From: Paralimibaculum aggregatum
GTDB lineage: Bacteria > Pseudomonadota > Alphaproteobacteria > Rhodobacterales > Rhodobacteraceae
Length of the DNA: 55,237 nt
Direction of reading: 5' to 3'
NCBI RefSeq assembly: GCF_030270585.1
Contig: NZ_BSYI01000034.1
Location: 1 to 55,237, forward strand
Below are positions 1 to 55,237 of the stretch, piece after piece. The translations under genes were made by a program, and so were the position numbers. The notes below the pieces were generated by a model. The model did not search any database, was not told the DNA's origin, and worked only from the letters and a program-made list of their open reading frames with translations. The stretch's first letter is position 1. Every line of letters begins with the position of its first letter.

Positions 1-31
1 GATCGCCGCCGGCCTTCGGGCCGCCGCGTGA
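1..31 (+). CDS. Possible 3' tail of an upstream gene (partial)
   Basis: The first bases can be read in frame 2 as a short alanine-rich C-terminus ending in TGA at 29-31, about 20 bp before a strong terminator hairpin. This is what the end of a plus-strand gene would look like, but nine codons cannot identify a product. An alternative in frame 1 stops at 40-42. Confidence is low and rests mainly on the terminator downstream. Confidence 0.3.
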   Translation, partial: IAAGLRAAA

Positions 32-50
32 GAGCCGCATGAGCTGCAAG

Positions 51-80
51 CCGCCGTCCGGGAGACCGGGCGGCGGTTTT
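51..80 (+). terminator. Rho-independent terminator
   Basis: An 11-bp stem (51-61 with 66-76, one G-U pair) closes a GAGA loop and is followed by TTTT at 77-80. This is a textbook intrinsic terminator for a plus-strand transcript entering from the left edge. Confidence 0.8.
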
Positions 81-663
81 CGCATGGCACTTCCCGCCTT
101 CCCCTGCGGCCCCGCCGGTGGCATGCTCGCCGGGGTTTCTCCGGGGCATTTCCAGCGGGAGGATTGCATGGCAGGGGCGAGGACGGCGGAGCGGCAGGCT
201 GTGCCCGGGACCATTGCGTCAGCGCATCGGGATCTTCGGCGCGCAGCGGACGCCGCCACCGCGCCGGCCGATTCGGGCTCCACGCGCTGCGCCATTGAGA
301 TGGCCGGAGCCAGTGCCCACCTCGCGATGACCAGCCGCAGGACCGGACCGCACGGTGCCATTGTCGCGGCACCGGCGAAACGCCTGGTCGGCCTCGGGCG
401 AGACGGGAAGCGGCTCGAGGGCGTGGCCTATCCCACCGGCGAGGTCCCAGGGGGCATCGACCGGCGGGGTCGCGCGGGCGTGCGCCGCGTGGCAGGGGCC
501 GGGAGGCCCGCCGGCCCGCCGGCAAGGGTGAGGACGGCCGGCGGCGCCAGTGCGGCGGCGCAAAGGGCGAGGGCGGTGACCGGGCCGATGCGGGTCTGCG
601 ACCCGGCGGTGACGGTGCTGGCTGCGCCGGCGGAGTCCGCCGCCTCGGCGAAGGTCTGAGCGG
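81..663. other. About 580 bp with no supportable gene
   Basis: Several open frames cross this stretch on both strands, as expected at this GC content, but none has a convincing start, codon pattern or recognisable domain. On the minus strand between about 650 and 430 one frame gives a hydrophobic, signal-peptide-like stretch that stops at 428, and another frame remains open to 219. Together they could be the remains of a small frameshifted gene. I see no motif that names it. Confidence 0.4.
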
Positions 664-1119
664 ATGCGCGGGCACCTTCTCGCGGCAGCTCTCCTTCTGG
701 CGCTGGCCGCCTGCGTGCCGCAGCGGGTTGCAACGGCGCGTCTCGGCGAGGCGCCGGCGGTTGCGGGGGGCGTGTTCCATCCCGGCGGCTCGACCCTCGT
801 GATCGCCGCAGAGCTGCACGAGACCCCCGAGGGGCGCATGATCTGCGGCGCATGGGTGGGTGACGGCCCCGAGGCGCGGGACTATGCCTACCAGGTGCTC
901 GGGGCCGGGATCGTCTTCGTCGGCGGGCGGCGGGTGCTGCAGAATATCGGCTTCATGGCGCAGGAGCGCGGCCCGCTCGGCCCCGGCGCTTTCGCCGGCT
1001 GCGCTGCAGTGGCGGGCCCGCCCGGCCCGGTGACGCTGCGCCTGCCGCGGATGATCGTCAACCGCGACTGCGACGACTGGGGCGGCTGCGACATCACCAG
1101 CTTCCGCCAGATCCGCTGA
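664..1119 (+). CDS. Putative lipoprotein, unknown function
   Basis: A 151-residue protein with a lipoprotein signal peptide: a short basic start, a hydrophobic Leu/Ala core and a lipobox ending LAAC, so Cys16 should be lipidated. It is therefore expected to be anchored in the inner or outer membrane facing the periplasm. The mature part has five further cysteines or cysteine-like positions clustered near the C-terminus (an NRDCDD and a GGCD segment), which may form disulfides. I do not recognise the family. It is followed by a 9-bp tandem repeat and then by another exported protein gene on the same strand, so the two may be co-transcribed. Confidence 0.7.
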   Translation: MRGHLLAAALLLALAACVPQRVATARLGEAPAVAGGVFHPGGSTLVIAAELHETPEGRMICGAWVGDGPEARDYAYQVLGAGIVFVGGRRVLQNIGFMAQERGPLGPGAFAGCAAVAGPPGPVTLRLPRMIVNRDCDDWGGCDITSFRQIR

Positions 1120-1121
1120 AC

Positions 1122-1157
1122 CCCGCAAAGCCCGCAAAGCCCGCAAAGCCCGCAGGG
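1122..1157 (+). repeat. 9-bp tandem repeat, three perfect copies plus one degenerate
   Basis: The unit CCCGCAAAG occurs at 1122-1130, 1131-1139 and 1140-1148, followed by CCCGCAGGG at 1149-1157. It lies just after the lipoprotein stop codon. It has no spacer structure and is not a CRISPR. It looks like a simple slippage repeat. Confidence 0.85.
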
Positions 1158-1217
1158 ATTGCTCCGGGCAGGGCACAGGCGCAAGCTGCCGGCATCGGGC
1201 TCCCGAGGAGACATGCC

Positions 1218-1640
1218 ATGACCCGCCGCATCGCCGCCGCCCTTCTTGCCCTCGCGCTGCTTGGCCCCGCCGGTCCGGCGCTGGCCTGCAGCTGCGCGGC
1301 GCCCTCGGGCACGCCGGCGGAGCTGACGGCGTCCGGCGCCGTGGTGGTCCGCGCCCTGGTCACCGGCGAGGAGATGCCCGCCGGGCGCCCGAAGCTCACG
1401 CCGAGCAACCTGCTGCGCCACTATGCACTCCGAATCGAGGCTGGGGTGAACTATGCCGGGCCGGCGGAGATCCGGGTGGCGACGCCGCTCGACGGCGCCG
1501 CCTGCGGTGCCCGGCTCGGGCCGGGGCCGCAGCTCGTCCGGCTCTACGGCGCGGCGGGCGACTGGCAGATCAATCTCTGCGGCCAGGTCTCGCTCGATGT
1601 CGGGCGCTGGGACGCGCTGCTCGCGCCCCTGCCCGAGTGA
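1218..1640 (+). CDS. Secreted NTR/TIMP-like protein
   Basis: A 140-residue protein with a Sec signal peptide ending in an ALA motif directly before a CSC motif, so the mature protein would start with Cys-Ser-Cys. A leading CxC followed by an alternating beta pattern, an internal AACG segment and a late LCG cysteine resembles the netrin-like fold of bacterial tissue-inhibitor-of-metalloproteinase homologues. I infer an exported disulfide-bonded beta-barrel domain, possibly a protease inhibitor, but the function is not demonstrated. The start is fixed by GAGGAG at 1205-1210, seven bases before the ATG. Confidence 0.7.
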   Translation: MTRRIAAALLALALLGPAGPALACSCAAPSGTPAELTASGAVVVRALVTGEEMPAGRPKLTPSNLLRHYALRIEAGVNYAGPAEIRVATPLDGAACGARLGPGPQLVRLYGAAGDWQINLCGQVSLDVGRWDALLAPLPE

Positions 1641-1652
1641 GGCTGGCGCGGC

Positions 1653-2849
1653 TCAGCCGTTCAACCCGACGATCATCTGCTGCGTCTCCTTCAGCTTGGT
1701 GGTGATCGTGCGGACATCCTTCACCGTGGCGTCGTCCTGCCCCAGCGCGATCTCCACGTCGCGCTTGAGCCGGGCGAAGCTGCTCTGGGAGAGCAGGTCC
1801 TTCGGCCAGGTCTTGCGCTCGGCGGTGAGCTTCTTGTGCTGCGCGGCGGCGGATTTCGCCGACTTGGCGAAGCGCTCGACCAGGGTCTTGAGGCTGCGGG
1901 CAAAGGCGGTCGCCTGCTTGCCCCCGTCGGACGGCGTGCCGGCACTGCGGATCGCGTCGCGCAGCGAGCTCAGCTCGGCGGAGATCTGGTTGAGGTTGCC
2001 CTTCACGCCCTTGTTGGCCTCCATGAAGAGGCGGCAGCTGCGCTCGATGGTCTCGGCCAGCGCCGCGGTCTCGTCGATCCGGCCCTCGATGATGCCGAGG
2101 AGCTGGTTCTCCGCCTTCATCGCGTCCTTCATCTCGTAATCCATGTCCTGGATCACGTTGACGATCTTGTCCTTGCCGAGCTCGGCATCCTTGCGCAGAC
2201 GGTCGACGGCGCCCGGGTCGGCCGCTCTCGCCATCGCGGCCTGGAGGTTCCTGTAGGCCGTCTCCGCGGGCTTCTGCAGCTTGCCGAGCTTGCCATAGGC
2301 CGCGCTCGCCTTCTGCATCGCCGCCGTCGCAATCTTGCCGGCGGCCTCGAGCGCCGGCTTGTCGGCCTTCTTCGAGGCGGCGATGGCGGCCTTCTTGGCA
2401 TCCTCGATGCCGCCGATGGCGGTGTAGATCTCCTCCTGCAGGTCCGCCGCCTCGTCGAACAGCCTGCCTATGGTGTCGAAATGCCCGCGGACCTCGCGCT
2501 CGGCCTTGCTCGCCAGCTCGTCGAAGTTCTTCCGGATCGCCTGGATGCGCTTCAGCTCCTCCGGGAAGGTCTTCTTCCTGTAGGTCTCGAGGCAGGCCAC
2601 GGTGTCCTTGTGGAGCCTGGCGTTGCAGGCCTTGATCGCCGCATCCGCCGCCGAGGGCAGGCGCTTCGACAGCAGCGCCACCGCGGTCTCATAGGCCTTC
2701 TCGGCACCATTGGCCGGCCAGGTCTCGAAATCCTTGAGCGCCGTCTCGTATTCCCCGAGCACCTTGCCGAACCCGGTCGACTTCAGGGTTTTCGCCTTGT
2801 TCTTGCGCCACCACTTCTGTTCAAGCTCGGGCTTCGCATTCGCCTTCAT
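1653..2849 (-). CDS. Lysine-rich helical (coiled-coil) protein, unknown function
   Basis: A 398-residue protein almost without proline or glycine, rich in Lys, Glu and Ala, with heptad-like spacing over most of its length. There is no signal peptide or membrane segment, so it should be a cytoplasmic elongated helical protein. It is preceded by a GGGAGA ribosome site seven bases from the ATG and a plausible promoter at 2885-2913, so it can be transcribed alone. Its Lys content is unlike the Arg-rich neighbours. I do not recognise a family. A second helical Lys-rich protein lies at 8379-8999, but I see no clear sequence match between the two. Confidence 0.75.
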   Translation of the reverse strand: MKANAKPELEQKWWRKNKAKTLKSTGFGKVLGEYETALKDFETWPANGAEKAYETAVALLSKRLPSAADAAIKACNARLHKDTVACLETYRKKTFPEELKRIQAIRKNFDELASKAEREVRGHFDTIGRLFDEAADLQEEIYTAIGGIEDAKKAAIAASKKADKPALEAAGKIATAAMQKASAAYGKLGKLQKPAETAYRNLQAAMARAADPGAVDRLRKDAELGKDKIVNVIQDMDYEMKDAMKAENQLLGIIEGRIDETAALAETIERSCRLFMEANKGVKGNLNQISAELSSLRDAIRSAGTPSDGGKQATAFARSLKTLVERFAKSAKSAAAQHKKLTAERKTWPKDLLSQSSFARLKRDVEIALGQDDATVKDVRTITTKLKETQQMIVGLNG

Positions 2850-2884
2850 TCAATGTCTCCCTACATACACACGCACGCCGGGTG

Positions 2885-2913
2885 ATTGTCGGCATCGAAA
2901 AATCATGAATCAA
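2885..2913 (-). promoter_or_regulatory. Candidate sigma-70 promoter for the helical protein gene
   Basis: On the minus strand TTGATT (2913-2908) is followed after 17 bp by GACAAT (2890-2885). Each hexamer matches the consensus at four positions, and the AT content here stands out from the flanking genes. The transcript would begin about 30 bp upstream of the ATG at 2849. Confidence 0.5.
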
Positions 2914-2924
2914 GATTCTCCGGG

Positions 2925-4055
2925 TCAGTCCGGCACGAAATCCTCGATCAGTGCGTCGACCACGGCACAGAGCGCCTCCTCGCGGCTGGCGCCGGCCTTC
3001 TCCGCCTCGGCCCGCACCGCGCGCTGGCGCATGGCGGAGCTGCCGCGCTCGGCGATCCGCCGGGCATGCACCAGCTCGCGCCGGCAGCCGAGATCCTCGG
3101 CATCCGCGCCCACGAGGTCGATGATCTCCTCGATCAGGTCGCCCACCGGGGCCAGCTCGCCGCGGCCATGGTCGATCAGCCGGCCGGCGCAGCCATAGCG
3201 CTGCGCGCGCCAGCGGTTCTCGCCGATCAGGGTCGCGGGATAGATCCGCCAGCGCTGGTTGCGCGCCCGCAGCCGGTAGAGATAGGCCAGCACCGACTGG
3301 TAGAGCGCCGCCACCGTCACCGCATCCTCGAGCCGCGAGCAGACATCCGTGACCCGCTGCTCCAGCGTCGGGAACTTGTCGGACGGGCGCACGTCCCACC
3401 AGATCTTGGTCGCGTCCTCGATGCAGCCGGCCGAGACCAGGTGCCCGACCATGCGGCGATACTCGGCATGGGAGCTCATCTGGTCCGGCAGCCCGGTGCG
3501 CGGCAGCGCGTCGAACACCGTCAGGCGATAGGAGGCGAGCTTGGTATCGGTGCCCTCCCAGAACGGCGAGGAGCAGGTCAGCGCCAGCAGATGCGGCAGG
3601 AAATAGGCGACCTGGTTCATCAGGTCGATGCGCAGGTCCTCGTCCTCGATGCCGATATGCACATGGCAGCCGCAGATCAGCATCCGCCGCACGGTGAGGC
3701 CGAGATCGTCCTGCAGCGCATCGTAGCGCGGCTTGCGGGTGTGCGACTGCTCGCGCCATTTCGCGAAGGGATGCGTGGAGGCCGCGATCGGCGCATAGCC
3801 ATGGGCCTCGGCCGCCGCCGCCACCCCCCGACGCAGCGTCGCCAGCTCCGCCGCGGCATAGCCGACGCGCTGGTGCACCCCGGTGCCGACCTCGACCTGG
3901 CATTGCAGGTATTCCGGGCTCACCTTCTCGCCGATCTCCTCGGCCAGCGCGACGAGGAAGTCCGGCGTCGGCTCGCGCACCAGGTCCCGGCTCTCGCGAT
4001 CGACGATGAGGTACTCCTCCTCGATCCCGATGGTGAAGCTCGGACGGTCGATCAT
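2925..4055 (-). CDS. Carboxylate-amine ligase, YbdK / GCS2 family
   Basis: A 376-residue protein of the glutamate-cysteine ligase type 2 family. The N-terminal GIEEEY motif, a central CHVHIGIED segment and a late GENRWRAQRYG segment are family hallmarks. The E. coli member YbdK ligates a carboxylate to an amine with ATP and has weak glutamate-cysteine ligase activity; the natural substrate is not known. The length matches the family, with the ATG at 4055 chosen because the homology begins immediately and a purine-rich GGGGGGA lies upstream. The frame stays open 64 codons further upstream, but that part reads as a shadow of the divergent gene. It is transcribed away from the ThDP enzyme gene. 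Confidence 0.9.
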   Translation of the reverse strand: MIDRPSFTIGIEEEYLIVDRESRDLVREPTPDFLVALAEEIGEKVSPEYLQCQVEVGTGVHQRVGYAAAELATLRRGVAAAAEAHGYAPIAASTHPFAKWREQSHTRKPRYDALQDDLGLTVRRMLICGCHVHIGIEDEDLRIDLMNQVAYFLPHLLALTCSSPFWEGTDTKLASYRLTVFDALPRTGLPDQMSSHAEYRRMVGHLVSAGCIEDATKIWWDVRPSDKFPTLEQRVTDVCSRLEDAVTVAALYQSVLAYLYRLRARNQRWRIYPATLIGENRWRAQRYGCAGRLIDHGRGELAPVGDLIEEIIDLVGADAEDLGCRRELVHARRIAERGSSAMRQRAVRAEAEKAGASREEALCAVVDALIEDFVPD

Positions 4056-4185
4056 CGGCGGTCCCCCCGCATGGCCTCCAGCAATCCTGACCGCGCCCGC
4101 CCGGCCGGTCAATCGCGCCGCCGGCCGCCCGGCGTTGACAGCCGCCCGGCGCCCATGCGCAACTGCGCGCAAACCGAGGGAGGGC

Positions 4186-5880
4186 ATGATGGCCAAGACG
4201 GGCGCGGAGCTGTTGGTGGAGGCGCTGGCGGCGCAGGGCGCGCGCACCGCCTTCGGGGTGCCGGGCGAGAGCTATCTCGCGGTGCTCGACGCGCTGCATG
4301 ACAGCCAGATCCGCTTCGTGCTCGGGCGCCACGAGGGCGGCTGCGCCTTCATGGCCGAGGCCTGGGGCAAGCTCACCGGGCAGCCCGGCATCGCCTTCGT
4401 CACCCGCGGCCCCGGCGCCACCAATGCCGCCATCGGCGTGCACACCGCGATGCAGGACTCGACGCCGATGATCCTCTTCATCGGCCAGATCGAGACCACG
4501 ATGCGCGAGCGCGAGGCGTTCCAGGAGATCGACTACCGCGCCTTCTATGGCGGCGTCGCGAAATGGGCGACCGAGATCGACAGCGCCGACCGGGTGCCGG
4601 AGATAGTCGCCCGCGCCTTCCACGTGGCGCTCTCGGGCCGCCCCGGGCCGGTGGTGGTGGCGCTGCCGGAGGACGTGCTGACCGGGCTCAGCGAGGCCCG
4701 GGTGCATCCCCGCCCGATCCTGCCGCCCTGGCCCGGGCTCGCGCCCGAGGCGCTCGCCGAGGCGCAGCGCCTGCTCGCCGGGGCGGTGCGCCCGGTCGCC
4801 TTCATCGGCGGCGGCGGCTGGGACATCTCCGGGCGCGACGGGCGCGCCGCGCTCGCCGCCTTCACCGCCTTCGCCGAGGCCGCGCAGATCCCCATCGTGG
4901 TCGAGTTCCGCCACCAGGACCTGATCGACAACGGCTCGCCGGCCTATATCGGCGATGCCGGCTTCGGCATCGCGCCGCATGTCCGCAAGGTGCTCGACGA
5001 GGCGGATCTGGTGCTCGCGGTCAACATCCGCTTCGGCGAGACCGATACCGATGGCTACAGCCTGTTCGGCCTGCCGACGCCGCGCCAGAAGCTCGTGCAT
5101 GTGCATCCCTCCGACGACGAGCTCGGCAAGGTGCTGCAGGCCGATCTGGCGCTGCACGGCTCGCCTGCGGCCTTCCTCGCGGCGCTGTCGCGGGCCGACA
5201 CGGCGCATGACCCGTCCCGCGCGGATTGGGCCGCGGGCGCGCGTGCGGGCTACGAGGCCAGCTTCGATCTGCCACCGCAGCCCGGCCGGCTCGATCTCGG
5301 CGCGGTGATGGCGCATCTGCGCGCGGTGCTGCCGGAGGATGCCATCGTCACCAACGGCGCGGGCAATTTCGCGATCTGGCCGGGGCGGCTGCTCCGCTAC
5401 GGGCCGAAGCACCGGCTGCTCGGGCCCGAGGCCGGTGCCATGGGGGCGGGGCTGCCGGCGGCGGTGGCGGCACGGCTCGCCTGCCCGGAGCGGCTGGTGC
5501 TCTGCTTCGCCGGCGACGGCGACATCCAGATGACCATGACCGAGCTCGGCACCGCGATGCAGGCCGGCGCGCAGCCGGTGGTGCTGGTCTTCAACAACGG
5601 CAGCTACGGCACGATCCGGATGCACCAGGAGAAGACCTATCCCGGCCGGGTCAGCGGCACCGAGCTGGTCAATCCGGATTTCGTCGCCATCGGCCGGGCC
5701 TATGGCATGCATGCGGAACAGGTCGAGACGGCGGAGGCCTTCGCGGAGGCCTTCGCCCGCGCCCGCAGCTCGGCCACCGGGGCGCTGCTCGAGCTGATCG
5801 TCGACACCGAGGCGCTGACCCCGAAGGCGACGCTCAGCCAGATCCGTGCCGCGGCGGAGGCCCGCAAGGCCGGCGCCTGA
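4186..5880 (+). CDS. ThDP-dependent enzyme, acetolactate synthase-like
   Basis: A 564-residue protein with the three-domain layout of acetolactate synthase and related decarboxylases: an N-terminal Pyr domain with the catalytic glutamate in GRHEGG (Glu50), a central domain with a GGGGW nucleotide-type loop, and a C-terminal PP domain with GDGD followed by NN about 28 residues later for Mg-ThDP. It probably cleaves or condenses a 2-oxo acid. The window holds no small regulatory subunit, so it is less likely to be the biosynthetic IlvB and more likely a catabolic paralogue. GAGGGAGGG lies just before two consecutive ATG codons (4186 and 4189). A perfect TTGACA at 4135-4140 is a possible -35, but no good -10 follows. 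Confidence 0.85.
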   Translation: MMAKTGAELLVEALAAQGARTAFGVPGESYLAVLDALHDSQIRFVLGRHEGGCAFMAEAWGKLTGQPGIAFVTRGPGATNAAIGVHTAMQDSTPMILFIGQIETTMREREAFQEIDYRAFYGGVAKWATEIDSADRVPEIVARAFHVALSGRPGPVVVALPEDVLTGLSEARVHPRPILPPWPGLAPEALAEAQRLLAGAVRPVAFIGGGGWDISGRDGRAALAAFTAFAEAAQIPIVVEFRHQDLIDNGSPAYIGDAGFGIAPHVRKVLDEADLVLAVNIRFGETDTDGYSLFGLPTPRQKLVHVHPSDDELGKVLQADLALHGSPAAFLAALSRADTAHDPSRADWAAGARAGYEASFDLPPQPGRLDLGAVMAHLRAVLPEDAIVTNGAGNFAIWPGRLLRYGPKHRLLGPEAGAMGAGLPAAVAARLACPERLVLCFAGDGDIQMTMTELGTAMQAGAQPVVLVFNNGSYGTIRMHQEKTYPGRVSGTELVNPDFVAIGRAYGMHAEQVETAEAFAEAFARARSSATGALLELIVDTEALTPKATLSQIRAAAEARKAGA

Positions 5881-5982
5881 GGCGCCCCTGACCCCGCCTG
5901 CCTTCGAACCGATACCCGGGCGCCGTGTTTCGCCCGCCTCCGGGGGCCTGCCGGCCCCCTCCGGCGCCCGCGAAAGCCCGCC

Positions 5983-6037
5983 CCCACCCCCACCGCCGCC
6001 TTGCGCGCTGTGCGCGCAAGGCGGCGGTGGGGGTGGG
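5983..6037. terminator. 26-bp perfect inverted repeat between convergent genes
   Basis: Bases 5983-6008 are exactly complementary to 6012-6037 around a three-base loop (TGT). It sits between the ThDP gene (plus) and the OmpA-like gene (minus), so it should act as a bidirectional terminator. It has no T-tract on either side. A perfect stem of this length is much longer than ordinary terminators need. Confidence 0.75.
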
Positions 6038-6083
6038 TTGCCGGGCAGTCCGGCCTCGCCGCGGCCGGGCCGGCCGGGCTGCG

Positions 6084-7088
6084 TCAGCGCAGGACGATCT
6101 CCACCCGGCGGTTGCGGGCACGGCCCTCGGGGGTGGCGTTGGAGGCACGCGGTGCGAGGAAGCCGATGCCTGCCGCCTCCATCCGCCCGGCGGCGACGCC
6201 GCGGGCGATCAGCGCCTGGCGCACCGCTTCGGCGCGGCGTTTCGAGAGGGCGCGGTTGGTCGCGAGGCTGCCCTCGTTGTCGGAATGGCCGACGATCAGG
6301 ACCTCGAGCGCCGGGTTCGCATCGAGCAGCCGCGCCAGCCCGTCGAGCGCCGGGGCGGAGGCCGCGCCGAGCCGGGCACCGCCGGTGTCGAAGCTCAGCC
6401 CCTCGACCGGCACATGGCCATCGGCGGTGAGCCGGGCCAGCAGGTCGCCGCCCGCCGCATCGCCGCCGCCGGTCTCGGCAGCCGCGTCATGGGGCAGCTC
6501 GGTGCCGCCGGTGACCTCCGGCGCCGGCGCCTCCGGGGGCACCTCGAGCGGGGCCGGCAGCGCCGCGACGGCCGCCGCCTCCACCCGCACGGTCTGGATG
6601 TGGATGCGGCCGAGCGCGCGGCTCGCCAGCACCGAGGCCCAGGCGACCGGGGCGCCCTGCCCGCCGGGTCTACGCGCCGAGAGCTGCGCGAAGGCGGCGG
6701 CATCCACCACCATCTGCGGCGGCGGCAGCAGCGCCACCCCGAACCGGAAATCGAGCCCGCCACAGGCCGCGCCGGTGCAGTCGAGCAGGATCTCCCAGCC
6801 CCCGGCGCGCAGCAGCTCGCGATAGGCCGCCATCACCCCGGCGAGGCCGTCCTCGCCCGCCGGCATCCGGTAGCCCTCCCAGATCACGTGTCCGTTCAGC
6901 ATGCGGGTCGGCTCCGCCGCGCCGCCGAAGGGCGCGACGGGGATGTCGTAGCGGTCCGCCTGGCGCTCCACCCGCGCGGTCAGCGCGGCACCCTCGGGCA
7001 CCGGCAGCACCGGCGGATCGGCGGCGGCAGACCCCGCGCCGAGCACGACGGATGTCGCAAGCGCCCCGATCCGCGCATGCCAGACCAT
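6084..7088 (-). CDS. OmpA-family outer membrane / peptidoglycan-binding protein
   Basis: A 334-residue protein with a Sec signal peptide (cleavage near the AAADP motif), a roughly 190-residue N-terminal domain with one likely disulfide (the CTGAACGG segment), and a C-terminal OmpA-like domain. That domain has GHSDNEGS, the NRALSKRRAE helix and a final RNRRVEI, the residues that bind diaminopimelate in peptidoglycan. It probably links the envelope to the cell wall. I chose the ATG at 7088 because AAAGGCGAG lies just upstream; a GTG at 7109 is also in frame. It is last in the minus-strand group with GNAT and smpB. Confidence 0.85.
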   Translation of the reverse strand: MVWHARIGALATSVVLGAGSAAADPPVLPVPEGAALTARVERQADRYDIPVAPFGGAAEPTRMLNGHVIWEGYRMPAGEDGLAGVMAAYRELLRAGGWEILLDCTGAACGGLDFRFGVALLPPPQMVVDAAAFAQLSARRPGGQGAPVAWASVLASRALGRIHIQTVRVEAAAVAALPAPLEVPPEAPAPEVTGGTELPHDAAAETGGGDAAGGDLLARLTADGHVPVEGLSFDTGGARLGAASAPALDGLARLLDANPALEVLIVGHSDNEGSLATNRALSKRRAEAVRQALIARGVAAGRMEAAGIGFLAPRASNATPEGRARNRRVEIVLR

Positions 7089-7105
7089 GTCTCGCCTTTC
7101 GCCGC

Positions 7106-7828
7106 TCACCCCGCGCGGTAATGATAGCGCGCGGCGACGCCCATCCCCAGCTTCGCATAGAGCGCACGGGCCGGGGCGTTGGCCTCGGTGACGGCGAGCG
7201 CCAGCACCTCGGCGCCCTGCTCCGCCGCCCAGTTGGCCGCGCCGCGGAGCAGCATCTCGCCGGCGCCCCGACGCCGCGCCGCCGCCAGCACCTCGACCGC
7301 ATGGAGCATCGCCACCGCGCCGTCGCAGGCGATGAAGCCGACCCCCACCGGGCGGTCGCCGATGCGCGCGATCAGCGTGATGCGCGGTCCGGCGGCGCGG
7401 GCCATCACCGCGAGGCGCCCGGGGCCGATGCCGCCGGCCGCCCAGATCTCCTCGACCAGCGCGATCGGTGTCGAGGCACGGATCACCCGGGCAGTCTCGT
7501 CGCGGTCGTCGGTCAGGCTCACGACCGGCGCGACATGGACCACCGTCGGGTCCACCACCGCGAGCCCGCGGGCCTCGAGCGCGGCGTCGAGCGCCTCCTC
7601 GCCGGGCGAGAGGCGGAACAGCGGCCCCTGCCCCCAGGCGGCGAGCCCGGCCACCGCGGCGTCGATCTCCGGCACCGCACCGGGCCGCCCGGCCGAGGCC
7701 GCGGAGACCCGCTTGCCGCCGCCGGCGCCGCGGCGCAGCAGCCAGCCATCGGCGGCGCGGATCTCCGCCGGCGGCCAGGTCGCGTCGATGGCGGCGAGCA
7801 GGCGCTCCGCGCTCGGGGATGCGTTCAT
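7106..7828 (-). CDS. GNAT-family N-acetyltransferase
   Basis: A 240-residue protein. The C-terminal half carries a GNAT fold with the acetyl-CoA loop in RRRGAGEML and a C-terminal NAPARALYAKLGM segment typical of the last helix and strand. The N-terminal part contains an ADGWLLRR segment followed by a glycine-rich turn, also seen in this subgroup. The substrate is unknown. It starts one base after the smpB stop codon and ends 17 bp before the OmpA-like start, so it is almost certainly co-transcribed with both. Confidence 0.85.
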   Translation of the reverse strand: MNASPSAERLLAAIDATWPPAEIRAADGWLLRRGAGGGKRVSAASAGRPGAVPEIDAAVAGLAAWGQGPLFRLSPGEEALDAALEARGLAVVDPTVVHVAPVVSLTDDRDETARVIRASTPIALVEEIWAAGGIGPGRLAVMARAAGPRITLIARIGDRPVGVGFIACDGAVAMLHAVEVLAAARRRGAGEMLLRGAANWAAEQGAEVLALAVTEANAPARALYAKLGMGVAARYHYRAG

Positions 7829-7829
7829 C

Positions 7830-8309
7830 TCAGCGGTCCCGCAGCAGGCGCGACTTCTCGCGCTCCCAGTCCCGCTTCTTCTCGGTGTCGCGCTTGTCGG
7901 AGAGCTTCTTGCCCTTGGCCAGGCCGATCTCGAGCTTGGCCCGGCCGCGCGCGTCGAAATAGAGCTTGAGCGGCACCATGGTCATGCCCTCGCGCCCCAC
8001 CGCCTGGTGCAGCCGGGCGAGCTCGCGCCTGTGCACCAGAAGCTTGCGCCGGCGCCGGGCATCGTGGCTGAAGGCCGCCGCCTTGGCCTGGGAGAACTCC
8101 GGGATGTAGCTGTTGATCAGCCAGAGCTCGCCATCCTCGACGCTGGCATAGCTCTCGGCGATGTTGGCCTTGCCCTCGCGCAGCGACTTCACCTCGGAGC
8201 CCTGCAGCATGATGCCGGCCTCGAGGCTGTCCTCGATGAAATACTGGTGCCGCGCCTTGCGGTTCTCGGCGGCGAGCTTGTGGTCGAGCTTGGGTTTGTT
8301 CTGGGACAT
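7830..8309 (-). CDS. smpB: SsrA-binding protein SmpB
   Basis: A 159-residue SmpB, full length for the family. It binds tmRNA and delivers it to stalled ribosomes for trans-translation. The conserved [26 protein letters not shown] and KLLVHRREL segments are present, as is the basic C-terminal tail ([14 protein letters not shown]) that enters the empty mRNA channel. It lies downstream of dapA, as in many Rhodobacteraceae, but here a helical protein gene separates the two. Confidence 0.97.
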
Positions 8310-8378
8310 GACCGCGCCGATTTAGGCGAGCCGGGGCCCGTTGTCCATGCGGCGCGGTTCCGGGCGCGAAACCCGCGG

Positions 8379-8999
8379 TCAGGCGGGCCGGAGCCGCAGC
8401 ACCTTCTTGCGCAGCAGGATCGCCTCCTTGATCTCCAGCTTCATCGCCTTGACGACCTTCTTCAGCAGCGTCTTGGCCTTCTTGACCGCGTTGTTCGCGT
8501 TGGTTACCTCGCCGACCCAGCTGACGATCAGCCGCAGCACGGATTTCAGCGCGTTGACCACCGCCAGCGCCGTGCCGAGCGGGTTCAGCGCCTCGAAGAA
8601 CTGCTTCACCATCGCGAAGATCTCGCGCAGCATCTTCACATAGCGCATGAAGAGCCGCTTCATCACGTTGATGATCTTGTTCGGGTCGGCGGCGCTCCGG
8701 ATCAGGTTGATGATCTTGTTGCCGAGGCGCAGCGCGCTCTTGACGATCTGCGGCACCCGCTCGAGCGCGCCGAACACGGTGTCGCGATAGCCGATGATCT
8801 TCTCGACCACCGCCTTGCCCACCTTCGAGGCGATCTCCTCGCCCTTGTTCACGACGTTATCGAAGAACTTGGTGGCAGACTTGAACTTGGAATCGATCTT
8901 CTTGAAGACGACCTTCCAGATCTCGAAGATCCGCTTCTGGTAGATCTCGACGGCCTTGAGGACCGGCGCGGTGGGGTCGTTGGCAGGTGTCGTTGCCAT
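8379..8999 (-). CDS. Amphipathic helical protein, unknown function
   Basis: A 206-residue Lys-rich protein predicted to be nearly all helix, with alternating basic and hydrophobic faces and two longer apolar stretches (around residues 130-155) that could touch membrane. There is no signal peptide. The ATG at 8999 is chosen because GGAGGCG lies five bases upstream; two earlier in-frame Met codons (9011, 9056) lack such a site. It sits between dapA and smpB with 114 bp to dapA and 69 bp to smpB, and its amino-acid make-up differs from both. I do not recognise the family. Confidence 0.75.
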   Translation of the reverse strand: MATTPANDPTAPVLKAVEIYQKRIFEIWKVVFKKIDSKFKSATKFFDNVVNKGEEIASKVGKAVVEKIIGYRDTVFGALERVPQIVKSALRLGNKIINLIRSAADPNKIINVMKRLFMRYVKMLREIFAMVKQFFEALNPLGTALAVVNALKSVLRLIVSWVGEVTNANNAVKKAKTLLKKVVKAMKLEIKEAILLRKKVLRLRPA

Positions 9000-9113
9000 C
9001 TTCGCCTCCATCTCTTCCGCTTGCCGAACGGTAGCGGAAAAGATGAGGCGGCACAATGAGCCACCCGGGGCTCGCGGCCCCGGGGGCGCCCGGGTTGTCC
9101 GGGTTTGCGGCCG

Positions 9114-9992
9114 TCAGGCGGCGATCAGCCCGGCATGGACCATGGCGGCGCGGATCGCCTGCTTGACCGGCTCGGTCGCCTCCAGCAGCGGCAGGCGCAC
9201 CGTCGGCTCGCAGCGGCCGAGCACGGAGAGCGCGTATTTCGCCCCGACCAGACCCGGCTCGAGGAACAGCGCGGTGTGCAGCGACATCAGCCGGTCCTGC
9301 AGCTCGAGCGCGCGGGCATAGTTGCGCGCCAGCGTCGCCTCCTGGAACTCGGCGCAGAGCGCCGGCGCGACATTCGCGGTCACCGAGATCGCGCCGACCC
9401 CGCCATGGGCGTTGAAGCCGAGCGCCGAGGCGTCCTCGCCGGAAAGCTGGATGAAGTCGTGCCCGCAGGCTGCGCGCTGCAGGCTGGTGCGCGCGACATC
9501 GCCGGTGGCGTCCTTGACGCCGACGATGCGCGGCAGCCTTGCCAGCCGGCCCATGGTCTCGGGGCTCATGTCCACCACCGAGCGGCCGGGGATGTTGTAG
9601 ATCACGATCGGGATCTCGACCGCATCGTGCAGCGCATGGAAGTGCCGGTAGAGGCCCTCCTGCGTCGGCTTGTTGTAATAGGGCGTGACCACCAGCGCGG
9701 CATCGGCGCCTGCCGCCTGGGCATGGGCGGTGAAGCGGATCGCCTCGGTGGTGTTGTTCGAGCCGGTGCCGGCGACCACCGGCACCCGGCCGCGGGTCTG
9801 CTCGACCACGATGTCGATCACCCGCTCGTGCTCCTCGAAGCTCAGCGTCGGGCTCTCGCCGGTGGTGCCGACGGGCACGAGCCCGTGGCTGCCCTCGTCG
9901 ATCTGCCAGTCGACCAGCGCGCGCAGGGCCTTCTCGTCGATCCCTTCCGCAGTGAAAGGGGTGACAAGCGCGGTAAGCGATCCTTTGAGCAT
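9114..9992 (-). CDS. dapA: 4-hydroxy-tetrahydrodipicolinate synthase
   Basis: A 292-residue DapA, the usual length. It condenses pyruvate with aspartate semialdehyde in the lysine/diaminopimelate pathway. Visible hallmarks are GTTGES (substrate loop), PYYNKPTQ with the catalytic tyrosine, and the Schiff-base lysine in GVKDATGD. The start at 9992 begins directly with the family N-terminus ([12 protein letters not shown]); a longer frame upstream is shadow of the divergent intergenic region. The lytic transglycosylase gene is divergent, a common arrangement in this group. Confidence 0.97.
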
Positions 9993-10201
9993 GGCCTTGG
10001 CTCCGGGGCTGGCAGGGGGAGGGGTTATCCGCCGCTCATAGGGAGATTCGCGTCGATGGGCAAGCCATGCGCGGGCCGCCTGCCGCCCGGCCGGGCGAAA
10101 CCTGTGGAGAACCCAGCGCTCACGGGGATTTCGGGGTGCGGCGCAGCAGCGCTGTGCTAGACTGCGCGCACAGGCAGAACGCGAACCCGGGAGCGCGCGC
10201 G

Positions 10202-11818
10202 ATGCGAGCAGCAACGACAATAATCCTCACGATCCTCACCCTTATCGCCCCGCTGACCACGGCCATGGCGGCGGCGCTCGACCTTGCCGAGGCACAGCGC
10301 CAGGGCGCCGTGCTGCGCGAGGCGCTGGCCCTCGGCGCCGATGGCGACTGGCCGGCGGCGGAGGCCCGCGTGGCGGCGGTCTCCGATCCGCTGCTGGCGG
10401 ATATCGTGCTCTGGCGCAAGCTCAGGGCCGGCGCCGGCACGCAGGGCGAATACCGTGCCTATGCCGCCCGCCGGGCGAACTGGCCGGGCCATGAGCAGCT
10501 GCGCAAGGCGGTGCTCGGCGAGGTGCCGCCGGCACGCTCCGCCGGGCTGAGCGGCGAGGCCGCGGAGAACTGGCGCGCCTTCTCCAAGGCCTACGGCAAG
10601 GACCGCGATGCCGCCGCCGCCCTGCTCGACCGCTATTCGGCGAGCGCCGAGGCCCTCGGCCAGCCCGCGCGCTGGGCCGACCGGCGTCGCCGCCTCGCCC
10701 GCGACGCGATGCGCGACGGCAATCCGGCGCTCGGCTACCGGCTGGCGGCGCAGCACCACCTCGGCCCGGGCGACGGCTATGCCTATGCCGACTGCGAATG
10801 GGCCGCCGGCTGGATCGCGCTGCGCGGGCTGAAGGACCCGGCCGCGGCGCTGCCGCATTTCGAACGCTTCGACGCCGCGGTCGACACCCCGATCAGCCGC
10901 GCCCGCGCCGGCTACTGGCTGGGGCGGACCCATGCCGCCCTCGGCAACGAGACAGCGGCCCGCGCCGCCTATGCCAGCGCCGCCGAGTTCCAGACCGCCT
11001 TCTACGGCCAGCTCGCCGCCGCCGAGATCGGCGCCGCGCCGGACCAGCGCCTCGCCGATGCCGCGCTGCCGGACTGGCGCACCACGCCGGCGCTGGCCAC
11101 CGACGATGTGCGTATGGCCGCCGTGCTCTACTATGCCGGCCAGGAGGGCCTTGCTGCGGCGAGCTTCCGGCGCATCGGCCGCGGGCTGAACGACGAGACC
11201 GCGCTGGCCGCGCTCGGCGCCCTCTCGATCGAGATCGGCCAGCCGCAGGTGGCGGTGCGCGTCGCCAAGATGGCCGCGCGCAAGGGCATGCTGATCTTTC
11301 CGGCCTACTATCCCCTGCATGCCGTCGGCGGCGTGGTGACCGAGATCGAGCCGGCGCTGGCGCTCGCGGTGTCGCGCCAGGAGACCGAGTTCGACGCCAC
11401 CGCGATCAGCCGCTCCGGCGCGCGCGGGCTGATGCAGCTGATGCCGCGGACGGCGCAGCTCGTGGCCCGGCAGATCGGCGAGCCCTACTCGCAGCGCCGC
11501 CTGATTACCGACTGGCGCTACAATGCCCGCCTCGGCAGCCGCTACATGGGCGACCGGGTGAAGCAGTTCGGCGGCTCCTACCTGCTGGCGGCGGCGGCCT
11601 ACAATGCCGGCCCGCGGCGCGCCGAGGAATGGATCGCGGCCTATGGCGACCCGCGCCTCGCCTCGGTGGATGCGGTGGACTGGATCGAGACCATCCCCTT
11701 CCGCGAGACGCGCAACTACGTGCAGCGGGTGATGGAGGCACTCTATGTCTACCGCACGCGCATCGCCGGGCGCGCCGGGCCGATGACGCTGCCGGCCGAT
11801 CTCGCGCGCGGCGGCTGA
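10202..11818 (+). CDS. Soluble lytic murein transglycosylase (Slt family)
   Basis: A 538-residue exported protein: a Sec signal peptide (cleavage near AMA), a long alpha-helical superhelical U/L region of short repeats (about residues 30-390), and a C-terminal lysozyme-like SLT domain. The domain has the catalytic glutamate in RQETEF and the [10 protein letters not shown] motif, followed by [12 protein letters not shown]. It cleaves glycan strands of peptidoglycan to 1,6-anhydro products in the periplasm. A GGGAG site precedes the ATG by eight bases, and TAGACT at 10158-10163 may be its -10. Confidence 0.93.
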
Positions 11819-11917
11819 AGCCGGGCCCCCGCCGCCTGCCATGGGTGGGCTCTTGAAACCGTCGTCCAAAGGCGGAAGGTCGACAGGGTGGGGCAGGCGG
11901 CGGCCCTGCCTCGCGAA

Positions 11918-11936
11918 GGGGGCGGACCTCGCCCCC
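11918..11936 (+). terminator. Hairpin downstream of slt
   Basis: GGGGGCG (11918-11924) pairs with CGCCCCC (11930-11936) around a five-base loop, followed by CCTT. It is placed to end the slt transcript, though without a clear T-tract. Confidence 0.4.
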
Positions 11937-11957
11937 CCTTGCCCTACCTACCCATCA

Positions 11958-11974
11958 TGTCCCGTTTCGGGACA
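11958..11974 (-). terminator. Hairpin downstream of the epimerase gene
   Basis: A 7-bp perfect stem (TGTCCCG with CGGGACA) around three bases, 11 bp beyond the epimerase stop codon. No T-tract follows on the minus strand, so the terminator role is tentative. Confidence 0.35.
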
Positions 11975-11985
11975 GAAACCCGCTC

Positions 11986-13035
11986 TCAGCCGATGCCGTT
12001 GAAGCTCCGGTACCAGTCGACGAAGCGCGCCAGCCCCTCGCGCAGCGGCGTGTCCGGGGCGAAGCCGACCTCGCGCTCCAGCGCCGAGACATCGGCGAAG
12101 GTCGCCTCGACATCGCCGGGCTGCATCTCCACCAGCTCGCGGATCGCCGTCCGGCCGGTGAGCTCCTCGAGCATCGCCACCAGGTCCAGCAGCTGTTCGC
12201 GCCGGTGGTTGCCGATGTTGAAGACCCGGTGCGGTGCCCAGCTCGTCGCCGGGTCCGGCGCCTGCCGGTCGAAGCCCGGATCGGGCGCCGGCGCCCTGGG
12301 GATCAGCCGCACCACCCCCTCGACGATGTCGTCGACATAGGTGAAGTCCCGCTCCATCCGGCCATGGTTGAAGAGCCGGATCGGCCGCCCCTCGTACAGC
12401 GCCTTGGTGAAGATCTGGATCGCCATGTCGGGCCGCCCCCAGGGCCCGTAGACCGTGAAGAAGCGCAGCCCGGTCGCCGGCAGGCCGAAGAGATGGCTGT
12501 AGGAATGTGCCATCAGCTCGTTCGCCTTCTTGGTCGCGGCATAGAGGCTGACCGGGTGATCGACGCTGTCTTCCACGTCGAAGGGCAGCTTGGCGTTGCC
12601 GCCATAGACCGAGCTCGAGGAGGCATAGACGAGGTGCGTGGCCTCGCGGTGCCGGCATGCCTCGAGGATGTTGAGAAAGCCGGTGATGTTGGCGTCCACG
12701 TAGTCGTGCGGATGGGTCAGCGAGTGGCGCACCCCCGCCTGCGCCGCCAGATGCACCACCCGCCGCGGCCCGTGCCGCTCGAAGACGCCGGCGAGCCCCT
12801 CGCGGTCGGCCAGATCCACCCGCTCGAAAGTGAAGCCCGGCCGGTCGAGCAGCCGGTCGCGCCGAGCCTCCTTCAGCCGCGGATCGTAATAGGCGTTGAG
12901 ATTGTCGAGCCCGACCACGGGGATGCCCGCGGCCAGCAGCCGCTCGGACAGGTGATAGCCGATGAAGCCGGCGGCGCCGGTGACGAGCACGGGCGTGTCG
13001 CGGCCGATCGCGGCCGCCCAGTCGGAATGGCTCAT
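11986..13035 (-). CDS. NAD-dependent epimerase, UDP-glucuronate 4-epimerase type
   Basis: A 349-residue extended SDR. The Rossmann motif is TGAAGFIG near residue 20, the catalytic serine lies in YASSSSVYGG and the YxxxK pair in YAATK. The segments LDNLNAYYDPRLKEARR, HLAAQAGVRHS and FTVYGPWGRPDMA are typical of GAE enzymes that interconvert UDP-glucuronate and UDP-galacturonate. It could feed acidic sugars to the polysaccharide locus 14 kb away. Its start is only 19 bp beyond the stop of the last antiporter gene on the same strand, so it probably rides on that operon. Confidence 0.9.
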   Translation of the reverse strand: MSHSDWAAAIGRDTPVLVTGAAGFIGYHLSERLLAAGIPVVGLDNLNAYYDPRLKEARRDRLLDRPGFTFERVDLADREGLAGVFERHGPRRVVHLAAQAGVRHSLTHPHDYVDANITGFLNILEACRHREATHLVYASSSSVYGGNAKLPFDVEDSVDHPVSLYAATKKANELMAHSYSHLFGLPATGLRFFTVYGPWGRPDMAIQIFTKALYEGRPIRLFNHGRMERDFTYVDDIVEGVVRLIPRAPAPDPGFDRQAPDPATSWAPHRVFNIGNHRREQLLDLVAMLEELTGRTAIRELVEMQPGDVEATFADVSALEREVGFAPDTPLREGLARFVDWYRSFNGIG

Positions 13036-13054
13036 GGGGCGCGCCCCCTGCGCG

Positions 13055-14773
13055 TCAGATGAAGGCGAAGAGCATGAAGACGCCGAGCAGAAGCGTCATC
13101 CAGAGCGCCATATAGCCCGAGGGCCTGGTCCGCGCCAGCGCACTCTCCGGCCCGTGGGCCTTGTAGAGATTGGCCACGAAGCGCTGCACGCCCCGGATCG
13201 CGCCCTGCTGGAGCGCGGCGCTGGCGCCCCGCCAGGCGGCCTCGAGCCGGCCGAGCACCCAGCCGCCGCCCTTGCGCCAGATCCAGTCGCTGTCGAGGTT
13301 GGTGGACCGCAGCTCCGGCGGATAGAGCCCGGTGCGCATCAGCACGGTGAAGGCCAGCGCCGAGAAGATCAGCAGCTGCAGCTGGGTGATCACGTGCTCG
13401 AGCGAATAGGCGTGATAGCTCACGTCATAGGGCAGGATCGCGTAGAGCGGCCCGGGGAACACGCCGATGCCGATGCAGAGCGTCGCCGCGATGGCCATGG
13501 CGATCAGCATGTTCGTCGGCGCTTCCTTCGGCCGCATGCCGCTGTCATGGGCGAAGAAGGCGAAGAACGGGATCTTGATGCCGGAATGGTGGAACACGCC
13601 TGCCGAGGCGAACAGCAGCACCAGCCAGGTGACGAAATACCCCTCCTTCATCGCCGCCGAGATGATCAGCGACTTCGACACGAAGCCGGAGAACAGCGGG
13701 AAGGCCGAGATCGAGGCGGCGCCGATGGCGCAGAAGGTCGCCGTCCAGGGCATGGTGCGGTAGAGGCCGCCGAGCTCCGAGCCCTTCACGGTGCCGGTGC
13801 GCAGCAGCACCGCGCCCATGCTCATGAATAGCAGCGCCTTGTAGAGGATGTGGCAGAAGGCATGCGCCGCGGCGCCCGAGACCGCAAGCTCGGTGCCGAT
13901 GCCGATACCCACCACCATGAAGCCGAGCTGGTTGTTCAGCGAATAGGCCAGCACCCGGCGCAGGTCGTTCTCGATCACCGCGTAGAAGATCGGGAAGGCG
14001 GTCATCACCGCGCCGATCGGCACGAGGATCTCGGTGCCGGCGAAGCCGCGCGCCAGCGCATAGACCGCGAGCTTGGTGGTGAAGGCCGAGAGCATCACCG
14101 TGCCGGTGACGGTGGCCTGGGGATAGGCGTCCTGCAGCCAGTTGTGCATCAGCGGGAAGGCACACTTGATGCCGAAGGAGAGGAAGATCAGCAGCCCCGC
14201 CGTGGTCTCGACATCGAAGCTGTCGAAGGCGAGGGAGCCGGTCTGGCCGTAATGCACCATGGTGCCGGCGAGCAGCAGCACGCCGGAGCCGACCTGCACG
14301 ATGAGATAGCGCTGTCCGGCGGCCATCGCCTCCGGGGTGCGGGTCGCCCAGATCAGGAAAACCGAGGCGATCGCCGTACCCTCCCAGAACAGGAAGAGCG
14401 AGACCAGATCGCCCGAGAACACGGCGCCGACCGCGCTGCCGGCATAGATCATGCCGGCGGTGTGCTCCATCCAGCCCTTCACATGATACTGGTAGATCAT
14501 GCTGAGCAGCGTCGCGATCAGGAAGATGGTGCCGAAGATGAAGCTCAGCCGGTCCACCCGCAGCGTCACCAGCTCGATGTCGAAGACCGACACGACGCCC
14601 ATCAGCCCGTGGTCGAGGCTCATCAGCTGGAAGAAGGCGAGCACCGGCAGCAGCAGCAGGTAGGGGCCGCGCGCCTGCTCCTTCAGGAACGGCACGGCGA
14701 GCGCGCCGATGATCAGGATGAGCCCCGGCGAGAGCCCGCCGAGCGCCCCCGTGGGCACCATCTCAGCGGTCAT
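13055..14773 (-). CDS. Mrp/NuoL-M-like antiporter subunit (third D-type copy)
   Basis: A 572-residue protein with about 14 membrane segments, of the proton-conducting NuoL/M/N-MrpA/D family. It has the glutamate of helix 5 in LFLFWEG and the lysine/histidine relay in FGIKCAFPLMHNWL, followed by broken-helix residues in YPQATVTGTVM. About 70 extra residues at the C-terminus form an amphipathic region before a last membrane helix. Its start overlaps the preceding small gene by 11 bp. It may stand in for the missing MrpA N-terminal half, but this is inference. Confidence 0.88.
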   Translation of the reverse strand: MTAEMVPTGALGGLSPGLILIIGALAVPFLKEQARGPYLLLLPVLAFFQLMSLDHGLMGVVSVFDIELVTLRVDRLSFIFGTIFLIATLLSMIYQYHVKGWMEHTAGMIYAGSAVGAVFSGDLVSLFLFWEGTAIASVFLIWATRTPEAMAAGQRYLIVQVGSGVLLLAGTMVHYGQTGSLAFDSFDVETTAGLLIFLSFGIKCAFPLMHNWLQDAYPQATVTGTVMLSAFTTKLAVYALARGFAGTEILVPIGAVMTAFPIFYAVIENDLRRVLAYSLNNQLGFMVVGIGIGTELAVSGAAAHAFCHILYKALLFMSMGAVLLRTGTVKGSELGGLYRTMPWTATFCAIGAASISAFPLFSGFVSKSLIISAAMKEGYFVTWLVLLFASAGVFHHSGIKIPFFAFFAHDSGMRPKEAPTNMLIAMAIAATLCIGIGVFPGPLYAILPYDVSYHAYSLEHVITQLQLLIFSALAFTVLMRTGLYPPELRSTNLDSDWIWRKGGGWVLGRLEAAWRGASAALQQGAIRGVQRFVANLYKAHGPESALARTRPSGYMALWMTLLLGVFMLFAFI

Positions 14774-15053
14774 AATAGTCCTCCGAACGCATCACCAGCT
14801 TGCGCAGCTCCTTCGCCGCCAGCACCAGGAAGACGCAGCCGACGAAGCCGTAGATGCCGTAGAAGCCCCACCAGTGCTCGATCGCGAACGGCCCGTGCTT
14901 GTGGATCAGCGGATCGACCAGCAGCAGCGCCGCGCTGACGGCGTAGAGCGCATAGCAGATCCGGTCGACGTTCTTCCTGTCGTCGATCCAGGTGGGGCGC
15001 TCGTCCGGCGCCTTGCGCGGGATCTCTGCGGGCTCGGGCGTCCGGTCGGTCAT
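14763..15053 (-). CDS. Small membrane protein inside the Mrp operon
   Basis: A 96-residue protein: a polar N-terminal 30 residues (TWIDDRKNVDR), then two membrane helices (about residues 33-50 and 62-80) separated by a short loop with HKHGPF, ending in a charged tail. The start at 15053 overlaps the previous stop codon as ATGA, and its end overlaps the next start by 11 bp, so it is translationally coupled on both sides. It is not one of the seven canonical Mrp subunits. I infer an accessory subunit of the antiporter complex. Confidence 0.8.
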   Translation of the reverse strand: MTDRTPEPAEIPRKAPDERPTWIDDRKNVDRICYALYAVSAALLLVDPLIHKHGPFAIEHWWGFYGIYGFVGCVFLVLAAKELRKLVMRSEDYYDR

Positions 15054-16588
15054 TGGATGGCTCCTTGCGCAAGATCGGCCGGTGCCTGGGCCGCCGCGGC
15101 GGGGGCGGCGCCCTCGGTGATCGGCAGCAGCAGCGCCTCGAGCTCGTTCACGCCGAAGAACAGCACGACGCAGAGCCCGGCGGTGACGCAGATCGCGATC
15201 AGGCAGGGCAGCGGCGCCTCGGCGACGGCGATCGGTTCGCCGGGCTTCGCGTCCTTCGGCGGCATGAAGAAGCCGCGCGAGGCGATCGGCACCAGATAGG
15301 CGACGTTGAGCAGCGAGGAGATCATCAGCACCGCGACGACCCAGAGATTGTCGCTGTCCACCGCGCCGACGCCGATCCACCACTTGCTCCAGACCCCGAT
15401 CAGCGGCGGCAGGCCGATGATCGAGAGCGTGCCGACCAGGAAGGCGGTCATGGTGACGGGCATGCGCCGACCGATGCCGTCGAGCTCGCTCACCTTGGTC
15501 AGATGCGCCGCGGTGTAGATGCAGCCGGCACCGAAGAAGAGCGTGATCTTGGAGACCGCATGCGCCGCGATGTGCATGGCGGCGCCGAGGATCGCCAGCG
15601 GGCTCGCCACCGCCGCCGCCATCACCACATAGGAGAGCTGGCTGACCGTGGAGAAGGCGAGCCGCTTCTTCAGGTTGTCATGCATCAGCGCGATCAGCGA
15701 GGCCATGATCACCGTGAAGCCGGCGACATAGGCGATCGGCTGCGAGGCGCCGGTCTCCGTCAGCAGGTCGAGCCCGAAGACATAGACCGTGACCTTGATG
15801 ACGCAGAACACGCCCGCCTTGACGACCGCCACCGCATGCAGCAGCGCGGAGACCGGCGTCGGCGCCACCATCGCGGCCGGCAGCCAGAAATGCACCGGCA
15901 TCACCGCCGCCTTGCCGATGCCGAAGATGTAGAGCGCATAGAGCAGCGTCAGCATCCCGGCCGAGAGCCCCGCCCCGGCAAGCAGCCCGCCCTGGATGAA
16001 GTCCGCCGAGCCGGCGGCGACATAGGTCCAGATGATCGCCGGCAGCAGCAGCACCATCGAGGTCGCCATCAGCAGCACGAGATAGACCCGCGCATTGGTC
16101 CGGGCGTCCTCGTTGGCCTTGTGCGCGACCAGCGGATAGGTAGAGACCGTCAGGATCTCGTAGAACAGGAACAGCGTGAACAGGTTGGCCGAGAAGGCGA
16201 CGCCGATGGCGGCGGCGATCGCCACCGCGAAGCAGATGTAGAACGGGGTCTGCCGCGGCTCGTTGTTCCCGCGCATGTAGCCGATGGAGTAGATCGAGTT
16301 CACGATCCAGAGCGTCGAGGCGACGCTGGCGAAGAGCATGCCGAGCGGCTCGACGGCAAGCGCCAGCGCCACCCCGTCGACCACCTCGAAGCCGTAGGCC
16401 TCGGGGCGCTCGCCGTCCAGCACGCGCAGCAGCAGGGTCATCACCGTGAGGAACAGCGCGCCCGCCGCGACAAGGGTCACGCCCTCGCGGATGTTCGGCC
16501 AGCGGCCGGCGAGGGGGATGCCGAAGGCGGCGGCCGCGGGAATCCCGAGGCTCATCCAGAGGAGGGTCTCACTCTCCAAGGCTGACAC
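15050..16588 (-). CDS. Mrp/NuoM-like antiporter subunit (second D-type copy)
   Basis: A 512-residue membrane protein with about 14 helices of the MrpD/NuoM/NuoN family. The helix-5 glutamate is in FLFYEILTV, the lysine-histidine relay in GIGKAAVMPVHFWLPAAM, and a second lysine follows in AVVKAGVF. It should be one of the ion-translocating half-channels. It overlaps the upstream D-type gene by 20 bp and the small gene downstream by 4 bp. Its C-terminus ends in an Ala-rich stretch. Confidence 0.9.
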   Translation of the reverse strand: MSALESETLLWMSLGIPAAAAFGIPLAGRWPNIREGVTLVAAGALFLTVMTLLLRVLDGERPEAYGFEVVDGVALALAVEPLGMLFASVASTLWIVNSIYSIGYMRGNNEPRQTPFYICFAVAIAAAIGVAFSANLFTLFLFYEILTVSTYPLVAHKANEDARTNARVYLVLLMATSMVLLLPAIIWTYVAAGSADFIQGGLLAGAGLSAGMLTLLYALYIFGIGKAAVMPVHFWLPAAMVAPTPVSALLHAVAVVKAGVFCVIKVTVYVFGLDLLTETGASQPIAYVAGFTVIMASLIALMHDNLKKRLAFSTVSQLSYVVMAAAVASPLAILGAAMHIAAHAVSKITLFFGAGCIYTAAHLTKVSELDGIGRRMPVTMTAFLVGTLSIIGLPPLIGVWSKWWIGVGAVDSDNLWVVAVLMISSLLNVAYLVPIASRGFFMPPKDAKPGEPIAVAEAPLPCLIAICVTAGLCVVLFFGVNELEALLLPITEGAAPAAAAQAPADLAQGAIQ

Positions 16589-18170
16589 CCCCCTGAGTTT
16601 CTGCGACCGGCATCGCGCCGCCCGTGTAGCCGTTGAGCAGCACCTCGGCCGCCTGGGCCGGCACGCCGGCGGAGATATCGGTCTGGAACCCGAAATAGAG
16701 CACGGCGAGGGCCAGCGCCCAGGTCACCGCGAGCATCTCCGGCGCCGGCGCCCTCGGCGACGCGGCCGCGCCGCGGGCCTCGCGGAACCAGGCCAGCTCG
16801 ACCACCCGCCCGACATAGAACACCGCGATCAGCGAGGCGATCACGATCGCCGCCACCAGCCACCAGTAGCCGACCTCGGCCGCGCCCTGGATCAGATACC
16901 ACTTCGAGACGAAGCCCGCGGTTCCCGGCACCCCGATCAGCCCGAGCCCGGCCACCACGAAGGCGCCCATGGTGAGCGGCATGGTGCGGCCGAGCCCGGC
17001 CATCTGGTCGATCTTGGTGATGCCGGTGGAATAGACCACGCAGCCGACCGCGAGGAAGAGGCAGCCCTTGATGATCGCGTGGTTGAAGAGATGGCTGAGC
17101 CCGCCGGTCAGCCCGGCCTCGTTGAGCAGCGCCACGCCGACCATGATGTAGCCGATCTGCGCCACCGAGGAATAGGCCAGCATCCGCTTGACGTTGGACT
17201 GGAACACCGCGACCAGCGAGGGGGCGATCATCGCGATCGAGGCGAGCAGCAGCACGAAGGCGGTGTCGTAGGCCATCGTCTCGCTGATATCGACGCCATA
17301 GACCGAGTAGACGAAGCGCACGAGGATGTAGACCGCGACCTTGGTCGCCGTCGAGGCGATCAGCGCGGTCGCGACGGAGGGCGCGAAGGCATAGGCGTTG
17401 GGCAGCCAGAGATGCAGCGGGAACAGCGCGAGCTTGAGCCCGATGCCGACCGAAATGAAGGCCAGCGCCGCCAGCGCGCCGCGGCTGTCCTGCACCGGGT
17501 CGAGCTTCACCGCCAGGTCGACGAGGTTGAGCGTGCCGGTGAGCGCGAAGGCCAGCCCGATGCCGAGCACGTAGAAGGTCGCGCCGATGGTGCCGATCAC
17601 CAGGTACTGGTAGGCCGCGACGAGGGCCCGCCGGTCCTTGCCCATGGCGATCAGCGCATACATCGCCAGCGAGCTGATCTCCATGAAGACGAAGATGTTG
17701 AAGGCATCGCCGGTGATCGCCATGCCCTGCAGCCCGCAGAAGCAGATCAGCAGCATGGCATAGTACCAGCTGTGCAGGCGCGCCGGGATCTCGCTCGCCG
17801 TGGCGCGCGGGGCATAGATGGTGACCATCGCCATCATGATCGAGACCAGCACCAGCAGGAAGGCATTGGCCTCGTCGATGCGGTACTCGATGCCGACCGG
17901 CGGCTCCCAGCCGCCCATCTCGTAGGAGATCGGCCCGTAGGCCAGCACCTCGTGCAGGATGGCGAAGGAGATCACGGGGCTCAGCAGCGCCACGACCAGC
18001 ATCACCGCATAGGCGAGCCAGCCGGGGCGCAGCAGGGCCGCGAGCACGGCGCCCAGCATCGGCAGCGCCACCTGCAGCCCCGGGAGCTGCTCGATGAGTC
18101 CGAGCGCCGGACCTGCGGGCACCGCCGCGGCACCGCCGGCCGCGGCCGAAATGGCTTGAATCAGGCTCAT
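16569..18170 (-). CDS. mrpD: Mrp antiporter subunit D (NuoM/N-like)
   Basis: A 533-residue integral membrane protein, about 14 helices. The conserved glutamate lies in FVFMEISSLAMYALI and the lysine/histidine pair in GIGLKLALFPLHLWLPNAYAFAPS, the signature best matched by MrpD and archaeal MbhH. It directly follows mrpC with an ATGA overlap, the position of MrpD/MbhH in known operons, so I assign mrpD to this copy and not to the two further downstream. It conducts protons or sodium in the antiporter complex. Confidence 0.92.
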   Translation of the reverse strand: MSLIQAISAAAGGAAAVPAGPALGLIEQLPGLQVALPMLGAVLAALLRPGWLAYAVMLVVALLSPVISFAILHEVLAYGPISYEMGGWEPPVGIEYRIDEANAFLLVLVSIMMAMVTIYAPRATASEIPARLHSWYYAMLLICFCGLQGMAITGDAFNIFVFMEISSLAMYALIAMGKDRRALVAAYQYLVIGTIGATFYVLGIGLAFALTGTLNLVDLAVKLDPVQDSRGALAALAFISVGIGLKLALFPLHLWLPNAYAFAPSVATALIASTATKVAVYILVRFVYSVYGVDISETMAYDTAFVLLLASIAMIAPSLVAVFQSNVKRMLAYSSVAQIGYIMVGVALLNEAGLTGGLSHLFNHAIIKGCLFLAVGCVVYSTGITKIDQMAGLGRTMPLTMGAFVVAGLGLIGVPGTAGFVSKWYLIQGAAEVGYWWLVAAIVIASLIAVFYVGRVVELAWFREARGAAASPRAPAPEMLAVTWALALAVLYFGFQTDISAGVPAQAAEVLLNGYTGGAMPVAETQGGVSLGE

Positions 18171-18547
18171 TCGGCTGCGTCTTCCCGGTCGACGAGGTCG
18201 ATCACCTCGTCCTCTTCGATCGAGCCATAGGCTTCGTTGATGCGCACGATCAGCGCGAGGCCCATGGCCAGCGTGGCAACCCCGACGACGATGGCGGTGA
18301 GGATCAGCACATGCGGCAGCGGGTTGGAATAGGTCTTGATCGCCTTGTCGAGGATCGGCGGCGTGCCGCCCAGAACCTTGCCCGGCGAGAGATAGAGCAG
18401 GTAGACCGAGGTCTGGAACAGCGCCATGCCGATCAGCGTCTTGATCATGTTGGACTTGGCCACCACGATGTAGAGCCCGCCGACCATCAGGAAGATCACC
18501 GCCCAGTAGTTGTAGTGCTCGACGATTGCGGAGATCAGCTCCATCAC
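18167..18547 (-). CDS. mrpC: Mrp antiporter subunit C (NuoK-like)
   Basis: A 126-residue protein with three membrane helices and the NuoK/MrpC pattern GLYIVVAKSNMIKTLIGMALFQTSVYLLY, followed by PLPHVLILTAIVVGVATLAMGLAL-type helix 3. The acidic C-terminal tail is cytoplasmic. NuoK-like subunits bridge the antiporter half-channels and the small subunits. It overlaps mrpB upstream and mrpD downstream by four bases each. Confidence 0.93.
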   Translation of the reverse strand: MMELISAIVEHYNYWAVIFLMVGGLYIVVAKSNMIKTLIGMALFQTSVYLLYLSPGKVLGGTPPILDKAIKTYSNPLPHVLILTAIVVGVATLAMGLALIVRINEAYGSIEEDEVIDLVDREDAAE

Positions 18548-18963
18548 GGACGCCCCCTCAGCGCAAAGGCGTAGAAGATCGCCAGCATGGCCCCGGCCAC
18601 CGTCACCAGCACGCCGACCTCGACGATGAAGACGCCCCAGTACTGCCCCGCGACCGGGTCGGCGAGCAGCGGGTCATAATCGAGGAACGGCCGACCGAGC
18701 AGCATCGAGACGATGCCGGTGCCGGCATAGATGCCGACGCCCAGCGGCACCATGAACTCCACCGCCGCGCGCGGCATCACCCGGAGCGCCGCCGAGATGC
18801 CGAAGACGATGGCATAGAGGATCACCGCCGCGGCGATGATCACGCCGGCCTGGAAGCCGCCGCCCGGGCTGTAGTGCCCGTGGAACTGCACGTAGATCGC
18901 GAACAGCATGATGAACGGGATCATCAGCTTCGCGGCGATGCGGAGAATGACGTCGAGACGCAT
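18544..18963 (-). CDS. mrpB: Mrp antiporter subunit B
   Basis: A 139-residue protein of the MnhB/MrpB domain family: four membrane helices, with the diagnostic GHYSPGGGFQAG loop between helices 1 and 2. It belongs to the small-subunit side of the antiporter. It starts three bases after the stop of the MbhD/MbhE-like gene and overlaps mrpC by four bases. Confidence 0.93.
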   Translation of the reverse strand: MRLDVILRIAAKLMIPFIMLFAIYVQFHGHYSPGGGFQAGVIIAAAVILYAIVFGISAALRVMPRAAVEFMVPLGVGIYAGTGIVSMLLGRPFLDYDPLLADPVAGQYWGVFIVEVGVLVTVAGAMLAIFYAFALRGRP

Positions 18964-18966
18964 CGC

Positions 18967-19530
18967 TCAGCCCTCCCCGTTCTCGCCGCCGCCGACCCCG
19001 TCGGCCTCGCCCTGGGTCTCGCCCTTGCCGCGGCCGCGGTTCAGCAGCATCATCACGCCGATTGCGGCGGTGAACACCACGGTGACCTCGCCGAGCGTAT
19101 CGAAGCCGCGATAGGAGGCCAGCACCGCCGTCACCACGTTGGGGATATGCGTCTCCTCATAGGAGCGCGCGATGTATTCCGAGCCGACGCCGGTGTTGAC
19201 CGGCGAGGTGGCGCTGCCGAAATCCGGCAGGCCCCAGGTGCCCCAGACCAGGATCACCGCGGTGCCGCCGGCCACCAGCAGCGGCACCAGCGACGAGAAG
19301 CGCGCCGGCGCCTCCTCGGATTTCGTGAGATAGAGCGCGCCGAGCAGCAGCACGGTGGAGATGCCCGCGCCGACGGCCGCCTCGGTCAGCGCCACGTCCA
19401 CCGCGTCGAGCACCAGCATGACCGAGGCCATCAGGAAGCTGTAGGCGGAGAACAGCACCACCACGGCGAAGAGGTTCTTCAGCCGGATGATGCCCACGGT
19501 GATCGCCGCGATCAGCGTCAGCAGCACCAT
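18967..19530 (-). CDS. MbhD/MbhE-like protein (split MrpA C-terminal region)
   Basis: A 187-residue membrane protein. The first 75 residues form a DUF4040/MbhD domain (helices around LLTLIAAITVGIIRLKNL and an AAVGAGISTVLLLGALYL segment). The next 90 resemble MbhE, ending in a helix with GEVTVVFTAAIGVM. In canonical Mrp operons these domains are the C-terminal part of the large MrpA; here, as in archaeal membrane-bound hydrogenases, they are a separate gene. The ATG at 19530 follows the mrpG stop by five bases. A Gly/Glu-rich tail ends the protein. Confidence 0.88.
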   Translation of the reverse strand: MVLLTLIAAITVGIIRLKNLFAVVVLFSAYSFLMASVMLVLDAVDVALTEAAVGAGISTVLLLGALYLTKSEEAPARFSSLVPLLVAGGTAVILVWGTWGLPDFGSATSPVNTGVGSEYIARSYEETHIPNVVTAVLASYRGFDTLGEVTVVFTAAIGVMMLLNRGRGKGETQGEADGVGGGENGEG

Positions 19531-19535
19531 GTTGA

Positions 19536-20030
19536 TCAGGAGTTCGATGGCCGGTCCTCCCCTTGCTGCGCCGTGTCGTCGTCGTTCCCGTCGCCTTCGC
19601 CGCCCTCGGGCGCGGTCACGCTCTCCGAGGTCAGCGGCGACTCGATGCGCTGCTCGAGATCGGGGAAGCTGGCGGCGAGATCGGTCGGCACCAGCCGGCC
19701 CTCCTCGTCGGCGAGCAGCGGCTCCTCGCCGTCATGCAGCGCCGCGCGGGCCAGCGCATGGGTGGCGATCGGCGCGGTGAGGAACAGCAGCGCGAAGATC
19801 ACAACCAGCTTGAAGCCGATCAGCGTCGGCCCGGCCTGCACCAGCATGCCGACAAACATCAGCCCGAGCCCCAGCGTGTCGGAGACCGAGGTCGCGTGCA
19901 TCCGCGTGAAGACGTCCGGCATCCGGTTGAGCCCGATCGCCCCGATCAGATAGAAGCCGGCCCCGGCGATCAGCAGCACGCCGCTGACGAGATCGCGCAC
20001 CAGTCCCGCGGCATCCCCGAGAAACTCCAT
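19536..20030 (-). CDS. mrpG: Mrp antiporter subunit G
   Basis: A 164-residue MrpG: three membrane helices with the hallmark IGLNRMPDVFTRMHATSVSDTLG stretch in the first loop region, then a helix through LVQAGPTLIGFKL. The canonical domain ends near residue 100; the remaining 60 residues are acidic and Gly/Asp-rich, an extension longer than in typical MrpG. It overlaps mrpF by one base (TGATG). Confidence 0.93.
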   Translation of the reverse strand: MEFLGDAAGLVRDLVSGVLLIAGAGFYLIGAIGLNRMPDVFTRMHATSVSDTLGLGLMFVGMLVQAGPTLIGFKLVVIFALLFLTAPIATHALARAALHDGEEPLLADEEGRLVPTDLAASFPDLEQRIESPLTSESVTAPEGGEGDGNDDDTAQQGEDRPSNS

Positions 20031-20314
20031 CAGTTCGGGTCCTTCTCGGGATCCTGCTCATGGCCGAGCGCGCCGTAGCGGAAGAACTTCAGCACTGCGA
20101 GCATGGCGATCACGTTGAGCAGGGCGTAGGTGATGCCGATGTCGAGGAATTCCGGCCGGTCGGTCAGGAAGCCGAACAGCGCCAGCAGCAGGATCGCCGA
20201 GGTGCCGATGGCATTGGCCGCCAGCAGCCGGTCGAAGGCGGTCGGGCCGATCAGGCAGCGCGCCACCGCCAGCGCCATGGCCGCCAGCACGCCGAGGATT
20301 GCCGCGGTGAACAT
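20030..20314 (-). CDS. mrpF: Mrp antiporter subunit F
   Basis: A 94-residue MrpF/MbhB protein of three membrane helices with the conserved CLIGPTAFDRLLAANAIGT segment and a following acidic residue in the third helix region (PEFLDIGITYALLN). It is a small subunit of the antiporter. Its ATG overlaps the mrpE stop by one base. Confidence 0.94.
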   Translation of the reverse strand: MFTAAILGVLAAMALAVARCLIGPTAFDRLLAANAIGTSAILLLALFGFLTDRPEFLDIGITYALLNVIAMLAVLKFFRYGALGHEQDPEKDPN

Positions 20315-20793
20315 CAGCGCCCCTCCATCTTCGCGACGCGGGCGTTCATCTCGTCATCGGCGAAGCCGGCCGCGTTCTCCTTGGTGATCGCATGCACCCA
20401 GATCCGCTTCACCCGCTCGCCGACCTCGACCGAGATCGTGCCCGGGGTCAGCGTGATCGAGTTGGCATAGGTGACGAGGCCCACGGAGGATTTCTGCTTC
20501 GCATCGACCCGCACAACGGTGGGCGAGATCGGCAGCTTGGGATCGAGGATGATCCGCGCGACATTGATCGCGGAGAGCACGATCTGCCAGATCAGCCAGG
20601 GCCAGTAGAGCAGGGCGCGCGGCAGCATCTCGGCCGGGAAGCCCTCGCCGTCGGTCACCTGCTTGGCGCGGGCGAAGGCCACCACGAACATCGCCGAGGC
20701 GGCGCCGGAGGCGACCAGCCAGAGCTTGTAATTGCCGGAGAGCAGGAGCCAGAAGGCGAACAGGACGAGGGCAATCAGCACCATGCGTATCAT
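20314..20793 (-). CDS. mrpE: Mrp antiporter subunit E (first gene of operon)
   Basis: A 159-residue MrpE: two N-terminal membrane helices, then a soluble domain with LILDPKLPISPTVVR and the NSITLTPGTISVEV motif diagnostic for the family. It heads the operon, preceded by GGAGGGGAG. The open frame extends far upstream, but the homologous part starts at 20793. MrpE being first, then F and G, is the archaeal mbh-type order and differs from the usual bacterial ABCDEFG order. Confidence 0.93.
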   Translation of the reverse strand: MIRMVLIALVLFAFWLLLSGNYKLWLVASGAASAMFVVAFARAKQVTDGEGFPAEMLPRALLYWPWLIWQIVLSAINVARIILDPKLPISPTVVRVDAKQKSSVGLVTYANSITLTPGTISVEVGERVKRIWVHAITKENAAGFADDEMNARVAKMEGR

Positions 20794-20878
20794 CTGCGCG
20801 CTCCCCTCCGGCCGGTTCGTACCAGTTTGTTTAACACGGTCGATCTGCCGCGCAAGATGCGATTGGCCACCGATCTGG

Positions 20879-20896
20879 TTTTTGGTATACCAAAAA
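20879..20896. promoter_or_regulatory. 18-bp perfect palindrome, likely repressor operator
   Basis: TTTTTGGTATACCAAAAA at 20879-20896 is a perfect palindrome, flanked by GG and CC with one extra A on the right side. TGGTATACCA cores are typical operators of GntR/FadR-family regulators. It lies in the AT-rich gap between mrpE (minus, 86 bp away) and the UDG-like gene (plus, 115 bp away), so it could control either. No regulator gene is adjacent. Confidence 0.55.
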
Positions 20897-21010
20897 ACCG
20901 AGCGGTGAATATCATTCGTCTTCAGTTGGGACTGGAAATTCCGGGCGGTCAACCGGCAGCCTCGGATGCGCGCCCGGAGCGCCTCCGAATCGAAGAGCCA
21001 AGCCCCGAGA

Positions 21011-21643
21011 ATGCCTGAGACAGCCCCGCCGCAGCACCTCCCCGCACCGCCCGATCTCGCGCGCCTCCGCGCCGAGCTCGCCGGCTGCCGGCATTGCGCG
21101 GCCCGCTTCGCCGCAACCGCCACCGCCCATGCACCGCGGCCGGTGATGCAGGGCCTGCCCTCGGCGCGGCTCCTCGTCGCAGGCCAGGCGCCGGGCAAGC
21201 GGGTGCATGCCTCCGGCCTGCCCTTCGACGACCCCTCCGGCGACCGGCTGCGCGGCTGGATGGGGGTGGACCGGGAAACCTTCTATGATCCGGCGCGGAT
21301 CGCCATCCTGCCCATGGCCTTCTGCTTTCCGGGCTATGACGCGAAGGGCGCCGACCTGCCGCCGCCGAAGGACTGTGCGGCGCTCTGGCGGGCGCGGCTG
21401 CTCGGCGCCTTTCCGGCGGTCGATCTCGTGCTCTGCATCGGGCAATATGCGCAGGCTTGGCATCTCGGCCGGGCGCGGCGGCAGAGCCTGACGGAGACCG
21501 TGCGGAACTGGCGCGAGCATCTGCCGGGAGCGCTGCCGCTGCCGCATCCGAGCTGGCGCAATTCCGGCTGGCTCAGGCGCAACCCGTGGTTCGAGGAGGA
21601 GGTGGTGCCATGGCTACGAACGGCCGTCGCGGCGCGGCTCTGA
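21011..21643 (+). CDS. Uracil-DNA glycosylase family protein
   Basis: A 210-residue protein of the UDG superfamily. Motif 1 is VAGQAPGKRVHASG, motif 2 is PLPHPSWRN, and a central ILPMAFCFPG strand and LCIGQYAQ strand complete the fold. Two cysteines in CRHCAARF near the N-terminus could be metal ligands. It probably removes uracil or a related damaged base from DNA. The ATG at 21011 was chosen as the first Met consistent with usual length; an earlier Met (20966) lies in the intergenic zone. It overlaps the next gene by 34 bp. Confidence 0.82.
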   Translation: MPETAPPQHLPAPPDLARLRAELAGCRHCAARFAATATAHAPRPVMQGLPSARLLVAGQAPGKRVHASGLPFDDPSGDRLRGWMGVDRETFYDPARIAILPMAFCFPGYDAKGADLPPPKDCAALWRARLLGAFPAVDLVLCIGQYAQAWHLGRARRQSLTETVRNWREHLPGALPLPHPSWRNSGWLRRNPWFEEEVVPWLRTAVAARL

Positions 21644-22614
21644 TCCGCTGGCGCCTGCTCGGGGCGCTCGCCGCCCTGCTCCTCGCGGGGTGCTCTGCCG
21701 GCGGGCCGATGCCCCCCGTTGCCGGCGTGGCGGAGGCGCTCCCCGATCCGGCTACGCTCGTGCCGCTGGCGCCCGAGACGGTGCGGCCGGCGGAGGCGCG
21801 GCAGCCCCGCGCGGTGGTGCTCGCGGTACACGGCTTCGGCGACCATGGCGCCAGCACCTTCGGCGATACCGCGGCGGACTGGGCAGCCGCCGGCATCCTC
21901 ACCTATGCGCCGGACCGGCGGGGCTTCGGGCACAGCCCCTCCTTCGGCCGCTGGGCCGGGGCGGACCGGCTGGTCGCCGATCTGCGCGCCGAGATCGGCA
22001 TCCTGCGCGCGCGCCATCCCTGCCTGCCGCTGGTGGTGGTCGGGCACTCGATGGGCGGCGGGCTGGCACTGGCCGCGGCTCCCGGTGCGCCGATCGACGG
22101 GCTAGTGCTGGCGGCTCCGGCGATCTGGGGCGGCGATGCGCTCAATCCGCTGCACCGCGCCGCCGCCTGGGTCGCCGCCCTCCTGGTGCCCGAGCAGCGC
22201 TTCACCGGCGAGGGGGTGGTGCGCATCCAGCCCTCCGACAACATCGAGATGCTGCGCGCGCTGGCCCGCGATCCGCTGCATCACGGCCCGCCCTCGGCGC
22301 GGGAACTGCTCGGCCTGGTGCGCGTCACCGACCGGGCGGCGGCGGCGGCGGGCGAGGTCACCGCGCCGGCGCTGCTGCTGCTCGGCGAGAAGGACGAGAT
22401 CGTGCCGGAGCGCGCCACCGCCCGCGTCTTCGCCCGGCTCGCCGGCCCGCGCGAGACGATCCGCTATCCCGAGGGCTGGCATATGCTGTTCCGCGACCTG
22501 CAGGCCGCGCGGGTGCGGGCCGATGTCGCCGCCTGGGTGCTGGCCCGGGCGCGCCCCGCGGCCTGCACCGCCCTCCGGGTCGCCAAGGCCCGCCCGGACA
22601 CCGCTCTCCCCTGA
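21610..22614 (+). CDS. Lipoprotein alpha/beta hydrolase (monoacylglycerol lipase type)
   Basis: A 334-residue protein with a lipoprotein signal (LLLAGC, lipidated Cys near residue 27) followed by an alpha/beta-hydrolase of the serine-aminopeptidase S33 / lysophospholipase type. The oxyanion segment is HGFGDHGAS, the nucleophile elbow GHSMGG, the acid probably in GEKDEIV and the histidine in EGWHML. It probably hydrolyses monoacylglycerols or lysophospholipids at the membrane. It starts inside the end of the UDG-like gene, so the two are coupled. Confidence 0.88.
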   Translation: MATNGRRGAALIRWRLLGALAALLLAGCSAGGPMPPVAGVAEALPDPATLVPLAPETVRPAEARQPRAVVLAVHGFGDHGASTFGDTAADWAAAGILTYAPDRRGFGHSPSFGRWAGADRLVADLRAEIGILRARHPCLPLVVVGHSMGGGLALAAAPGAPIDGLVLAAPAIWGGDALNPLHRAAAWVAALLVPEQRFTGEGVVRIQPSDNIEMLRALARDPLHHGPPSARELLGLVRVTDRAAAAAGEVTAPALLLLGEKDEIVPERATARVFARLAGPRETIRYPEGWHMLFRDLQAARVRADVAAWVLARARPAACTALRVAKARPDTALP

Positions 22615-22631
22615 CACCGCAGGAGACACCC

Positions 22632-23204
22632 ATGCGCTTCGCTTTCACCGTCGCCCTCGCCCTGCTCGCCGCCCTGCCCGCGCCGGCGCAGCACAGCCGC
22701 ATCCCCGCCGAGATCGCCGGAGAGGGCTGGGACAGCCTGGCCCACCGCCTCGCCGCGGTGGAGCAGGCGGTGCCGCTGGTGCGCAGCACGCGCGAGATCG
22801 GGGTCACCTGGGGCGGGGCACCGCACATGGCCGAGAGCGATCTGCGCGTCACGCTGCTGGTGCTCGATCTCGGCCCCGCCACCGACGTCTCCGAGCGGCA
22901 GTCGCTGCATCTCGCGATGTTCAACGTGATCGCCGAGTTCGGCACCGCCTGGTCGCTGACGCCGGTCGCCGATGTCTGGGCGTTCCACGGCGCGCGGCGG
23001 CTCGAGGCGGGGATCTACGAGATCGACGCGGAGGTGCTGGATTTCTCCACCGAGGCCTGCGTCTTCCACCGTGCGGCGATCCGGGTCGATGCCCGCGAGC
23101 TCTCGGCGGTGGTGCGCCGTGCGCGCGGCCTCGGCGAGTTCGACAGCCGCCGGTTCCGCCATCCGGTGGCGATCGAGACCCGGCTGCTCGGCTGCATCCG
23201 ATGA
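22632..23204 (+). CDS. Exported protein, unknown function
   Basis: A 190-residue protein with a short Sec signal peptide (cleavage near PAPAQ). The mature part is mixed alpha/beta, with two cysteines (STEACVF and the C-terminal LLGCIR) that may pair. I do not recognise the family. AGGAG at 22621-22625 fixes the ATG. It starts 17 bp after the hydrolase and overlaps the ankyrin gene by ATGA, so these genes form an operon. Confidence 0.75.
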   Translation: MRFAFTVALALLAALPAPAQHSRIPAEIAGEGWDSLAHRLAAVEQAVPLVRSTREIGVTWGGAPHMAESDLRVTLLVLDLGPATDVSERQSLHLAMFNVIAEFGTAWSLTPVADVWAFHGARRLEAGIYEIDAEVLDFSTEACVFHRAAIRVDARELSAVVRRARGLGEFDSRRFRHPVAIETRLLGCIR

Positions 23205-24058
23205 GCGGGCAGGGCGGCACGCTGCGCCCGCGGGCGCCGGACGCGGCGGAGGCGGTGCGGCTGATGGATGCGGGCGCGGTGGCGGCGCTGGCCGAGCGGC
23301 TCGCGGCGCAGCCCGGGCTCGTGGCGCGGCGGTTGGAGCTGGACGGGCCGGATCCCGGCGCCTATTTCCGGGCCCCGCGGCTGCTCTGGTTCGTCGCCGA
23401 GAACCCTGTCCGCACCGGGGCGATGCCCCGGAATGCGGTGGCGGTCGCGCAGACGGTGATCGCGGCGGCGCGGGCCGAGGGCGCGCCGGATCTGGGCGCG
23501 GATCTCGACACCACGCTCGGCCTCGTCGCCTCGGGCCGCATCGCGCGGGAGGAGGGGCAGCAGGCCGCGCTGATCGCCGCGCTGGTGGCGGAAGGCGCCC
23601 AGCCGGACCATGCGATGCGCGCAGCGCTGGCCCATCGCGAGCGGGCGGCGGCGGAGGCGCTGCTGGCCGCCGGCGCGGCGCTCACCCTCCCTGCCGCCGC
23701 CGGGCTCGGCCGGACCGAGGCGATCCCGGCGCTGGCCGAGGCGGCCGGAGAGGCGGCGCTGCACGAGGCGCTGTCCCTCGCGGCCTGCAACGGCGCGGCC
23801 GCGGCGGTGACGGCGCTGCTCGCCCGCGGGGCGGACCCCGACCGCTACAACCCCGAGGGCGTGCACGCCCATTCCGCGCCGCTCCACCAGGCGGTAAGCA
23901 TCGGGGCCGCGGGGACGGTGGCGGCGCTGCTGGCCGGCGGCGCCGATCCGTATCTGCCGGACCGGGTCCATGGCGGCGATGCCTGGGCCTGGGCGCAGCA
24001 CTGCGGCCATCCCGAGATCCTGGCGCTGCTGCCCCCGCGCAGGCATCCCGGCGGCTGA
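23201..24058 (+). CDS. Ankyrin-repeat protein
   Basis: A 285-residue protein without signal peptide. The C-terminal half holds at least three ankyrin-type repeats, seen as helix pairs ending in LLAAGA, LLARGADPDRYN and LLAGGADPYLPD. The N-terminal 120 residues are helical without clear motif but probably contain degenerate repeats. Ankyrin repeats bind protein partners; the partner is unknown. The start codon overlaps the upstream stop. Confidence 0.8.
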   Translation: MSGQGGTLRPRAPDAAEAVRLMDAGAVAALAERLAAQPGLVARRLELDGPDPGAYFRAPRLLWFVAENPVRTGAMPRNAVAVAQTVIAAARAEGAPDLGADLDTTLGLVASGRIAREEGQQAALIAALVAEGAQPDHAMRAALAHRERAAAEALLAAGAALTLPAAAGLGRTEAIPALAEAAGEAALHEALSLAACNGAAAAVTALLARGADPDRYNPEGVHAHSAPLHQAVSIGAAGTVAALLAGGADPYLPDRVHGGDAWAWAQHCGHPEILALLPPRRHPGG

Positions 24059-24147
24059 TCCGGGGCCCGGCGCTTCCGGCCCCGGGCAATTCGCGCTATC
24101 CTTCCGGCGCTGCCCCCGCCCCGCAATGCGCCCTGGAGGGCCCCCGG

Positions 24148-24669
24148 ATGCTCCGCAAGATCCTGATCGGCATCGTCGTCCTCGTCCTCGCGCTGGTCGG
24201 CGGGAGCTATCTGCTGCCGCGCCATGTCGAGGTCGCCCGCAGCGTGGTGATCGACCGCCCGGCGGCCGAGATCTACCCCCATCTCGCCGATCTCGAGGCG
24301 TTCCACCAATGGTCGCCCTGGTCGATGCGCGACGCCGCGATGGCGGTCGAGATCACCGGCGGCCCGGGAGAGGGCCAGCGCATGTCCTGGAGCTCGGAGG
24401 AGATGGGCGCCGGCAGCCAGACCATCACCGAGGCGGTGCCCTACCGGCATGTCGTCACGGCGCTCGACTTCGGCGATATGGGCACGGCCACCGCCAGCTT
24501 CGCGCTGACCCAGGAGAACGGCAGCAGCACCCGCGTCACCTGGCGCTTCGAGACCGATACCGGCATGGACCCGGTGGCCCGCTGGATGGGGCTGATGATG
24601 GACGACTGGGTCGGCGCCGACTACGAGGCGGGCCTGGCCAACCTGAAGGCGCGGGTCGAGGGCAGCTGA
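24148..24669 (+). CDS. SRPBCC-family (polyketide cyclase/START-like) protein
   Basis: A 173-residue protein. One N-terminal membrane helix (residues 5-23) is followed by an SRPBCC helix-grip domain beginning HVEVARSVVIDRPAAEIYPHLADLEAFHQWSPW, the usual opening of this family. The cavity would bind a hydrophobic ligand. GGAGGG at 24135-24140 supports the ATG. It is last in the plus-strand run and is followed by the gene-poor stretch before argG. Confidence 0.87.
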   Translation: MLRKILIGIVVLVLALVGGSYLLPRHVEVARSVVIDRPAAEIYPHLADLEAFHQWSPWSMRDAAMAVEITGGPGEGQRMSWSSEEMGAGSQTITEAVPYRHVVTALDFGDMGTATASFALTQENGSSTRVTWRFETDTGMDPVARWMGLMMDDWVGADYEAGLANLKARVEGS

Positions 24670-25333
24670 GCCCCGATATTTCCCCTGCCTGTTCGCTGGT
24701 CCTACGCTCCGGAAAGACTTTCTACGAGGCATCCGTACTCAGGGGCCTGGCGCTGCATCGTTCCCGCAAGACGGCCCACGCGACCGCCCCTTGCCTCGGC
24801 GCAGGGATCGCCCCGGCGGCCACCGTCCTGCTGCCGGCCAACGGAGATGGGGGCGGCGATTTGTCCGGCTGCCTCGAGGAGCTCGACACCATCTGGGCAA
24901 TCCGCGACCTTATGGCGGCCAGGCACGGCGGCGACCCAGAGGCGCAGGTCACGCCGAAACTCGCCGCCGCCGGACTTCCCGATGGCGCAACGGTCACCGA
25001 TGGCAAGCTCCTCGGCTGTGGCATCGAAATCGGTGCCGACATTGGTGTGTACGTCATCCCTGCGGAGGCGAGCGGCGGGCGCGAGCTTACCGACATTGAG
25101 GTCGATTCCGGGGTCGCCCCCTTCGATCGGGGATTCGCTCCGACCTGTCGGCCCGCATCTGCGCGAGCCGGGCGGCGGCGGGAGCGCCTTCTCCGTGACC
25201 TCGAAGCGCAGGGGCGCCACGGCCGGACCGCGCCTCGGGGCGACCCTCCGGGAGACCCTGCGGCCGGCCAGCCTGCCGCCGCTGCCTCCGGCCCCGCGTC
25301 GCCAGCGCCGGGACCCGGCGCCGCGCGCACCGC
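24670..25333 (+). pseudogene. Gap of about 660 bp with a possible gene remnant
   Basis: No intact gene is supportable here. One plus-strand frame between about 24770 and 25130 has a protein-like sequence and a G/C-rich third position (for example DLMAARHGGDPEAQVTP and KLLGCGIEIGADIGVYVI), but it lacks a good start and runs without a stop into argG in the wrong frame. It may be the remnant of a gene. The base composition at 24680-24780 is less GC-rich than the neighbours. Confidence 0.3.
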
Positions 25334-25362
25334 TTGCAGCACCCCGGCAAACTCCCTATTAG
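25334..25362 (+). promoter_or_regulatory. Candidate argG promoter
   Basis: TTGCAG (25334-25339) and TATTAG (25357-25362) are separated by 17 bp, and the second element ends 30 bp before the argG ATG. This suggests argG has its own promoter. Confidence 0.55.
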
Positions 25363-25392
25363 CGCCCCAAACCGCGCCTCAAGGGGGATGCC

Positions 25393-26604
<1,212 letters not shown>

Positions 26605-26613
26605 GGGCGGGTT

Positions 26614-26632
26614 CCCCGGCGCTCAGCCGGGG
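26614..26632. terminator. Hairpin between convergent argG and GT4 gene
   Basis: CCCCGGC (26614-26620) pairs with GCCGGGG (26626-26632) around GCTCA, which contains the stop codon of the minus-strand gene. It is placed to end both transcripts; no T-tract is present. Confidence 0.45.
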
Positions 26633-27795
26633 CGCCGCGGGATCGCCGCGGCGAGCACCGCCTCGAGCTCGGCCACCATCAGCGCGGTGTCGAAGCGCCG
26701 CGCCACCGCGCGGGCGCGGGCGCCCATGCGGCGGCGCAGCGCCTCGTCCGCCGCCAGCCGGGCCAGCGCCGCCGCCTGCCCCGCGACATCGTCCGGGGCG
26801 AAGAGAAACCCGTTCTCCCCCTCGAAGACCTGGTCCGGGATGCCGCCGAGCCGGCTCGCGACGATCGGCAGCCCGCGGGCGCCGGCCTCGGTGATGGCGA
26901 CGCCGAACCCCTCGACCCAGCCGCCTGCCGGGCGGGAATGCAGGGTGAAGACATGCGCCTCGCCGAGCGCCTCTGCCACCGCCTCCGGCGCCAGCCAGCC
27001 CGCCAGCCGCACGCGCCCGGCCAGCGGCCCGGCGGCGCTGCGCGCGGCGATCTCGGCCCTCAGCGCACCGTCGCCGATATAGGTGAGCGCGATCTCCTGG
27101 CCCTCCCGCGCCAGCCGCTCCGCCGCCGCCAGCGTCTCGAGAACGCCCTTCTCGGGCGAGAGCCGGCCGACATTGACGATGCGCAGCGGCGCACCGGGGC
27201 AGCGCTCCGGCACCGGCGGCTCCACCAGCCCGGCCAGCGGCGTGCCGCAGGGGATCACGCTCCGCCCCGCCGGCAGGCCGAGCGGCGCCAGCGCCTCGAG
27301 CTGGTGCCGCCCCACCGCCACCAGATGCGCGGCCCGGTTGAGGTGCCGGCGGAGCGCGCCGCGATTGCCCGGCCAGGCGAGATAGGCAGAGGCGTCGCGG
27401 CCATGGACATGCAGGACCACCGGCAGCGCATCGCCCACGGCCTCCATCAGCGGGATGTAGTTCCAGGCGAAATGGCAGAGCACGCCGTCCAGCCCTGCGC
27501 CGAGCAGCGTCTCGCGCAGCGCGGCGCGGGCGCGGCTTCCGGGGCGCAGCGCCTCGGGCCGGCCGAGCCGCCCCAGCGCCCGGCGCCAGGTGGTGGCCGG
27601 AGGGCGCGGATCGCCGCCGAAGAGATGCGTCTCGAACTCCGCCGCCGCACCGCCGCCCAGCGCCTCGCCGTCGCGCCGCCAGCCGAAGAGCACCGGCTCG
27701 AAGCGCCGCAGCCCGCGGGCCTGGCGCAGGATCCAGACCTCCGAGGGCCGGTCGAGCTCGGTGGTCACGATGCCGAGCCGCGGGCGGCCGCTCAT
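26623..27795 (-). CDS. Glycosyltransferase family 4
   Basis: A 390-residue retaining GT-B enzyme. The C-terminal half has NVGRLSPEKG, a YIGDGALR strand, and the EX7E pair in WVEGFGVAITEAG that binds the nucleotide-sugar donor. The N-terminal acceptor domain has HVHGRDASAY. It should add a sugar to a lipid-linked oligosaccharide in the cytoplasm. It starts with an ATGA overlap on the flippase gene, so the two are coupled. Confidence 0.92.
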   Translation of the reverse strand: MSGRPRLGIVTTELDRPSEVWILRQARGLRRFEPVLFGWRRDGEALGGGAAAEFETHLFGGDPRPPATTWRRALGRLGRPEALRPGSRARAALRETLLGAGLDGVLCHFAWNYIPLMEAVGDALPVVLHVHGRDASAYLAWPGNRGALRRHLNRAAHLVAVGRHQLEALAPLGLPAGRSVIPCGTPLAGLVEPPVPERCPGAPLRIVNVGRLSPEKGVLETLAAAERLAREGQEIALTYIGDGALRAEIAARSAAGPLAGRVRLAGWLAPEAVAEALGEAHVFTLHSRPAGGWVEGFGVAITEAGARGLPIVASRLGGIPDQVFEGENGFLFAPDDVAGQAAALARLAADEALRRRMGARARAVARRFDTALMVAELEAVLAAAIPRRPG

Positions 27796-29339
27796 GCCGG
27801 GCCTCCCGCGCGCCGCCGCGCCAGCCGCTCGCGCAGCGCCCCAAGCTGGCGCAGCGCCCGCGTACGCATCCGCCGATGCGCCGGGTCGATCGCCGGCCAG
27901 AGCGCCAGCATCGCCGCCTGCGCCGCGCCGATTGCTGCGGCGTCGAGACCGAGCCGGAGCGCCGCTCCCGGCAGCCCGGCCCAGGGTGCCGCCAGCGCCA
28001 GCGCCGCCCCCACCGCGAAGCCGCCGAGCGCATAGGGCCCGGTCATCCGCAGCACCGCGAGCCAGCTCACCGGCGTGCCGCGGCAGGCGACGAAAAGCCC
28101 CGGCCCGACCAGCGCCAGCATCACCACCGAGAAGGTAAGCGCCACCGTCTCGATGCCGTGGGGCACCGCCAGCGCGAAGGCGCCGAGCATTGCCGGCGCG
28201 GTGCCGAGCAGTGTCCAGAGCAGCATCCGGCGGGTGCGGCCGAGCGAGAGATAGATCCAGCCGAGACAGTCCGCCAGCGCCGTCGCGAAGACCCCGCCGG
28301 CGAGCCAGGTCATCACGGTGGCGGCGCGCTCCCAGCCCGGACCGTAGACGATGGCGACGATCTCCGGCGCCGCCGCAACCAGGAGGGCGCCGACCCCGGC
28401 GGTGGCCACCGCGAGCAGGCCGGCTGCGTCGAGCAGCAGCGCGCGCCATTCCTCGGGCCGGTCCTGCAGGCGGCTGAGCGCCGGGATCAGCGCCGAGCTC
28501 ACCGGCCCGCGCAGCGCCTGCACGGGCAGCATCATCAGGTTGTAGGCGCGGGTGTAGAAGCCGAGCGGCCCGGCCCCCCAGAACCAGCCGATGAGCATGT
28601 TGTCGCCGTTGCGCTGGAAGTGGTTCAGCAGGTTGAAACCGGTGTAGTTGAGACCGAAGCGGATCGCCTCGCGCGCCGGCCGCAGATCCCGCACCAGGCT
28701 CGGGCGCCAGTCGGTCGCCCGCCAGAGCAGCGCGCTGGCCAGCGCCGCGGTGGCCAGCGGCTGCACCGCCAGCGCCCAGTAGCCGGCACCGGCGCCCCAG
28801 GCCAGGAGCACCGCGAGCAGGCTCCCGCCGAACTGGCCGAGGAGGTCGGCCCGCTGCAGCGCGACCCAGCGCATTCCCCGCATCAGCAGCGCCCGGTGCT
28901 GCGCGCCGAGGGCGTTGAACACCGCCGCCGTGGCCACCACGAGGGCGAGCGGCCCGACCTCCGGCGCGCCGTAGAGCCGCACCAGCAGGGGCGCCAGCGC
29001 CGCCGTCGCCAGCACCACCGCGCCGGCCATGGCGAGGTTGAGAAGGAAAAGCCCGCTGACCATCTTCTGGTCGATCTCGGGGCGCTGGACCGTGGCCTGC
29101 GCGAGGCCGAGATCGGTGAACAGCAGCACCATGCCCGTCAGCGTGAGCGCCATGGCATAGAGGCCGAAATCCTCCGGCAGCAGCAGCCGCGCGAGGCAGG
29201 CGGTCGCGCCCATCTGGATCGTCAGGCGCAGCGCCTGCGCGGCGAGGGCGATCCCGGCTCCCTGCGCCGCGCGCCGGCCGATCGACTGGCTCGCATCCGC
29301 CGCGGCGAGTGCGCGGGCATTGCGCTCGGCGCGGGTCAT
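27792..29339 (-). CDS. Wzx-type polysaccharide flippase (MOP superfamily)
   Basis: A 515-residue membrane protein with about 12-14 helices. The opening (AAQGAGIALAAQALRLTIQMGATACLARLL, then LPEDFGLYAMA) and the internal NGDNMLIGWFWGAGPLGFYTRAYNLMMLP region are typical of the WzxC/ExoT-type lipopolysaccharide transporters. It would flip undecaprenyl-linked repeat units across the inner membrane. It is coupled to the GT4 downstream and ends 74 bp from the beta-helix protein gene upstream on the same strand. Confidence 0.92.
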   Translation of the reverse strand: MTRAERNARALAAADASQSIGRRAAQGAGIALAAQALRLTIQMGATACLARLLLPEDFGLYAMALTLTGMVLLFTDLGLAQATVQRPEIDQKMVSGLFLLNLAMAGAVVLATAALAPLLVRLYGAPEVGPLALVVATAAVFNALGAQHRALLMRGMRWVALQRADLLGQFGGSLLAVLLAWGAGAGYWALAVQPLATAALASALLWRATDWRPSLVRDLRPAREAIRFGLNYTGFNLLNHFQRNGDNMLIGWFWGAGPLGFYTRAYNLMMLPVQALRGPVSSALIPALSRLQDRPEEWRALLLDAAGLLAVATAGVGALLVAAAPEIVAIVYGPGWERAATVMTWLAGGVFATALADCLGWIYLSLGRTRRMLLWTLLGTAPAMLGAFALAVPHGIETVALTFSVVMLALVGPGLFVACRGTPVSWLAVLRMTGPYALGGFAVGAALALAAPWAGLPGAALRLGLDAAAIGAAQAAMLALWPAIDPAHRRMRTRALRQLGALRERLARRRAGGPA

Positions 29340-29413
29340 CGCTGCGGGCTCGGGCGTGGGATCACGGTCATGGCCGTCCGTCTAGACCGGCAGGGCCCGG
29401 CGCGCCATCCCCC

Positions 29414-32206
29414 TCAGGCGAGCAGCTCGGGATGCCAGGCGCCGGCCAGCCCCTCGGGCCCGAAGGCGGCGAAGTCGAGCAGATCGCCGGCATCGGCGCC
29501 GGCCCCGGCCAGCGCATCGAGGGCGGCCTCCGCCGCAGCCGCGCTGTCCTCCGGCCAGGGGGCGGCGGCGAGGAGGGCGTCGGCCAGCGCCTCCGCCGAC
29601 GCCTCGCCATGCCGCTCGAGGAACTCGATGCTGTCGGCGAAGCGGTCGGCGAGCCCGTCCGGCGCGACATGGCCCGCGGACAGCGCCGCCTCCCAGAAGG
29701 CGGCCCCGGCCGCATCCGCAGCCCGCCCGAAGGCGGTGAGGTAGAGCCGGTCGACCACCGAGGCGAGCTCGGTCTCGGCGGCGGGCAGGGGCGGCACCTC
29801 GCCGGCGAAACCGGTGCCGCCGTCGAGGCCGCCGCTGTCGCTGCCCGTATCGTTGCCCGAATCGTTGCCGGCATCGGCGTCCGCGTCCGGGGCGCCATCG
29901 GGGCCAGGCGCGCCGGCGCTGCCGGTCTCCGTCGGCCCCGGCGCCGCGAGCCCGCCCTGGCGCTGGCCGATCGCATCGGCATCCAGCGGGATCGCGGAGA
30001 TCTCGAGATAGTCGAGCGCGCCGTCGAACTGCGCCGTGCTGGCCGCCGCGCCGAGCTGCAGGTCGTAATACGAGGCCGGCGGCGTCGCGCCGGCAAAGCT
30101 CCCCACGCCCACCGAGACGCCGTCGACGAATATCTCGAGCCGGCCGGCGAAGGCGTCGAACACCACCGCGAGGTCGTGCCAGTTGCCGTCGAGCAGGTTG
30201 GCGCCGACACTCCGCAGCGCATGGCTGCCCTGGGTAGTCGAGAAGCTCACCGAGACCTCGCCATCCCCCTCGATGGTGAAGAAGCGGTCGCCATGCATCC
30301 GGAAGAAGACGCCGGCATCGGCCGGGGTGCCGGTGGCGGCACGCAGGCCGAACATCATCGTGCCCTGGAGCTGGTCGAGAAGCTGCGGCGTCGCGCCCCG
30401 GGCGATATGCGGCGAGACCGCGTCGCCGAGCACCACCGCAAGGCCGCCATCGCGCCCCTCGGTGAGGGTCTCCGCCCCGGAGAGCTCGAGCGTCTCGGCG
30501 AAGGGCGAGCGGTCCACCGGCCCCTCGGCGCCGATCTCGAGATGCAGGAGGCTGGTCTCCGGCACCTCGACGAAGCTGGTGCCGACATCCATGCTGCCAT
30601 CGGCATGGTGCACCTCGAGGCGCACGATATAGCCGCCGGGCTCGGCATAGACATGCGTCGCCGCGATGCCGCTGGCCTTGCTGCCGTCGCCGAAATCCCA
30701 GAGGAACTCGGCCTCGGCGGCATCCACCAGCCCTTCCGCATCGGCGGTGAGCCCGCCGTCGAAGGTGAAGCTGCCGTGCCGGCCGGGCACCTCGCGCACC
30801 ATGGCGAGCGCGGTCAGGCTCTCGGGGGTCGCCTCGAACCGCGTGCGGCTGGCGCCGACCCCCATGCTCTCGATCACCCCGCCGGGCAGCGCCTGCCAGT
30901 CCGCCAGATCGGAATAATGCGCCGCGCGTGCGTTGACGAAGAGCTCGTCGTAGAAGTTCTGGTGGTTGGGCGAGACGTCCTGCACGATCAGGTTGTTGTC
31001 GACATACCATTCGTCGCCCTCGCCGATGCGGATGTTGCTGGCGATGTTGTTGACGATCACCACGTCCAGCGAGGGTTTCTCGACATTGATCGAGGGCGGG
31101 CCATAGGAGCCGGTGGCGTTGTGCAGCAGGGTGTTGTTGCGCACCGTGACCCCCATTGCCTCGCCCACGGTGATGCCGTGGGTGTGGCCGCTGCGGACCA
31201 CGTTCTCCTCGATCAGGACGTTGCGATAGGCCATCTGCTCGAAGGGCAGGGTGCCGGTATCGACCATCTCGTTGCGCATGAAGATCGACTGCACGCCGTC
31301 TGCGGTGTTGCCGCTGTCGAACAGGTTGCCGCGGATCGTGATGTTCTCGGAGGGCCGGGTCTGCGTCGCGGTCCAGAACTGGATGAAGTCGACATGGTCG
31401 CCGGTCTCGGTGGCCTGCATGAAATCGTGGAAATAGTTGTCCTCGATCAGGATGTCGGTGGCCTGCGGCACCACGATGCCGTCCGAGCGCATCTCGGTGA
31501 TCTCATTGCCGCGGATCGCGATGTCGGCGACGTCCTGGACCATGATGCCGCGGAAGAACTGCCGGAACAGGTTGTCCTCGAGCGTGATCCCGCCGGCATC
31601 GCGCACCACGAGGCCGTAGCCCATCGGGAAGCCGCCGCCCTCGGGGATGCTGTCGCCGGGGCGCATGTCGCCGTCGAACACCGAGTTGCGGATGGTGATG
31701 CCCTGCGCGCCCTCGCCGATGGTGAAGGGCTTCCACTCCTCGCCCCGGTCCTCGACATCGAAGTCGAAGAGAAGGCCGTCGAGCGTGATGTTGGCCACGC
31801 CGTCGAGTTCGAGCCAGGTGAACTCAGCCGGGTCCGCCGGGTCCGCCGAGGCGATCTCGACCGGGTGGTCGTAGATCGCGAAGGTGTCGCCATGGCGGGC
31901 GCGCAGCATCAGATCGTATTCGCCGGGCGCGACGAGAATGCGCATCGGGCCGGCGGCGGCGGTCTGCAGCGCGGCACGAAGCTCGGCGCTGCTGGCGACG
32001 GTGACAGTCTCGATGGCCGTATCGGTCATGGTGTCGGTTCCCGTGGGAGCTGTGGTTGACGCCACAACTAACCCGGGCCCGTGAGCTTGGGGTTTACCCT
32101 CACGGTCAAGGAAGTCTTGCGTTGCCGGAACCGCGCCCGCCGGGGCGGCGAGCATCAGGGCGAGCGCGAAAGTCCGGGCGATGACGGCTGCGCTGGCGGG
32201 TCTCAT
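29414..32206 (-). CDS. Secreted beta-helix protein with PKD, LamG-like and DUF4214 domains
   Basis: A 930-residue modular protein. Residues 1-25 look like a Sec signal peptide. About 75-420 form a right-handed parallel beta-helix (repeated NITIRGN-, GITLEDN- and VLIEENVV-type coils), as in polysaccharide epimerases and lyases. About 500-540 is PKD-like (FLWDFGDGS). About 550-740 is LamG/concanavalin-like. A Gly/Asp/Ser linker follows near 770-797, and a DUF4214 domain (LYLTAFGRAADAAGAAFW) ends the protein. It probably modifies or cleaves the polysaccharide made here. The start at 32206 has GAGGAGG upstream; a second Met at 32029 (residue 60) would give a protein without signal peptide, as in type I-secreted relatives. 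Confidence 0.82.
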   Translation of the reverse strand: MRPASAAVIARTFALALMLAAPAGAVPATQDFLDREGKPQAHGPGLVVASTTAPTGTDTMTDTAIETVTVASSAELRAALQTAAAGPMRILVAPGEYDLMLRARHGDTFAIYDHPVEIASADPADPAEFTWLELDGVANITLDGLLFDFDVEDRGEEWKPFTIGEGAQGITIRNSVFDGDMRPGDSIPEGGGFPMGYGLVVRDAGGITLEDNLFRQFFRGIMVQDVADIAIRGNEITEMRSDGIVVPQATDILIEDNYFHDFMQATETGDHVDFIQFWTATQTRPSENITIRGNLFDSGNTADGVQSIFMRNEMVDTGTLPFEQMAYRNVLIEENVVRSGHTHGITVGEAMGVTVRNNTLLHNATGSYGPPSINVEKPSLDVVIVNNIASNIRIGEGDEWYVDNNLIVQDVSPNHQNFYDELFVNARAAHYSDLADWQALPGGVIESMGVGASRTRFEATPESLTALAMVREVPGRHGSFTFDGGLTADAEGLVDAAEAEFLWDFGDGSKASGIAATHVYAEPGGYIVRLEVHHADGSMDVGTSFVEVPETSLLHLEIGAEGPVDRSPFAETLELSGAETLTEGRDGGLAVVLGDAVSPHIARGATPQLLDQLQGTMMFGLRAATGTPADAGVFFRMHGDRFFTIEGDGEVSVSFSTTQGSHALRSVGANLLDGNWHDLAVVFDAFAGRLEIFVDGVSVGVGSFAGATPPASYYDLQLGAAASTAQFDGALDYLEISAIPLDADAIGQRQGGLAAPGPTETGSAGAPGPDGAPDADADAGNDSGNDTGSDSGGLDGGTGFAGEVPPLPAAETELASVVDRLYLTAFGRAADAAGAAFWEAALSAGHVAPDGLADRFADSIEFLERHGEASAEALADALLAAAPWPEDSAAAAEAALDALAGAGADAGDLLDFAAFGPEGLAGAWHPELLA

Positions 32207-32261
32207 CGGTGCCTCCTCGTGCCGGTGGCGGTGGCTGCAGCGGAAGCCGCGGCCCGCGGCG

Positions 32262-34532
32262 TCAGCGGCCGGGGCCGAACAGCAGCGCGCCATACTCTGC
32301 CGCAGCGCGCTCGACAGTGAAATCCCTCGCGCGGGCGCGCGCATCCGGCCCGCCACCGCGCAGCGTCTCGATCAGGGCCGCGGCGAGCGCCGGCGCGTCG
32401 TCGAGCGGCACGATGCGGCCCCAGCGGCCATCCTCCAGCACCTCGCGCGCCGAGGGCGGCCAGTCGGTGCTGACGATCGGCAGGCCCGCCGCCATCGCCT
32501 CCGGCAGCACGTTGGCCAACCCCTCGAAATGCGAGCTCATGGCGAAGGCATCGGCGCGCAGCATCCAGCTCGCCGGGTCATCGACGAAGCCCGGCATGTG
32601 CAGATGCCCGGCGATGCCGAGGCGCGCTGCCTGCGCCTCGAGCGCCGCCCGCTCCGGCCCCTCGCCGAGGATGGTCAGCTCCGCCGCCGGGATCTCCCGG
32701 CGCAGGGCCGCGAAGGCCTCGAGCATCAGCGGGTAGTTCTTCTGCCGCGCGAGGCGGCCGACCGCGAGGATCATCGGCGGCGCACCCGGCACGCGGGCAG
32801 GCCGCGGCGGGAACTTCGCGAAATCCACCACCGGGTTGTATATCGGCACGATCTTCGGCCGGAGCTTCGGGATCACCGTGCCGAGCTCGGTGCCGACGCC
32901 GTGCGAGACCGTCGCCACATGCGCGGGCAGATGCGCCGTGGCGCGCAGCATCTGGCGAAAGATCGGTGCCGCCACCGGCCCCATCGCCGCGATCACCGGC
33001 TGCGGCAGGTTCTGCGCCGACCAGACCAGCCGCGGCCGGTGCCGTGCCAGCATGACGCCGAGCGCCGCGGCAAGGTTCGTGTGCAGCATCAGCGAGAGCA
33101 GCGCCTTCGGCCGCGCCCGGTCGAGATAGCGCGCGATCGGCCGCGGCGCCGCGCGGGCCCGTCCGCAGCCGAGATCGACCAGCGGCACGCCCTCGGGCCG
33201 GCGCTGCCGCAGCGCGCCGGTGTCGGAGAACACCACGAGTTCGATCCGCCGGCCCTCCGCCTGCCAGGCGGCGGCAAGGTTGAGCGCCGCGCGCTCGGCG
33301 CCGCCGCCAGCAAAGTCGGGGATCAGGATCGCCGCGTCGGGGCTGTCCTCGCGCCGGCGGGCGAGCGCCGGGGCGGCGGGCGCGGCCGGCGCCGCTCCGA
33401 ACAGCACCTCGGCATAGGCATCGCAGGCGCGGTCGACGGTGAAATCCTCCGCCCGCCGGCGCGCATCCGGCCCGCCATCGCGCAGCGTCTCGGCCAGCGC
33501 CGCGGCCAGCGCCGGGGCATCGTCGAGCGGCACGATGCGGCCCCAGCGACCGTCCTCCAGCACCTCCCGCGCCGAGGGCGGCCAGTCGGTGCTGACGATC
33601 GGCAGCCCCACCGCCATCGCCTCCGGCACCACGTTGGCCAGCCCCTCGAAGCGCGAGCTCATCGCCAGCACATCGGCGCGGGCCATCCACTCCGCCGTAT
33701 CCGGCACGAAGCCGGGCATCGAGAGATCCCCGGCGATGCCGAGCCCTGCCGCCTGCGCCTCGAGCGCCGCGCGGTCCGGGCCCTCGCCGAGGATCACCAG
33801 TTTCGCCGGCATCTCCCGGCGCAGCAGCGCGAAGGCCTCGAGCAGCAGCGGGTAGTTCTTCTGCGGCGCCAGCCGCCCCACCGCCAGCACCATGGGCGGT
33901 GTGCCCGGCGCGCGCGGTCGGCGCGGCAGCACCTTGGCCGGATCGATGACCGGGTTGAAGATCGGCACGATCTTCGGCGCCAGCGCCGGCACCAGCTCGG
34001 CCAGCGCCGCCCCCACCCCCTCGGAGACCGTCACGACCCGGTCGGGCATGCCGGCGAAGCCGCGCAGCAGGCGCCGGAAGATCGCCCCGCGCAGCGGCCC
34101 CATCTCGGCGATCACCTCCTGCGGCAGGTTGCGCGCCGACCAGACGAACCGCGGCCGGTGGCGCGCCAGGCGCAGCCCGATGGAGGCGGCGACGCAGGTG
34201 TGGATCATCAGGGCCAGCAGCACCCGCGGCCGGGCGCGGTCGACATAGCCGGCGATGGCGCGCGGGGCCGAGCGGGCGCGGGTGCAGCCGAGCTCGACGA
34301 TGACGACATCCTCCGGCACGTCCCCCACCAGCGGCCCGCGCCGGGAGAACACCACGAGCTCCACCCGCCGTCCCTCGGCGGCGAAGTTGCGGGCCAGGGT
34401 GATCGCCGCGCGCTCGGCGCCGCCGCCGGCGAAATCCGGCAGCAGGATCGCGAGGTCCGGCCCGTCGGCAGCCCCGGCGGCGGGCGCGATGGCAGCGGGC
34501 GCTGCAGCGTCGGAGGGATGGGCGTCGGGCAA
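32262..34532 (-). CDS. Double glycosyltransferase: two tandem GT4 units in one chain
   Basis: A 756-residue protein made of two complete GT4 (GT-B) units. Unit 1 spans about residues 25-386 and unit 2 about 397-756, joined by a short Ala/Pro linker. Both begin IL(L/I)PDFAGGGAER and contain AVGRLA-QKNYPL, ILGEGP-RAALEAQA and the EX7E pair in FEGLANV-PEAMA. Both catalytic motifs are intact, so both may be active, adding two sugars or polymerising. It reads away from the GT2 gene at 34677, with a shared promoter gap between. It could also be annotated as two genes, but no stop or start separates the units. Confidence 0.92.
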   Translation of the reverse strand: MPDAHPSDAAAPAAIAPAAGAADGPDLAILLPDFAGGGAERAAITLARNFAAEGRRVELVVFSRRGPLVGDVPEDVVIVELGCTRARSAPRAIAGYVDRARPRVLLALMIHTCVAASIGLRLARHRPRFVWSARNLPQEVIAEMGPLRGAIFRRLLRGFAGMPDRVVTVSEGVGAALAELVPALAPKIVPIFNPVIDPAKVLPRRPRAPGTPPMVLAVGRLAPQKNYPLLLEAFALLRREMPAKLVILGEGPDRAALEAQAAGLGIAGDLSMPGFVPDTAEWMARADVLAMSSRFEGLANVVPEAMAVGLPIVSTDWPPSAREVLEDGRWGRIVPLDDAPALAAALAETLRDGGPDARRRAEDFTVDRACDAYAEVLFGAAPAAPAAPALARRREDSPDAAILIPDFAGGGAERAALNLAAAWQAEGRRIELVVFSDTGALRQRRPEGVPLVDLGCGRARAAPRPIARYLDRARPKALLSLMLHTNLAAALGVMLARHRPRLVWSAQNLPQPVIAAMGPVAAPIFRQMLRATAHLPAHVATVSHGVGTELGTVIPKLRPKIVPIYNPVVDFAKFPPRPARVPGAPPMILAVGRLARQKNYPLMLEAFAALRREIPAAELTILGEGPERAALEAQAARLGIAGHLHMPGFVDDPASWMLRADAFAMSSHFEGLANVLPEAMAAGLPIVSTDWPPSAREVLEDGRWGRIVPLDDAPALAAALIETLRGGGPDARARARDFTVERAAAEYGALLFGPGR
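32395..32520 (-). repeat. Best-conserved block of the internal duplication, copy 2
   Basis: This 126-bp block aligns without gaps to 33517-33642 with about nine mismatches by eye. It encodes the donor-binding PIVSTDWPPSAREVLEDGRW region in the second GT4 unit. Confidence 0.85.
33517..33642 (-). repeat. Best-conserved block of the internal duplication, copy 1
   Basis: Direct-repeat partner of 32395-32520, 1122 bp away, in the first GT4 unit. Most differences fall at third codon positions or are conservative. Confidence 0.85.
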
Positions 34533-34613
34533 GGCGGCAGTCTCCGGAGAACCTGTCCGGCCTCTCTAGAGGATGTGCCGCAGATGCGAAAGGCTCCGAC
34601 GGGGGCTCCGGCG

Positions 34614-34642
34614 TTGCACGCGGCCACGGGCTGCGCTAGCCA
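34614..34642 (+). promoter_or_regulatory. Candidate promoter for the GT2 gene
   Basis: TTGCAC (34614-34619), 17-bp spacer, TAGCCA (34637-34642), 35 bp before the ATG at 34677. TAGCC/TAGAC-type -10 elements recur upstream of other genes in this window. Confidence 0.45.
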
Positions 34643-34676
34643 GCCCCGGAGCCGGAACGGCAGGGCGAGGCGCGAC

Positions 34677-35885
34677 ATGGCCGAGGAGCGAGACGCAGGG
34701 GCGCCCGGTGCAGGCGCACGCGAGGCAGTCGACCCGGACCCCGTTGCGGGGCCGGTCGCTGCGCCGGGCGGCGCGCTGCCGGCCTATGACGCGGTGATGG
34801 CCACGCGCAACCGGCCGGAGGCGGTGGCGCTCTCGCTGCCGCTCCTGCGCGGGCAGACGGTGCCGCCGAAGCGGGTGGTGATCGTGGACGCATCGGACGA
34901 CCCCGCGCCGGTGGCGGCGCTGGTCGCCGGTGCCAATGCCGGACCCGGACCGGAGGTCATGCTGCTGCGTGCCGCGGCCTCCTCCTCGGCGCAGCGCAAT
35001 CGCGGGCTCGAGGCGCTCGAGGCAGCGGGCGGCGCGGCGGAGGTCGTGCTGTTCCCGGACGACGATTCGCTGCTCTATCCGGATGCCATGGCGGAGATCC
35101 TGGCGGTCTATGCCCGTGACCCGGGCATCGCCGCGGTCTGCGCCGCCGAGGCCCGCGTGCCGCCGCCGGGGGTGGATCTCGGCGCGGCCTATGTCGCGCC
35201 ACCACCGGGCAGGCTGCGCCGCACTGCGCAGCGCCTGCGCCAGCGCGTCACCGAGGCGGCCGCGGGGGCGAACCCCTTCCTTGCCATCGGGCGGCGGCTC
35301 GGCGGGCAGCACCCACCGCCCGGCTGGCTCGGCGAGCGCGGCACGGTGGCGGTGCCCTACATGACCGGGTTCCGCATGTCGTTCCGCCGTGCCGCGCTGG
35401 CCCGCGGCGGGGCCGTCCCCGACGGTTTCGACGAGACGCTCACCCGCTATGCCTGGTTCGAGGACATCGAGGCCAGCTTCGCCGCGATGGCGCACGGGCC
35501 GGTGCTCGGCGCCGAACGGGCGCTGATCTACCACCACCGCTTCCCCGGGCGCCGCGGCGACGGCTTTCCCGTGGGTCTCTGGTCGGTGCTCAACCGCGCC
35601 TATGTGGCGATGCGGCACGTGCGGGCGAACCCGGCACTGTTCCCGCGCCCCGGGCGGGAGGCCTGGCGCCTCAGGCTCTATCTCGCGGGGCGGGCTGCGG
35701 CCTACCGGCTGATGGCGCGCGACGACTGGAGCCGGGCACGGGCGCGCGGCGCGGCGGCGGGGCTCCGGCATGTCGGGCCGCTGCTGGCGCCGGAGACGCC
35801 GGAGGAGGGCCTCTCCGCGCGCTATCGCGGCCTGATGGGGCGCCTTGCGCCGGAGGCCGGGCCGCCGCGCCTGCCCGAAGGCTGA
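34677..35885 (+). CDS. Glycosyltransferase family 2
   Basis: A 402-residue GT-A enzyme. After about 35 disordered residues, the domain opens with YDAVMATRNRPEAVALSL, the acceptor-side QRNRGLEAL motif follows, and the metal-binding acidic triplet is in LFPDDDSLLYPD. A WFEDIEASF motif provides the likely catalytic acid. The C-terminal 100 residues are basic and helical. The ATG at 34677 has GGGCGAGG upstream; an earlier in-frame Met exists. Its last 64 bp overlap the convergent Wzy-like gene. Confidence 0.88.
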   Translation: MAEERDAGAPGAGAREAVDPDPVAGPVAAPGGALPAYDAVMATRNRPEAVALSLPLLRGQTVPPKRVVIVDASDDPAPVAALVAGANAGPGPEVMLLRAAASSSAQRNRGLEALEAAGGAAEVVLFPDDDSLLYPDAMAEILAVYARDPGIAAVCAAEARVPPPGVDLGAAYVAPPPGRLRRTAQRLRQRVTEAAAGANPFLAIGRRLGGQHPPPGWLGERGTVAVPYMTGFRMSFRRAALARGGAVPDGFDETLTRYAWFEDIEASFAAMAHGPVLGAERALIYHHRFPGRRGDGFPVGLWSVLNRAYVAMRHVRANPALFPRPGREAWRLRLYLAGRAAAYRLMARDDWSRARARGAAAGLRHVGPLLAPETPEEGLSARYRGLMGRLAPEAGPPRLPEG

Positions 35886-37465
35886 TCGCCGGCGGAGAGG
35901 TCGGGGCCGCCGGGCGCGGATGGCGGCAGCCCCTCGCGCGCGAGATTGCGGAACTTCGGCTTCGGCGGCGCCTCGGCACCGGCCTCCGCCGCGTCCGTCT
36001 CGTCGGCATCCGCGCCATCGCCCGTGCCGGCGTCCTGCGGGCCGGTCCCCGCCGCGCCGACCCTGAGCCCGGCGCGCCGCAGCGGCCGGGGCGCCTTCGC
36101 GGGCCGCGCACCGGCACGGCGCTCGCGCCGCGTGGGCGCCTCGGGCATCCGGCCGGTCGCCGGGTCCATCCGCGCCAGCACCGCCGCGATGCCGATGAAG
36201 AAGGCGAAGAGCGGCTCCAGCTTGTCGAAGAAGGCCACGGTCGCGCCGGCGAAGCAGAGCGCCACGATGGCATAGAGCGCGGCCCGCCGCAGCCGCGCGA
36301 AGGCCGGCGACACCCGCGCGTCCGGCTCGAGCATCAGCGTCCGCAGCATCAGGATCAGCGAGAGGATCAGCAGGCCCGCAGTGGGCAGGCCGCCGCGCAT
36401 CATCATCACCAGCCACTGGTTGTCGACCGAGGGCGCCATCCAGTGCGGCCGGGTCCAGTTGGACGCCTCGAAGCCGAAGATCGGGTGGCGCATCACGTCG
36501 TCGATCCCGTGGTTCCAGGTCGCGATCCGGTAATGCGCGGTGCCGGGATTGAGCGTGAGGTAGTTGGCGAGCACGCCGAAGGGCCCGCTGTTGGCGGCGA
36601 ACTCGAGGAAGACATAGGCCGTCAGCAGCGCCCAGAAGAGCAGCTTGGCACGGTTCGGAACCCAGCGGCTCTGGCTCTCGCCGACGATCAGCAGGATCTG
36701 CAGCACGAGCGTGAGATAGGAGCCCGACGAGACCGAGAAGAAGGTGGCCAGCCCGACGATCAGCGCCTTGGCCAGCCGCACCGGCATGCTCGACGCGGAA
36801 TACCAGACGAAGGAGAAGATCGTCGCGCAGAACACGCCGAACAGGATCGGATGCGCGAAGGAGGCGGCGGCGCGCAGCAGGCCCAAGCGGCGGTCGTCCT
36901 GCATCCGCGGCTCGAAGCCGAAGATCGCGGTGAAGAACTCGGTGAGGACGCGGTGCCCGGTATAGCTTTCATAGGCCGCGAAGGGCAGCAGGAAGAGCAC
37001 GATCAGGAAGCCGACCCGGAACACGATGTCGATCTGCTCGACCCGCCTGATCGAGATCTGCACGAGGCAGTAGGTGCCGATGCTCTGCACGAAGTAGATG
37101 CCGGAAAACTCGACCCCCTGACCGAGCCCGCGCGAGAGGATGTTGCAGAAGCAGTACCAGCACACCGCGCCGAAGAAGAGATAGTCCCAGTTGCGCAGCC
37201 GGTGGGCGGAAAGGAAGCCGAGGATCGCCGGCACCGTCACGAGGATCAGGAAGATCCGCAGCGGGCTGAGGGCGAGCCCGCCGAGCGAGAAGAAGGCCGA
37301 GGCCGGCACCGCCATCAGCGCCATGAACAGGCAGGCGAGGACCGGCACCTCGACCCGGTCGGCGCGGGCGCCGATGCGCCCCGTCCCGGTTTCGCCCGTG
37401 TCCTTCCGGCGCCCGCGGCGCAGCGCGCCGGGCCGCCCCGGCGTGTCGGTCTCGGTGATCGCCAT
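35822..37465 (-). CDS. Wzy / O-antigen ligase-like membrane protein
   Basis: A 547-residue protein with about ten membrane helices. The large periplasmic loop holds HYRIATWNHGIDDVMRHPIFGFEASNWTRPHW-type sequence, the feature shared by O-antigen ligases and Wzy polymerases. It should polymerise or ligate lipid-linked repeat units in the periplasm. The N-terminal 35 residues are polar. The last 110 residues are a Pro/Ala/Arg-rich disordered tail absent from typical members. It overlaps the convergent GT2 gene by 64 bp. The ATG at 37465 is the first Met consistent with the family. Confidence 0.85.
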   Translation of the reverse strand: MAITETDTPGRPGALRRGRRKDTGETGTGRIGARADRVEVPVLACLFMALMAVPASAFFSLGGLALSPLRIFLILVTVPAILGFLSAHRLRNWDYLFFGAVCWYCFCNILSRGLGQGVEFSGIYFVQSIGTYCLVQISIRRVEQIDIVFRVGFLIVLFLLPFAAYESYTGHRVLTEFFTAIFGFEPRMQDDRRLGLLRAAASFAHPILFGVFCATIFSFVWYSASSMPVRLAKALIVGLATFFSVSSGSYLTLVLQILLIVGESQSRWVPNRAKLLFWALLTAYVFLEFAANSGPFGVLANYLTLNPGTAHYRIATWNHGIDDVMRHPIFGFEASNWTRPHWMAPSVDNQWLVMMMRGGLPTAGLLILSLILMLRTLMLEPDARVSPAFARLRRAALYAIVALCFAGATVAFFDKLEPLFAFFIGIAAVLARMDPATGRMPEAPTRRERRAGARPAKAPRPLRRAGLRVGAAGTGPQDAGTGDGADADETDAAEAGAEAPPKPKFRNLAREGLPPSAPGGPDLSAGDQPSGRRGGPASGARRPIRPR

Positions 37466-37622
37466 CGAACCTCGCGCTTCGCCGTCATCCGGCCGGGCTG
37501 CGGCCCCGCCTCGCGTCGTCTGACCCCTGGCCGAGACTATAGCGGCGGCCTTCCGGTTTGACGAGACAGGCGGTTGCCGCGCCGCGGGACGACCGTTCCG
37601 CCGCGGGACGGCGCTCCGGCGT

Positions 37623-37650
37623 TTGCATGGGCGGGCGGGCATGCTAGACG
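37623..37650 (+). promoter_or_regulatory. Candidate promoter for the HAD-UbiA gene
   Basis: TTGCAT (37623-37628), 16-bp spacer, TAGACG (37645-37650), about 80 bp before the ATG at 37733. On the opposite strand of the same gap, TATAGT near 37535-37541 may serve the Wzy-like gene. Confidence 0.4.
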
Positions 37651-37732
37651 GCTGCGGACCGGTCCGGCCGCGCCTCGCGATCCGGCGAGGCACCGGCGGG
37701 CGCGGCGCGGCGAGGCTGGGCGATCCGGTGGC

Positions 37733-39244
37733 ATGACAGAGACGGGCTCCAGGGCATTACCGGCGGCGGCGGGGGACGACCCAGCCGGCGAGACGGCGCC
37801 GCCTGCGGGCAGGGCCGCCCCGGGCCGCGTGCTCGCGATCGATCTCGACGGGACGCTGATCCGCAGCGACATGCTGGTGGAGTGCTTCGCCGCGGCCATG
37901 AGCGCGGCGCCGCTGGCGGCGCTCGGCGCGCTGCTCGGTGGCGGCGGGCGGGCCGGGCTCAAGGCGCGGCTGGCGGCGCTGGCGGCGCCGGATGTCGCCA
38001 CGCTGCCCTATGAGCCGGCGGTGCTGGCGGAGGCCGAGCGCGCCCGCGCCGCAGGGCGGCGGGTGGTGCTGGTCTCGGCCGCCGATGCCGGTCTGGTCGC
38101 GGCGGTGGCGGCGCATCTCGGGCTGTTCGACGAGGCCCATGGCACGACGCCCGGGCACAATCTCAAGGGTCCGCGCAAGCGCGACTTCCTGGTTGAGCGC
38201 TTCGGCGCCGGCGGGTTCGACTATATCGGCGATGCGCGGGCCGATCTGGCGGTCTGGCAGGCGGCGCACACCCCGATCACCGCCGGGGCCGGCGCGGGGC
38301 TCCGGCGCGCCGCCGAGGCGCTTTCGCCCGAGGCGCGCCACCTCGCCCCGGCGCCGGGCGCCGCAGCCCGGGCGCTGCCCTATATCCGCGCCATGCGGCC
38401 GCATCAGTGGCTGAAGAACCTGTTGCTGCTGCTGCCAGCGATCATGGCGCACCGGCTCGACGGCGCGGTGCTCGGCCCGGTGCTGATGGCCTTCGTCGCC
38501 TTCTGCCTCGCAGCCTCCAGCGTCTACCTGGTCAACGACCTGCTCGACCTGGCGGCAGACCGGGCGCATCCGCGCAAGCGCCGGCGGCCCTTCGCCAGCG
38601 GCGCGGCGGGGCTCGCGCCGGGGGCGGCGCTGGCGCTCGGCCTGGGGCTGGTGGCCTGGGGCATCGCGCTCTTCCTGCCGCTCGCCTTCGGGCTGTGCCT
38701 GCTGGCCTATGGCGGGCTGACGCTGGCCTATTCGCTGGTGCTCAAGCGCCGGCTGATGATCGACATCGTGACGCTGGCCGGGCTCTTCACGCTGCGCATC
38801 CTGGCCGGCGGCGCCGCCGCGGCGATCGCGATCTCGCCCTGGATGATCGGCTTCTCGGGGTTCCTGTTCCTCGCGCTCGCGGCGGTGAAGCGCCAGGCCG
38901 AGCTGGCCGATGCCGCGCGCCGGGGGCTCGAGGCGGTGGCCGGGCGGGCCTGGCGGTCGGAGGATCTGCCGGTCGCCACCATGGTCGCCGTGGCCGCGGC
39001 GCATGCCGCGGTGCTGGTGCTGGCGCTCTACATCGCCAGCCCCGATGTGCAGGCGCTCTATCGCCGTCCGATGATGCTCTGGGCGGCCTGCCCGGTGCTG
39101 CTCTACTGGCTGGTGCGGATCGTGCTGATCGGTCAGCGCGGCGAGATGCATGACGACCCGCTGGTCTTCGCCATCCGCGACGGGACGAGCCTGTTCTGCG
39201 CCTGTCTGCTGGCCTCCATCGGGCTCGCCGCGGGGCCGGTCTGA
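37733..39244 (+). CDS. HAD phosphatase-UbiA fusion (prenyl-phosphate phosphoribosyltransferase type)
   Basis: A 503-residue fusion. The N-terminal half is a HAD domain: the nucleophile motif DLDGT at residues 37-41, a VLVSAADAG motif II, a lysine in NLKGPRKR and DYIGDARADL motif IV. From about residue 222 a UbiA domain with nine helices follows, beginning MRPHQWLKNLLLLLP and carrying the Mg-binding NDLLDLAADRAHPRK motif. This UbiA subtype transfers phosphoribose from PRPP to prenyl phosphate. The HAD domain may then remove the 5-phosphate. It leads the DprE1/DprE2-like genes, 12 bp before the next start, which supports an arabinofuranose-donor role. Confidence 0.88.
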   Translation: MTETGSRALPAAAGDDPAGETAPPAGRAAPGRVLAIDLDGTLIRSDMLVECFAAAMSAAPLAALGALLGGGGRAGLKARLAALAAPDVATLPYEPAVLAEAERARAAGRRVVLVSAADAGLVAAVAAHLGLFDEAHGTTPGHNLKGPRKRDFLVERFGAGGFDYIGDARADLAVWQAAHTPITAGAGAGLRRAAEALSPEARHLAPAPGAAARALPYIRAMRPHQWLKNLLLLLPAIMAHRLDGAVLGPVLMAFVAFCLAASSVYLVNDLLDLAADRAHPRKRRRPFASGAAGLAPGAALALGLGLVAWGIALFLPLAFGLCLLAYGGLTLAYSLVLKRRLMIDIVTLAGLFTLRILAGGAAAAIAISPWMIGFSGFLFLALAAVKRQAELADAARRGLEAVAGRAWRSEDLPVATMVAVAAAHAAVLVLALYIASPDVQALYRRPMMLWAACPVLLYWLVRIVLIGQRGEMHDDPLVFAIRDGTSLFCACLLASIGLAAGPV

Positions 39245-39255
39245 GGCGCCCGGCA

Positions 39256-40662
39256 ATGGACATGGACAGCGCGCGCGATCTCGCCCCCCCGCCTGCCGCC
39301 GGCCGGTGCCCGCCGCTCGCGTCGGCGGAGCTCGCGGGCTGGGGCCGGGTGCCGCGCCGCCGCGGAGCCCTCGCCGCGCCGCGCGACGCGGCGGAGCTGG
39401 CCGCCCTGCTGCGCGCCGGGCGCCCGGCGATCGCCCGCGGGGCGGGGCGGGCCTATGGCGATGCGGCACTCGCCGCCGAGGGGGGGCTCGCGCTCTCGAT
39501 GCACCGGTTCGACCGGCTGCTCGGCTTCGACCCCGCTTCCGGAACGCTCACCGCCGAGGCCGGCGTGGTGCTCGGCGACCTGATCCGCGCGATGCTGCCG
39601 CGGGGCTGGTTTCCCGCCGTGACGCCCGGCACGCAATACGCCACGCTCGGCGGGCTGATCGCCGCCGATGTGCACGGCAAGAACCACCATGTCGCCGGCA
39701 GCTTCGGCGCGCATCTCGGCTGGATCGATCTGATGGGGGCAGACGGGGAGATCCGCCGGGTGAGCCCCGAGACCGACCCGGCGCTCTTCGCCGCCACCTG
39801 CGGCGGCATGGGGCTCACCGGGGTCATCCTGCGCGCCGCGCTCCGCCTGCAGCCGGTGGAGAGCGGATGGATCCGCGAGGAAACGGTGGCCGCCGGCAGC
39901 CTCGATGCCGGCATGGCTGCCTTCGATGCCGCCGAAGCCCGTGCGGATGCGCCGCCCTATTCGGTGGCCTGGATCGACACGCTGGCGCGCGGGCCAGAAC
40001 GGGGGCGGATGCTGCTGCATCTCGGCGCCCATGCGACGGCCGCGGAGCTCGAGGGCCGCGACCCCTACGCAACGCCGCCGCGCAGGAGCCTCACGGTGCC
40101 GATGGACGCGCCCTCATGGCTGCTCAACGGGCTCACCATGGGCGCCTTCAACGCGCTCTACTGGGCGGCCGGGCAGCGCCGCGCCGCCGCCGGGCCGCGG
40201 CTGACCGACTGGGAGCGCTACTTCTACCCGCTCGACGCGCTGCATGGCTGGAACCGGCTCTATGGCCGCCGCGGCTTCCTGCAGGTGCAATCCGTGCTGC
40301 CCGCCGCGCCGGCCCGCGACGCGCTGGCCGAGATGCTCGATGCGAGCGCCGCCGCCGGGCTCGGGTTTCTCGGCGTGCTCAAGCGCTTCGGGCCGCAGGC
40401 GAGCCCGTTCTCCTTCCCCCGTGCCGGCTGGACGCTGGCGCTCGACATCCCCGCCGGCTGGCGCGGCCACGAGCTGGCCGACCGGCTCGAGGCCATCGCC
40501 GCCGCGGCCGGGGGGCGCTTCTATCTCGCCAAGGATGCCCGCCTCACCCGCTCCCGCTTCGAGGCGACCGAGCCGCGCGCCGCCGCCTTCCGCGCGCTGC
40601 GGCAGGAGCGCGGGCTTGCGGGACGCTTCGCCTCTGCCCAATCGGAAAGGCTCGGATTGTGA
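39256..40662 (+). CDS. DprE1-like FAD oxidoreductase
   Basis: A 468-residue flavoenzyme of the decaprenylphosphoryl-ribose 2-oxidase family. FAD-binding segments are GAGRAYGDAALA, ATLGGLIAADVHGKNHHVAGSFG and GGMGLTGVI. The C-terminal substrate domain has LKRFGP, GWTLALDIP and the YLAKDAR lysine. It should oxidise the 2-hydroxyl of prenyl-phospho-ribose, the first epimerisation step. At the position of mycobacterial Cys387 (GWNICVDF) this protein has Ala. It lies between the UbiA fusion and the DprE2-like gene. Confidence 0.92.
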   Translation: MDMDSARDLAPPPAAGRCPPLASAELAGWGRVPRRRGALAAPRDAAELAALLRAGRPAIARGAGRAYGDAALAAEGGLALSMHRFDRLLGFDPASGTLTAEAGVVLGDLIRAMLPRGWFPAVTPGTQYATLGGLIAADVHGKNHHVAGSFGAHLGWIDLMGADGEIRRVSPETDPALFAATCGGMGLTGVILRAALRLQPVESGWIREETVAAGSLDAGMAAFDAAEARADAPPYSVAWIDTLARGPERGRMLLHLGAHATAAELEGRDPYATPPRRSLTVPMDAPSWLLNGLTMGAFNALYWAAGQRRAAAGPRLTDWERYFYPLDALHGWNRLYGRRGFLQVQSVLPAAPARDALAEMLDASAAAGLGFLGVLKRFGPQASPFSFPRAGWTLALDIPAGWRGHELADRLEAIAAAAGGRFYLAKDARLTRSRFEATEPRAAAFRALRQERGLAGRFASAQSERLGL

Positions 40663-41411
40663 CAATGCCGCTTCCCCCCGCCGACAGCCCGGTGCTGATC
40701 CTCGGCGCGCGCTCAGACATTGCCCGGGCGCTGGCCCATGAGTATGCCGCCGCCGGCCATCCGCTGATGCTGGCGGCGCGCGATCCGGCAACGCTGGCGG
40801 CGGACTGCGCCGATCTCGCGCTGCGCCACGGGGTGACCGCCACGGCGCATGCCTATGACGCGCTGGATCTCGGTGCGATAGCCGCCTTCTTCGAGGCATT
40901 GCCGGCAACGCCCCGGGTGGTGATCCAGGCGGTCGGCTATCTCGGCGAGCAGGCCCGCGCCGAGGCCGATCCGCAGGAGGCCGCGCATGTCGTCGCCGCC
41001 AATCTCATCGGCCCCGCCGCGGCGCTCGAGGAGGCCGCCCGGCGGCTTGCCGCCGCAGGGGGCGGCACGATCATCGGCCTGTCCTCGGTGGCGGGCGAGC
41101 GCGGCCGCGCCAAGAACCACTGGTACGGCGCCGCGAAGGCCGGCCTCACCGCGGTGCTTTCCGGGCTCCGCCAGCGCTGGTGGCGCGAGGGCGTGCAGGT
41201 GCTCACCGTCAAGCCGGGCTTCGTCGCGACCCGGATGACCGAGGGCATGGACCTTCCCGCGCCGCTTACCGACAGCGCGGCCGGGCTCGCGCGCCACGTG
41301 AAACGCGCCGCCGACAGGGGCCGCGCGGTCTACATGCCGTGGAAATGGCGCCTGGTGATGGGGGTGATCTGCGCGCTGCCGGAAACCGTTTTCAAACGCC
41401 TCAGCTTCTAG
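40659..41411 (+). CDS. DprE2-like short-chain dehydrogenase
   Basis: A 250-residue classical SDR with an atypical nucleotide motif, LILGARSDIARALAHEYA, as in DprE2. The catalytic Ser lies in GLSSVAGERGR and Tyr/Lys in WYGAAKAGL. The C-terminal MPWKWRLVMGVICALPETVFKRL segment is membrane-proximal. It should reduce the 2-keto intermediate to prenyl-phospho-arabinose. The start is probably GTG at 40659, overlapping the upstream stop (GTGA) with GGAAAGG nearby; ATG at 40665 is the alternative. Confidence 0.92.
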   Translation: MTMPLPPADSPVLILGARSDIARALAHEYAAAGHPLMLAARDPATLAADCADLALRHGVTATAHAYDALDLGAIAAFFEALPATPRVVIQAVGYLGEQARAEADPQEAAHVVAANLIGPAAALEEAARRLAAAGGGTIIGLSSVAGERGRAKNHWYGAAKAGLTAVLSGLRQRWWREGVQVLTVKPGFVATRMTEGMDLPAPLTDSAAGLARHVKRAADRGRAVYMPWKWRLVMGVICALPETVFKRLSF

Positions 41412-41435
41412 CCTCTGCGGAGGCCGGCCGAACCC

Positions 41436-42374
41436 ATGGAGCCCGCGATCGCCCCCGACACCGCCCCTGCCCCGCAGATCTCCGTCGTGATCCCGCATCT
41501 CAACCAGCCGGCGGAGCTCGCCCGCGGGCTCGCGGCGCTGGCGGCGCAGGCGGACGCACCGCCCTTCGAGGCGATCGTGGTGGACAACGGCTCCGCCGTG
41601 CTGCCCGAGACCGAGGTCGCGGCGCATCCCTTCGCGCGCCTCCTGGCGGAGCCCGAGCCCGGCCCCGGCCCGGCGCGCAACCGCGGCGCCGCGGCGGCCC
41701 GCGCCCCGGTGCTCGGCTTCATCGACGCCGACTGCCGCGCCGCCCCGGGCTGGCTCGCGGCGATCTGGTCGCGGCTCGGCCCCGAGGCGCCCGGCCGGCC
41801 GGAGGTGCTCGGCGGCGATGTCCGCATTCCCCGCGAGGCGCCGCGCACCTCCGCGCTGGAGGCCTATGAGAGCATCTATGCCTACCGCATGGAGCACTAC
41901 ATCGCGCGGCAGGGCTTCACCGGCACCGGCAATCTCGCGATGCGGGCAGAGAGCTTTGCCCGCGTCGGCCCCTTCGCCGGCATCGGCGTCGCAGAGGACC
42001 GCGACTGGGGCCGCCGTGCCGGCGCGCTGGGGCTCGGCCTCGGCTATGTGCCGGAGATGGTGGTGTATCACCCGGCGCGGCGGAGTTTCACGGAGTATTT
42101 CGCCAAGATCGACCGGCAGATGGCGCATGATTTCGCCGAGCTGCCGCGCGGCGCCGGTGCCCGGTTGCGCTGGGCTGCCAAGGCGGCCGCGCTGGCGCTC
42201 TCGCCGCCGGCGGAACTGCCCCGGATCCTGCGCGAGGACCGGGTCGCCGGCCCGCGCGAGCGGGCGCTGGCCATCTATGCCCTCGCGCGCATCCGGGCCT
42301 ATCGCGCGCGGCGGATGCTGGCGCTGCTGGTGGCCGGCGATGCCCGCCGCGGCGCCGCCACCTGGAACCGCTGA
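41436..42374 (+). CDS. Glycosyltransferase family 2
   Basis: A 312-residue GT-A enzyme. It opens with ISVVIPHLNQPAEL, then VDNGSA, the PARNRGAAAA motif and the metal-binding FIDADCR. The likely catalytic region is GVAEDRDWGRRA. It ends in a basic helical segment. It lies 24 bp after the DprE2-like gene and 12 bp before another GT2, so all are probably in one operon. Its sugar donor cannot be told from sequence. Confidence 0.9.
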   Translation: MEPAIAPDTAPAPQISVVIPHLNQPAELARGLAALAAQADAPPFEAIVVDNGSAVLPETEVAAHPFARLLAEPEPGPGPARNRGAAAARAPVLGFIDADCRAAPGWLAAIWSRLGPEAPGRPEVLGGDVRIPREAPRTSALEAYESIYAYRMEHYIARQGFTGTGNLAMRAESFARVGPFAGIGVAEDRDWGRRAGALGLGLGYVPEMVVYHPARRSFTEYFAKIDRQMAHDFAELPRGAGARLRWAAKAAALALSPPAELPRILREDRVAGPRERALAIYALARIRAYRARRMLALLVAGDARRGAATWNR

Positions 42375-42386
42375 GGGAGATGCGCC

Positions 42387-43400
42387 ATGGCCACCCGTGA
42401 CCCGGCCGCCGAGGGCGCCGGCGAGGCCCCGCCCCCGCCACCGCCCGCCCCGGAGGTCTCCATCCTCGTGGTGAGCTACAACACCCGCGAAATGACGCTG
42501 GCTTGCCTCGCCTCGGTGATCGCCGAGACACCGGAGCTGCCGCACGAGCTGATCGTGCTCGACAACGCGTCCGCCGACGGCTCGGCCGATGCCATCGCAG
42601 CCGCGCATCCGGACATTCCCCTGATCCGGCTCGCCGAGAACATCGGCTTCGGGCGCGGCAACAACCGGGCGGCGGAGGCGGCGCGGGGGCGCTACCTGCT
42701 GCTGCTGAACCCGGATACCGTGGTCCGCGACCGCGCCATCGAGCGGCTGGTGGCCTTCGCCCGGCGCCGTCCGGAGGCCATGATCTGGGGCGGGCGGACG
42801 ATCTTCGCCGACGGTTCCCCCAATCCGAGCTCCGCCTGGGGCCGCCTCTCGCTCTGGTCGCTCACCGCCTTCGCCACCGGGCTCTCCGTCCTGTTCCCGC
42901 GCTCCGAGCTGACCAATCCGGAGGGGATCGGCGGCTGGGGGCGCGACACCGAGCGCGGGGTCGATATCGTCTCCGGCTGCTTCCTGCTGATCGAGCGGGC
43001 GTTCTGGGAGCGTCTCGGCGGCTTCGACCCGGATTACTTCATGTATGCCGAGGAGGCCGATCTCTGCCACCGCGCCCGCGCCCTCGGCGCCCGGCCGCGC
43101 TGCACGCCGGAGGCGATGATCGTCCACCACGGCGGCGCCTCCGAGCGGGTGCGTACCGAGAAGGCGCTGCGCCTGCTCTCCGGCAAGGCAACGCTGATCG
43201 CCAAGCACTGGAGCCCCCCTGCGGCCTGGGCGGGGCGCAACCTCTACAGGCTCGGGGTCGGGCTCAGGGCGCTCGGCTACGGGCTGGCGGCGCGGCTCAC
43301 CGGGCGCCAACGCCACCGCGAGGCGGCCGAGCCCTGGGCCGCGCTCTGGCGCCGGCAGGCAGAGTGGATCCGCGGCTACCCCCCGGCCGGGGAGCGCTGA
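42387..43400 (+). CDS. Glycosyltransferase family 2, rhamnosyltransferase-like
   Basis: A 337-residue GT-A enzyme. Motifs: SILVVSYNTREMTLACL, LDNASADGSADAI, ENIGFGRGNNRA, LLLNPDTVV (metal binding), a VSGCFLLIERAFWERLGGFDPDYFMYAEEADLCHR block and a VHHGGAS strand. This set is typical of dTDP-rhamnosyl and related transferases, although the donor is inferred. The first 20 residues are Pro/Ala-rich. It closes the plus-strand operon begun by the HAD-UbiA gene. Confidence 0.92.
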   Translation: MATRDPAAEGAGEAPPPPPPAPEVSILVVSYNTREMTLACLASVIAETPELPHELIVLDNASADGSADAIAAAHPDIPLIRLAENIGFGRGNNRAAEAARGRYLLLLNPDTVVRDRAIERLVAFARRRPEAMIWGGRTIFADGSPNPSSAWGRLSLWSLTAFATGLSVLFPRSELTNPEGIGGWGRDTERGVDIVSGCFLLIERAFWERLGGFDPDYFMYAEEADLCHRARALGARPRCTPEAMIVHHGGASERVRTEKALRLLSGKATLIAKHWSPPAAWAGRNLYRLGVGLRALGYGLAARLTGRQRHREAAEPWAALWRRQAEWIRGYPPAGER

Positions 43401-43569
43401 ACGCCCCGCATCCCGGCCTCTGGAACCGGCGCCGCCCCGGCATGGCTCCGATTTTGGCAGGGCACCCGGATCTCGCGCCCTTTCGCGGCCACGGGGGTTC
43501 CGGGCCGGCGGACATGCTGCGTTCCGGAGCGAAGGGCGCCGCCATGGCACGCGGTCCCGGCCGGCGCCC

Positions 43570-44313
43570 TCAGGCTGTGCTGCCGCCATCCACCGTCAGC
43601 ACCGTGCCGGTCACCTTCGCGCCGCCAGGGCCGATGAGATAGGCCACCGCCGCGGCCGCATCCTCCGGCGCCGCGAGGCCGAGCGGCGCGCGCCGGCGGA
43701 TCTGCTCGAGCCGCCCGCCCGCGAGCCCTGCGGTCATCTCGGTCTCCATGTAGCCCGGCGCGACGCAGTTCGCCGTCACCCCCCGCTTGCCGAGCTCGCG
43801 GGCGAGGCTGCGGGTGAAGCCCTCGAGCCCGGCCTTGGAGGCGGCATAGACGCTGAGCCCGTGGAACCCGGTGCTGGCGATGATCGAGGAGATGTTGACG
43901 ATGCGCCCCTCGGAGCGCGCCAGCATCGCCCGGCAGACGAACTTGGTCAGCGTGATCGGGCCGGTCAGGTTGGTGGCGATCAGCCGCTCGATGTCGGACT
44001 GGTGCTGCGTCGCCAGCACCCCGTCGAGCCCCACGGCAGCGTTGTTGACCAGCCCCCAGGGGGTGCCGTGGATGCGCAGGAGATCCCGCGCGATGGTGCC
44101 GATCGCGCCCGGCGCGGAGAGATCCATCTCGGCGAAGGCGGCGCGCTCCGGCATGGCCTCGGCCAACGCGGCGAACCCGCCGGGGCGGCGGCCGAGGCCG
44201 AGCACCGCATGGCCCTCGTCGAGGAGCCGCGCGGCGATGGCCAGCCCCAGCCCCCGCGAGACCCCGGTGACCCAGACCTGGCGGCGGGCGGTGTCGGTCT
44301 CTGTCGCGGTCAT
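43570..44313 (-). CDS. Short-chain dehydrogenase, FabG-like
   Basis: A 247-residue classical SDR. NADP motif TGVSRGLGLAIA, NNAAVG, catalytic Ser in NISSIIAS and YAASKAG pair, then VAPGYMETEM and a C-terminal GTVLTVDGG, as in 3-oxoacyl-ACP reductases. Together with the adjacent ACP and ligase it may reduce a 3-oxoacyl-ACP to the 3-hydroxyacyl form before transfer to a sugar. It is coupled to the ligase gene by ATGA. Confidence 0.9.
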   Translation of the reverse strand: MTATETDTARRQVWVTGVSRGLGLAIAARLLDEGHAVLGLGRRPGGFAALAEAMPERAAFAEMDLSAPGAIGTIARDLLRIHGTPWGLVNNAAVGLDGVLATQHQSDIERLIATNLTGPITLTKFVCRAMLARSEGRIVNISSIIASTGFHGLSVYAASKAGLEGFTRSLARELGKRGVTANCVAPGYMETEMTAGLAGGRLEQIRRRAPLGLAAPEDAAAAVAYLIGPGGAKVTGTVLTVDGGSTA

Positions 44314-45674
44314 GCTTCCCCTCCGGCCGGTGCGCGGACGATCTTTCCCGCCGCGGTGATGCCCTCGTCCAGCGCCTCCGGCCCGGCGATGGTGATCTTC
44401 GCGGGCCGGGCCTCCCGCGGCAGGTGCTCGCGGCAATAGGCGGCGAGGCTGCGGCGCAGCGCCGCCGGGTCCTCGGGCGCCGCCACCGGCACCACCGAAA
44501 GGGTGAGCAGCGCGCCGGTGATCGGGCTCGGCCGCACCGCGACGCGGGCCAGCGCCACCTCGGGATGCGCGTTGACGAGCCGCTCGATCTCCTCGGGCTG
44601 GATCTTGGCGCCGCCGATGTTCACCGCGCTCGACTGCCGGCCGAGGAAGCGCACCCGGCCATCCTCCACGGCGACCCGGTCGCCGCTGTCGATGAAGCCG
44701 TCCGGGTCCCGCGCCGGCCCCGGGCCGATCGGCTCCGGCGGCATGCCCGGCGGCCGCAGCCAGAGCCGCTCCCCGCGGATCTTCAGCGCGGCGCCGCCCG
44801 GCGCCCCGGCGAGGTAGCTCTCGGGAAAGCCCGCCCGCCCGTCACGCACGGAAAAGCCCACCCCCGCCTCGGTGGAGGCGTAGATGTGCCGGATCCGCGC
44901 CTCCGGGAAGCGCCGGGCGAGGGCGCCCAGAACCGCATCGTCGGCGATCTCGCCGCCGAGGGTGATCTGGCCGGGTGCGAGGCCGGCGGCGGCAGGATCC
45001 ATCAGGATGCGCCGCCAGAGGGTGGGCGTGGCCGACAGATGGGTGACGCCGCTGGCCGCGAAATGCGCGAGCCGGTCGGAGATCGGGGTGCCCTCCGGCG
45101 CCGCCGCGAGCCGCCCGCCGCCGAGCAGCGCCTGCAGCACCACCTGCATGCCGGCAAAGCGCGTGGGCTCGTAGACCAGCCCCCAGACCGGGGCGGCGCC
45201 CTCCGGCGCGGGCTTCACCGTGCGCGCGAGCCCGGCGAGCCGGTGCCGCACCATCTTGGGCGTGCCGGTGGTGCCGGAGGTGGTGAGCACCCAGTCGGTC
45301 TCCTGCGGCGCCGGGGCGCTGCCCTCGGCGAAGGCTGCCTCCGGGGCGATGGCGCCGGGCAGATCCTCCCGCCGGCTGACCAGCGCGGAGAGACCCGCCG
45401 CCGCCATCAGCTCGGAAACCGGCGCCGCCGGCAGCCCCGGCGCCAGCAGCAGCAGCCGTGCCGCCCGCCCGTCGAGCGCCGCCAGCGCGCCGATCAGCTC
45501 CGCCGGGTCGTCGAGGCAGAGCGCCGCGCCGGCGCCGAGCGCCGGGGCCAGCGCGGCGCCGGGAACCCGCGCCGCCAGCGCCGCGCCGGCGACGTCCCGC
45601 CCCGGCAGCAGCAGCACCGCATCGCCGCGCGCCGCCAGCGCCGGGCCGAGCCGCACAGCGCCCGCCGCGGTCAT
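44310..45674 (-). CDS. AMP-dependent acyl-ACP/CoA synthetase
   Basis: A 454-residue adenylate-forming enzyme, somewhat shorter than usual in its N-terminal part. The P-loop is TTSGTTGTPK, then GGEIADD, YASTEAG, a DSGDRV adenylate motif and the C-terminal hinge with FLGRQSSAVNIGGAKIQPEEIE. The catalytic Lys is probably in TAAGKIVR. It should activate an acyl acid and load the neighbouring carrier protein. ATGA overlaps link it to both the ACP gene and the SDR gene. Confidence 0.9.
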   Translation of the reverse strand: MTAAGAVRLGPALAARGDAVLLLPGRDVAGAALAARVPGAALAPALGAGAALCLDDPAELIGALAALDGRAARLLLLAPGLPAAPVSELMAAAGLSALVSRREDLPGAIAPEAAFAEGSAPAPQETDWVLTTSGTTGTPKMVRHRLAGLARTVKPAPEGAAPVWGLVYEPTRFAGMQVVLQALLGGGRLAAAPEGTPISDRLAHFAASGVTHLSATPTLWRRILMDPAAAGLAPGQITLGGEIADDAVLGALARRFPEARIRHIYASTEAGVGFSVRDGRAGFPESYLAGAPGGAALKIRGERLWLRPPGMPPEPIGPGPARDPDGFIDSGDRVAVEDGRVRFLGRQSSAVNIGGAKIQPEEIERLVNAHPEVALARVAVRPSPITGALLTLSVVPVAAPEDPAALRRSLAAYCREHLPREARPAKITIAGPEALDEGITAAGKIVRAPAGGEA

Positions 45675-45931
45675 TCCGCCGCTGCGCTCCGGCCTGCGTG
45701 CTTCTCGTAGAAGGCGACGAACTCGCCGAAGGTCTGCGGATAATAGGCCTCCTCCGCGGCGGAGAAGGGGTCGAAGCCCAGTTCCTCGTCGAGCCGCGCC
45801 ACGAAGATCGCGAAACCGAGGCTGTCGAGCCCGGTCTCGAGCAGCACCGTGTCGTCGGCCAGCGCCGGCGCCGGTCCCTCCTCCTGCTCGGCCCAGAGCT
45901 CCTCGAACACCGTCCGGATCTTCTCCCGCAT
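45671..45931 (-). CDS. Acyl carrier protein
   Basis: An 86-residue carrier protein with the phosphopantetheine site in GLDSLGFAIF (Ser37). Four-helix ACP pattern, acidic overall, with an FGEFVAFYEKH last helix. It is a dedicated carrier and not the housekeeping AcpP, since it lies between an acyltransferase and an AMP-ligase with overlapping genes. Confidence 0.93.
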   Translation of the reverse strand: MREKIRTVFEELWAEQEEGPAPALADDTVLLETGLDSLGFAIFVARLDEELGFDPFSAAEEAYYPQTFGEFVAFYEKHAGRSAAAE

Positions 45932-45955
45932 CGTCCCGCTCCTCTTCCTTTCGCC

Positions 45956-46462
45956 TCAGCCCGGTCCCGGGGGCTCTGCCGGCGGCTCGCCTTCGCCGAA
46001 GATCCGCCCGTCGGGCAGCCGCTCGCCCGGGCGCGGCCGCATCCCGAAGGCCAGCGTCTCGATGCCGCGCTCGATCACCCGCGCCGGGTTGCCCATCACC
46101 AGGGAATTGGATGGCACATCGCGCATGACCACCGAGTTGACGCCGATGATGCAATGATCGCCCACCGTCACCCCCGGAAAGATCACCGCACCGGTGCCGA
46201 TGAAGCAATAGCTGCCGATCCGCGTCGTCTTGTGCTCGCGGTTGACGAAGTCATGCGTCAGCACCACCGCGCCGAAGGTCAGCGCCGTGTGCTCGCCGAT
46301 CACCACGCCGCGCGGGTTGGTGCGGTCGAGCTTGGCGCTGAGCGAGATCCGGCTGCCGCGGCCGATCTGCATGCCCCAGAGCTTCGTGTACCAGAGCCGC
46401 ACGGCATGCACGACGACGCGATGTGCCATGTTGCGCAGGCGGACGAGCAGGGGGCGCCGCAT
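45956..46462 (-). CDS. Hexapeptide (LbH) acyltransferase
   Basis: A 168-residue left-handed beta-helix acyltransferase of the WbbJ/LacA type. A hydrophobic/basic N-terminal helix is followed by hexad repeats (for example IGRGSRISL, VVIGEHTALTFGAVVLTHDF, IGTGAVIFPGVTVGDHCIIG) and the closing VMGNPARVI. His in THDF is the likely catalytic residue. It probably moves an acyl group from the neighbouring ACP to a sugar. GAGGAGAG precedes the ATG at 46462. It heads the four-gene acyl module. Confidence 0.9.
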   Translation of the reverse strand: MRRPLLVRLRNMAHRVVVHAVRLWYTKLWGMQIGRGSRISLSAKLDRTNPRGVVIGEHTALTFGAVVLTHDFVNREHKTTRIGSYCFIGTGAVIFPGVTVGDHCIIGVNSVVMRDVPSNSLVMGNPARVIERGIETLAFGMRPRPGERLPDGRIFGEGEPPAEPPGPG

Positions 46463-46616
46463 CGGCGGTCTCTCCTCGGATCGGCGGGCGCGCCGCGGGC
46501 GATGCGCCGCGCAGGGGCCGCAGGGGCGGCGTTTCTCGGTTGCCTGCGGCCTAGCGCTCCCGCTGTGCGGGTGCAACGGAAAACTGCCCCGCGGCCCGGC
46601 GGCACGGAGCCACGCC

Positions 46617-46647
46617 TTGACAGTCAGCGCCCGAGCACCTTTCTAAG
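46617..46647 (+). promoter_or_regulatory. Candidate promoter for the CaCA antiporter
   Basis: A perfect -35 TTGACA at 46617-46622 is followed 19 bp later by TCTAAG (46642-46647), about 60 bp before the GTG start at 46709. The -10 is weak, matching four of six positions. Confidence 0.45.
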
Positions 46648-46708
46648 CACCCATCGCGCCCGGGCCATTCGAGCACCGCCGGGCCGTTCAGCCGTGCAGG
46701 AGGGCCGC

Positions 46709-47674
46709 GTGACCGCCGATCTCTGGTTCAGCATCGTCGCGTTGCCCGCATCCCTCGCGTTGCTCATCATGGCCTCGGATTTCTTCCTGACCGGCGCGAT
46801 CGCCATCGCCGGAAGGCTCAACCTGCCGGAGTTCGTGGTCGGCAGCGTGATCGTCGCGGTCGGCACCTCGGCGCCGGAGCTCGCGATCAACATCGCCGCC
46901 GGGCTCGAGGGGCAGGGAGACATCGTGATCTCCAACCTCGTCGGCTCCAACATCGTGAACGTCTGCCTCGGGATCGGGCTGGCCGGGCTGTTCGTCGCCT
47001 ATGGGCCGATCGGCGGGGAGTATACCCGGGCGCTGGTGATCGGCCTCGCCGCGTCGCTGGCGCTGCTCGCGGTCACGGTGATGACTGGCAGCGGCGATCA
47101 TGCGGTGATCCCGCGCGTCGCCGGCATTGGGCTGACGATCCTCTTCGTCGTCTATGTCTGGCAGAGCCTCAATGGCGGCGGCAGCGCCGGGGCGGAGGCC
47201 GATCCGGGCTTCTCCGGGCCCGAGAAGAGCCTCGCCGCGAGCCTCGCCTTGCTGGTCGGCGGCTGCGTTGCGATGGCCTTTCTCGCCGACATGGCGGTGG
47301 GCAGCGCGGTCGCGATCTCGACCTATCTCGGCATCCCCGAGGCGGTGATCGGCGCGACCGTGATCGCCGCCGGCGGCTCGCTGCCGGAGGTGTTCTCCTG
47401 CATCTCGGCGGCGCGCAAGGGCCGGCCCAACATCGTCTTCGGCAACATCGCCGGCAGCCAGATCTTCAACCTGCTCGGCATTCTCGGCGTCACCGCGCTG
47501 GTCACCGAGATCGTCTATTCGCGGCATCTCGCGATCGACACCGCGCTGCTCGTCGTCGCCACCCTCGTGCTCCTCGCGCTGGCCCGCTCGGCACCGGCCC
47601 GCCGGGTGCTCCCCGTTGCCCTGCTCGCGATTTATGGGATCTATGGGGGGTATCTTGTCTATGTTTCCGGCTGA
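46709..47674 (+). CDS. Calcium/sodium antiporter, CaCA family (YrbG-like)
   Basis: A 321-residue protein with ten membrane helices in two inverted halves. Each half carries an alpha-repeat: VAVGTSAPELAINIAA with NLVGSNIVNV, and VIAAGGSLPEVFSCISA with NIAGSQIFNLLGILG. The acidic residues in these repeats bind the cation. In the first repeat the usual ExxT/S acidic residue is preserved. The GTG start is supported by AGGAGG five to six bases upstream. Confidence 0.94.
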   Translation: MTADLWFSIVALPASLALLIMASDFFLTGAIAIAGRLNLPEFVVGSVIVAVGTSAPELAINIAAGLEGQGDIVISNLVGSNIVNVCLGIGLAGLFVAYGPIGGEYTRALVIGLAASLALLAVTVMTGSGDHAVIPRVAGIGLTILFVVYVWQSLNGGGSAGAEADPGFSGPEKSLAASLALLVGGCVAMAFLADMAVGSAVAISTYLGIPEAVIGATVIAAGGSLPEVFSCISAARKGRPNIVFGNIAGSQIFNLLGILGVTALVTEIVYSRHLAIDTALLVVATLVLLALARSAPARRVLPVALLAIYGIYGGYLVYVSG

Positions 47675-47713
47675 TAGGGATCGCCGGGGCCTGGCTGGCG
47701 CGGAGATGGTGCG

Positions 47714-48073
47714 ATGAAACTCTCGGATCTCGAATGGAACGACGGCGAGACCGGCGGGGTGCTCAACACCACCTATTCGATGGCCGAGGCGCGGTTCGAC
47801 CATCGCGGCCACCATTTCGTCGCGGTGGAGTGGTATCGCCGCACCGGGCACCCGTTCCACCCCTATGCCAGCCTGATCCTGATCACCGAGGAATGCGACC
47901 AGACCTCGGATGCGGGCCTGCTGCGCTCGATCGCCTTCGGCGCGCAGGGGGTGGAGCAAGACGGCCGGCCACGCGCCGTGCATTCCGCGATTCTCGGGCG
48001 CCGGGTGATCCTGATCGCCGATGCCACTGATCGCGGGCTCGATCTCACCGAGGCGCTCGACGGGATCCTCTGA
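47714..48073 (+). CDS. Small cytoplasmic protein, unknown function
   Basis: A 119-residue protein with mixed alpha/beta pattern and no signal peptide or membrane helix. It has three histidines in a FDHRGHHF segment and HPFHPY nearby, and a late DATDRGLDL. I do not recognise the family. It lies 39 bp after the CaCA gene on the same strand, and its last 29 bp overlap the convergent VanZ-like gene. Confidence 0.65.
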   Translation: MKLSDLEWNDGETGGVLNTTYSMAEARFDHRGHHFVAVEWYRRTGHPFHPYASLILITEECDQTSDAGLLRSIAFGAQGVEQDGRPRAVHSAILGRRVILIADATDRGLDLTEALDGIL

Positions 48074-48638
48074 CGGCGATTGCCAGCGCTGCGCCGAGTG
48101 CCGCGCCGGCGGTGTTGAGGATCAGGTCGTCCAGGTCGAAGGCCCGGTAGGGACAGGGATAGAGCCCGAACAGCCCGGTCGCCTGCGCGGTCTCCAGGCC
48201 CAGGCTGTAGAGGGCACCGGCCGCCGTCACGGCGACGAGCGCCCGGCCGCGGCCGCAGGCCCGGACAGCGGGGAGACCGGCGGCCAGCCAGCCGAGCACC
48301 GCGAAGATCGCGAGATTCGCCGCCGCAGAGCTCACCGTGAGATCGCCCGCCCAGGCCCGGAGCGGCGCCCCCTCGGCGGCGAGCTCGGTCGCCCGGTCGA
48401 GGAAGGCGAAGGGCGCCAGCCGCCACGGCACGCCGCCAGTGCTGCAATCGAGCCCTGCCGGATCGGGCAGCGGATGCAGCGCCAGTGCCAGCATCGCCGC
48501 CGCCGCCGCGGCGAGCAGCGCCCCCCGGAGCCCGATCCGCCTGCCGGCGACCCGGACTGCCGCCAGCAGCGCCCCGGCCGCCAGCCCGCCGAACCCGAGG
48601 GCGGACGACAAATAGACAGAAAGCTCGCCGCCGGTCAT
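48045..48638 (-). CDS. VanZ-like membrane protein
   Basis: A 197-residue protein with five membrane helices. The late segments SLGLETAQATGLF and RAFDLDDLILNTAGAALGAAL match the VanZ-family signature, in which an acidic/DD(L)I(L)NTxG motif precedes the last helix. Function in Gram-negative bacteria is unclear. It overlaps the unknown gene convergent to it by 29 bp. Confidence 0.8.
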   Translation of the reverse strand: MTGGELSVYLSSALGFGGLAAGALLAAVRVAGRRIGLRGALLAAAAAAMLALALHPLPDPAGLDCSTGGVPWRLAPFAFLDRATELAAEGAPLRAWAGDLTVSSAAANLAIFAVLGWLAAGLPAVRACGRGRALVAVTAAGALYSLGLETAQATGLFGLYPCPYRAFDLDDLILNTAGAALGAALAIAVRGSRRAPR

Positions 48639-48799
48639 CCGTGGTTACGCTCCGAAGGCAGCCGCTCCATGACCGAATCGCCCCCCAATTGCATCCTGCA
48701 CATCGCCCCGCAAACCGAGATGGTTTGTGCCAGATTGCTATCTTTGTTGCGTTTCGGAGGCATATGAAGTGTGTTTTCGAAGGATTCCGGCAGTTTCCA

Positions 48800-48829
48800 T
48801 TGACCCTTCAGACCGTGGCATATCATAAA
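48800..48829 (+). promoter_or_regulatory. Promoter of the Mrr-like gene
   Basis: TTGACC (48800-48805), 18-bp spacer, CATAAA (48824-48829) in a region much richer in A/T than its surroundings (about 48640-48870). The likely start is about 40 bp before the ATG. Confidence 0.55.
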
Positions 48830-48873
48830 TCAAAGAGTGGTGTGGTTTTCGTGTCGTGAAGGTGAGTTGTCCT

Positions 48874-50154
48874 ATGAAAGCTCTGACATTCCTGTTCAAT
48901 CTGGCCGTTTCCCTGTTCGTCGCCCCGACCCCGGGCCTGCTGATTCTGATGTATGCCAACGGCGGGACCACGATTCCGCCGGTGCAGGGCCTTGTCGTGC
49001 TCGTGATCTCCGCCGCCGGATACTGGATCTGGCTGAGCGACCGGCGCGGCAAGCGCACACTGGAGCGGCGGGTCGAGCGCGCCCGCAGCGCGACACCGGA
49101 ACGTCCGGCCGACAGCATGTCCGGCCTGCCTGCCGACACCGATCCCGGCCTCGCTGCCAAGCTGCGCGCCAAGGAGCAGCGCCGCAAGGCCCGCGAGGCG
49201 CTCCGCGGCTTCGAGGACCTGCGCGACCCGCTGGCCGAGAGCCGCGCGCAGAGCCCCGGCGCCATGCTGATCGACCGCGTCGCCGATCTGCGCCAGCTGA
49301 AATCCCTGGTGGTGCAGAACGAGGCCTCGCTGCTCAACGCCTTCGCCCGCTCGGTGGCGCGCGACGAGTTCGGGGCACCGGAATATGGCAGCTGGGCCTA
49401 CGAGGCCGACCGGTTCCTGATGTCCTCCTCCTTCATGGCGCGCACGCTGAGCCGCCACGAGGCGATCGCCACGGTGACCGCCGAGGTGGAGTTCCTGATC
49501 AGCGATTCGCAGCGCCAGACCCGCGAGCGCGCCGCGCTGCCGCCGCGCCCGGCGCCGGTGCTGCTCGCGCCGCCCTCGCCCGAGGAGATCGGCGCGCGGC
49601 AGGTCTCGCTCGGCTACCAGCCCAGCCGGCCGAGCTCGCCGGCCTACATGCCGCCGATGCCGCATGAGCTGCTCGACCCGGCGATGAGCCGCGAGGCCCC
49701 CGCCCCCGCCGCATCCTCCGGCGGCCCCCGGATGTCCGACGGGCTCAAGCGCCGCCTGCTCTCGCGCCGGACCCACGGTTTCGCGCGCGATTGCGCCGCC
49801 GTGCTCGACGAGCATGGCTGGGTGACCCAGACCACCGATTCGCCCGGCAGCGACGCCATCGACATCTTCGCCGAGCGCGGCGACCTGATCGTCGGCCTGC
49901 GCTGCCGCCAGACCGGCGAGCCGCTCGACGAGGACGTGCTGACCACGGTGATCGAGGCGCGCGACCGTTTCGGCCTCGACGCCGCCGGCATCGTGACCAC
50001 CGCGGGCGTCACCACCGCGGCCCGCGCGGCAGCCACGATCAACGGCATCTGCCTGCTCGAGGAGGGCGATCTGGCGGATCTCCACTTCTTCGTCGCCCAT
50101 CGCAAGAAGGTGGTGCCGCTGTTCAAGGGCCAGCAGGCGCAGGCCCAGGCCTGA
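48874..50154 (+). CDS. Membrane-anchored protein with Mrr-like nuclease domain
   Basis: A 426-residue protein. Two membrane helices (about residues 4-26 and 34-54) are followed by a long helical, basic middle section with a Pro-rich linker (about 215-285) and a C-terminal Mrr/RecB-like restriction endonuclease fold (about 300-390). The domain shows AIDIFAERG and GLRCRQ, then AAGIVTTAGVTTAARAAATINGICLLEEGDL. In active Mrr proteins the second motif is QCK; here the lysine position is Arg, so activity is doubtful. The ATG at 48874 is preferred (GGTGAG upstream) over the GTG at 48856. Confidence 0.75.
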   Translation: MKALTFLFNLAVSLFVAPTPGLLILMYANGGTTIPPVQGLVVLVISAAGYWIWLSDRRGKRTLERRVERARSATPERPADSMSGLPADTDPGLAAKLRAKEQRRKAREALRGFEDLRDPLAESRAQSPGAMLIDRVADLRQLKSLVVQNEASLLNAFARSVARDEFGAPEYGSWAYEADRFLMSSSFMARTLSRHEAIATVTAEVEFLISDSQRQTRERAALPPRPAPVLLAPPSPEEIGARQVSLGYQPSRPSSPAYMPPMPHELLDPAMSREAPAPAASSGGPRMSDGLKRRLLSRRTHGFARDCAAVLDEHGWVTQTTDSPGSDAIDIFAERGDLIVGLRCRQTGEPLDEDVLTTVIEARDRFGLDAAGIVTTAGVTTAARAAATINGICLLEEGDLADLHFFVAHRKKVVPLFKGQQAQAQA

Positions 50155-50160
50155 GCGACG

Positions 50161-50182
50161 CGCCCCCGCCTGCGCGGGGGCG
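50161..50182 (+). terminator. Hairpin after the Mrr-like gene
   Basis: CGCCCCCGC (50161-50169) pairs perfectly with GCGGGGGCG (50174-50182) around a four-base loop, six bases after the stop codon. No T-tract; position argues for a terminator. Confidence 0.55.
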
Positions 50183-50338
50183 GCAAGCCACGCCACCCCG
50201 GCCGGACGCGACCCGGCGCCGCCCCCTCGCGCGGCGCCGTCTTCTTCGCGCACCGTGCCCGCCCGGGCCGTCCTCGAGGCTGTTCCCGCCGCGCCGGCCG
50301 CGCTAGTCTCCCGGTGACGCGATTTCGGGGAGGCGGGC

Positions 50339-51460
50339 GTGGAATCGGGCTACAGCGCCGAGGTGCTACTCGACAAGCCGTGGCGGCTCGACCTCGACCG
50401 GGTCGCGGGCCTGCTCGCCGATCAGTATCCGGGCATCGGCACGCTCGGGGTTTCCCGCATCGCGGGCCCCGAAGGCCAGCCTGCGGCAGCGCTCGAGATC
50501 GAGGGCGCCCGGGTGCCCTTCGAGGTCCACCGCACGAAGCTCGCCCCGGCGCCGCTCGATCCGGGGCTGCGGGCGGCCTCGAGCTGGGATCCCGAGCCGG
50601 CGCTGGCGCTGCACCGCACGCATCTGCGGATTTCCTGCACCGGCCTCGGCAGCGGGCCGCTCTGGGCCAAGGCCTATGCCACCGTGGTGACGCTGGTCGC
50701 CGGCACGCTGGCCGGGATCGGGCCGGTGGCGGCGGTGCGCTATGGCGGCTCCGGGGTGCTGCTGTCGCCCGATGGCGCGAGGCAGGCGGCCCGCACCGCC
50801 TTCACCGGGGTCAGCCCGCTCGAGGCCTGGGTGGCCATCCATGTCTTCGCCCCGGAGAATCCGGGCCTGCCGGAATGTCACGGCGCGATGACCCGCGGGC
50901 TCGCGCCCTTCATCGGGCGGGAGATCGTGCTGGCGCCGCTTCCGGTGACCCCGCGCCAGGCATTCGACAAGCTGCACGGCGCCGCCTGGGCCGCGCTCGA
51001 CGGCGATGCGCCGCTGGCCGACGGTCAGGAGCTCTCCGATCCGCTGGCAACCGAGGTGACGCGGGTGCGCGCGGTGCGCGAATGGCTCCGCCCCGGCGTG
51101 CCGGTCTATGTGCTGGTCGGGCCGGGATCGGTGGTGGATGCGCAGAGCCTTTCGGTGCGCCGGGCGGCGCCGGACCGGCTGATGCAGGTGCTGCCAAAGC
51201 TCGCCAGCACCGACGGGCTGAAGGCGGCCGCCGCGGAGCTGCCGCGGCATCTGCGCCGGCAGGCGGGGGCGGCGATGTCCTCGGCGCTGCCGATGCTCGG
51301 CCGCGGGGCACAGGCGCTCGGCACCGAATTGAAGCACGCGCCGCGGCACTCCGCCGGCGCGCTGCGCGCGGCCCGCAAGGCCCTGCAGCACGGGCGGGCC
51401 GGGCTTGCCGGCGCCCGGAGCTGGTTCGAGGCGCGGCGCGCGCGGCGGGAGGAAGACTGA
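50339..51460 (+). CDS. DUF4261-like protein with C-terminal helical extension
   Basis: A 373-residue cytoplasmic protein. Residues about 85-255 have features I associate with DUF4261 proteins: an AVRYGGSGVLLSPDGAR strand-loop, LEAWVAIHVFAPE, and a CHGAMTRGLAPFIGREI segment. Function of that family is unknown. The last 110 residues are basic and helical and are not part of the domain. The GTG start is supported by GGGGAGG ten bases upstream. It overlaps the VOC gene by one base (TGATG). Confidence 0.7.
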   Translation: MESGYSAEVLLDKPWRLDLDRVAGLLADQYPGIGTLGVSRIAGPEGQPAAALEIEGARVPFEVHRTKLAPAPLDPGLRAASSWDPEPALALHRTHLRISCTGLGSGPLWAKAYATVVTLVAGTLAGIGPVAAVRYGGSGVLLSPDGARQAARTAFTGVSPLEAWVAIHVFAPENPGLPECHGAMTRGLAPFIGREIVLAPLPVTPRQAFDKLHGAAWAALDGDAPLADGQELSDPLATEVTRVRAVREWLRPGVPVYVLVGPGSVVDAQSLSVRRAAPDRLMQVLPKLASTDGLKAAAAELPRHLRRQAGAAMSSALPMLGRGAQALGTELKHAPRHSAGALRAARKALQHGRAGLAGARSWFEARRARREED

Positions 51461-52086
51461 TGCAGCTCGATCACCTGGTGGTCTGCGCCGCCGATCTGGC
51501 AGGCGGCGTCGCCTGGGCGGAGGCACGGCTCGGCACGCCGCCGGGCGCCTTCGGCCGCCATGCCGAGATGGGCACGAGGAACGCGCTCTGGGGGCTCGGG
51601 AATGCCTATCTCGAGGTGATCGCGGTGGATCCCGAGGGCCGGACCCCTCCCCGGCCGCGCTGGTTCGGGCTCGATGATCCGGCGATGCAGGCGCGGCTCG
51701 CCGGGGGCCCGGTGCTCGCGACCTGGGCGGTGGCGCTGGAAGCCCTCGACGGGCTCGCGCCGCCCGCAGGCCTCGCGCTGGAGCGGCTGCCCTTCGCGCG
51801 CGACGATCTGACCTGGGAGGTGGCGCTGACCACCGCGGCCGCGCTGCCGCTCGGCGGTGCCTGGCCGCTGGCGATCCGCTGGAAGAGCGGGCTGCATCCG
51901 GCGAAACGGCTGGGCGATCAGGGGCTTCGGCTGCGGCGGCTGGAGATCGCGGGCGCCGGTGCCGAGGCGGCCGGGGCCGCCTTCGGGCCGGTGACCGGGG
52001 CGGCGCCGGTCGAATTCCGCCCCGGTCCAGGCGCCACCCGCCTCGCCGCCAGCATCGCAACCGCCGCGGGAGAGGCCGAGCTCTGA
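51460..52086 (+). CDS. VOC-family (glyoxalase-like) protein
   Basis: A 208-residue protein. It opens with LDHLVVCAADLAGGVAWAEARLG and continues with GRHAEMGTRNALWGLGNAYLEVIAVDPEG, the pattern of the Glyoxalase_3-type VOC domain. The first His and the Glu after YLEV are likely metal ligands. The substrate is unknown. Its ATG overlaps the preceding stop, so the two genes are translationally coupled. Confidence 0.88.
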   Translation: MQLDHLVVCAADLAGGVAWAEARLGTPPGAFGRHAEMGTRNALWGLGNAYLEVIAVDPEGRTPPRPRWFGLDDPAMQARLAGGPVLATWAVALEALDGLAPPAGLALERLPFARDDLTWEVALTTAAALPLGGAWPLAIRWKSGLHPAKRLGDQGLRLRRLEIAGAGAEAAGAAFGPVTGAAPVEFRPGPGATRLAASIATAAGEAEL

Positions 52087-52090
52087 GCCC

Positions 52091-53335
52091 TCAGAGCAGC
52101 CCGGCGGCATGCAGCCCGAGCCCGGCGAGGCAGCCCCCCGCCACCAGCCAGAGCACGCCGATGCGCCACCAGAACACCAGCGGCAGCGCCACCGCGAAGA
52201 GCACGATCTTCGCCCAGTCCGGCGCCGCCGGTCCGGCCGGCAGGAAGGCCGCCTCGCCGAGATAGACCGCGAGATTGGCGATCACCCCGACCACCGCCGC
52301 CGAGACCCCGGCCAGCGCCCGCCGCGCCCAGCCGATCCGGTGCAGCCGCTCCACCGCCGGGGCGAAGGCGAGGATCAGCATGAAGCTCGGCGCGAAGGTG
52401 TAGAAGGTCGCGAGCAGGGCGGCGGCGACGCCGAGCCCGGCGCTCTCTGTCCCGGTCCAGCCGGCGAAGAAGCCGGCATAGGTGTTGACGAGAATCAGCG
52501 GCCCGGGTGTCGCCTCGGCGATGGCGAGCCCGTTCAGCATCTCCGCCGGGGTCAGCCAGCCATAGCTCTCCACCGCCTGGTCGGCGACGAAGGGCAGCAC
52601 CGCATAGGCGCCGCCGAAGGTGACGAAGGCCGCAGTGAGGAAGAGCTCGGCAACGTCGAGCACCGGCTCCGTCCCGAACAGCGCGAGGCTCGCCCCGAAG
52701 ACACCGAGGATCAGCAGGGCAAACCCCAGCAGCGTCGCGAGGAAATGCCGCCAGAGCCCGCGCGGGGCGTCCGGCGCCGGGGCCTCCGCCGCGCCGTGGG
52801 GCAGGGCGAGCCCGGCCAGCGCCGCCAGCGCCACGATCAGCGGGAAGGGTGCGCCCAGCCCCCAGATCGCCGCAAAGGCCGCAACCGCCAGCGCCCAGTG
52901 CCAGGGCGAGCCCAGCGCACGGCCGGAGAGCTTGCGCATCGCCTGCAGCACCACCGCGATCACCACCGGCTGGATGCCGGCGAAGATCGCCGCCACCCAG
53001 GGCACCGCGCCATGCGCCGCCGCCACCCAGGCCAGCCCGATCATCAGCGCCATGCCCGGCAGGATGAAGGCGAGCCCGGCCGCGATGCCCCCCTTCAGCC
53101 CGTGCAGCCGCCAGCCGAGCCAGGTCGCGAGCTGCTGCGCCTCCGGTCCCGGCAGCATCATCGAGAATGCCAGCCCGCGGTCGAAGCTCGCCGCCGGAAC
53201 CCAGCCGCGGCGCTCGACCAGCTCGCCCTGCATCAACGCGATCTGCCCGGCCGGGCCGCCGAAGGACAGCAGCCCGATCTTCACGTAGATCGGCAGCGCC
53301 TCGGCGAGGCGCGGGGCGGGATCGGCATGTTTCAT
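52091..53335 (-). CDS. chrA: Chromate transporter, ChrA family
   Basis: A 414-residue long-chain ChrA with two homologous halves of five to six helices. Hallmarks are IGLLSFGGPAGQIALMQGELVERRGW and SMMLPGPEAQQLATWLGWRLHG in the first half, and FVTFGGAYAVLPFV and AEATPGPLILVNTYAGF in the second. It exports chromate, which resembles sulfate. It overlaps the rhodanese gene by ATGA, which suggests one transcript. Confidence 0.95.
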   Translation of the reverse strand: MKHADPAPRLAEALPIYVKIGLLSFGGPAGQIALMQGELVERRGWVPAASFDRGLAFSMMLPGPEAQQLATWLGWRLHGLKGGIAAGLAFILPGMALMIGLAWVAAAHGAVPWVAAIFAGIQPVVIAVVLQAMRKLSGRALGSPWHWALAVAAFAAIWGLGAPFPLIVALAALAGLALPHGAAEAPAPDAPRGLWRHFLATLLGFALLILGVFGASLALFGTEPVLDVAELFLTAAFVTFGGAYAVLPFVADQAVESYGWLTPAEMLNGLAIAEATPGPLILVNTYAGFFAGWTGTESAGLGVAAALLATFYTFAPSFMLILAFAPAVERLHRIGWARRALAGVSAAVVGVIANLAVYLGEAAFLPAGPAAPDWAKIVLFAVALPLVFWWRIGVLWLVAGGCLAGLGLHAAGLL

Positions 53336-53679
53336 CGCGCGTGCTCCTCGGCCGCGAGCGGTACCAGCGGCGCGCCGGCCTCGACCAGCGCGGCGAACCC
53401 GCCCGTCACATAGCGCGCCTGCCGCCCGTGCAGCAGCAGCAGCGCACAGCCATACTGGCTGACCTCGTGGCCATGGACGCAGAACAGGATCACCGGCGCG
53501 GCGCTCGCGGTCAGCGGATCGTCATGGCCGAAGGCGAAGGGATCGCGCGTGACCGCGCCGCGAATCGTCTGGCCACTGGCGATGCGCGCCACCGGCTTGC
53601 GGAGATCGACGAGCACCGCGCCACCGGCCTGCGCGGCAAGCGCCTCGGCCGGGGTTGCGGAGGGAAGGGCGTGGTCCAT
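53332..53679 (-). CDS. Rhodanese-like protein linked to chrA
   Basis: A 115-residue single rhodanese domain. It contains AVLVDLRKPVARIAS, then the active-site loop CVHGHEVSQYG with Cys positioned for persulfide chemistry, and a YVTGGFAAL helix. It may handle sulfur or thiols during chromate stress, as inferred from its coupling to chrA. The ATG at 53679 has GGGAG five bases upstream; a longer in-frame start at 53769 is possible. Confidence 0.85.
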   Translation of the reverse strand: MDHALPSATPAEALAAQAGGAVLVDLRKPVARIASGQTIRGAVTRDPFAFGHDDPLTASAAPVILFCVHGHEVSQYGCALLLLHGRQARYVTGGFAALVEAGAPLVPLAAEEHAR

Positions 53680-53779
53680 GGCAGGCTCCCATGCAGCATC
53701 CTGCGATACTTGGGCCTGAGCCTGTCCGCGGGAGACCGCCATATCCCGCGTGCTGCACCATACACCCAATCGCGGGCGC

Positions 53780-54097
53780 CTAGAAGCCCTCCGTGAGGGC
53801 GGCGCAGCGGGCGGCCAGCGCCGCGCCGTCGCCGGCGATCTCCAGCGTCTTGATCCGCGCCGTCTCGCCCGAGGCGATCCGCACCGCCGAGCGCGGCACG
53901 CCCAGCGTCTTGGCCACGAGCTTCACCAGCGCGGCGTTGGCGGCGCCGTCCACCGGCGGGCTCGCCACCCGCAGGCGCAGCACCGGCCGACCGTCGATCT
54001 CGGCCAGCCCGTCGATCCCGTCGCGCCCGGCCCGCGGGGTGAGGCGGACGGTCAGCCGCATCCCCTCCGGCCCGGCGCGCCAGGGCAGCTCAGCCAT
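53780..54097 (-). CDS. DUF167 / YggU-family protein
   Basis: A 105-residue protein. The pattern LTVRLTPRAGRDGIDG, then LRLRVASPPVDGAANAALVKLVAKTLGVPRSAVRIASGETARIKTLEI, is the DUF167 signature. Its function is not established. It overlaps the YggT gene upstream by eight bases, a pairing common in proteobacteria. Confidence 0.92.
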   Translation of the reverse strand: MAELPWRAGPEGMRLTVRLTPRAGRDGIDGLAEIDGRPVLRLRVASPPVDGAANAALVKLVAKTLGVPRSAVRIASGETARIKTLEIAGDGAALAARCAALTEGF

Positions 54098-54383
54098 AGG
54101 CCAGCGGCGCGAGGTTGTTGTTGACGACGATCCGCAGGGCATAGAGCCCGAAGATCACCACCAGCGGCGAAAGGTCGATGCCGCCCATGTCCGGCAGGAT
54201 GTTGCGGATCGGGCGGTAGAGCGGCTCGGTCAGGCGGTTGAGGCTGCCCCAGACCTGGTAGACGAAGCGCTGGCGGAGATTGACCACGTCGAAGGCGACG
54301 AGCCAGCTCAGGATCGCCTGGATGATGATGATCCAGAAGACCAGATCGAGGGCGAGGTTGAAGATCGCGAGGAAGGATTGCAT
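54090..54383 (-). CDS. YggT-family membrane protein
   Basis: A 97-residue protein with two membrane helices. It shows the family motif LTEPLYRPIRNILPDMGGIDLSPLVV and an early LSWLVAFD segment. The E. coli relative has been linked to osmotic/potassium tolerance, but its role is not settled. The ATG at 54383 begins directly with the family N-terminus. Confidence 0.93.
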   Translation of the reverse strand: MQSFLAIFNLALDLVFWIIIIQAILSWLVAFDVVNLRQRFVYQVWGSLNRLTEPLYRPIRNILPDMGGIDLSPLVVIFGLYALRIVVNNNLAPLAYG

Positions 54384-54456
54384 GGGCTGGGTCCTGAGGC
54401 TTGCGGGCTGCGCCACACACCTAGCGACCCGATCGGGAACGGGCAAGCGCGGCGGC

Positions 54457-54485
54457 TTGACAGGGGCCGAGGAGGCGCGTATCGG
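54457..54485 (+). promoter_or_regulatory. Promoter of tRNA-Ala
   Basis: A perfect -35 TTGACA (54457-54462), 17-bp spacer and TATCGG (54480-54485), nine bases before the mature tRNA end. The leader would be very short. Confidence 0.65.
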
Positions 54486-54494
54486 ACCCCCACC

Positions 54495-54570
54495 GGGCCC
54501 GTAGCTCAGTTGGGAGAGCGCTGCAATCGCACTGCAGAGGTCAGGGGTTCGAATCCCCTCGGGTCCACCA
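54495..54570 (+). tRNA. tRNA-Ala (anticodon CGC)
   Basis: A 76-nt tRNA with encoded CCA. The acceptor stem GGGCCCG/CGGGTCC contains the G3-U70 pair, the alanine identity element. The anticodon stem CTGCA/TGCAG closes the loop ATCGCAC, giving anticodon CGC for codon GCG. The T arm is GGGGTTCGAATCCCC. Its 3' half overlaps the end of the minus-strand recombinase frame. Confidence 0.95.
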
Positions 54571-55237
54571 ATCTGCAATTTGGCATGTTGATCTCTCTTA
54601 AGAGATTGAACGGTAGTGACAATTTCGGGGTTCGAAACCCCTCATTCCGGCAGTAGCTGAGCCGGTCCCGAAAGGCCAGCCGAAGCACCGTCCGGCGCAT
54701 CTCCAACCGGCCTGTTTCCCAGATTTTCCAAGGGTTTGACAGGAAGTCGAGCGCGAGTTCGAACATCTTCTCGAAGCTCTCCCGCGGCTTGCCGGTTTTG
54801 CCCAGCCGCTCGGTCAACAGGATCCGCTCCCGCTCCAGCTTCTCGATCTGCGCCTCGTAGGCGGCGATCACGTGTGGCGACTCCGTCGCAACGATCCGGT
54901 CGAGGAGGTTGGCGACCTTGCGGTCGATCGCGGCAGCCTCCTGCTTGAGCGCGCGGGCGAGGGTTGCCATCTGCGCGCCGCGTGCCTCCCAGGCATCGCG
55001 GAACATGGTACGGACCAGGTCGAAGAGCGTCTCGGTCGGGCGCATTGCGCGCAGCATGTCCTCGAAGGCGTCCTCGATCTCGGCGCGCCGGATGGATTTG
55101 CGCTTCGAGGCGCAGCCGCGCTTGACGCAGAAGTAGTAGGGATGGCGCGCGCCGGTCTTGCTGCGCGACCAGGCGGCGGTCAGCGGGCTGCCGCAGTCGG
55201 CGCAGAGCACCATGCCGCGCAGCGGGAATTCGGTGCT
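54506..55237 (-). CDS. Large serine recombinase, C-terminal part (5' end outside window)
   Basis: The frame enters from the right edge and stops at 54506, inside the tRNA gene. It starts with FPLRGMVLCADCGSPL and a YYFCVKRGC, the four cysteines of the recombinase zinc beta-ribbon, followed by a coiled coil (about 54850-55050) and a FAFRDRLSY-like end region. The catalytic resolvase domain with the active serine would lie beyond the edge. Such integrases insert mobile elements; the last 20 or so codons (RGFEPLTSAV) are antisense to the tRNA. The element should extend to the right. Confidence 0.88.
   Translation of the reverse strand, partial: STEFPLRGMVLCADCGSPLTAAWSRSKTGARHPYYFCVKRGCASKRKSIRRAEIEDAFEDMLRAMRPTETLFDLVRTMFRDAWEARGAQMATLARALKQEAAAIDRKVANLLDRIVATESPHVIAAYEAQIEKLERERILLTERLGKTGKPRESFEKMFELALDFLSNPWKIWETGRLEMRRTVLRLAFRDRLSYCRNEGFRTPKLSLPFNLLREINMPNCRLVDPRGFEPLTSAVRLQRSPN
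54544..54643. mobile_element. Candidate attachment-site region at tRNA-Ala 3' end
   Basis: The tRNA T-arm segment 54544-54560 is repeated 83 bp away at 54627-54643 with one mismatch in 17. The recombinase gene lies immediately next to the tRNA 3' end, as expected for an element edge. The exact crossover site cannot be told without the other end or an empty site. Confidence 0.45.

Follow-up and report, generated by a model that had tools for sequence, protein, structure and literature searches.

A predicted lipid-linked D-arabinofuranose donor module beside polysaccharide genes in Paralimibaculum aggregatum

The analyzed stretch of DNA, i.e., 55,237 nucleotides of P. aggregatum contig NZ_BSYI01000034.1 (the window), carries a three-gene module that is best read as making a prenyl-phospho-D-arabinofuranose (D-Araf) donor, because the encoded enzymes match an Rv3806c-type phosphoribosyltransferase, DprE1 and DprE2. 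We consider it likely that the module provides lipid-phosphate-linked D-Araf, which is flipped and from which a GT-C enzyme moves the arabinose to a surface glycan, most probably that of the surrounding locus. The membrane-bound donor that supplies D-arabinose to the mycobacterial cell wall is the product of a phosphoribosyltransferase, DprE1 and DprE2. The mycobacterial decaprenyl-phospho-arabinose pathway comprises Rv3806c, Rv3807c, DprE1, DprE2 and the GtrA-family protein Rv3789.

Enzymes of the module

The initial annotation had described three consecutive plus-strand genes for UbiA-, DprE1- and DprE2-type proteins. Their coordinates were right and their matches far above chance; the three ORFs (37733–41411) are intact, closely packed and show a coding-frame GC signal (Table 1). 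The GTG start of the DprE2 gene overlaps the DprE1 stop, with an alternative ATG at 40665.

Table 1. Features of the donor module and the neighboring polysaccharide genes in the window.
Feature	Position	Strand	Support
GT4 glycosyltransferase (start approximate)	26623..27831	-	PF00534 102 bits
Wzx-type (MOP) flippase	27792..29339	-	PF13440 238 bits
Large beta-helix/PKD/LamG/DUF4214 protein	29414..32356	-	PF13229, PF18911, PF13385, PF13946 above cut-offs
Protein with two GT4 domains (GT4x2; start approximate)	32262..34535	-	PF13692, 2 stretches, 232 bits
GT2-like glycosyltransferase (start approximate)	34665..35885	+	PF00535 25.8 bits
Wzy-like polymerase/ligase, multi-TM, divergent from module (start approximate)	35822..37465	-	PF04932 23.7 bits
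HAD-UbiA fusion (PRP-PPPRS: predicted phosphoribose-phosphatase / polyprenyl-phosphate phosphoribosyltransferase)	37733..39244	+	503 aa; PRK08238, PF01040, 8j8j
DprE1-type FAD oxidase (putative 2'-oxidation of polyprenyl-P-ribose)	39256..40662	+	468 aa; NF053785, 4aut
DprE2-type SDR reductase (putative 2'-keto reduction)	40659..41411	+	250 aa; NF053786, 21gq_C
GT2a glycosyltransferase, no predicted transmembrane helix	41436..42374	+	PF00535 62 bits
GT2b glycosyltransferase	42387..43400	+	PF00535 77 bits

The first gene had been called a UbiA-type phosphoribosyltransferase. This holds for its UbiA domain (residues ~206–498), but the HAD domain fused in front of it (~31–200) had been missed. The protein matched NCBIfam PRK08238 with 564 bits and, in Pfam, PF01040 with 68 bits; PF12710 stayed just below its cut-off (26.1 versus 27 bits). 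Its best PDB match was the phosphoribosyltransferase 8j8j (E 4.8e-28), to which the UbiA half of the AlphaFold model (pLDDT 92.3) aligned in Foldseek with a TM-score of 0.83 by target length. In an alignment of 34 rows, N268, D269, D272, D276, R387 and E390 were invariant and D37/D39 nearly so. The invariant positions include residues whose spacing agrees with that of loop II in Citrobacter ORF15, where alanine mutants are reported to have lost activity in vitro (PMC11127046). Judged from sequence and model, the UbiA half is thus an Rv3806c-type phosphoribosyltransferase with an Asp-rich motif, as the annotation had suggested. Foldseek matches of the HAD half were HAD phosphatases with phosphoserine-phosphatase-type folds; from these and its residues the domain is a predicted 5'-phosphoribose phosphatase. 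Other UbiA matches in the genome lie on contigs C30 (a separate 284-aa UbiA ORF), C6 (217 bits) and C41 (200 bits).

The comparison with DprE1 and DprE2 models that the annotation had proposed gave matches to both, each below the strict NCBIfam cut-off. DprE1 reached 377 bits against NF053785 (E 1e-112; equivalog cut-off 500), its best PDB match was 4aut (E 2.5e-79), and the His and Asn of HGKNHH and the Lys of YLAKD were constant in 71 of 71 aligned rows. DprE2 reached 156 bits against NF053786 (cut-off 250), with the generic SDR model PRK07102 ahead at 279 bits; its best PDB match was the solved DprE2 21gq_C (E 3.7e-22) and the YxxxK motif is present. Homology, structural comparison and active-site residues hence support the assignment of all three enzymes.

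We infer that the lipid is a polyprenyl, probably undecaprenyl, phosphate, that D-Araf is the product and that a glycan is the acceptor. The fused HAD half would strip the 5'-phosphate, DprE1 would oxidize C2' and DprE2 would then reduce it with inversion, yielding lipid-phospho-D-Araf. Once flipped across, this would serve a GT-C enzyme that decorates a surface glycan with Araf; the likeliest acceptor is the product of the glycosyltransferase, Wzx and Wzy-like genes around the module. That the module stops at polyprenyl-phospho-D-ribose or yields another pentose such as xylose or lyxose appears very improbable. The sub-threshold DprE1 and DprE2 scores would fit such a product, and Citrobacter O1, which lacks the epimerase, is described as adding Ribf, and O2, which has one of SDR type, as adding Xylf; the Xylf epimerase, however, is a single GalE-like SDR (PMC11127046), whereas here DprE1 and DprE2 are both present and intact with conserved residues.

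The surrounding polysaccharide locus

The position of the module between an upstream, minus-strand Wzy-like gene and two downstream GT2 genes was confirmed, with the Wzy call itself below threshold: the protein stayed under the Wzy_C cut-off of 31.7 bits, has seven TM segments by hydropathy, and gave an unusable single-sequence fold (pLDDT 43.8). The Wzx gene lies about 8 kb from the module. Among the scanned window proteins, mostly those beyond 13 kb, there was no initiating phosphoglycosyltransferase and no Wza/Wzc export protein. GT2a matches occurred in 44 of 248 same-family genomes (E ≤ 1e-30, own genome counted).

We kept 80 DprE1 loci for neighborhood counts and took the window out of the gene-order counts. 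DprE2 was near DprE1 in 76/80 and UbiA in 60/80; HAD and UbiA formed one ORF in 40/80, and the order UbiA-GtrA-DprE1 was found in 42/80. The commonest layout among relatives was HAD-UbiA, GtrA flippase, DprE1, DprE2.

Of the annotation's proposal of a surface glycan with D-Araf (or ribofuranose), donor synthesis is supported, but only the position of the module ties it to the glycan of this locus. Counted only as tblastn relatives of the window's own proteins, so that unrelated polysaccharide genes fall outside the count, Wzx and GT2a were each found at one of the 80 DprE1 loci, GT4x2 at two, and Wzy-like, GT2b and LamG proteins at none. Conversely, 18 GT2a neighborhoods held no DprE1 (0/18) and a single HAD-UbiA gene (1/18). 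Same-family relatives have a second type of DprE1 that is located by Tad/Flp pilus genes, 7 of its 8 stretches containing an RcpC relative, and the sole GT87 gene of the P. aggregatum genome is on a different contig. All this argues for a module that makes lipid-phospho-D-Araf for another acceptor, i.e., pilin, LPS or a separate arabinan, and came to lie beside polysaccharide genes by chance insertion. We regard this as possible, albeit clearly the weaker reading. Against it, GT2a and GT2b are co-directional with the module at short gaps. Moreover, in genome G011, which has the one positive neighborhood, the HAD-UbiA gene (53% on the UbiA half) is accompanied in the same region by relatives of GT2a, GT2b and Wzy, by a Wzx with 208 bits to PF13440 and by a beta-helix protein; the DprE1 and DprE2 genes of that genome are at another locus. 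We consider it plausible that the glycan of the window locus carries D-Araf.

Flippase and arabinosyltransferase candidates

The initial annotation was silent on the flippase and the GT-C enzyme needed to use the donor, and neither was seen in the locus. No GtrA gene lies between the module genes, and small multi-TM ORFs, sought in all six frames of the window, occurred only at 18.5–20.3 kb. The operon hence stands without the adjacent dedicated flippase of a complete three-component extracytoplasmic pentofuranosylation system. In the genome (98.7% complete) PF04138, which matches 31 of 31 module GtrAs from relatives, gave no hit at E ≤ 0.01; a search with these 31 GtrAs, run without a positive control, gave none at E ≤ 1. 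GtrA is nearby in 27 of 28 rows of the window's DprE1 clade; its absence here is an exception to the clade layout. Flippase candidates are the Wzx of the locus and a PF03706 protein on contig C2. The gene of the latter lies between GT2 and FAD oxidoreductase genes, and its product is only distantly like DprE1-linked PF03706 proteins.

No GT-C arabinosyltransferase was recognized among the window proteins covered, mostly those beyond 13 kb. The genome search for such enzymes, suggested by the annotation, did return one GT87 and two PMT_2 matches, all on other contigs; GT-Cs without a Pfam match would escape it. The GT87 on contig C3, flanked by genes for a TPP enzyme and a ketol-acid reductoisomerase, is our first, low-confidence candidate. 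As a strict DprE1 partner GT87 was rejected: it was present in 6 of 11 genomes with DprE1 and in 9 of 50 without it, and is missing from G015, whose DprE1 is the closest among the ten other DprE1 genomes. By score, the C3 protein was also closer to the GT87s of same-family genomes than to module-linked ones. The PMT_2 on C2 probably serves another donor because it is located with GT2 and LAB_N genes. We consider GT2a and GT2b unlikely arabinosyltransferases; GT2a relatives were without DprE1 in 18 of 18 fetched neighborhoods, and the donor-using enzymes of the systems compared are described as GT-C (PMC11127046).

That no GtrA was found in the locus or genome and no GT-C was recognized in the window speaks against the favored reading, in which the donor would be put to use. 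A decaying module, with its flippase lost, no dedicated GT-C and enzymes no longer feeding any glycan, would fit the missing GtrA, set against the 27 clade rows that keep it, and the long DprE1 end branch (0.52 versus a median of 0.26). The sister Oceanicella row, however, has a similar branch (0.49) with GtrA present, and all three reading frames are unbroken, overlap or almost touch at their ends and retain catalytic residues; we consider decay unlikely. We give as little credence to a rewired pathway, in which GtrA was lost, the locus Wzx or the PF03706 protein carries Araf, and an uncharacterized transferase, possibly the Wzy-like membrane protein of the locus, adds it, so that an exopolysaccharide with Araf would be made although the standard pair of flippase and GT-C is missing.

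Comparison with known systems

Like the mycobacterial pathway, the window has homologues of the phosphoribosyltransferase, DprE1 and DprE2, with the solved namesakes as best PDB matches; unlike it, the putative phosphatase is a fused HAD domain and an Rv3789 counterpart is missing. In Pseudomonas aeruginosa, D-Araf is likewise added in a Gram-negative, but the acceptor is group IV pilin, and TfpW appears in a reference title as a GT-C family arabinosyltransferase (PMC11841053); its PPPRS is described as lacking a PRP domain (PMC11127046). The alphaproteobacterial genes noeC-noeH-noeO of Azorhizobium caulinodans encode proteins similar to those of mycobacterial arabinosylation and were on this ground proposed to supply the D-arabinose precursor for Nod-factor D-arabinosylation; they are likened to the module by this proposed function, but they sit in a nod operon and serve a signal molecule (PMC2443382). 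A further close system is the three-component pentofuranose system of Citrobacter youngae O1/O2, with ORF15 (PPPRS-PRP), ORF14 (flippase) and ORF12 (GT136) (PNAS 2024; PMC11127046). It shares the N-terminal HAD phosphatase-UbiA fusion, the motif residues fitting by spacing, and the setting in a polysaccharide locus, and DprE1/E2 homologues are reported there in candidate systems for Araf-containing glycans (PMC11127046). In contrast, the window, which we likened to ORF12–ORF15 by description, has DprE1 and DprE2 but no GtrA-type flippase and no recognized GT-C in the locus.

Devosia is an alphaproteobacterium, as is P. aggregatum. For Devosia submarina an alpha-D-Araf polymer was determined by NMR, i.e., a D-arabinan from an alphaproteobacterium, but its report gives no genes to compare, and "biosynthesis" is absent from the main text (PMC8707391). 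The annotation had held D-Araf to be uncommon in Gram-negative glycans. This was not supported, given at least 577 confirmed DprE1 relatives and reports of D-Araf or the corresponding genes from Gram-negatives, with alphaproteobacteria among them (PMC8707391, PMC2443382, PMC11127046).

The gene set is already known in kind from Citrobacter, Azorhizobium noeCHO and the Pseudomonas pilin system, and the finding leaves the known pathway unchanged. Because the usual GtrA is absent, this genome suits testing of the flippase question. Mycobacteria provide the best-known example of the D-Araf donor module, which is widespread among alphaproteobacteria; its settings vary: without recognized polysaccharide genes, near pilus genes, or in polysaccharide loci.

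The donor module and its enzymes

The 55,237-base window (GC 72%) belongs to a 5.5 Mb assembly of 201 contigs that is 98.7% complete. The initial annotation had read three consecutive plus-strand genes as a prenyl-phospho-arabinose donor module, and these are borne out as successive, intact ORFs whose frames all agree with codon-position GC. ORFs 1 and 2 are spaced by 11 bases, and the GTG start of ORF 3 overlaps the ORF 2 stop.

Positions of the features discussed (G000, P. aggregatum genome)
Feature	Sequence	Position	Strand
Window	G000:C34	1-55237	
Polysaccharide gene set	window	26.6-43.4 kb	
Beta-helix/PKD/LamG/DUF4214 protein	window	29414-32356	-
HAD-UbiA, DprE1-type and DprE2-type genes	window	37733-41411	+
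GT87 gene, contig C3	L102	8132-9382	
Short UbiA gene and cluster, contig C30	L007	6842-13291	

Protein 1, a HAD-UbiA fusion, scored 564 bits with NCBIfam PRK08238. With three models for decaprenyl-phosphate phosphoribosyltransferase it scored 126-152 bits, each time below the model cut-off; with Pfam, UbiA was found and HAD fell slightly below cut-off. A sequence search of the PDB (E ≤ 0.001) gave decaprenyl-phosphate phosphoribosyltransferase alone, as 8j8j and 8j8k. In an AlphaFold model built from 34 sequences (pLDDT 92.3), the UbiA half superposed on 8j8j with 31% identity and a target-normalised TM-score of 0.83, and phosphoserine phosphatases and related HAD folds were the matches for the HAD half. 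Protein 2 scored 377 bits with the NCBIfam DprE1 model, below its strict equivalog cut-off, and matched the DprE1 structure 4aut at E 2.5e-79. For protein 3, the top NCBIfam model was the generic SDR PRK07102 (279 bits), followed by DprE2 (156 bits, below cut-off), and the best PDB match was a solved DprE2. The HMM comparison advised in the initial annotation hence matched all three families, with none of the phosphoribosyltransferase, DprE1 and DprE2 models reaching its cut-off, which we infer to reflect distance from the actinobacterial enzymes. Because of the gene pairing and order, we expect the same reactions as in actinobacteria. The donor module is very probably real and its chemistry well predicted, an assessment that applies to the donor alone.

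Across 34 HAD-UbiA proteins, N268, D269, D272, D276, R387 and E390 were invariant and D37/D39 nearly so (window numbering). Citrobacter ORF15 is likewise a HAD-UbiA fusion (PMC11127046, in part), and in our own reading, by spacing and not by alignment, these residues fit its N247, D248, D251, D255, R366, E369 and D18. The same source states that N247, D248, D251 and D255 mutants lost in vitro activity, with some activity left in vivo for D251A, and that R366A and E369A stayed active (PMC11127046).

Distribution of the module and the missing GtrA gene

A DprE1 scan of genome contigs confirmed at least 577 relatives, and layouts were counted in the best 80, window excluded, where low-GC loci may be under-called. 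DprE2 lay near DprE1 in 76/80, a same-type UbiA within 4 kb in 60, HAD and UbiA in a single ORF in 40, a module-type GtrA in 48 and the order UbiA-GtrA-DprE1 in 42; some loci outside the GtrA counts, e.g., L060, have another GtrA farther away.

In the Citrobacter study, ORF15 makes prenyl-P-ribose, which a GT-C enzyme then uses, a flippase is proposed, and DprE1/E2 homologues are reported in candidate Araf systems (PMC11127046). Moreover, the product of Azorhizobium noeCHO might be a D-arabinose precursor (PMC2443382), alpha-1,5 D-Araf is present on a Pseudomonas group IV pilin (PMC11841053), and Devosia submarina makes an alpha-D-Araf polymer (PMC8707391). Both the module and alphaproteobacterial D-Araf are therefore already known, and with at least 577 DprE1 relatives the description of D-Araf as uncommon is not supported.

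The DprE1 tree had 71 rows, i.e., 60 of the 80 loci (20 with shorter ORF matches were dropped), ten relatives and the window, one of five rows with a warning for unusual residue composition. All rows agreed in the His, Asn and Lys columns tested; the column of the benzothiazinone-labelled mycobacterial cysteine held Ala in 69 rows and Thr in two. The window paired with its nearest DprE1 relative, Oceanicella actignis (Paracoccaceae; support 100/98), in a mostly alphaproteobacterial clade of 28 rows (support 100/100). This clade also holds DprE1 from two HAD-UbiA/GtrA/DprE1/DprE2 operons (L032, L035) on contigs titled Nocardioides marinus and Actinobacteria bacterium, either by horizontal transfer or because the contigs are misassigned.

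GtrA was nearby in 27 of the 28 clade rows, the sole exception being the window. The PF04138 profile, which matched 31/31 module GtrAs individually and 8/14 control genomes, had no match in the own genome, nor did these 31 GtrAs match there even at E ≤ 1 in a search run without positive control. Clade counts and null searches together suggest that GtrA has probably been lost in this genome, unless it lies within an assembly gap. For the GtrA-family protein Rv3789, an arabinose-lipid flippase function was proposed, with an anchor protein as the rival reading (PMC7389260, in part).

A second DprE1/DprE2 locus type (L105-L112; same-family genomes G007, G028, G014, G017, G005, G011, G020 and G016) formed a separate DprE1 clade. 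Here, a PF03706 flippase-like gene replaces GtrA directly upstream of DprE1 (8/8); a topA relative and an RcpC/CpaB pilus-gene relative each occur in 7/8, and Pfam confirmed Tad genes in L106. Arabinosylation of a Tad/Flp pilus is possible at these loci.

Candidate transferase and acceptor glycan

The proposed search for GT-C arabinosyltransferases recognised none in the window among ORFs of ≥ 400 aa with ≥ 7 predicted TM segments, all of which, apart from the Wzy-like protein, match other families; the genome yielded a single GT87 (416 aa) and two PMT_2 matches. Among 61 genomes, GT87 was found in 6/11 with DprE1 versus 9/50 others. A GT87 gene lay within 5 kb in 6/80 of the best 80 of at least 577 DprE1 loci (3/80 without called DprE1 in the gene set). 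More of these loci had other multi-TM proteins nearby, several of which had no Pfam match. We tentatively name the C3 GT87 as first candidate. Its gene is flanked by genes for an acetolactate-synthase-like TPP enzyme (immediately upstream) and a ketol-acid reductoisomerase (downstream), an odd location for a membrane glycosyltransferase. A separate, short UbiA gene of the genome encodes 284 aa and lies in a cluster that presumably resembles the ebo cluster.

The polysaccharide gene set around the module comprises GT4, Wzx, the large beta-helix/PKD/LamG/DUF4214 protein, a double GT4, a GT2-like and a Wzy-like gene, the module and two GT2 genes (GT2a, GT2b). The beta-helix protein, encoded inside this glycan locus, could be a glycan carrier, binder or lyase.

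GT2a matched at E ≤ 1e-30 in 44/248 sampled same-family genomes, own included. Of the other 43 neighbourhoods, 18 (11-19 kb each) were searched with tblastn (E ≤ 1e-5): relatives of GT2b occurred in six, of Wzy in five, of the LamG protein in five and of DprE1 or DprE2 in none (0/18 each). HAD-UbiA occurred in one, on G011 contig C4 (L165/L174), where it shares the region with GT2a, Wzx (PF13440, 208 bits) and a beta-helix protein. GT2b and Wzy relatives follow a few kb farther (Wzy_C 28.7 bits, sub-threshold as in the window), and the G011 DprE1/E2 genes are on a different contig, C25. The best hint of a role for the module in polysaccharides of this kind comes from this region, a single case.
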